Shown piece by piece: positions 1-40,512 of a DNA stretch of 40,512 nucleotides. Where the stretch lies: positions 1 to 40,512 of the forward strand of contig JABFSM010000069.1 in assembly GCA_013140635.1 (NCBI GenBank), read 5' to 3'. The translations under genes and the position numbers were made by a program. How positions within the stretch are numbered: position 1 is the first letter of the stretch; every line of letters begins with the position of its first letter. The notes under the pieces are model-generated. The model saw nothing but the letters and a program-made list of their open reading frames with translations. It was not told the DNA's origin and ran no database searches. The DNA is from Gemmatimonadales bacterium (GTDB lineage Bacteria > Gemmatimonadota > Gemmatimonadetes > Gemmatimonadales > GWC2-71-9).

Positions 1-695
1 GCCACCGCCACGGTACCGATCTGGAGACTCAACCGGTGGCGCCGCGCCGGGGCCATCACCATCACCGTACCGAAGGCGTATCCCGCGGCGATCACGCCAA
101 CCCAGGGAACGATCGTGTAGAGAACCGCGAGGATCGGCCCCCCCTCCCCGAGCTGGACTCCACCACCGAAATAGAGGATCTGCCAGAACCAGGCGCCGTC
201 GCCCTCCAGCAGTTTCGGCGCGATCTGGTCGCCGATCTTGTCCATGATGTTGTGCCCCGCGATCACCACGACGCCAAAGAGACCGACGACCACCGTCGGC
301 AACCAGATCAGCGCGGCGAGCAGGATCATGCACCACCCGATCACCCAGATGACCCCCGCAAGGAGGTAGTGGGCAAAGTCGACATTGAAGGTCCAAGCGA
401 GCCGAAGGAGGGTGAGTTCGAGAAAGACCAACCAGGCGCCGCGCAGGGCCAGAAATCGCGCGAGCGCTCCCCGTCCCGGATGCTTCTGCGAATAGAGGTA
501 GGCGCTCGTCCCGGCCAGGAAGACGAAGATCGGAGCGCAGAAATGGGTGACCCACCGGGTGAAGAACACCCCGGGGGTGGGCCCCCCCGCCGGAACTCCC
601 GCGAACACCCGCACGTGGTCGATGGCCATGAGGACCATCACCGCGCCGCGGATGATGTCCAGTGAAACGAGGCGCGAGGTTCTGGCGGTCGTCAT
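1..695 (-). CDS. DUF1624 / heparan-alpha-glucosaminide N-acetyltransferase-like membrane protein (partial, runs off window start)
   Basis: Reverse-strand translation from ATG at 695: MTTARTSRLVSLDIIRGAVMVLMAIDHVRVFAG...FFTRWVTHFCAPIFVFLAGTSAYLY; typical DIxRGxxxxLMxxDH motif of the family. Confidence 0.8.
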   Translation of the reverse strand, partial: MTTARTSRLVSLDIIRGAVMVLMAIDHVRVFAGVPAGGPTPGVFFTRWVTHFCAPIFVFLAGTSAYLYSQKHPGRGALARFLALRGAWLVFLELTLLRLAWTFNVDFAHYLLAGVIWVIGWCMILLAALIWLPTVVVGLFGVVVIAGHNIMDKIGDQIAPKLLEGDGAWFWQILYFGGGVQLGEGGPILAVLYTIVPWVGVIAAGYAFGTVMVMAPARRHRLSLQIGTVAV

Positions 696-838
696 GCGTG
701 AAGGGCTCCGGTCGCGGGCGGGAAAACGGGCTTCGCAATCCTACGAAACGAAATCAGGTCGGATGCGGCTTCGGCCCCGCCGAGCAGCGAACGGTCGAAA
801 AACGGCAGCGAACGGCGGCCGTCACCGCCGGCGGCGGC

Positions 839-1615
839 CTACCGCGCAGTCGCGCGCAGCAACAGCGCGAGATGCTCCCGGCGGCGGCGGCTCACCGGAA
901 TCAGCGACCCATCCTTCAGAATGGCCACCGTTTCGCCGGTCGGAGTGGAGCTGAGTTCCCGGACGCGGTCGAGGCGGAGGATGGCGGACCGGTGGACCCG
1001 AACGAACCGCCCGGGGTCGAGCCGCGCCTCGAGCGAGGCGAGCGACTCCCGGATGAGGTGGCGGCGCCCGCCGGCGTGCACCCGCGCGTAGTAGTCCCGG
1101 GCCTCGATCCAGTCGATCTCGGAGGTGTCGAGCACCAGTTCGCCCGACGCGGTGGGCACCAGCAGGCGAGGCTCGAGCGGCGGGGCCGACGGCGCGGGCT
1201 CGGCCACCAGCGCCGTCAGGCGTCTGGCGAGGTCGAGCGCCGCCTCGCGGCGCACCTGTTCCCGGACCCGCTGAATGGTGGCCTCGAACCTCGCTTCGAC
1301 AATCGGCTTCACGAGATAGTCGAGGGCGTGCACTTCAAACGCGCGCACCGCATATTCGTCGTATGCCGTCACGAAGACGACGCTGGGCATCCGGTCGGGA
1401 CCCCGAGCCCGCACGACTCCAAACCCGTCCAAGTCCGGCATTTGGATGTCGAGAAAGAGTAGGTCGGGCGCCAGCGTCTCGAGCGCGCTGAGAGTTTCCC
1501 GCCCGTTGCGGACTTCGCCGACCACGGTGAAGCCGGCTTGCCGTTCGAGGAGCTGGCGCACGCCGCGCCGCGCCAACGGCTCGTCGTCGGCGATCAGGGC
1601 GCGAATGTCAGGCAT
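839..1615 (-). CDS. LytTR-family response regulator (REC + LytTR DNA-binding domain)
   Basis: MPDIRALIADDEPLARRGVRQLL...LLFLDIQMPDLDGFGVV receiver motifs; C-terminal LytTR-like region (IDWIEARDYYARVHAGGRRHLIRESLASLEARLDPGRFVRVHRSAILRLDRV). Confidence 0.93.
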   Translation of the reverse strand: MPDIRALIADDEPLARRGVRQLLERQAGFTVVGEVRNGRETLSALETLAPDLLFLDIQMPDLDGFGVVRARGPDRMPSVVFVTAYDEYAVRAFEVHALDYLVKPIVEARFEATIQRVREQVRREAALDLARRLTALVAEPAPSAPPLEPRLLVPTASGELVLDTSEIDWIEARDYYARVHAGGRRHLIRESLASLEARLDPGRFVRVHRSAILRLDRVRELSSTPTGETVAILKDGSLIPVSRRRREHLALLLRATAR

Positions 1616-2711
1616 CGGGTGTCACCCGCACGGCCGGCGCTTCGTGATAGGGCAGGCGCACCGTCGCGGCCACGCCACCGCCGGGGCGTGGGGCGAGGAG
1701 GAGGGTGCCCCGATCGCCGTAGAGCGTGGCGAGCCGCTCTCTGGTATTGGCAAGCCCGACGCCCGGCCCTTCCTCGGAAACGCCGGGATCGATGCCGGGC
1801 CCGTCGTCCTCGACCGTCAGCACCAATTCTTCAGCAACGCGGCGCGCCATGATCCTCACCACACCGGCATCGGTTCGTTTGGCCACGCCGTGGCGAAGCG
1901 CATTCTCGACCAGAGGCTGAAGAATGAAGCTCGGCACCAGTGCCAGCGATACCGCGGGGTCGAGATCGACGGTGGGGCGAAGGCGGTCGGAAAAGCGGAC
2001 CTGTTCGACCGCGAGATACTGCGTCAGAAAGGCGAACTCGTCGCGCAGCGGAATCTCGTGCGGCCCGTCCGACCGGAGGACTTGCCGGAGAACGTCGCCG
2101 AGGAGTTCGAGCATGCGGGAGGCAGCCTTGGTATTCTGATCGCGAACGAGGACGGTTATGGCATTCAGGCTATTGAAGAGAAAATGCGGGTTGAGCTGCA
2201 TGCGCAACGCCCCGAGGCGGGCTTCGGCGAGCTGGGCCGACAAGCGGGCGGCGTGGGTCTCCCGTTCCCGCGCTTCGGCGAAATAGCCGACGGCGTGCGC
2301 CACGCCGACCATCGCGAAATAGACCAGCACCCCGAACGGCAGGGTGATGAAGATCCAGCTCAGCACCCCTTTTCCGCTGGCCCAGTAGGGGTCGTGGAAC
2401 AGGAACCAGCGGAGCACCGTGCCGCCCAGAGACCAGAGCATCGACGATACGAGCGCCGCGCCGAGGTGGGCAGCGATGCGCGAACCGAGGTGGGCGCGGC
2501 TGAGCGGGAAGCGCCGCGTGAAGGCCAGGACGCCGGGAGCGAGGAGCCCGAGCACCAACCAGTCGCCGATTTCCCACACCACGGTGCGCAGGCCGATCGG
2601 CGGCCGGTTGCCCATGCGGCCCTGGACCCAGGCATCGAGGGCGGCCAGGAATCCCGGCGCGATCCAGATGGCCGATACCAGGAGCCACGGGCGGATCGAA
2701 TCTCGTTTCAT
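1608..2711 (-). CDS. LytS/YehU-like sensor histidine kinase
   Basis: LRMQLNPHFLFNSLNAITVLVRD (His_kinase family) and HATPase motifs; overlaps the response regulator start. Confidence 0.93.
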   Translation of the reverse strand: MKRDSIRPWLLVSAIWIAPGFLAALDAWVQGRMGNRPPIGLRTVVWEIGDWLVLGLLAPGVLAFTRRFPLSRAHLGSRIAAHLGAALVSSMLWSLGGTVLRWFLFHDPYWASGKGVLSWIFITLPFGVLVYFAMVGVAHAVGYFAEARERETHAARLSAQLAEARLGALRMQLNPHFLFNSLNAITVLVRDQNTKAASRMLELLGDVLRQVLRSDGPHEIPLRDEFAFLTQYLAVEQVRFSDRLRPTVDLDPAVSLALVPSFILQPLVENALRHGVAKRTDAGVVRIMARRVAEELVLTVEDDGPGIDPGVSEEGPGVGLANTRERLATLYGDRGTLLLAPRPGGGVAATVRLPYHEAPAVRVTPDA

Positions 2712-2844
2712 TCGATGGGCGGCCTCATCTCGACGCGTTTAGACCGGTGGCCATGTGTCGAGACCGAACATATCGTCGGCTCCGTTGATTCGGAACGCGC
2801 CGGCGGGCCCGAACTTCGCTTTCCAGCTATTTTGCCTTTCTGAA

Positions 2845-3642
2845 ATGCGCCGAACTTCCATGCTTCTCGCCCTGGTCGCGCTGGCCGCCGCTTGCCGCAC
2901 CGCGGAGCCCCCGCGCACCGAAGCCGCGGCCGACACGATACCGGCTTTGCCCGCCGGACAGTTCGTTCCGGAATACGGCCCCGCCACCCCCCTCTTCGCG
3001 AACTTTCGTGAGGGGTTGATCGCGCACCGGCTGCTCGACACCACCGCCACTCGACTCAACCGGTGGCTCGTCCTCCCGGAGAAGATCACCCTCGCCACCG
3101 CGCACTGCGACGAACCGAACGCCAAGTATGAGCCGTCGTCGCGCACGGTCACCCTCTGCTACGAGCTGTTCCGGGCGCTCTCGGAGCGATTCGCCACCAA
3201 GACCGGCGGCGAGTACTTGGTGGCCGGCACCCTCATGTTCGCCATGATGCACGAGCTCGGCCACGCGCTCATCGACGTCCTCCGCCTGCCGACAACCGGC
3301 CGGGAGGAGGATGCGGTCGATCAACTGGCCACCCTGCTCCTCCTCCGCCAGGGGGCTGCGGGGGACTCGCTCGCTTTTGGCGCGGTCGGATGGTTCGTGA
3401 CCAACGCCCAGACGAACCGGTTCGATGAGATTGCCCTGGCCGACGACCATGGGCTCGATCAGCAGCGGGTGTACAACATCATTTGTTGGATCTACGGTCG
3501 AGACCCGAGCCGCTATCCGGAGGTGCTGCGGGATGGGCTCCTCCCCGAGCATCGCGCCGACCGTTGTCCCGCGGAGTATCAGCGGCTGACCGACAGTTGG
3601 GGTCGGCTGCTGGCCCCGCACGAACGGGCCCCGCTCCAGTAG
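2845..3642 (+). CDS. DUF4344-type metallopeptidase, lipoprotein-like signal
   Basis: MRRTSMLLALVALAAACRT lipobox; MMHELGHALIDVLRLPTTGREEDAVDQLATLLLL zinc-metalloprotease HExxH-like motif. Confidence 0.8.
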   Translation: MRRTSMLLALVALAAACRTAEPPRTEAAADTIPALPAGQFVPEYGPATPLFANFREGLIAHRLLDTTATRLNRWLVLPEKITLATAHCDEPNAKYEPSSRTVTLCYELFRALSERFATKTGGEYLVAGTLMFAMMHELGHALIDVLRLPTTGREEDAVDQLATLLLLRQGAAGDSLAFGAVGWFVTNAQTNRFDEIALADDHGLDQQRVYNIICWIYGRDPSRYPEVLRDGLLPEHRADRCPAEYQRLTDSWGRLLAPHERAPLQ

Positions 3643-3709
3643 AGCGCGAGCGGCCATTCGAGCGTAGAATTGCTGTAACCATCTGCCCCGCTCTCACCGG
3701 GATACACTC

Positions 3710-6700
3710 ATGCGCCGCTTATCGCTCCCGCAGGTCGCCCGACTCGTCGTGCTCACCCTCTGTGGCCTCCCCTTTGCCATCCAGGCACAGCGAACCGCCG
3801 CACCAGCCCGCGACCCGATGCAGGAGGGGCTGCCACTCAAGCCCACCCGCACCCTCGCCTTCACCACCAAGACCGGCAACTGGATGTCGCTCGACGTAAG
3901 CCCCGATGGGCAGACGATCGTGTTCGACCTCCTCGGCGATCTCTACACCTTGCCGGCCGCCGGCGGGAAGGCGGCGTCGCTCACCCGCGGAATGGGGTTC
4001 GACGGCCAGCCCCGCTTCTCGCCCGACGGCAAGAAGGTGGTGTTCGTCAGCGACCGGGACGGCGGCTGGAATGTCTGGACCATTTCGGTCGACAAGCGCG
4101 ACACGGTGCAGGTGACCCGCGGCAAAGCCAACGCGTACGAGTCGCCCGAGTTCACTCCGGACGGCCGCTTCATCGTCGTCACCCGGGCCACCAAGCTCTG
4201 GATGTTCTCGACCGAAGGGGGCCAGGGACAGCAGATCATCAGGGCGGCGGGCGCGGCACCGGCCGGCGGCGGAGCTCAGGCCGACGTGATCCGGCAAACC
4301 GGCGCAGCGTTCGGAGCCGACCCGCGGTACATCTGGTACGCGCAGCGGCGGGGACAGTGGATCTACAACACGCCGATGAGCGACTACGACCTGGTGGTCT
4401 ACGATCGCGAATCGGGCGAGACGAGCGTCCGTGAAAACCGCTGGGGGTCCGCCTTCCGGCCCACGCTCTCTCCCGACGGCAAGTGGCTCGTCTATGGGAC
4501 GCGGCATGTCGACGAGACCCGGCTGCGGATTCGCAATCTCGAGACGGGGGAGGAGCGGTGGCTCGCCCATCCGGTGCAGCGCGACGATCTCGAGTCCCGT
4601 GCCTCGCTGGATGTGTACCCCGGTATGAGCTTCACCCCGGATTCCAAGTCCCTCGTGGCCACCTGGGGTGGCAAGCTCTGGCGGGTACCGATGGCAGGGG
4701 GGGCACCCGCGGAGATTCCCTTCGAGGCCGATGTGGTCCAGGCACTCGGCCCCGCCGTGCGCCACGAGTATCCGATCAGCGACTCGGCGTCTTTCATCAT
4801 CAAACAGATTCGCGACGCGGTCCCCTCCCCCGACGGCCGGCGGATCGCGTTCGTGGCGCTCGACCACCTCTATACGATGGAATGGCCCTCCGGAACGCCT
4901 CGGCGCCTAACCACCGGCGACCTAGGGGAGTACGAACCGGCCTGGAGCGGCGACGGGCAGTGGATTGCGTACACCACCTGGAGCAACGAGGCCGGCGGCC
5001 ACCTCTACAAGGTGCGCTCCGACGGCGGCGGCCAGCCGCAACGGCTCACCACCACCTCGGCGTTCTGGCGGCAGCCGGCCTTCTCGCCCACCGGCACCAG
5101 GATCGTGGCGGTCCGCGGGCCGGCGCGCGGCTTCCGGGAGTCGCTTGGTGGCGGCGGGGGTGGCGCGCAGGACATCGTCTGGATTCCGGCGTCCGGAGGG
5201 GCGGCGACGGTCGTTACGCCGTCAGGCGGACTCGGCGACCCGCAATTCACCACCGACACCAGCCGAATCTACGCCTATGGCGGGGGCCGCGGGCTGGTCT
5301 CGATGCGGTGGGACGGCACCGATGTGCGGAACCACCTTCGCGTAAACGCCGGCGGCCAGGGAGGGGGTGGCGGGGGCAACACCCCGTCGGTGCAAATCTC
5401 CCCCAACGGCGAGCAAGCGCTGGCCCAAGTCAATAGCGATTTGTACGTCGTGACGATCCCTTGGATGGGGGGCGCCGAGCCGACGATCAGCGTGGCAAAT
5501 CCGGAGAACGCCTCGTTCCCGGTACGCCGCCTAACCGACATCGGCGGCCAGTTCCCGAGCTGGGGGCGGGATGGCAAGACGGTCCACTGGTCGATCGGGA
5601 ACGCGCATGTCGTCTACGATCTCGACCGGGCCAAGGCATTCGACGATTCGGTGCGCCGAGCCAATGCGGCGCGCCGCGGACCGGGAGCGGCCGGGGCCGA
5701 TTCCACCGCGCGACCGGACAGCGGCGCGGCGGCACGACCGGGCGCGCGCGGCCCGCAGTACCAGCCCACCGAGGTCCGCATTCGCATCGCCGCCGAACGC
5801 GATATTCCCAAGTCGTCCGCGGTGTTGCGCGGCGCGCGCGTGATCACCATGAAGGGGCAGGAGGTGATCGAGAACGCCGACATCGTGGTCGTGAACAACC
5901 GAATCCAGGCGGTCGGCCGGCGGGGCAGCGTGCCGGTGCCGAACGGCGCCCGGGTGATCGACGTGAGCGGCAAGACGATCGTCCCCGGCTTCGTCGACAC
6001 CCACGGGCATCTCCGGCTCTCCCCGGGGGTGCACCGCGAACCGGTGTGGAGTTACGTGGCGAACCTGGCGTACGGCGTCACCACGACGCGGGACCCACAG
6101 ACCGGCAGCACCGACGTGCTCTCCTACGAAGACCAGGTGAATACCGGAAAGATCCTGGGGCCGCGGATCTACTCCACCGGGCCGGGGCTCTTTTCCCAGG
6201 AAAACATCCGCGACCTGGCTCATGCGCGGACGGTGCTCAAGCGGTACAGCGACTACTACGACACCAAGACGCTCAAAGAGTATGTGACCGGCAACCGCGA
6301 GCAGCGGCAGTGGGTCATCCAGGCGTCGAACGAGCTCAAGCTGATGCCGACGACCGAAGGGTCGCTCGACATCAAGATGAATGTGACGGAGGCGATCGAC
6401 GGCTACAGCGGACACGAGCATTCGATTCCGACCTTCCCGCTGCAGTCCGACCTGATCCGGCTGCTGGCCGAATCGGGAATGGTCTACACGCCGACGATCC
6501 TGGTGGCGTACGGCGCGCCTTGGGCGGAGAACTACTGGTACGAGCACTCCGACCTCCTCAACGACGCCAAGCTCAAGCGGTTCACCCCGTGGGCGGACCT
6601 CGAAGGGAAGATCCTTCGGCGGGGTGGATCGCCTAACCCGGTGAACACCGGCGCCGGCGCGGGGTGGTTCCACGATTCGCAGTACGCCATGAAGCTGATC

Positions 6701-7099
6701 GGCGAGTCGGTGCGCGACCTGATCGCGGCCGGCGGCAAGGCCGGCATCGGCTCCCACGGCCAGCTGCAGGGCCTCGGCTATCACTGGGAGCTCTGGTCGG
6801 TCGGGATGGGGGGGATGTCGCCGCACGAGGCGCTCCGGATTGCGACGATCATGGGCGCCGAAGCGATCGGGCTCGGTAAGGATATCGGGTCGCTCGAGGC
6901 CGGCAAGATGGCGGACCTCGTGATCCTCGACCGGAACCCGCTGACCGACCTCCGGAACACCAATTCGGTCCGTTTCGTGATGAAGAACGGGCGGCTCTAC
7001 GATGGAAACACGCTCGACGAGACCTATCCCCGCCAGAAGAAGGCGGCGGCGTTCTGGTGGCACGACGATGAGGGTGCGCCGGCCACCCGGGTGCCGTGA
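3710..7099 (+). CDS. Tricorn-like WD40/PD40 beta-propeller fused to amidohydrolase
   Basis: Repeated SPDGxxIx[17 protein letters not shown] propeller motifs in the N-half; C-half [16 protein letters not shown] and [16 protein letters not shown] of amidohydrolases; signal peptide. Confidence 0.9.
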
Positions 7100-8637
7100 T
7101 GCCACGAAACCGGAAGAGCCTCTCCCGCCGCGACTTCGTGGCGGGCGCCGGCAAAGTGGCCCTGGGCGCAATGGTCGCGCCGGGCTTTCCGACGGTCGTG
7201 TCCAGGCATGTGTTGGGCGGCCCGGGATTCCAGGCGCCGAGCGATACCCTCAATGTGGCGATCGTCGGCGCCGGCGGGATGGGGATGAGCAACGCCGAGC
7301 AGTTGGTGAGCCAAAACATCGCGGCGGTGTGCGATGTGGATTTCGGTTATGTGGAGCGCTCCCTGGCGGGGCGGGGCAAGGACAACACCGGCCAACCGAG
7401 GCCTAACGGCCTCAAGCTGCAGGAGCAGTTCGGCAAGGCCACGCGGTACGCCGACTTCCGGGAGATGCTCGACAAGGAAAAGGGGGTGGAGGGGGTGGTC
7501 ATCGCCACCCCGGACCACAACCACGCCGTCATCGCCAAGGCGGCGATGGAGGCGGGGAAGCACGTCTACGTTCAGAAGCCGCTCACCTATTCGGTGCACG
7601 AGGCCCGGGTGCTCCGGGAAACCGCTCGGCGTACCGGCCGGGTGACCCAGATGGGCAACCAGGGCCACTCGACCGACGATGCGCGCCTCGTCAACGAATG
7701 GATTCAGGCCGGCGTCATCGGCCCGGTGCGCGAGGTGTACGTCTGGACCAACCGGCCGATCTGGCCGCAAGGGATCTCCCGTCCGGTGCGTCCGCCGGCC
7801 ACGCCGGCGGCGCCTAACTGGGGCACGGGAGGAGTGCGCGACATTCAGGGCACCGCCATGTGGGGCGACTACCCGATACCGGCCGGCCTCAACTGGCAGC
7901 TCTATCTCGGGCCGGTGGCGGAGGAGATTGCCTTCCACCCGATCTACCACCCCTTCAATTGGCGCGGGTGGCTCGACTTCGGCGTCGGCGCGCTGGGAGA
8001 CATGGGCGCCCATCTGATCGACCATCCGTACTGGGCCTTGAGTCTAACCCAGCCGACCAGCATCGAGGCGACGTCGACCCCCTTCGGCACCGTGGCGATC
8101 GATCCGCCGCCGGCGACCGGTCCGAGACGCCGGCCGGTTTCCTATCCGCTCGCGATGACTGCCCACTATGAGTTTCCAGCTCGCGGTACCCGGCCGCCGG
8201 TCAAGCTGAGCTGGTTCGACGGCGGCCTCATGCCGCCCAGGCCCGAGGTGCTCCCCGACAGCGTCACCCTCAACCGTGAGGGGGGCGTCATCTTCCTCGG
8301 GTCGAAGGGAATTCTGATGCACGAAACGTACGGCGCCAAGCCGACGATCTTCCCCGATGCGCTGATGCAGGAGGCGCGGGCGGTGCCGAAAACGATGGCA
8401 CGGATCACCACGAGCCACGAGATGAACTGGGCCGAAGCGTGCAAGGGGAAGGGCCAGGCATCGAGCCCATTCGACTACGCCGCGCCGCTCACCGAGACGA
8501 TGCTCTTAGGCATCGTGGCGCTCCGCGCCGGACAGGGCCGGAAGATCCTCTACGACGCGGACACGATGACGATCACCAATGCCGCCGATGCCAACCAGTA
8601 CCTGACGCGGGAGTATCGCGGCGGCTGGGCGATCTGA
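7099..8637 (+). CDS. Gfo/Idh/MocA family oxidoreductase with twin-arginine signal
   Basis: [16 protein letters not shown] Tat-like leader; [18 protein letters not shown] Rossmann motif; [37 protein letters not shown]. Start overlaps the upstream stop (GTGATG). Confidence 0.93.
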
Positions 8638-8642
8638 ACCGA

Positions 8643-9353
8643 ATGCCTTGGAGATTCGTTATGCGCAGGACCTTATTGCTGCTCCTCCTCGGCAGCGCCG
8701 GCACGGCGACCGCGCAAAACACGGCGCCCAAGCTCAGTTCGAGGGAGGTCGCCGCGGGGTGGCGCCTCCTCTTCGACGGCCAGACGACCCACGGCTGGCG
8801 CGGCTTCAAGCGCGATAGCGTACCGTCGGGCTGGAGCGTCGTCGACGCCACGCTCACCAAGAGCGCCGCCACCGGCGATATCATGACCCGGGATCAGTTC
8901 GCCAACTTCGAACTGGAGCTCGACTGGCAGATCAGCAAGGGCGGCAACAGCGGAATCTTCTTTCGGGGCACCGAGGAGGAGAACCGGATCTACTGGACCG
9001 CGCCGGAGTATCAGCTTCTCGACGATGAGAACACCTTCGACGGCCGGAACCGGCTCACCTCCGCCGGTTCCGCCTACGGGCTGTACGCTCCTCCCGAGGG
9101 AATCCTCAAGCCCCCCGGGGAGTGGAACACCACCCGGATCTTGGTGAAGGATTCCCATGTGGAGCACTGGCTCAACGGGAAGAAGCTGCTGGAATACGAG
9201 CTCGGCAGCGAAGACTGGGAGGCCAAGGTCAAGGCGAGCAAGTTTGCGGTGTGGCCCAAGTACGGCCGCGCCAAACGGGGGCACATCGCGATTCAGGGAG
9301 ACCACGAGGGGCGGTTGTCGATCCGGAAGGTGAAGATTCGGGAGATTCTGTAA
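8643..9353 (+). CDS. DUF1080 (3-keto-disaccharide hydrolase-like) secreted protein
   Basis: Signal peptide MRRTLLLLLLGSAGTATAQ; GWRLLFDGQTTHGWRGFKRDS...FELELDWQISKGGNSGIFFRG...WNTTRILVKDSHVEHWLNGKKLLEYE. Confidence 0.92.
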   Translation: MPWRFVMRRTLLLLLLGSAGTATAQNTAPKLSSREVAAGWRLLFDGQTTHGWRGFKRDSVPSGWSVVDATLTKSAATGDIMTRDQFANFELELDWQISKGGNSGIFFRGTEEENRIYWTAPEYQLLDDENTFDGRNRLTSAGSAYGLYAPPEGILKPPGEWNTTRILVKDSHVEHWLNGKKLLEYELGSEDWEAKVKASKFAVWPKYGRAKRGHIAIQGDHEGRLSIRKVKIREIL

Positions 9354-9389
9354 CTGGGTTGACGAGGAGACTGCTCCCTGTTTCCCGAG

Positions 9390-9484
9390 ACCCCCAGAAC
9401 CCGATTTGGCTCAGGGAGATGGGCGAAAACGACTAATTGCCGAGATTATAGGGGCTTCCCAGCATCGGTGCCGGAGTTCTACGG
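9390..9484. repeat. Left copy of a diverged ~95-bp direct repeat flanking the accessory island
   Basis: ACCCCCAGAACCCGATTTGGCTCAGGGAGATGGGCGAAAACGACTAATTGCCGAGATTATAGGGGCTTCCCAGCATCGGTGCCGGAGTTCTA aligns with 20794-20885; the 60-column core from GGCGAAAACGAC to GGAGTTCTA has 49 identities by manual alignment. Confidence 0.8.
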
Positions 9485-9957
9485 CATCGAAATCGGAGTT
9501 TACCGGGAGAAACGTCACCCCAAACGGAACCCACGTTAAGCCAAGCGTGGCATGCCCTTCAGGAGTCAAGAACTCGTCGCATCCTCTGAGCCTGCTCAAT
9601 GCGGAACAGCACGTCATTCCTCTTCATTCTTGGCAAGATCCTTCCAGCGGGCCGAGGCAGGGGTTTCCCGATCGAACCCAGAAGTGGTCCCGCTTCTCTG
9701 CAACCTGTTACCATCCTACCGGCATGCTCGTCGCATCGGCGTGCAGGAACTCCTGAAGCATTCCGTGGAGCGCCGTGAAACTGAGTCCGGGATCGCCATT
9801 GTTTTTCCAGCAAAGCGCTCTATACAGGTCTGACTGGTGCGTATCTTGAGCAGGGTGTTTGCGGCTGATGGACCCCCATGCGTACCGGTCGTACGGCGGA
9901 AGATGTATGCTTGTCGAGATATCGTTGTTTACCCTTGGTTTGGAGTGAGGCCAGCCC

Positions 9958-10386
9958 ATGTCTCGTCGCCCCTTGGCTATTCTCGTCGTCCTCGCCGGGT
10001 TAGTCGCATTCCTATCCCTACGCCAGCGCCTCCGGCCACTTCCGTCTAACCAGGAGAGCCCGTTCCACGCCTTATCTGCCAGTCTGATTGCTTCGACGGG
10101 AAGACCTCAGCTCCTCGAGTTCTTTCACAAGGCGTGACTGGTTTGCCGCGCCATGGCGCCCATCGTGCATGGGCTTGAGCAGGAATGGGGACAGCGGGTG
10201 GACTTCATCTACCTCGATGTCGCGGACTCCGCCAACACGGCGGCGAAGCACCGCTTCGGCTTTCGTGCAACCCCGCACTTCTTCCTCCTTGGACCAGATG
10301 GATCAGTCCAGCGCACTTGGCAGGGGCGCGTAGAACGAGACACCTTGGCCGTAGCGTTACGGGGACTTGTGGCCCGCTATGATTGA
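9958..10386 (+). CDS. Membrane-anchored thioredoxin-like protein with in-frame TGA at the first position of the CxxC motif (candidate selenoprotein; otherwise a pseudogene)
   Basis: Single continuous frame from ATG 9958 (GAGG 7 nt upstream) to TGA 10386 with one internal TGA at 10135-10137: MSRRPLAILVVLAGLVAFLSLRQRL...PQLLEFFHKA[U]LVCRAMAPIVHGLEQEWGQRVDFIYLDVADSANTAAKHRFGFRATPHFFLLGPDGSVQRTWQGRVERDTLAVALRGLVARYD. cis-Pro loop RATPHF present. Confidence 0.7.
10158..10174 (+). promoter_or_regulatory. Candidate bacterial SECIS-like hairpin downstream of the in-frame TGA
   Basis: GCCCAT-CGTGC-ATGGGC: perfect 6-bp stem, 5-nt loop with G at its second position; the loop starts 27 nt after the last base of TGA (10137). 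An overlapping palindrome GCGCCATGGCGC (10148-10159) could compete. Confidence 0.4.
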
Positions 10387-10433
10387 GCGGTGCGCCTGAC
10401 TGAGCCGCCATTTCCCCTTCACCGGATCGCACC

Positions 10434-10766
10434 ATGCCCTGGTTTATCCTTGCGGCCATCCTTGAACTCGTCGGTTGCTATGCCATCTGGTTGTGGCTGC
10501 GCAAGCAGTACTCTCCCGCCTGGATCGTCATAGCGTCAATAGCACTACTCGGCTTCGCCGCAGCGCTCACACGCGTGTCCACGCCATATGCCGGACGAGC
10601 ATTTGCCGCCTACGCTGGAGTCTACCTCCTTGGAGCCTTGGCTTGGATGTGGCTGATTGACCGCATTCAGCCGGACCGCTGGGACATCATCGGTGCCTGC
10701 CTAAGTCTTGCCGGTGCGGCAATCATCCTATATGGGCCTCGGGGATCGGTGCCCCTGGTCCAGTAA
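10434..10766 (+). CDS. ynfA: YnfA / UPF0060 family small membrane protein
   Basis: MPWFILAAILELVGCYAIWLWLRKQYSPAWIVIAS...RAFAAYAGVYLLGALAWMWLIDRIQPDRWDIIGACLSLAGAAIILYGPR matches the conserved UPF0060 pattern. Confidence 0.93.
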   Translation: MPWFILAAILELVGCYAIWLWLRKQYSPAWIVIASIALLGFAAALTRVSTPYAGRAFAAYAGVYLLGALAWMWLIDRIQPDRWDIIGACLSLAGAAIILYGPRGSVPLVQ

Positions 10767-11344
10767 GCATCCCTTCGCATGCGAGCCATTACTTCTCAAG
10801 TATGCCAAGGAGCGCACAAAGGGTAGCGACGTCAACGCCTATCGGTTCCGGAGTCTTGCTGCATAGAAATCAGGGCTTGCTGGAGGACAAATCCAGACCC
10901 TCATAGGCATGAAACCCTGGCCTTCCTCGCAGGTCTTACAGGCGTCAAGAACGGCCGGTGTTGGTATTACCAACCGCGCCTGTCCTTGATACAAACGATC
11001 TTTCAGAACAACTCAGCGCACTGGCAAAGCAACGTGACTCATTAAACGAGAGCAGTCCGTAAATCCCGCGATGGGCATTTCTGGACGCTCGACGTTCGAT
11101 TCGAGAGGGAGAAGCAAACGATGCTGTTGTGCCCCGTTCTGGTCGAGTGAAGTAGATCTTTGGCTTGTAGCTAAATGCGAGATTGATCCGAGGGCCTCTC
11201 GGAAAAACGTTGATCCTGCCCTTCGGGGCCGATTTAGCATTGCCTCTCGCCGCCGTTCATTGAACCGCACCCTTTTAAGCCCACCAACTACTCCGTCGCC
11301 CAGATTTGACCTGCCGGACCCGTCGGGCTAGCATTCCCGCCACG

Positions 11345-11674
11345 ATGCTGTCGCGCATACTCGTCTGGATCTTCTTTCTGGGACTCACTCCGGCTGGCCC
11401 CGAGCTGGTCGAATGGGTGAGTCATTACACCCAGGAGGGGGACTTTGCCGACGCTTCCGACACTCGGCACCGCCGAGCCCCGGCAGAACAAACCGAGCAT
11501 GGCTGTGCTGTCCTCTGTCACGCATGCGGCTGCCATGGCTCCACTGCTCCCGTCCGAGACATAGATCAAGTTGCTCCACGGTCACACCTGCCCCTCAAGC
11601 GCGCTTGGGCTGCCTCTACCCTACTTGTGGCCCAGGCCGAACCCGAACCTGTAACTCCCCCTCCAATTAGCTGA
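11345..11674 (+). CDS. Small secreted Cys/His-rich protein preceding the metal-efflux operon
   Basis: MLSRILVWIFFLGLTPAGPELVEWVSHYTQEGDFADASDTRH...EHGCAVLCHACGCHGS; hydrophobic N-terminus, Cys/His cluster, directly upstream of the TolC/CzcC gene. Confidence 0.6.
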   Translation: MLSRILVWIFFLGLTPAGPELVEWVSHYTQEGDFADASDTRHRRAPAEQTEHGCAVLCHACGCHGSTAPVRDIDQVAPRSHLPLKRAWAASTLLVAQAEPEPVTPPPIS

Positions 11675-11727
11675 TCTCCCCGTTCTAGGCTGAATCCGTT
11701 TCACGCCGGTAACGATGGAGATCGATA

Positions 11728-12981
11728 ATGCTCGCACGCGGGTTTGCCGCGTGCATGGCAGTCGTGGCGCTCCTTGGCGCCCCTACTCACGGCCATGCAC
11801 AGGCTCCCAGCATCACCCTCGCCGATGCGCTTCGGCGAGCGGAACAATCGAATCCCGAACTCCGCATTGCCGCGTCTGAAGCGGCATCGGCGAAGGGAAT
11901 AGCTCGGGCCTCCCGGCGCCCGGTATTCAATCCGGAGTTGGAGGCCGAGTTTGGCCGCTTCCAAGACCCCAGCCCCACGAGCTCTATCTATTCGTTTGGC
12001 CTCAGCCAACGATTCGAGCTTGGAGGCAAGCGCGGATCGCGCATTCGGGCCGAGGACCAGCGCGCTCTTGCCGCCGATGCCCGAGTCGTGCGGCGGGCGC
12101 AGGAAGTCTGGGCGCGAGTTTTTCGGGCGTTTTCCTTCGCCCAGATCGCGCGGCTTCGATCGGCCACCGCCAGGGAGGCCGAGCAGGTGGCCGTGCAGTT
12201 GAAGGCCGCCGCCGATGAACGGCTTATTCTGGGCGCCGGAACGCAGCTTGAGGTAAATGTCGCCGCCGCCGCCGCGAGCCGGGAGCGTCGCGCCCGACTC
12301 CAAGCGGAGCGTGAGGCGGCCTCCGCATCCCTGGAACTCGCTTCCGCGATCGGGCTATCCGCCACCGAAGCCCCGGAACCGGCCGGTGAGCTCGTGCTTC
12401 CACCCCCGGAAACGCGGACCGAATCTGAGCTCGTCGCCTTGGCGCTCGCGCAGCGTTCCGATCTTCGCGCAGCTATCGCCGATCAAGAAGCGGCACGCTC
12501 GAATCTGCGTGTCGCACGGGGCCTCGCCTGGCCCGACCCTGCGTTGAGCGCGACGGCAGCACGGGAAGAGTCTCGGACGCTTCGATTCGGCATTTCGTTT
12601 CCCCTTCCCCTCCTCAATCAGGGTCAGGTCTTCCGCGCGGAAGCGGCGGGCCTGCTCGAACGGGCCGAGATTACCCAGAGTGCCGCGCGGCAAGAGATCG
12701 CCCGTGAAGTTCGCGATGCCCTCCAAGCGTATCAGCGCGCCCTGGAAGCCCATGCAGGCTTTGACCGAGACGCGGTCGAGCGACTCTCCGAGAACCTACG
12801 CCTCGCCGAAGAGTCCTTCCGAGCTGGGAAAATCGGACTGTTGGTGTTCAGCACCGTTCGCCGTGACCTCGTCGAGGCGCGGCTGTCCTATCTAGACGCG
12901 ACGGCGGACCTGATCGAACGTCGCATTCTCCTGGCGCTGGCGGTCGCAGAACCGCTTCCACGCATGACGGAAAGGCAGTGA
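11728..12981 (+). CDS. TolC-family outer membrane efflux protein (CzcC-like)
   Basis: Signal peptide, SITLADALRRAEQSNPELRIAASE, two TolC repeats, position at head of czcCBA-type operon. Confidence 0.9.
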   Translation: MLARGFAACMAVVALLGAPTHGHAQAPSITLADALRRAEQSNPELRIAASEAASAKGIARASRRPVFNPELEAEFGRFQDPSPTSSIYSFGLSQRFELGGKRGSRIRAEDQRALAADARVVRRAQEVWARVFRAFSFAQIARLRSATAREAEQVAVQLKAAADERLILGAGTQLEVNVAAAAASRERRARLQAEREAASASLELASAIGLSATEAPEPAGELVLPPPETRTESELVALALAQRSDLRAAIADQEAARSNLRVARGLAWPDPALSATAAREESRTLRFGISFPLPLLNQGQVFRAEAAGLLERAEITQSAARQEIAREVRDALQAYQRALEAHAGFDRDAVERLSENLRLAEESFRAGKIGLLVFSTVRRDLVEARLSYLDATADLIERRILLALAVAEPLPRMTERQ

Positions 12982-12985
12982 CGCG

Positions 12986-14176
12986 GTGACAACAAAGTAT
13001 TCACTCCACTGGACGCTGCTCCTCACTGTCCTCTCGGGAGCCGCATGCGCATCGGATGGGGAGAAACCCGATAGCGCCGCGATACCATCCGATTCGGCGG
13101 CCAACGGCCGGGTCACCCTGACCCAGGCACAGGCGACCAATGCTGGCATCACCCTCGCCGCTGTCGAAGAGCGGGCGGCGGGCGGCCTCCTGGAAGCGAC
13201 GGCAGAGATCGAACCTGCCCCGGCCCGATTCGCTCAGATAGGCGCGCGCGTGGCGGGGAGAGTGGTTCGCCTTTTCGTGGCTGAAGGTGATCGCGTCACA
13301 ACCGATCAAACGATGGCCACGGTGGATTCACCCGAGTTGAGCCAGAGCACCGGCGACTATCTCGCAGCCGCCACCACGGCCACCGTGACTCGTGAAATCG
13401 CCGATCGAGAACGCGCACTCTTCGAGCGGAAGATCAGCTCGGAACGCGAATGGCGTCTCGCGGAGGCAGAAGCAGTACGAGCCCGCGCGGCAAAAGAGGC
13501 CGCCGAGAATCGACTCCACGCTCTCGGGCTCTCGGACGCCGAACTGCGGCAGCTACAGGTCGAAGGACACTTCGCCTCCGAAGTATCGATCCGCACCCCT
13601 CTCGCCGGCATCGTCGCGAGTCGCGCAATAAGCATCGGCAAGATCGTCCAGCCGGGGGAACAACTCTTTGAGGTTGTGGACCTGGCGGAGGTCGCCATCG
13701 CGATTGATGTGTACGAGCAGAATCTGACTCGCGTGAAGGTCGGCCAGCGCGTCGAAGCACACACTACGTCAACGGGGGGCCAAACCTTCATCGGACGAGT
13801 GACCAGCGTAGGCGCCGTGGTGGAACGGCAGAGCCGAACAGTCAAAGTCCGGGTGATCCTCCCCAATCCCGACCGAGTATTGCGTCCAGGAATGTTCGCC
13901 ACCGTCCGCGTGCTGGGCGCCGGTCCCGACCAGCAAACCGGCCGCGCGATCTATGTCCCATCGAGCGCAATCCAGCGCGATGGCCCGACAGCAATCGTCT
14001 TTGTGAGTGGCGGGGACCCGCTCACCTTCGTCCGGCGAGAGATCGACCTCGGTCCAGAATCCGGCGGCTTCACCTTGGTACGGCGCGGCCTGGCCGTGGG
14101 AGAGAGAGTCGCCGTGACCGGGGCGTTGGTGCTCAAGGCGGAGATGAAGAAGGGTACCCTCGGAGAGCCGGAGTAG
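12986..14176 (+). CDS. RND efflux periplasmic adaptor subunit (CzcB-like)
   Basis: Lipobox-like GAACAS, ARVAGRVVRLFVAEGDRVTTDQTMATVDSPEL, IRTPLAGIVASRAISIGKIVQPGEQLFEVVDLAEVAIAIDVYEQNL. Confidence 0.92.
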   Translation: MTTKYSLHWTLLLTVLSGAACASDGEKPDSAAIPSDSAANGRVTLTQAQATNAGITLAAVEERAAGGLLEATAEIEPAPARFAQIGARVAGRVVRLFVAEGDRVTTDQTMATVDSPELSQSTGDYLAAATTATVTREIADRERALFERKISSEREWRLAEAEAVRARAAKEAAENRLHALGLSDAELRQLQVEGHFASEVSIRTPLAGIVASRAISIGKIVQPGEQLFEVVDLAEVAIAIDVYEQNLTRVKVGQRVEAHTTSTGGQTFIGRVTSVGAVVERQSRTVKVRVILPNPDRVLRPGMFATVRVLGAGPDQQTGRAIYVPSSAIQRDGPTAIVFVSGGDPLTFVRREIDLGPESGGFTLVRRGLAVGERVAVTGALVLKAEMKKGTLGEPE

Positions 14177-14183
14177 GCGCCCC

Positions 14184-17296
<3,113 letters not shown>

Positions 17297-17300
<4 letters not shown>

Positions 17301-17638
17301 TATATCAAGTCCTACAGGCCTACGTGCGGCCGCAGCTCTCGGCGCGGGTTGTCCAAGCGTTGATCGATGCCGGATGCACCGACCTCTTCTTCACCGAAAC
17401 GCGACGAGTCGTGAGCGGGGTCGGAACGCCAAATGTCGAGTATTCGGTTCTGGCCGGGCAGAAGGTGGAGGCAATGGTCCGCATCGAAGTCGCCGGAACT
17501 GAGACGCAATTGACGCATTGGACCCAGGTCATCAAGAGCGCCGGTTCCACCCAACGGCACGGTGACGGCACAGCGACGATTTGGGGCGTCCTCGACCATT
17601 TCCACCTTAGCGTCGGACCGGAGGGAGCTGGCACATGA
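17297..17638 (+). CDS. PII-like (PII-NG-type) small protein encoded within metal-efflux operon
   Basis: MIYQVLQAYVRPQLSARVVQALIDAGCTDLFFTETRRVVSGVG...AGQKVEAMVRIEVAGTETQLTHWTQVIKSAGSTQRHGDGTATIWGVLDHFHL resembles the GlnB/PII fold; GTGA overlap with czcA stop and ATGA overlap with the ATPase start. Confidence 0.78.
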
Positions 17639-19605
17639 GCGCTGCGTCCACCGACGACAAGCGTCCATCGCCATGGACGACGCCATTCGCCATTCGAGCG
17701 TATGCGGCGGGCATCTTGTGGCTCCTTGGTGTGGCCGCCGACGCAGCGTTCGGGGCAAAGGAGCCTGCGGGCTGGCTCGCCATTCGATTGGATTTGGCGG
17801 GGCTCCTCTTTACGGCGGCATCGGTCATTGGTGGAATGAACTTCTTTGGGACGGGTTTCCGGGCGCTCCTCCGACTGCGGCTCGATATGAACTCCCTCAT
17901 GTCGATCGCGATTGTTGCCGCCATTCTCATCGGGGAGCCATTCGAGGCGGCAACTCTCGCTTTCTTGTTCTCGGTAGCCGAGCTGCTGGAGCGCTACGCG
18001 GTGGATCGTTCCAATCGGTCGGTCGCCGAGCTGCTCAAGCTTACCCCGGAGCAGGCTGAGCGCCTTCGACCCGATAGTACCACCGAAACGATAGCCGCCA
18101 GGGAGCTGCGGGTCGGCGATCGGGTCCGAATCAGACCTGGCGATCGCATCGGCGCCGATGGACGAATCGTCGCAGGCACTTCGGCCATCAACGAGGCAAC
18201 ACTCACCGGGGAGTCGATGCCCAAGACCAAGGGCGTCGGAGAAGCGGTCTTCTCTGGAACGCTCAATCTGGAGGGCTCCCTCGACATAGAGGTCACGGCG
18301 GACGCGAGCCACAGCGTAATGGCGCGAATGGTGGCGCTGGTGCGCGAGGCTCAGAGTCGGCGGGCGCCCATCGAATATTTCGTCCAGCGCTTCGCGAGGA
18401 TCTATACACCTGCTGTGACCGTCCTGGCGCTGCTCGTCGCGATCATTCCTCCAATACTCGGCCGAGGCGATGCTCTCGAATGGTTCGTTCGTGCGCTTAC
18501 CCTGCTTGTGGTTGCGTGCCCTTGCGCCCTCGTCATCGCAACGCCGGTTACGGTCGTGAGCGCGCTGACGAGCGCCGCGCGCCATGGGGTGCTCATCAAA
18601 GGGGGCGAGTATCTCGAAAAAGTGGGATCAGTTCGAGCCCTTGCCACTGACAAGACGGGGACACTCACCCTTGGTCGACTTGCCGTCAGCGACTTCAAAG
18701 TGCTCCCTCCTCAGGAAGAAGTCGAGCTGCTCCAATTGCTGGCGGCCGTTGAAGCGCGCTCGGAACATCCGATCGGCAAGGCCATCACGCGGTATTCCGA
18801 AGAACGTGGCATCAACGGTCCCGCCGACGCCGAGGCCTTTCGGGCAATTCCGGGACAGGGGATCAAGGCAACGGTCAACGGCACGTCGATCTTGGTCGGA
18901 ACACCTGAGTTGGTCGGTGAAACGGCGGCCTCCCTATGGGGACACCTCCGGCCAGGCCTCACCTGGATCTTTGTCGAAGTGCCGGATCGGGGCCTGTCGG
19001 CACGGATCGGTCTCACCGATGAGATACGCCCAGAAGCGGCGCCCGCGCTCGCTGAATTGCAAATGCTTGGCGTTCGCCCGATCGTCATGCTCACTGGAGA
19101 CAACGAGGGTTCCGCCCAGTTGGTCGCGCACGCGGTGGGGCTCGATCAGGTGAGAGCGCGACTGCGTCCTGAGCAGAAAGTTGCTGCCGTTGAGGAACTG
19201 CGAATCGCCCATAAGGTTGTGGCGATGATCGGCGACGGAGTGAACGATGCACCTTCGTTGGCGGCGGCCGACGTAGGGATCGCGATGGGCGTGGCCGGGT
19301 CGCCGGCGGCCATCGAAACGGCGGATGTCGCGCTCATGGCCGACGACCTGCGAAAGCTCCCTTACACTATCCGACTGGCGCGGAGAGCGAAACGAACCAT
19401 TCGAATCAACATCGCACTCGCAATCGGGCTTAAGTTATTGCTGGCGGCCGGCGCACTGTCGGGACAAGTGAGGCTCGCCGTCGCGGTGCTCGTGGGAGAT
19501 CTTGGCGCCTCGCTCGTTGTGACGATAAACGCGCTCCGATTGGCATCGGTGGGCGACGAATCGCGCAACAGGCGGCGATCGGAAACAACTGGGACAGCCA
19601 CCTAG
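17635..19605 (+). CDS. Heavy-metal P1B-type ATPase (Zn/Cd/Co/Pb class), no N-terminal HMA domain
   Basis: VACPCALVIATPVTVVSA (CPC), ATDKTGTLTLG, SEHPIGKAI, AMIGDGVNDAPSLAAADVGIAMG. Confidence 0.95.
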   Translation: MSAASTDDKRPSPWTTPFAIRAYAAGILWLLGVAADAAFGAKEPAGWLAIRLDLAGLLFTAASVIGGMNFFGTGFRALLRLRLDMNSLMSIAIVAAILIGEPFEAATLAFLFSVAELLERYAVDRSNRSVAELLKLTPEQAERLRPDSTTETIAARELRVGDRVRIRPGDRIGADGRIVAGTSAINEATLTGESMPKTKGVGEAVFSGTLNLEGSLDIEVTADASHSVMARMVALVREAQSRRAPIEYFVQRFARIYTPAVTVLALLVAIIPPILGRGDALEWFVRALTLLVVACPCALVIATPVTVVSALTSAARHGVLIKGGEYLEKVGSVRALATDKTGTLTLGRLAVSDFKVLPPQEEVELLQLLAAVEARSEHPIGKAITRYSEERGINGPADAEAFRAIPGQGIKATVNGTSILVGTPELVGETAASLWGHLRPGLTWIFVEVPDRGLSARIGLTDEIRPEAAPALAELQMLGVRPIVMLTGDNEGSAQLVAHAVGLDQVRARLRPEQKVAAVEELRIAHKVVAMIGDGVNDAPSLAAADVGIAMGVAGSPAAIETADVALMADDLRKLPYTIRLARRAKRTIRINIALAIGLKLLLAAGALSGQVRLAVAVLVGDLGASLVVTINALRLASVGDESRNRRRSETTGTAT

Positions 19606-20755
19606 TGTCTTGTCCCATTAATAAGATACATATATATTGGGTGGGGTCTTTCCCCCGTGAGGCCCCATGCGCACTGGCCGTCCGCGCGCCTTTGAACTCA
19701 CCGTCTCCCCGACTGAACGCGAGCAGTTGGCCGCCTTCGCCTCCTCCCGCGCCTTGCCCGCCGGACTCGTACGGCGCGCCCAGATCATCTTGCGCTCCGC
19801 CGAAGGCGAAGCGAACAGCGCCATCGCCCGGAGTCTCGGCGTAAGTGCGCCGTTGGTCGGTCTGTGGCGCACGCGGTTTCGGGACCACGGCTTAGCGGGG
19901 TTATACGATGCGCCCCGGGCCGGCCGCCCCCGGACGCACGACGATGGCGAGGTGGCCCGGATGCTGCGCACCGTGCGGCAATCCCGGCCCCGGGACGCCA
20001 CCCACTGGACCGTGCGCGCGGTCGCGACCAAGACCCGGATTAGTAAGAGCACGGTGCAGCGCTACTTCACGCTCTTCGGCGTCCAGCCGCATCGGACGAA
20101 GAGCTTCAAGCTCTCGCCCGATCCCTTCTTCGTGGAGAAGGTCCGCGATATCGTCGGGCTGTACCTGAATCCCCCGGATCAGGCGCTCGTGCTCTGTGTC
20201 GAGGAGAAGAGCCAGATCCAAGCGCTCGAGCGCACGCAACCCAATCTGCCGCTCGGCCTGGGCTACGTCGAAGGGTTCACCCACGACGACACGCGCCATG
20301 GAACCACCACCCTCTTCGCGGCCCTCGACCTCAAGAGCGGTGCGGTCTTCGCGCAGTGCAAACGCCGGCATCGCCATCAGGAGTTTCTCGCGTTCCTCGC
20401 GGACGTCGAGGTGAATGTCCCGCCCCATCTCGCCGTTCACCTCGTGGTCGACAACTACGGCACCCACAAGCACCGCAAGGTGAAAGCCTGGCTGGCGCGG
20501 CACCCGCGCTTCCACCTTCATTTCACGCCGACGTATGCCTCCTGGCTCAATCAGGTCGAGCGCTGGTTTGCGCTCATCACCCAGCGGGCCATTCGCCGCG
20601 GGTCCTTCCGCACCGTCCGGGAACTCATCGACCGCATTGAGCGCTTCGTCAAGACCTACAACGCAACCGCCCGCCCTTTTCGCTGGACCGCCACCGCCGA
20701 GAGCATCTTTGCCAAGCTCAATCGACTTACGCAACGAATCTCTGGGACTTCACAG
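19605..20755 (+). mobile_element. IS630-family insertion sequence, TA target duplication
   Basis: Left end GTGTCTTGTCCCA and inverted right end CTGTGAAGTCCCA (9/13 identical), flanked by TA at 19603-19604 and 20756-20757; encloses one IS630 transposase ORF. Confidence 0.75.
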
Positions 20756-20758
20756 TAG
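19667..20758 (+). CDS. IS630-family transposase (DDE)
   Basis: N-terminal HTH; LCVEEKSQIQALERTQPNLPLG; HLVVDNYGTHKHRKVKAWLARHPRFHLHFTPTYASWLNQVERWFALITQRAIRRGSF. Confidence 0.95.
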   Translation: MRTGRPRAFELTVSPTEREQLAAFASSRALPAGLVRRAQIILRSAEGEANSAIARSLGVSAPLVGLWRTRFRDHGLAGLYDAPRAGRPRTHDDGEVARMLRTVRQSRPRDATHWTVRAVATKTRISKSTVQRYFTLFGVQPHRTKSFKLSPDPFFVEKVRDIVGLYLNPPDQALVLCVEEKSQIQALERTQPNLPLGLGYVEGFTHDDTRHGTTTLFAALDLKSGAVFAQCKRRHRHQEFLAFLADVEVNVPPHLAVHLVVDNYGTHKHRKVKAWLARHPRFHLHFTPTYASWLNQVERWFALITQRAIRRGSFRTVRELIDRIERFVKTYNATARPFRWTATAESIFAKLNRLTQRISGTSQ

Positions 20759-20793
20759 AAGCGGCTGATATTGAGCGGCGCGGGCCTCTCGCA

Positions 20794-20886
20794 ACCCCCT
20801 GAATCCCATTCGATTCTAGGGGTAGGCGAAAACGACAACGTGCCGAGATTTCAATGACTCCCGAGCATCGGCGCCGGAGTTCTAGG
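20794..20886. repeat. Right copy of the direct repeat flanking the accessory island
   Basis: ACCCCCTGAATCCCATTCGATTCTAGGGGTAGGCGAAAACGACAACGTGCCGAGATTTCAATGACTCCCGAGCATCGGCGCCGGAGTTCTA aligned with 9390-9483. Confidence 0.8.
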
Positions 20887-20975
20887 GAACCCCGCCAAGG
20901 GCGGCTAGGTCATCTGCACCCCAGGTCAACTGGACCGCCCCACCCAGAAGAGACGCTTCACCTTTCGTGGCGTCA

Positions 20976-21041
20976 GATGCCTATGCAAGCCGGAATGGCG
21001 GCAAGCCGTGGATCTATCTCCTCATCCCGCACGACGAGATC
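20976..21041 (+). pseudogene. Short C-terminal remnant resembling type III restriction / DEAD-box helicase subunit
   Basis: Frame reads DAYASRNGGKPWIYLLIPHDEI, resembling the C-terminal KPWxYxLIPHDxI motif of that family; no upstream continuity and it abuts the 3' end of the lyase gene. Confidence 0.4.
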
Positions 21042-21060
21042 ACCGCCGCCCCACCGTCCG

Positions 21061-23859
<2,799 letters not shown>

Positions 23860-23863
<4 letters not shown>

Positions 23864-24918
23864 GGGCGGCTCGGCGTGAGGGGGAGGGAGGTCATTCGGC
23901 CGCCCTGGGCGTGATGGGCCGCCACGAGCACCGCGGTGAGCACCGCCAGGCCGATGACCTGGTGGAGGACGGCGACGGTGATCGGCACCCTCAGGAGCAG
24001 GGTTGCGATGCCGAGACCGACCTGCACCAGCACGATCAGCCCCGCCGCCCCGGTCGCCCGGCGGAGCGGCATCGGCACGCCGGGCCTCCGGCCCGCGGCG
24101 GCGAGGGTGAGGAGGAACGCGGCGGTACCGAGAGCCAGAAGGCGATGGTGGAACTGCGCGGCGGCTGGGTTCTCGAAGGCGTTGCGCCAGCCGGTGCCGG
24201 GCAGGAGGTATCCTGGAGGCACGATCCGGCCCCCCATCAGCGGGAAAGTATTGTACACCTTGCCGGCGTCGAGGCCGGCCACGAAGCCGCCCGAGAGCAT
24301 GGTGACGATCGTCAGGCACACCGCCACCATCAACCGGACGCGCAGGGACGGCGGCGCTCCGCTCGGGGCGGGCCGGCGTGGCCCCAACTCCAGCGCCGTC
24401 CACACACAGACGACGTAGATGGCCAGCGCCATGCCGAGATGGGCGGTAAGTCGGTAGGGGCTGACGTCGAGACGGACTTCCAGGCCGCTCTTCACCATGT
24501 ACCAGCCTAACGCCCCCTGCGCCGCCGCGAGCACCGGGAGGAGAAGCAACCGTCGGCGGTGAGCCGGCCGGAGGTCATCTCGGAACAACAAGACGAAATA
24601 GGGCGCCGCCAAGACCAGCCCGACCAGGCGGGCGAGCAGGCGATGCACCCACTCCCACCAGAAGAGGGCCTGAAACCCGCCTAACGTGATTCCACGGTGA
24701 ACCGTCCGCGCTTCGGGAATGGCCAGATAGCGCCGGTACGCGTCATTCCATTCGGCGGCGGAGAGCGGCGGCAGGACCCCCGACACCGGCCGCCACTCGG
24801 TGATGGAGAGTCCGCTCTCGGTGAGCCGGGTAATGCCCCCGATCGCCACGGCGAGGACCACCGCGGCCGCCGAAGCCACCAACCAGCGCCGTACCCGGTC
24901 ATCCGAAGGAGCGCTCAT
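23860..24918 (-). CDS. ctaA: COX15/CtaA heme A synthase
   Basis: IGGITRLTESGLSITEWRPVSGVLPPLSAAEWNDAYRRY...GFQALFWWEWVHRLLARLVGL...GGFVAGLDAGKVYNTFPLMGG. Confidence 0.95.
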
Positions 24919-25544
24919 GGCCGCCGCGATTCGGTGCGCAGTTCGAGGAGCCGCCGTTCGGCGTTGAACGTGACGAGTACCACCCGTCCGGGGGCGAACG
25001 TCAGGGCCGTGTCGAGCACCAAGGTGGCCGGGATGGCGGCACGCGTCCGTCGTGCCCTCTCCACGGCCTCCCGCTGGGCGCGCCCGGCGTAGAGACCGGT
25101 GTCTGCTTCGGGCACCGCTACGCCGGACAGAGCGACCGTACCAGTATCCGCCGATTCCCGACGGGTCAGGGCGACTTTGAACCGATGCGGCCCGGGAGAA
25201 ACGGCGTAGTCCTTGAGCAGGTAGAGCGGCCGATCGTGCCGGAGGCCCGCGCCGCGGATCACCGTCTCCCCGATGGCACGGTCGTCGACCTCCACGCGAA
25301 GCGCGTAGGTGGCGAACCCTCCCTCACACTCCACCCGCTGGCGCATGTGCTCTCCGCGGCGGGCTTGTTCTTCGGCGGAGAGCTGCCGGCACACCTCGAT
25401 CCGCTCGGGGCGGGCGCTCCACGACAAGCGCAGCCGCGCCGCGTCCTCTCCGTGAGAGGCAAGCGGGGCCCCGGACGCGTACGCCAGGAGTGCCAGCCCC
25501 GCCGCGCTGGCGATCCCGGCGGCGAAGATCCGGGCCGGGCTCAC
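24915..25544 (-). CDS. Hypothetical membrane-anchored extracytoplasmic protein
   Basis: GTG start at 25544 overlaps the upstream stop (GTGA), end overlaps the COX15 start (ATGA); N-terminal hydrophobic segment FAAGIASAAGLALLAYASG then a soluble domain. An alternative start is 25577. Confidence 0.75.
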   Translation of the reverse strand: MSPARIFAAGIASAAGLALLAYASGAPLASHGEDAARLRLSWSARPERIEVCRQLSAEEQARRGEHMRQRVECEGGFATYALRVEVDDRAIGETVIRGAGLRHDRPLYLLKDYAVSPGPHRFKVALTRRESADTGTVALSGVAVPEADTGLYAGRAQREAVERARRTRAAIPATLVLDTALTFAPGRVVLVTFNAERRLLELRTESRRP

Positions 25545-27106
25545 TTGGCGGCCTCCTCGAGAGGGACCGGCTCGCACACGGCCTCGATAACGGTGTCCCG
25601 CTCGGGCGCGGGGGCACCAAGCGCGGCGAGTGCTCGGGTGAATTGCTCAAATGCGGCCATCGTTCCGACAAGATCTCCCGGCGCCAGGGTTGCGGTGCGC
25701 ACTCGGCGCCGGTCCACCCGGGGCTGTAACTCCGCCTCCCGGTCGTTGAAGAGACGCTCATGGAGCCACTTGGGTCCTTCGCGGCCGACGCAATCGCGCG
25801 GCGGGCATCCGCAGACGATAACGCCGGGCGCTCCGTTCCGGATGAACAGCTCGACCACCGAGGAATGCAGGTTACCCACGCAGGGGACCTGGTGGATGTG
25901 AGCTCCGCGGCTCCGCAATGCGGAGAGATGAGCCAGGGGCGCCTGGGCGCAACACACCGCGATGGGGGGAGCGGCACCGCCCCCGGCGAGGGTGAGCAGA
26001 GCGACCTCCCGCAGCTCGGTCAGTTGGTCCCGCCCGCTCCGAGTCGGCGGGCCGACCCCCATCGGCGCGCAGGAACCGGCGCAAATGCCGCAGCTCACGC
26101 AGCGGGAGGCATTCACTTGCGCCACGAGGGTGGGACGGTCGTCGTCTCGCGCCACCATCGTGATCGCTTCCCAGGGACAATCCTGCGGGCACTGGTTACA
26201 GCCGGTGCAGAGACGGGTGTCCACGATGCTGGAGGCCCAGCTTCCTTCCCGGGGGCGGCGGGTTAGGCGCGGCACCAGCAATCCGAGTAGCGCTCCGGCG
26301 AGCACGCCGCTCCATGCGAGGCCCGCGGGCAACCGCTCCGAGACGGGCAGCCACCACGCCACGACGAGATCGATCGGTGTGGATGGAGAGAGCCGCAGCG
26401 GATCGGCGGCGGGGCCGAGCGGGGCGGGGATCAGGACCGAGGCGACCGTCAGGGCGCCAATGATCCCCCACATCAGCCGCCGGGGCGGGAGCAGCACCGG
26501 ACGGGCCAGCCGGGAGACGTGAAGCCAAAGCCCGGCGCCCAACCCGAGCGGGAGAGCGATATGCACGAAGAGGTTGACGAAGAAGAAGGCGTTCGGCACC
26601 GGGCCGTCGCCGGCGAAGATTCGGCTGAGCGGTTCGGAGAAGATCGGCAGCACGTCGAGGAGCCGGCCTCCCTCGAGTGCGAGGCGCTCACCGAACGTGT
26701 CCCAGGCCATGACGAATCCGGTCCAGGCGCACACCAGGCCGGCCCCGAGCAGAAAGAGGCCCGACACCCAGGCAAGGGTGCGGGGGCCCCAGCTCCGATC
26801 CTGGGTGAACATGCGGACGGCGTGGAGGCCCGCGGCGATGACGAAGAGATCGGAAGCGTAGCGATGAAGGGTCCGCATCCAGGCGCCGAGCCACGGGTCG
26901 GCGGCGAGACGCGCCACCGAGGCGGCCGGGGAGCCAACCCGATAGACCAGAACGAGATAGAGCCCCGTGCCGAGCAGCACCAGGAGCATGGCCACGGCCA
27001 CGGTGCCGGTCTGGTGCAGGGGGTTCTGCTGCCACCCGTAGAGCCTCGTGAAGACGGCATCGAGACCGGTGAGGAGCCGGCGGAACGGGCGCGCGAGGAA
27101 ACGCAT
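25541..27106 (-). CDS. Fusion: diheme cytochrome b + 2x[4Fe-4S] ferredoxin + MvhD-like hydrogenase FeS subunit domain
   Basis: HRYASDLFVIAAGLH and HIALPLGLGAGLWLH (two H-x13-H heme b sites); CTGCNQCPQDCP and CVSCGICAGSC (two 4Fe-4S motifs); IAVCCAQAP...VPCVGNLHSSVVELFIRNGAPGVIVCGCPPRDCVGREG (MvhD-like). Confidence 0.88.
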   Translation of the reverse strand: MRFLARPFRRLLTGLDAVFTRLYGWQQNPLHQTGTVAVAMLLVLLGTGLYLVLVYRVGSPAASVARLAADPWLGAWMRTLHRYASDLFVIAAGLHAVRMFTQDRSWGPRTLAWVSGLFLLGAGLVCAWTGFVMAWDTFGERLALEGGRLLDVLPIFSEPLSRIFAGDGPVPNAFFFVNLFVHIALPLGLGAGLWLHVSRLARPVLLPPRRLMWGIIGALTVASVLIPAPLGPAADPLRLSPSTPIDLVVAWWLPVSERLPAGLAWSGVLAGALLGLLVPRLTRRPREGSWASSIVDTRLCTGCNQCPQDCPWEAITMVARDDDRPTLVAQVNASRCVSCGICAGSCAPMGVGPPTRSGRDQLTELREVALLTLAGGGAAPPIAVCCAQAPLAHLSALRSRGAHIHQVPCVGNLHSSVVELFIRNGAPGVIVCGCPPRDCVGREGPKWLHERLFNDREAELQPRVDRRRVRTATLAPGDLVGTMAAFEQFTRALAALGAPAPERDTVIEAVCEPVPLEEAAK

Positions 27107-27126
27107 ATTGACGTTGGCCTCAGTTT

Positions 27127-27142
27127 ATCATATGATCATGAT
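27127..27142. promoter_or_regulatory. Candidate operator: nested palindrome in the divergent intergenic region
   Basis: ATCATATGAT is a perfect 10-bp palindrome (27127-27136), overlapping ATGATCAT (27132-27139), between divergently oriented cytochrome b and rrf2 genes; AT-rich in a GC-rich setting. Confidence 0.5.
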
Positions 27143-27175
27143 GTTAGCAAGATTTCTCCATCCGGTCCTTCACAC

Positions 27176-27595
27176 ATGTGGCTCAACAGTACCGCCCAGA
27201 GCGCAGTCCGCGCCGTGCTATACATCGCCGAGCATGCGGCCGACGGCCCCGTGCGGGTGGATGACATCGCGGCGGCGCTCCGCACTCCACGGAACTATCT
27301 CTCGAAGACTTTACACATCCTGGCTCGAGCCGGTGTCTTGCGCTCGGCGCGGGGGCCGAAGGGTGGATTTCAGTTGGCCGATCCCCCTGACCGCCTGGCC
27401 CTGTCCCGCGTGGTGGGCCCGTTCGAGCCCGCCGGTGAACGACGCTGCCTGGTCGGACGGGCCAACTGCGGTGACACGCATCCGTGCCAGGCCCACCACC
27501 GCTGGTCCCGCGTAGCGGCGTCGGTTGAGAACTTCTTCCGGCAGACGATGGTCGCGGACCTTCTCAAACAGGATACTCGAAACCACGCTGCCTGA
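27176..27595 (+). CDS. Rrf2-family transcriptional regulator (NsrR/IscR/RirA-like, three Cys)
   Basis: MWLNSTAQSAVRAVLYIAEHA...ALRTPRNYLSKTLHILARAGVLRSARGPKGGFQLA; CLVGRANCGDTHPC (C-x6-C-x5-C) cluster motif. Confidence 0.9.
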   Translation: MWLNSTAQSAVRAVLYIAEHAADGPVRVDDIAAALRTPRNYLSKTLHILARAGVLRSARGPKGGFQLADPPDRLALSRVVGPFEPAGERRCLVGRANCGDTHPCQAHHRWSRVAASVENFFRQTMVADLLKQDTRNHAA

Positions 27596-27629
27596 GCGAT
27601 CCCGTTCGACCATCGAAAGGAGGATCTGC

Positions 27630-27803
27630 ATGTCGCCCACGCCCAGTCCCCCAGAGGAGCCCGTGGAGCGCCCGCCCCTCGGACAGCGGCTCTTCGACAA
27701 TGTCTTTCTGCTGCTCGTTGTCGGCATGCTCATCATGTTCGTGGTGTACACCGGCTGGGGGGTGTGGGAAATCCTCTCGATGCCGAAGGCCACCCTTCCC
27801 TGA
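27630..27803 (+). CDS. Small single-TM protein, probable accessory subunit of the heme-copper enzyme
   Basis: MSPTPSPPEEPVERPPLGQRLFDNVFLLLVVGMLIMFVVYTGWGVWEILSMPKATLP, RBS AAAGGAGG upstream, immediately before subunit II. Confidence 0.7.
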   Translation: MSPTPSPPEEPVERPPLGQRLFDNVFLLLVVGMLIMFVVYTGWGVWEILSMPKATLP

Positions 27804-27812
27804 GAGGTCGTG

Positions 27813-28418
27813 ATGCTGACCAAGGTTCATACCGGACTCGATCCGGTACCGGGCATCTGGTGGAGGCCGGCGCACAAGGCGGAGAAGATCTGGGTCGCCA
27901 TCGCCTTCGGCTGGTGCATGGTGCTCTTCGCGATGATGCCGTTATGGCACTACCGGGGCGGGCAGAATCCCTCGGGTGTCCGGCGCCGGGTGGTGCCCAG
28001 CGCGTACTATGCCCGCACGTTGGCGTTCGCCAAGCAGTACAAGGTCGGCGAGGACCAGGGGATACCGATCGTCGAGCCTCCTCCGGGAGCCGAGGTGTAC
28101 CTCGTCGGCCTGACGTTCCAGTGGTACCCGATTCTCAAGCTCCAGCGCGGGAAGGAGTACATGCTCCATCTGTCCTCGCTGGACGTGAATCACGGTTTCT
28201 CCCTCTTCCCCGTCAACGTCAATTTCCAGGTTGTGCCGGGCTACGACTACGGGCTGCGGGTCACGCCGACCGCCTCGGGCGACTTCCGCATCATCTGCAA
28301 TGAGTTCTGCGGTATCGGCCATCACGCCATGGTCGGCCGGGTCATTGTCGTGGACGAGGCCGGCCAGCCAGTGGCCGACAACGCTAGGGCACGGATCCGT
28401 TCGGGAGGTGCCCCATGA
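27813..28418 (+). CDS. CuA-containing subunit II of heme-copper oxidoreductase
   Basis: LDVNHGFSLFPVNVNFQ...IICNEFCGIGHHAMVGRVIVVDE: complete CuA ligand set H, C-x3-C, H, M. Confidence 0.92.
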   Translation: MLTKVHTGLDPVPGIWWRPAHKAEKIWVAIAFGWCMVLFAMMPLWHYRGGQNPSGVRRRVVPSAYYARTLAFAKQYKVGEDQGIPIVEPPPGAEVYLVGLTFQWYPILKLQRGKEYMLHLSSLDVNHGFSLFPVNVNFQVVPGYDYGLRVTPTASGDFRIICNEFCGIGHHAMVGRVIVVDEAGQPVADNARARIRSGGAP

Positions 28419-30160
28419 CCGCGCCCCCGGCGGCTTCATTCCGGATCTGCCCCGCGACCGGCCGCACGATCCACCTGCAGGCCGAGCGGCTCATCAAGGC
28501 GAACGCGGTGGTGGCGATCGTGTCCCTGCTGGTGGGTGCCATCGCGGCGCTGCTCCTCGTACTGACGCGATGGCAGGCGGTGCACCTCCTCCCGGCCGTG
28601 TGGTACTACCGGCTGCTCGGGGTGCACGGCATGAACATGCTGATCTTCTTCATCATCTACTTCGAGATGGCGGTGCTCTGGTTCGCTAGCACCGTACTGC
28701 TCAACGCGCGGCCGGCGGCGCCGAAGCTTGGCTGGGTCAACTTCGGGCTCATGCTGGCGGGATCGCTCATCGTCGAGTGGGCGCAATGGAGCGGCCACGC
28801 CGACGTGCTCTTCACCTCCTATCCGCCGCTTAAGGCGCATCCGCTGTTCTACCTGGGCGTCATCCTCTTCGCGGTGGGGGCCCTGCTGGTGGTCTGCCAG
28901 TTCTTTGCCACGCTGGTGATCGCCAAACGGGAGAAGACCTATGCCGGCTCGATGCCGCTGGTGGTGTACGGCGCCGTCACGGCGGCCATCATTGCGGTGA
29001 TCACCCTGGTGCACGGTGCCCTGATCTACGTTCCGACCTTCCTCTGGTCGATCGGGCTGATCCCTACGGTCGACCCGCAGTTCTACCGCTTGATCTGGTG
29101 GGCCTTGGGCCATTCGTCCCAGCAGATCAACGTCGCCGCGATGGTGGCCATCTGGTACATGCTGGGCGGCCTGACCATCGGCGCGGTCGTGCTGAACGAA
29201 AAGGTCAGCCGTTCGGCCTTCGTGCTCTACATCCTGTTCATCTCGATGGCCTCGGCCCACCACCTGCTGGTGGATCCCGGATTCAGCTCCGCCTGGAAGA
29301 TCGTGAACACCTCCTACTTCATGTACATGGCGGTGCTCGCCTCCATGGTCCATGGCTTTACCGTGCCCGCGGGCATGGAGTTGGGCATGCGGCTGCGCGG
29401 ATTCACCGATGGGCTCTTCGGTTGGCTCCGCCGCGCTCCGTGGGGAGACCCGGGATTCTCTTCGCTGGTGCTGTCGGTCATCGTCTTCGGATTCGTGGGC
29501 GGGATCACCGGGGTGACGCTCGGGACCGAGCAGATCAACATCATCGCCCACAACACGCTGCGCATCCCCGGCCACTTCCACTCGACGGTGGTGAGCGGCA
29601 CGGCGCTCGCTTTCATGGGCGCCACGTATTACCTGCTGCCGCTGATCTTCCGGCGCAAGGTCGCCTTCTGGGGGCTCGCCCGGCTTCAGCCCTATCTGTT
29701 TGCCGGCGGCCTGCTTCTCCTGGTGATGGGGATGACCTTTGCCGGCAGCTTCGGCGTGCCGCGGCGCCATTGGGATATTTCGTTCTCGCAGGCGCCGTTC
29801 GACGTCCAGTTCAATCCGGCGGTGGATCTCTTCCTTGCCGTGATGGGAATCGGCGGGATCATCGCCGTGATCGGCGCCCTGTCGTTCATCCTCATCGCGG
29901 TGAAGTCGGTGTTCTTCGGCGAGGCGGTAACCGCAATTCCCCAGGGCGCTGAGATCGCGGGAATCCCGCAGGGGCTGACCCATCCGCCGGTCCACGCCCC
30001 CAACGTCGACGAGATCAACGAGTCGCTGCATGCGCCCGGGCGCGGCATCGCGGGCGCCACGCCCGGTACCCTGGTGCTGGTGGGCGTGTTCCTCGTGGCG
30101 TTCATGCTCTACTACTTCACCAACTGGAAGCTGCTCAGCTTCCTGTGGAAGATCGGATGA
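28415..30160 (+). CDS. Heme-copper oxidoreductase subunit I lacking the catalytic Tyr (eNOR-like NO reductase candidate)
   Basis: VHGMNMLIFF (low-spin heme His), WALGHSSQQINVAAMVAIWY (helix VI CuB His, +4 residue is Gln rather than Tyr), SMASAHHLLVDPG (HH), NIIAHNTLRIPGHFHSTVVSG (helix X His). Confidence 0.9.
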   Translation: MTAPPAASFRICPATGRTIHLQAERLIKANAVVAIVSLLVGAIAALLLVLTRWQAVHLLPAVWYYRLLGVHGMNMLIFFIIYFEMAVLWFASTVLLNARPAAPKLGWVNFGLMLAGSLIVEWAQWSGHADVLFTSYPPLKAHPLFYLGVILFAVGALLVVCQFFATLVIAKREKTYAGSMPLVVYGAVTAAIIAVITLVHGALIYVPTFLWSIGLIPTVDPQFYRLIWWALGHSSQQINVAAMVAIWYMLGGLTIGAVVLNEKVSRSAFVLYILFISMASAHHLLVDPGFSSAWKIVNTSYFMYMAVLASMVHGFTVPAGMELGMRLRGFTDGLFGWLRRAPWGDPGFSSLVLSVIVFGFVGGITGVTLGTEQINIIAHNTLRIPGHFHSTVVSGTALAFMGATYYLLPLIFRRKVAFWGLARLQPYLFAGGLLLLVMGMTFAGSFGVPRRHWDISFSQAPFDVQFNPAVDLFLAVMGIGGIIAVIGALSFILIAVKSVFFGEAVTAIPQGAEIAGIPQGLTHPPVHAPNVDEINESLHAPGRGIAGATPGTLVLVGVFLVAFMLYYFTNWKLLSFLWKIG

Positions 30161-31074
30161 TGGTGCCGCGCGCCGCCCGGCCCGGCGCGGCATCCTTCAC
30201 GCTGCTGCTGATTCTCTTGATTACGGCAGCGTGGTGGGCGCTCGCGCTCTGGCCGGCCGGGGCGGTCGAGCCGGTGTGGTTGCTGCGCACTCGGGCGGCG
30301 TGCTTCGGGTCGGCGCCCGGGGGGTTGCCCGATACCGGAGGGTGGATTCTGCTGATCGGGGAACCGATAGGAATGGTGGGCGCGCTCCTCGCGGTCTGGG
30401 GCGGTGCGCTGCGCGCCGATCTCCAGTGGATGCGCGCCGACCGCCGGTGGGGTCCGGTGATGGTAGTGATCGTGATGGGAGTGCTCGTCGGCCTGGTGGC
30501 CGCTGGGCGGCGGGTGGCGTTCGCCACCGGGCTCGGAGCGGCGCCGCCGCCGCCGGCTCCCGGAACCCCCACCCGGGTGAATGTCGACGCCTCCAGCTTC
30601 GTCCTGATCGACCAGCGGGGCCGGCGCACCTCGCTCGCGGAGCATCGGGATCGGCCGGCGCTCCTCACCTTCGCGTTCGGCCATTGCACGACGGTCTGTC
30701 CCACGATCGTGCGCGACGTGCGGGCCGCACGTGCGAGGGCCGGCCGACCGGATGTGCCACTTCTCATCGTCTCCCTGGATCCGTGGCGGGACACGCCGGC
30801 GCGCCTCGCCTCGCTCGCGGCGGCGTGGGAGCTCGGTCCCGAGGACCGGGTGCTTTCGGGGGGTATTGAAGAGGTGGAGCGGACGCTCGATGCGCTGGGA
30901 ATCGAGCGCCGCCGCAACGACACGACCGGAGACATCGATCACACTGGCACGGTGATGGTCGTGGACCAACGCGGGCACATTCTCTGGAGACTCGACGGCG
31001 GGTGGGGCCGGGTGAAGGAGTTGCTGGAGGTCATGCCCGCGTCGGGCGAGGGCGACGGGGGCCCCGGTCTATGA
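30157..31074 (+). CDS. SCO1/SenC/PrrC-family protein
   Basis: LLTFAFGHCTTVCPTIVRDVRAAR (CxxxC), VSLDPWRDTPARL, DHTGTVMVVDQRG; start overlaps subunit I stop, end overlaps next ORF (ATGA). Confidence 0.9.
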   Translation: MMVPRAARPGAASFTLLLILLITAAWWALALWPAGAVEPVWLLRTRAACFGSAPGGLPDTGGWILLIGEPIGMVGALLAVWGGALRADLQWMRADRRWGPVMVVIVMGVLVGLVAAGRRVAFATGLGAAPPPPAPGTPTRVNVDASSFVLIDQRGRRTSLAEHRDRPALLTFAFGHCTTVCPTIVRDVRAARARAGRPDVPLLIVSLDPWRDTPARLASLAAAWELGPEDRVLSGGIEEVERTLDALGIERRRNDTTGDIDHTGTVMVVDQRGHILWRLDGGWGRVKELLEVMPASGEGDGGPGL

Positions 31075-32501
31075 GCGTTCCTTCAATTCCAGAGATCATC
31101 CAGGGCGGCATGGGAGTCGGTATTTCCGACTGGCGCCTGGCGCGCGCAGTATCACTTCGGGGTCAGTTGGGAGTCGTGTCCGGCACGGCCCTCGATACGG
31201 TCATGGTGCGCCGGCTCCAAGACGGCGACGCCGGGGGCCACATGCGTCGCGTGATGACGGCGTTTCCGCTGCCTCGTATCGCGGAGGATGTGCTGCGTCT
31301 CTACTTTCGCCCTGACGGCCGACCCCCCGGAACGCCGTACAAGATGCTCCCAGTGTACAAGCAGACGATGAGCCTGGCCCGGCAGTTGGTGACCGTGCTT
31401 GCCGCCTTCGTCGAGGTGTATCTGGCCAAGGAGGGGCACCAGGGAATGGTGGGGATGAACCTCCTCACCAAGGTGCAGATTCCCACCCTGCCCTCGCTCT
31501 ACGGCGCCATGCTGGCGGGCACCGACGTGATCCTGATGGGCGCCGGTATTCCCCGCGAGATCCCGGCCGCCCTCGACCATCTGGCGCGCCACGAGGCCGC
31601 CTCGCTCCGATTCGAGGTGGAAGGTCTCCCGTCGGGCCGGGAAGAGCACCTCACCTTCGACCCGAAGGGGTTCTGGAGCGCGACGCCCCCGGAGCTTCAT
31701 CGTCCCCTCTTCCTCGCCATCATCGCCAGCAACTCCCTCGCCACCATGCTGGCCCGCAAGGCGAGCGGCCGGGTCGACGGCTTCGTGATCGAGGGCCCGA
31801 CCGCAGGGGGCCATAACGCTCCGCCGCGTGGGGAGCCCCGCTTCAATGAGCGGGGGGAACCGGTCTATGGCGAGCGGGACGTGGTCGACCTGGCGAAGAT
31901 GGCCGAGCTCGGCCTTCCGTTCTGGCTTGCGGGCGGGACCGGGCGTCAGGGGCGCTTGCAGGAAGCGCTGGCGGCCGGGGCCTCCGGCATCCAGGTAGGG
32001 ACGCTCTTTGCCTATTGTGACGAATCGGGTCTCGCCCGGGACCTGAAGCGCTCCGTACTGGAGCACGCCGCGCGCGGTGAAGTGACGGTGCTCACCGATC
32101 CGCGGGCTTCGCCCACCGGATATCCGTTCAAGGTGGTGAGCTGGCCCGGCGCGCCGGGAGGCGACGTCGAACGGGAGCGGCTCTGCGACCTCGGCGGCCT
32201 CCGAGTGGCCTATTGGACTCCGGAAGGGAAGATCGGCTATCGCTGCGCCGGAGAGCCGGTGGATGCGTACGTCAGGAAGGGCGGCAAGATCGAAGACACC
32301 GTGGGCCGCCGCTGCCTCTGCAACGCACTGACCGCCGACCTTGGCCTGGGCCAACTCCGCACCAACGGGCAGGTGGAACCGCCTCTGCTCACCAGCGGAG
32401 ACGATCTCGAACGGATCGGAGAATTTCTGGCGGGCCGGGCCCACTACTCGGCCGGGGACGTGCTCGACTGCCTGACGGCGATCACGGCCACTTCGTCCTG
32501 A
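31071..32501 (+). CDS. Nitronate monooxygenase / 2-nitropropane dioxygenase-like flavoprotein
   Basis: PSIPEIIQGGMGVGISDWRLARAVSLRGQLGVVSGT...GFVIEGPTAGGHNAPPRG...PFWLAGGTGRQGRLQEALAAGASGIQVGTLFAYCDESGL. Confidence 0.92.
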   Translation: MSVPSIPEIIQGGMGVGISDWRLARAVSLRGQLGVVSGTALDTVMVRRLQDGDAGGHMRRVMTAFPLPRIAEDVLRLYFRPDGRPPGTPYKMLPVYKQTMSLARQLVTVLAAFVEVYLAKEGHQGMVGMNLLTKVQIPTLPSLYGAMLAGTDVILMGAGIPREIPAALDHLARHEAASLRFEVEGLPSGREEHLTFDPKGFWSATPPELHRPLFLAIIASNSLATMLARKASGRVDGFVIEGPTAGGHNAPPRGEPRFNERGEPVYGERDVVDLAKMAELGLPFWLAGGTGRQGRLQEALAAGASGIQVGTLFAYCDESGLARDLKRSVLEHAARGEVTVLTDPRASPTGYPFKVVSWPGAPGGDVERERLCDLGGLRVAYWTPEGKIGYRCAGEPVDAYVRKGGKIEDTVGRRCLCNALTADLGLGQLRTNGQVEPPLLTSGDDLERIGEFLAGRAHYSAGDVLDCLTAITATSS

Positions 32502-32520
32502 TACGTCACGTCGGCGCTAG

Positions 32521-33801
32521 CTACCGCGGCCGCCGCTTCTGCCGGGCCAACTCCGCCGCCTGATGCGCGCTGCGGCGTTCCACCTTGGCCTTGGCCCGGG
32601 CTCGCTCCTCCGACTTTCTGGCCCGGATTGCCGCGATCCGCTCCGCAATCGGCACTTCCAGCACCGCCGCGGGACGGGCGTTATAGTTGAAGTCGGGCAC
32701 CGTCACCCGGGGCAGCCGCTTCCCAACCGCCCGCTCGATCGCCTTGAGCTCGTTCTCTTCCTGGGGCGCCACGAAAGTGAAGGCGTCGCCGGTGGCCTCC
32801 GCCCGCGCCGTGCGGCCCACTCGGTGGATGTAGTCATCGGGCACCAGCGGCACATCGAAATTCACCACATGGCCAAGGGCCGTTATGTCGATGCCGCGGG
32901 CGGCGATGTCGGTGGCCACCAACACCCGGTACTTCCCCGCCTTGAACCCGGCCAGCGCTTCGGTCCGCTGTGCCTGCGACCGATTGCCGTGAATCCGCTC
33001 CGCCTTGATACCGCCCCGGATGAGTTGTTCCGAAAGCCGGTTGGCCCGATGCTTCGTGCGGGTAAAGACGAGCGCCTCGTTGATGTCGCCCCGCTTGAGC
33101 AGCTCCAGGAGGAGAAGCGCTTTGGCCTCCTGCGGCACCGGGTAGACCGCTTGAGTGATTCCCACCGCCGGCGTCGATTGGCGCTGCACGTTGATCGTGA
33201 CGGGGCGCTTGAGCATCTCGCCCGCAAGCTGGGCAATCGGCGGCGGCATCGTCGCGCTGAAGAAGAGGGTCTGGCGTCGTTCGGGAAGGTGGCGGAGAAT
33301 CCGGCGGATGTCGGGCAGGAATCCCATGTCGAGCATTCGGTCCGCCTCGTCCAGCACCAGATACTCGAGCGCATCGAGCTTGGCGTAGGGAAAGCGGAAA
33401 TGGTCGAGGAGCCGGCCCGGCGTGGCGACGATCAGGTCGACGCCGCTGCGGAAGGCATGCTCCTGCGGCCCCATCCCAACGCCGCCGAAGACCGGCGCCG
33501 ACGTGAGCGGCGTGTGCACCGCGATGTCGTTCATGTCTTCGTGGATCTGGGCGGCGAGTTCGCGGGTCGGCGTCAGCACCAACGCGCGGGTTTTCCCGCG
33601 GGACTTGCCGATCAGACGGTGGAGAATCGGGAGCAGAAAGGCCGCCGTCTTCCCACTGCCGGTCATGGCGCAGGCGAGGAGATCTTTGCCTTCGAGCGCC
33701 GGAGGAATGGCCTCCGATTGAATGGGGGTCGGTCGGGTGAAGCCGAGCTCTTTCAAGCCGCGGCCAAGGTCGGGATGCAACTTCAATGCACTGAACGGCA
33801 C
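32521..33801 (-). CDS. rhlE: DEAD-box RNA helicase (RhlE-like)
   Basis: ACAMTGSGKTAAFLLPIL, VLTPTRELAAQI, VLDEADRMLDMGF, FSATMPPPI, ATDIAARGIDI, DYIHRVGRTARAEATGDAFTFV. Confidence 0.95.
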   Translation of the reverse strand: MPFSALKLHPDLGRGLKELGFTRPTPIQSEAIPPALEGKDLLACAMTGSGKTAAFLLPILHRLIGKSRGKTRALVLTPTRELAAQIHEDMNDIAVHTPLTSAPVFGGVGMGPQEHAFRSGVDLIVATPGRLLDHFRFPYAKLDALEYLVLDEADRMLDMGFLPDIRRILRHLPERRQTLFFSATMPPPIAQLAGEMLKRPVTINVQRQSTPAVGITQAVYPVPQEAKALLLLELLKRGDINEALVFTRTKHRANRLSEQLIRGGIKAERIHGNRSQAQRTEALAGFKAGKYRVLVATDIAARGIDITALGHVVNFDVPLVPDDYIHRVGRTARAEATGDAFTFVAPQEENELKAIERAVGKRLPRVTVPDFNYNARPAAVLEVPIAERIAAIRARKSEERARAKAKVERRSAHQAAELARQKRRPR

Positions 33802-33875
33802 GAATATCCTGGGCTTGAGCGACAGCGCGCCAAGTCTCGACGCAAGAGGGAAGATAACGCTACATTGCGAATACT

Positions 33876-36545
33876 GTGCCGAATCGCCTCCGTTCCGCGC
33901 TCCCAGCCATGTTGCTCGCGCTGCAGGCCGGCGCCGCAACCGCCCAGCAGCGCCCCGCGCGCTTGCCCTACCAAGACTCGCTGCTCCCCACGGAACAGCG
34001 AGTCCGCGACCTGCTCTCGCGGATGACGCTGGAAGAAAAGTTCTGGCAGCTCTACATGGTGCCCGGCGACTTCGACGCCGAGCAATCGAAGTTCACCCAC
34101 AGCCTCTTTGGCCTGCAGCTCCGCGGCGCGCCGATCAAGGAGCAGGACCCGGCGGCCGCGGCGCGGATCAATGCCGAGCGAATCAACCGGGCACAGCGGC
34201 ATTTCACCGAGGGAACCCGGCTCGGGATTCCGGCCATTCCCTTCGAAGAAGCGCTCCACGGTCTGGTGCAAGAGGGAGCGACGGTCTTTCCGCAAGCGAT
34301 CGGCCTTGCGGCCTCCTGGGATACGGCGCTGATGGGGCGCGTGGCACAGACGATCGCGAGAGAATCAGGCTCGCGCGGGGTGCGGCAGGTTCTCTCGCCG
34401 GTCATCAACATCGCGAGGGACGTGCGCTGGGGCCGGACCGAGGAAACCTACGGCGAAGACCCCTATCTCACCTCAAGTATGGGACTCGCCTTCATCGAGC
34501 CGTTCGAGCGCGCCGGGATCGTCACGACGCCGAAGCACTTTGCCGCGAATGTCGGCGACGGCGGCCGCGACAGCTACCCGATCCACTTCAGCGAACGGCT
34601 CCTCGAGGAGATCTACTTCCCCGCGTTCCGGACGGCGATCGGTCGAGGAAAGGCCCGATCGGTCATGGCGGCCTACAACTCGGTCGATGGACTCCCCGCC
34701 TCGGCAAGTCCGTGGCTCCTTACCACGAAGCTCCGACGGGAGTGGGGCTTCGGCGGTGTCGTCATCAGCGATGCCGCCGGCACCGGCGGTTCGAAGGTGC
34801 TCCACTACACCTCGAAGGACTACGCCGAAGCGACGAAGCAGGCAATCGAAGCGGGACTCGACGTGATCTTCCAGAGCTCGGTAGGCCAGGCACCGCTCTT
34901 CTGGGAAGCGTTCCGCAACGGGGCGGTCGATCCGGCGGCCACCGACAGCGCAGTGGCGCGGGTGCTTCGGCTCAAGTTCGAGCTCGGCCTCTTCGAGCGG
35001 CCATACGTAGATCCCGAAGCGGCGGGACGCATATCAGCGGACCCGGCCCATCGCGATCTTGCGCTCGAGGCCGCTCGCAAGTCGATCGTCCTTCTCAAGA
35101 ACGAGCGCCGCCTCCTTCCGCTATCCAAGTCACTCCGGCGGGTGGCGGTGATCGGCGCCGACGCGGAGGAAGGAAGGCTGGGCGGATACACCGGGCCGGT
35201 CGGACGGAAGATCTCCATCCTGGACGGCATCCGGACCTTGCTCGGCCCCGCCACCACCGTACGCTACGCCAAGGGGCCCGGCCGGCTTGAGCCTGCCTAT
35301 CGTCCGGTCCCCTCAACCGCGCTTTCGACGGTGACCGACGGCAAGAAGGTCCCCGGGCTCCGCGGCGAATACTTCGATAACATCACGCTTGCCGGCGACC
35401 CGAAGGTGGTGCGGATCGACCCGGCGCTCGATTTCACCTGGACCTTCGGCGCCCCGGCGCGCGGCATCCCGGTCGACTGGTACTCCGTTCGGTGGACTGG
35501 AAAGCTCATAGCGCCGGTAACTGGAATGCTGCGACTCGGTGTCCTGGGCAATGACGGCTACCGGCTCTACCTCGACGGGAAGCTGGTCATCGACAATTGG
35601 CGCCGGCAAACGACCCGCGCCACGCTAGCCCCGGTTTCCGTGCGTGCCGGACGGGAGTACGACATCAGGCTCGAGTATTTCGAGAGTGCGGGAAATGTCC
35701 ACTTCACCCTGGTCTGGGACCATGGGGTTCCGAAGGACGGGCGCGCCCGAATTGTGGAGGCGGTGGCGCTCGCCCGAGCGAGTGAGGTGGCGATTGTCGT
35801 GGCGGGAATCGAGGAGGGGGAATTCCGCGATCGATCGTCGCTCAAGTTGCCGGGGCTCCAAGAGGAGTTGATTCGCGCCGTGGCGGCGACGGGTACATCG
35901 GTGGCTGTCGTGCTCGTCGGCGGCAGCGCCATAACGATGAACGGCTGGCTCGACCGGGTCGGCGCGGTGCTCGATGTCTGGTATCCCGGGCAGGAAGGGG
36001 GCCGAGCGGTGGCGGAGACGCTCTTCGGCGACTCGAACCCCGGGGGACGGCTGCCGATAAGCTTTCCCCTCAACGAGGGACAGCTCCCCCTCTACTACAA
36101 CCACAAGCCCACCGGCCGCGGCGACGACTATCTGGACGGCACCGGAAAGCCGCTCTTCCCTTTCGGCTTCGGACTGAGCTACACCACCTTCGAATACTCC
36201 GATCTTGCCATCTCATCGGAGCCGTCGATCGGATCGGATGCCCTCCGGCACATCGTGCGCTTCCGCCTGGGGAATACCGGTGCCCGCGCCGGTGACGAAG
36301 TCGTGCAGCTCTACCTGCGCGACTTGATCGGATCGGTGGCGCGGCCGGTGCAGGAACTCCGCCGGTTCCGTCGGGTGCACCTTGCCGCCGGCCAATCCAC
36401 CACCGTCGAGTTCGCCCTTACCGGTGAGGACCTCGCCCTGCTCGACGCCCGTATGCGGCGGATCGTGGAGCCGGGGGAGTTCCGGGTGACGATCGGGGCC
36501 TCCTCCCAAGACATCCGCCTCAGAGGTACGATCACCATTCAATAG
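33876..36545 (+). CDS. Secreted GH3 family beta-glycosidase with inserted PA14 domain and FnIII-like C-terminus
   Basis: GLAASWDTALMGRVAQTIARESGSRGVRQVLSPVINIARDVRWGRTEETYGEDPYL; VVISDAAGTGG; PA14-like GLRGEYFDN...LRLGVLGNDGYRLYLDGKLVIDNWRRQ. Confidence 0.95.
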   Translation: MPNRLRSALPAMLLALQAGAATAQQRPARLPYQDSLLPTEQRVRDLLSRMTLEEKFWQLYMVPGDFDAEQSKFTHSLFGLQLRGAPIKEQDPAAAARINAERINRAQRHFTEGTRLGIPAIPFEEALHGLVQEGATVFPQAIGLAASWDTALMGRVAQTIARESGSRGVRQVLSPVINIARDVRWGRTEETYGEDPYLTSSMGLAFIEPFERAGIVTTPKHFAANVGDGGRDSYPIHFSERLLEEIYFPAFRTAIGRGKARSVMAAYNSVDGLPASASPWLLTTKLRREWGFGGVVISDAAGTGGSKVLHYTSKDYAEATKQAIEAGLDVIFQSSVGQAPLFWEAFRNGAVDPAATDSAVARVLRLKFELGLFERPYVDPEAAGRISADPAHRDLALEAARKSIVLLKNERRLLPLSKSLRRVAVIGADAEEGRLGGYTGPVGRKISILDGIRTLLGPATTVRYAKGPGRLEPAYRPVPSTALSTVTDGKKVPGLRGEYFDNITLAGDPKVVRIDPALDFTWTFGAPARGIPVDWYSVRWTGKLIAPVTGMLRLGVLGNDGYRLYLDGKLVIDNWRRQTTRATLAPVSVRAGREYDIRLEYFESAGNVHFTLVWDHGVPKDGRARIVEAVALARASEVAIVVAGIEEGEFRDRSSLKLPGLQEELIRAVAATGTSVAVVLVGGSAITMNGWLDRVGAVLDVWYPGQEGGRAVAETLFGDSNPGGRLPISFPLNEGQLPLYYNHKPTGRGDDYLDGTGKPLFPFGFGLSYTTFEYSDLAISSEPSIGSDALRHIVRFRLGNTGARAGDEVVQLYLRDLIGSVARPVQELRRFRRVHLAAGQSTTVEFALTGEDLALLDARMRRIVEPGEFRVTIGASSQDIRLRGTITIQ

Positions 36546-36595
36546 CCGGGCCTCCCCTGTAAGGTTTCCCCAGCACCACGCATCAATGTGGTAAC

Positions 36596-37147
36596 ATGAC
36601 GACCCATCGAGCCGGCATGACCGGCGACAACGGCGACCTCGACTCCGAGAGTGCTCTGGTACGGAGGTGTGCGGAGGGAGACCGGGATGCGCTCGCGGCG
36701 CTCTATGCGACCCACGCCACCCTCGTCTACCGCACCGCCTACGCCATCATGGGCTCCGCCGCCGATTCGGAGGATGTCCTGCAAGACGTCTTCGTCGGGC
36801 TTCCTCGCGCCGCGCGGTCGTTTTTAGGCCGCGGAAGCTTCGGCGGGTGGCTGCGCCGAGTAGCGGCGACGACCGCCCTCATGTCGATGCGGCGGCGGCG
36901 CGAGGGCGATTCGGCCGGCCTGGCGGACCTTCACGAGGCCGGCGCCTCGGACCTCGACGCGGCCATCGACCTCAAGCAGTCGATCGACCGCCTCGCGGTC
37001 CGGCATCGGCAGGTCTTCCTCCTCAAAGAAGTCGAAGGCTATTCCCACGAAGAAATCGCTTCCCTTCTTGGCATTTCGGCCGGCGCGTCCATGACCTGCC
37101 TCCACCGTGCCAAGCGGGCACTCTGCACCAGTCTCGACGGAAGGTAG
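36596..37147 (+). CDS. ECF RNA polymerase sigma factor
   Basis: LVRRCAEGDRDALAALYATHATLVYRTAYAIMGSAADSEDVLQDVFVGL; HRQVFLLKEVEGYSHEEIASLLGISAGASMTCLHRAKRAL. Confidence 0.95.
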   Translation: MTTHRAGMTGDNGDLDSESALVRRCAEGDRDALAALYATHATLVYRTAYAIMGSAADSEDVLQDVFVGLPRAARSFLGRGSFGGWLRRVAATTALMSMRRRREGDSAGLADLHEAGASDLDAAIDLKQSIDRLAVRHRQVFLLKEVEGYSHEEIASLLGISAGASMTCLHRAKRALCTSLDGR

Positions 37148-37149
37148 AT

Positions 37150-39300
37150 ATGTGGCCGCATCCTTCGTTCGCCGCGCTGACACGTTATGTCGAGAAGACC
37201 GCCTCGGCTGGGGAGCAACGGCGCCTCGCGGCGCACCTCGCGGCCTGTCCGCGGTGCCGCGCGACGATTCTCCGGCTTCGAGAGCTTCCGTCGCTCGCCC
37301 AACGCGCCATGCGGGCCGAGCCCGACCTCACCGCCGTCTGGCAGCGTGTCGGCGCGCGGCTCGATCGCGGCGACGAGGTCCTTCTCCCGCTGGCGTCCGC
37401 CACTGCGGCCTCGTCGGCCGGCCGCCGCATCCTCCTCTCGGCCGGCATGGCGGCCATTCTCGGCCTCATGGTCTTTGCCGCACTGCGGCCGCGCGCACTC
37501 GAGGCGGCGCGGAGCGAACTCCGATTTGGCATTCCCTTCGTTACGCCGGGAGAAGAGGTAGAGGTGGAATACCGCGCCACCGGCGCCATGACATCCTTGC
37601 CTCGGCTGATCCTCCGGGCACGGTTTCGCGACTCGACGCGGGGCTTCCGCCTCGACGGCGTTCGGCAGGTCGCCGCCGCGACCCTCGACCGCCGCGGGCA
37701 GGGCCGCTATGCCGGCCGCTTTCGGTTTCCCGCCGGTGCGGTGATCGGAGCGTTCGCCGTCGAGGATACGGCGGGAGCCCTCGTGGACGCGAATGGAGGC
37801 CGTCTCTGGTATCTGGCGGCCGGCCGCAACGGAGCCGCCGCGGAAGCGGCGCTCGAACAGCGGGCCTACGACGAAATGGCCTATGACTTCGGGCGAGCGA
37901 TAGGCACCCTGCGCGATGCCGCGGTTCGATATCCCGACAACCCTTGGCGCTGGGCGATCCTGCGTGCCTCGGAGCCGGACACGCCCCCGCTGGTTGCCGA
38001 ACACCGGGCTCGGTTCGACTCCCTTCACCGAGCGCTGGCGGGCAGGAACGGCCTCTCCGGAGCGGCGGCTGAGGGCATGCTTCTCTACGCAATGCTCACG
38101 ATGGGCAGTCAGCCCGACTCGGCGGGCATGGCCACCTTTCAATCGTGGGAAAACCGCCTCATCGAGTTGTATCCCACTCATCCGAGGTCGATAGAACAGC
38201 GCGTCTTCCGGCTGATGAGAGCGGCCGGAAAAGACCGAAAGCGCTTCCTTGCCGGAGCCGACTCGCTCTGGGCCGAGGCGGGGTATTCGGCGCACCCGCG
38301 CCTGCTCGATGTGTCGCTGAATGCCGCCATCGGGGCCGGCGACGGCGCGGCGATCCGCGTCTGGGCGGAGCGCTGGCTGGCCATCCGGCCCTGGGACCGG
38401 GCCCTGGTGGCGCGGCGGATCGCCGCGCAACCGACCGAGCGTAGCTTCGGGCTGGAACAGCTCAGGCAAGCTCTCCGCGACCTCGACAGTACCAGCAACG
38501 CCCGCCGCGAGTTGCAGACGACACGCACCGAGCAGGCACGGGTGGATGCGCGGGAGCATCAGGAACTCCTTGTGGCACTCGGCATGGCGCTCTTTGCCGG
38601 CGGCGATTTGTCGAGTGCTCGGGACACACTGCGGGTGGCGGTTCGGCTTGGGCCGTGGGTGAGCGTGCTGGCCAAGATCGAAGCGCCGCTTCGCTCCACC
38701 GGAGAGAGGGAGACCGCTCTCTGGGTCCAGGCGCTCCGGGCGACCGATCTCCTTGCTCCGGCTTCGCTGCGGGACTCGATCTGGAAAGCGGGCCGTGAGG
38801 CTGCCGGGGACTCCGCCTGGCGCGCCGTCACCGCCAAGGCCATCGCGGATGTCGCGGCTGACGCTGGGAGCCAGGTGGTCAGCCGGCACATCGACTTGAG
38901 CGCGGCTCGGGCACAGGACAGCGCCGCTACGTCGATAGACCTCGGTGAGGTCGCGGCCACTGGACCGACCATGGTGGTGTTTTGGCACCCATGGTGTCCC
39001 TATTCGCGAAGCGCTCTCACACGGCTCAAGCGATACGAAGCCCTCCTCGGCGAACGGGGCATCCGGATGCTCTTCGTCACCGAGGCGCTGCCCCTCGAGG
39101 TGGCGGCTCACGATGCATCTGGCGAGGCGATCGTTCGTGGGAAGCGGGTGTTCGATCCGGCGAGGAGCTTGAACGGCGCTTTCTCCGCCTCCGGCACGCC
39201 CACCTTTGTGTTGCTCAAGGACGGCATGGTCGTTTTCGCTCCAACGCACGCCGTCGACGATGCGGTGCGAAACACTCTCCTCCTTGCGGGAGCCCGGTAG
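37150..39300 (+). CDS. Zinc-finger anti-sigma N-terminus fused to long periplasmic region with thioredoxin-like C-terminus (WCPYS)
   Basis: RRLAAHLAACPRCRATILRLREL (HxxxCxxC); single TM ILLSAGMAAILGLMVFAAL; C-terminal PTMVVFWHPWCPYSRSALTRLKRYEALLGERGIRMLFV...ASGTPTFVLLKDGMVVF. Confidence 0.85.
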   Translation: MWPHPSFAALTRYVEKTASAGEQRRLAAHLAACPRCRATILRLRELPSLAQRAMRAEPDLTAVWQRVGARLDRGDEVLLPLASATAASSAGRRILLSAGMAAILGLMVFAALRPRALEAARSELRFGIPFVTPGEEVEVEYRATGAMTSLPRLILRARFRDSTRGFRLDGVRQVAAATLDRRGQGRYAGRFRFPAGAVIGAFAVEDTAGALVDANGGRLWYLAAGRNGAAAEAALEQRAYDEMAYDFGRAIGTLRDAAVRYPDNPWRWAILRASEPDTPPLVAEHRARFDSLHRALAGRNGLSGAAAEGMLLYAMLTMGSQPDSAGMATFQSWENRLIELYPTHPRSIEQRVFRLMRAAGKDRKRFLAGADSLWAEAGYSAHPRLLDVSLNAAIGAGDGAAIRVWAERWLAIRPWDRALVARRIAAQPTERSFGLEQLRQALRDLDSTSNARRELQTTRTEQARVDAREHQELLVALGMALFAGGDLSSARDTLRVAVRLGPWVSVLAKIEAPLRSTGERETALWVQALRATDLLAPASLRDSIWKAGREAAGDSAWRAVTAKAIADVAADAGSQVVSRHIDLSAARAQDSAATSIDLGEVAATGPTMVVFWHPWCPYSRSALTRLKRYEALLGERGIRMLFVTEALPLEVAAHDASGEAIVRGKRVFDPARSLNGAFSASGTPTFVLLKDGMVVFAPTHAVDDAVRNTLLLAGAR

Positions 39301-39330
39301 TGTCCCGCGGAGGAGCGACCTGTCATTATC

Positions 39331-40149
39331 TTGCGTTCTATGTCTCTACTACGACTGTGCGCGATTTGGTGTCTCACCGCCTCGAGTGCGTGTCTCACCC
39401 AACCGGACCCGGAACCACTCCCCACCGACGGACTTCAGGTTCTATTCGTTGGGAATAGCCTGACCTACGAGAACGATCTCCCCGCCACGCTTCAGGCCAT
39501 TGCGGCCTCGGCTGGTGAAACGGTTCGAGTGGCCAGCGCCACCGGATCGGGGCTTGCCCTGATCGATCACTTGAACGGCGCCAGTAATGCGGTTGCCGCC
39601 ATTCAGAGCCGGCACTGGGATTTCGTCATCCTGCAGCAAGGGCCGACGCCCAGCGGGCTCTGCCGAGACACCCTGGTGCTCTCGGCAAAGCTCTTCGACC
39701 CGCTAATCCGGGCCGCCGGCGCCACACCTGCCCTCTTCATGACGTGGCCGACGGCCCAGGGCTCTCAGGCATTCTTCGACGACGTGCGAACCTCATTCCA
39801 GGACGCCGCCCGCGAAGTGGACGGGGTTTTCCTTCCCGCCGGAGAGGCGTGGCGTTCGGCGTGGGCCGCGAATTCCGCCCTTCCGCTCTATGGCTTCGAC
39901 GGGTTCCACCCCTCGAGTATGGGCTCGTTCCTGGCCGCCCTTACGATCTACGAGCGCATCACGGGGAAGGACGCGCGCGACCTTCCCCCGAAGGCCTTTG
40001 GCGCCGGCGCCGAATTCTCACTTCCCGAAGCGACGATTCGCCTCCTGCAGGCGGCGGCGCACGACGCGAACTCGCGCTTTCCGGCTCGGCCGAATGGCAC
40101 CGTGCCGGCGCGGGCCGTCATCGACGGCAAAGCGAATATCATCTGCTGA
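39331..40149 (+). CDS. SGNH/GDSL-like hydrolase lipoprotein
   Basis: Lipobox SSACLT; LFVGNSLTYENDLPATLQAIAASAG; WDFVILQQG; GFDGFHPSSMGSFLAAL (DxxH). Confidence 0.85.
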   Translation: MRSMSLLRLCAIWCLTASSACLTQPDPEPLPTDGLQVLFVGNSLTYENDLPATLQAIAASAGETVRVASATGSGLALIDHLNGASNAVAAIQSRHWDFVILQQGPTPSGLCRDTLVLSAKLFDPLIRAAGATPALFMTWPTAQGSQAFFDDVRTSFQDAAREVDGVFLPAGEAWRSAWAANSALPLYGFDGFHPSSMGSFLAALTIYERITGKDARDLPPKAFGAGAEFSLPEATIRLLQAAAHDANSRFPARPNGTVPARAVIDGKANIIC

Positions 40150-40152
40150 ACG

Positions 40153-40190
40153 AAGAAGCGGCCCGCGTCCGTCGACGCGGGCCGCTTCTT
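40153..40190. terminator. Bidirectional intrinsic-terminator-like hairpin
   Basis: AAGAAGCGGCCCGCGTC-CGTC-GACGCGGGCCGCTTCTT: perfect 17-bp stem with 4-nt loop between convergent genes. Confidence 0.85.
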
Positions 40191-40211
40191 ACTGCCTTCG
40201 CGACCTCTCTC

Positions 40212-40512
40212 CTACTGCCCGCCCACCGGCCGACTCGTCGGCTCGGGTTTTCCGGCGTCCAGGTCGTTCCAGTTGAGGATCGCGTTGAAGCCGAAGAAGA
40301 AGGTCCCCTGAGTTTGCCACCGCCAGAAGGGGCGAATGGCGAACATCACTACATGGCCCCTGCCTATCGGCGCGTCGAGCAACTGCGGACGACCCTGCAA
40401 CGCCTGGCCGCCGGCCAGGGTCCCGGAAAGCAGCATGTTGTCGGAGCTGGCCGGGAACTGAAGCACAACCCGCGGCCGCGGGCCCTGCGCCTGTTGCTGG
40501 CCCCCTCCGCCG
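40212..40512 (-). CDS. C-terminal part of a secreted protein, probably M14-type zinc carboxypeptidase (partial, runs off window end)
   Basis: Frame contains ...LLDAPIGRGHVVMFAIRPFWRWQTQGTFFFGFNAILNWNDLDAGKPEP, resembling the C-terminus of such peptidases. Confidence 0.5.
   Translation of the reverse strand, partial: GGGGQQQAQGPRPRVVLQFPASSDNMLLSGTLAGGQALQGRPQLLDAPIGRGHVVMFAIRPFWRWQTQGTFFFGFNAILNWNDLDAGKPEPTSRPVGGQ

Follow-up and report, generated by a model that had tools for sequence, protein, structure and literature searches.

A predicted membrane-anchored thioredoxin-fold selenoprotein encoded near metal efflux genes in Gemmatimonadales

A gene on the plus strand at positions 9958–10386 of the window (the whole 40,512-nucleotide stretch of DNA analysed here) is predicted to encode a membrane-anchored thioredoxin-fold protein of 142 residues, and this protein is, with a probability of roughly 0.93, a selenoprotein in which an in-frame UGA specifies selenocysteine (Sec) at residue 60. 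This reading is favoured over a nonsense mutation or a sequencing error by the combination of a TGA that occupies the same alignment column in all four orthologs, the presence of the sel genes and a conserved SECIS-like hairpin downstream of the codon. The same evidence supports the initial annotation, made from the sequence alone, in its proposal of a functional UxxC thioredoxin-like selenoprotein.

The coding region is a single frame that runs from ATG 9958–9960 to a terminal TGA at 10384–10386. Its sole internal stop is the TGA at 10135–10137, which corresponds to residue 60 of the read-through protein and is the putative Sec codon at the first position of the UxxC motif. The resolving residue, Cys63, is encoded by TGC at 10144–10146 and is invariant in the four orthologs, and a Shine–Dalgarno-like stretch, GGAGTGAGG, lies upstream of the start codon at 9942–9950 (all on the plus strand). 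The initial annotation had described a frame broken only by this TGA, a ribosome-binding site before the ATG, a TGA falling on the first Cys of a CxxC motif and a remnant open reading frame from ATG 10153 onward. All of these are found in the sequence as claimed, and the match to PF00085 makes residues 60 and 63 the CxxC pair. Ordinary gene finders cut the gene in two or drop it, so that the family is invisible in annotation. In the GC-rich window, a TGA interrupts 60 open frames with lengths of 58 + 82 codons or more, and a split frame by itself is weak evidence that is not remarkable statistically. What lifts this gene beyond chance is the identical position of the TGA codon in three orthologs.

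Apart from the window itself, a first search of 101 related genomes with the read-through protein yielded a single strong relative, 47% identical over the matched part and likewise with one TGA. A profile built from these two sequences recovered two more members among 399 genomes of the phylum, with a single TGA in each. Among the genomes searched, up to 399 from the phylum and 290 from the order, exactly four carry the protein; they come from two families and represent four genera, and this patchy distribution, 4 of 290, fits a putative horizontal spread. The sequences around the shared TGA are HKA-U-LVC in the window, HYG-U-MGC in G083, HPS-U-IGC in G273 and HPG-U-LGC in G284, which give the motifs ULVC, UMGC, UIGC and ULGC. 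Whole-protein amino-acid identity is 41–51% among the four orthologs and 41–44% between the window protein and the other three. Pairwise identity is 43–57% downstream of the TGA versus 27–47% upstream, and in the downstream part the third codon position is the most variable in all pairs.

Neither further members nor a Cys form turned up in the order (290 genomes) or in another sample of 398 genomes from the phylum; the next-best matches past the four orthologs are ordinary thioredoxins with CGPC. Pattern scans of a public genome collection, based on one protein and on the two-sequence alignment, also returned no relative, although the short exact peptide patterns that they use do not prove absence elsewhere, and the plasmid records searched contained none. 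The alternative raised in the initial annotation, a TGC/TGT-to-TGA nonsense mutation or a sequencing error, would make the protein an ordinary Cys thioredoxin and its gene a pseudogene or mis-call. It is scarcely credible: TGC and TGT are indeed one base off TGA and split frames are common in the window, but a TGA shared by three independent genomes makes sequencing error very unlikely, and neither error nor decay can explain a conserved TGA column with conservation that continues through it and is stronger in the downstream half. The same annotation had named disabling mutations in close relatives as grounds for rejecting the selenoprotein, and the three relatives are intact, with no lesion other than the TGA at the same codon.

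The protein matches PF00085 (Thioredoxin) over residues 44–133 with an E value of 8.5e-9, above the gathering score, when residue 60 is read as Cys. AlphaFold2 predicts a confident thioredoxin fold, with block means of 91–97 over residues 41–140, in which residue 60 is positioned directly before the helix spanning residues 61–77, and the closest PDB structures to the model are thioredoxins. The cis-Pro loop RATPHF at residues 103–108 (10264–10281, plus strand) is kept in the C-terminal half, in agreement with the initial annotation, and TPHFF is invariant in all four proteins. The PF00085 score and a fold with a cis-Pro loop place the protein in the thioredoxin superfamily. In each of the four proteins, U and the Cys at the third position after it are the only residues with a selenol or thiol group. 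The N-terminal hydrophobic segment, residues 5–24 (9970–10029, plus strand), is indicated by hydropathy and by a helix over the same residues in the model and may be a signal anchor or a signal peptide. In all four proteins, positive charges at the start precede a hydrophobic segment and, beyond it, a variable linker; we infer that the thioredoxin domain is membrane-anchored outside the cytoplasm.

Bacterial SECIS elements are described as having a loop of 3–9 nt with a G in the first two loop positions, a stem of 4–16 bp, a UGA-to-loop spacing of 16–37 nt and an energy of –7.5 kcal/mol or lower (PMC13188914). The window gene contains a SECIS-like hairpin, GCCCAU-CGUGC-AUGGGC, at 10158–10174 (plus strand), and hairpins of the form GCCCRU-CGUGC-AYGGGC occur in all four genes. 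Each agrees with every published criterion, with a 5-nt loop that has G as its second base, a 6-bp stem, 26 nt between the UGA and the apical loop and energies of –9.0 to –10.4 kcal/mol, and under these criteria it is the sole hairpin common to the four genes. One pair in the stem is compensatory (A-U in two genes, G-C in two); 85 of 500 alignment shuffles matched the observed covariation score, and this single covarying pair is weak evidence. Plain folding of the 61 nt downstream of the UGA shows no unusual stability, and in none of the four genes is the hairpin the minimum-free-energy fold of the whole 55–61 nt stretch, and the case for a SECIS element therefore depends on the shared hairpin together with a recoding control. 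Among 5000 sets of synonymously recoded sequences, a shared hairpin of 6 bp never arose, one of at least 5 bp arose in 2 sets and one of at least 4 bp in 74, a significance that is overstated because the control takes no account of the relatedness of the four sequences and counts each as an independent one. Among degenerate invariant codons, all four genes use the same one at 4 of 6 positions in the hairpin; the corresponding figures are 2 of 7 for the upstream part and 4 of 18 for the downstream part.

The window genome contains SelA, SelB, SelD and tRNA-Sec genes, the absence of which the initial annotation had put forward as a refutation. The tRNA-Sec has anticodon UCA and scores 70 bits, selD scores 391 bits, selB retains SelB winged-helix domains with its start cut off at a contig start, and of selA only a C-terminal fragment is present, at the end of a contig. 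Both truncations are probably due to assembly breaks. In each of the remaining three genomes there is a tRNA-Sec (UCA) and a selA above cut-off, so that this pair accompanies the protein in four of four genomes. Within the window, scans with Rfam and for tRNAs gave no hits. We dropped tRNA-Sec as an argument that singles out this gene, since about two thirds of the genomes in the order (195 of 290) encode it; the Sec trait is permissive and not specific to this gene. Formate dehydrogenase-like molybdopterin proteins, considered as other Sec users in the four genomes, contain no internal TGA.

The UGA could instead be a regulated stop that ends a short membrane peptide, with the thioredoxin core produced from ATG 10153 or by near-cognate read-through that inserts Trp or Cys. 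Met66, which this ATG encodes, is invariant in all four proteins. In ordinary thioredoxins too, however, the conserved Ala-Pro in the region of the CxxC helix is preceded by Met or Val, and a core that starts at Met66 would contain neither of the two active-site residues nor the first strand. The sel genes and the SECIS-like hairpin also speak against a regulated stop, which we consider very unlikely.

For the selenoprotein, the machinery and the hairpin suggest a mechanism in which SelB with Sec-tRNA-Sec, together with the hairpin 26 nt downstream, would decode UGA 10135 as selenocysteine. The N-terminal hydrophobic segment would then hold the thioredoxin domain at the outer surface of the inner membrane. 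In the thiol/selenol-disulfide reaction predicted there, Sec60 would be the nucleophile, with Cys63 as resolving residue. This reaction probably repairs or protects periplasmic targets during metal stress, a role that is proposed because metal efflux genes are found nearby and that, judged from the position of the protein and its neighbourhood, is plausible at about even odds.

The selenoprotein gene is followed on the plus strand by ynfA (UPF0060, PF02694; 10434–10766), which encodes a membrane protein, and by genes for a CzcC-like outer-membrane efflux protein (PF02321; 11728–12981), a CzcB/CusB-like membrane fusion protein (PF16576; 12986–14176), a CzcA-like RND pump (PF00873; 14184–17300) and a P-type ATPase that is probably metal-exporting (PF00122 and PF00702; 17635–19605). 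A small open reading frame with a Cys/His-rich centre, CzcI-like by eye, lies just upstream of the czcC-like gene at 11345–11674. An IS630-like transposase with DDE_3 and HTH domains is located directly after the metal efflux genes at 19667–20758. On the minus strand, 21061–22449 and 22487–24403 are adjacent paralogues that resemble tryptophanase or tyrosine phenol-lyase by eye.

The neighbourhood of the G273 ortholog contains CzcCBA-like genes and a cation diffusion facilitator (CDF). That of the G083 ortholog contains a convergent ynfA and genes for a CDF and for a P-type ATPase of the heavy-metal kind. HEAT-repeat-like genes were also noted by eye near these two orthologs (L081 11098–11979 in G273 and L080 2718–5195 in G083). 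In G284, ynfA is directly 3' of the selenoprotein gene; the stop codon of the latter overlaps the GTG start of ynfA (GTGA, L082 10471–10474), which suggests translational coupling of the two genes. ynfA thus adjoins the selenoprotein gene in three of the four genomes (in the window and beside the ortholog in two others), and metal efflux genes of the RND, CDF or P-type ATPase kinds are near it in three of four.

This neighbourhood may nevertheless be incidental, the selenoprotein being a general periplasmic reductase unrelated to metals; such a reading rivals the functional part of our proposal only. Metal efflux genes are common and mobile, the transposase lies in the same stretch, and the G284 contig has ynfA and a transporter-like gene with no clear metal pump. 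On the other side, ynfA recurs in three of the four genomes, and so do metal efflux genes. We regard an incidental association as a serious possibility, although somewhat less probable than not. We likewise propose only tentatively, at slightly under even odds, that the four proteins constitute an unnamed selenoprotein family, namely an inner-membrane-anchored, outward-facing thioredoxin that exists in the Sec form only and whose gene moves together with ynfA and heavy-metal efflux genes. If this proposal is true, metal resistance in the phylum would be connected with redox chemistry based on selenium.

Almost all selenoproteins have many Cys homologs (PMC12013277). The four known members described here all use Sec and none uses Cys, so the family would offer a good test of what Sec provides beyond Cys, and the metal efflux neighbourhood suggests a concrete physiological role. 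The frequency of tRNA-Sec in the order implies that a large and little-described selenoproteome is probably present there.

Sec-containing thioredoxin (PF00085, UxxC) is a known selenoprotein family (PMC13188914). The window protein resembles it in its thioredoxin fold, in its PF00085 match, in a UxxC motif with Sec as the nucleophile (predicted here) and in the UGA followed by a stem-loop. It differs, in a comparison with Sec thioredoxins by description only, in having an N-terminal hydrophobic anchor, and its family also differs from that group in that no Cys ortholog was found. In place of the usual W-C-G-P-C, the four proteins have [FY]H-x-x-U-[LIM]-[GV]-C, with no W and no GP, and the score against the classical thioredoxin equivalog TIGR01068 is 35.4 bits, compared with a cut-off of 96.8 bits. 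The NCBIfam families NF047660 (HUIPC motif), NF040730 (SaoT) and NF045500 (GOS_C) are likewise thioredoxin-like or UxxC selenoproteins, and neither these nor any other NCBIfam selenoprotein model matches the four proteins at E ≤ 10. TlpA/ResA/DsbE and TraF share the arrangement of an N-terminal anchor and a thioredoxin domain, but their profiles match weakly and these families use Cys. The literature found on selenoproteins and Gemmatimonadota contains no description of the family. With no named family found for it, the window protein is closest in kind to the Sec-containing thioredoxins, of which it is an anchored variant.
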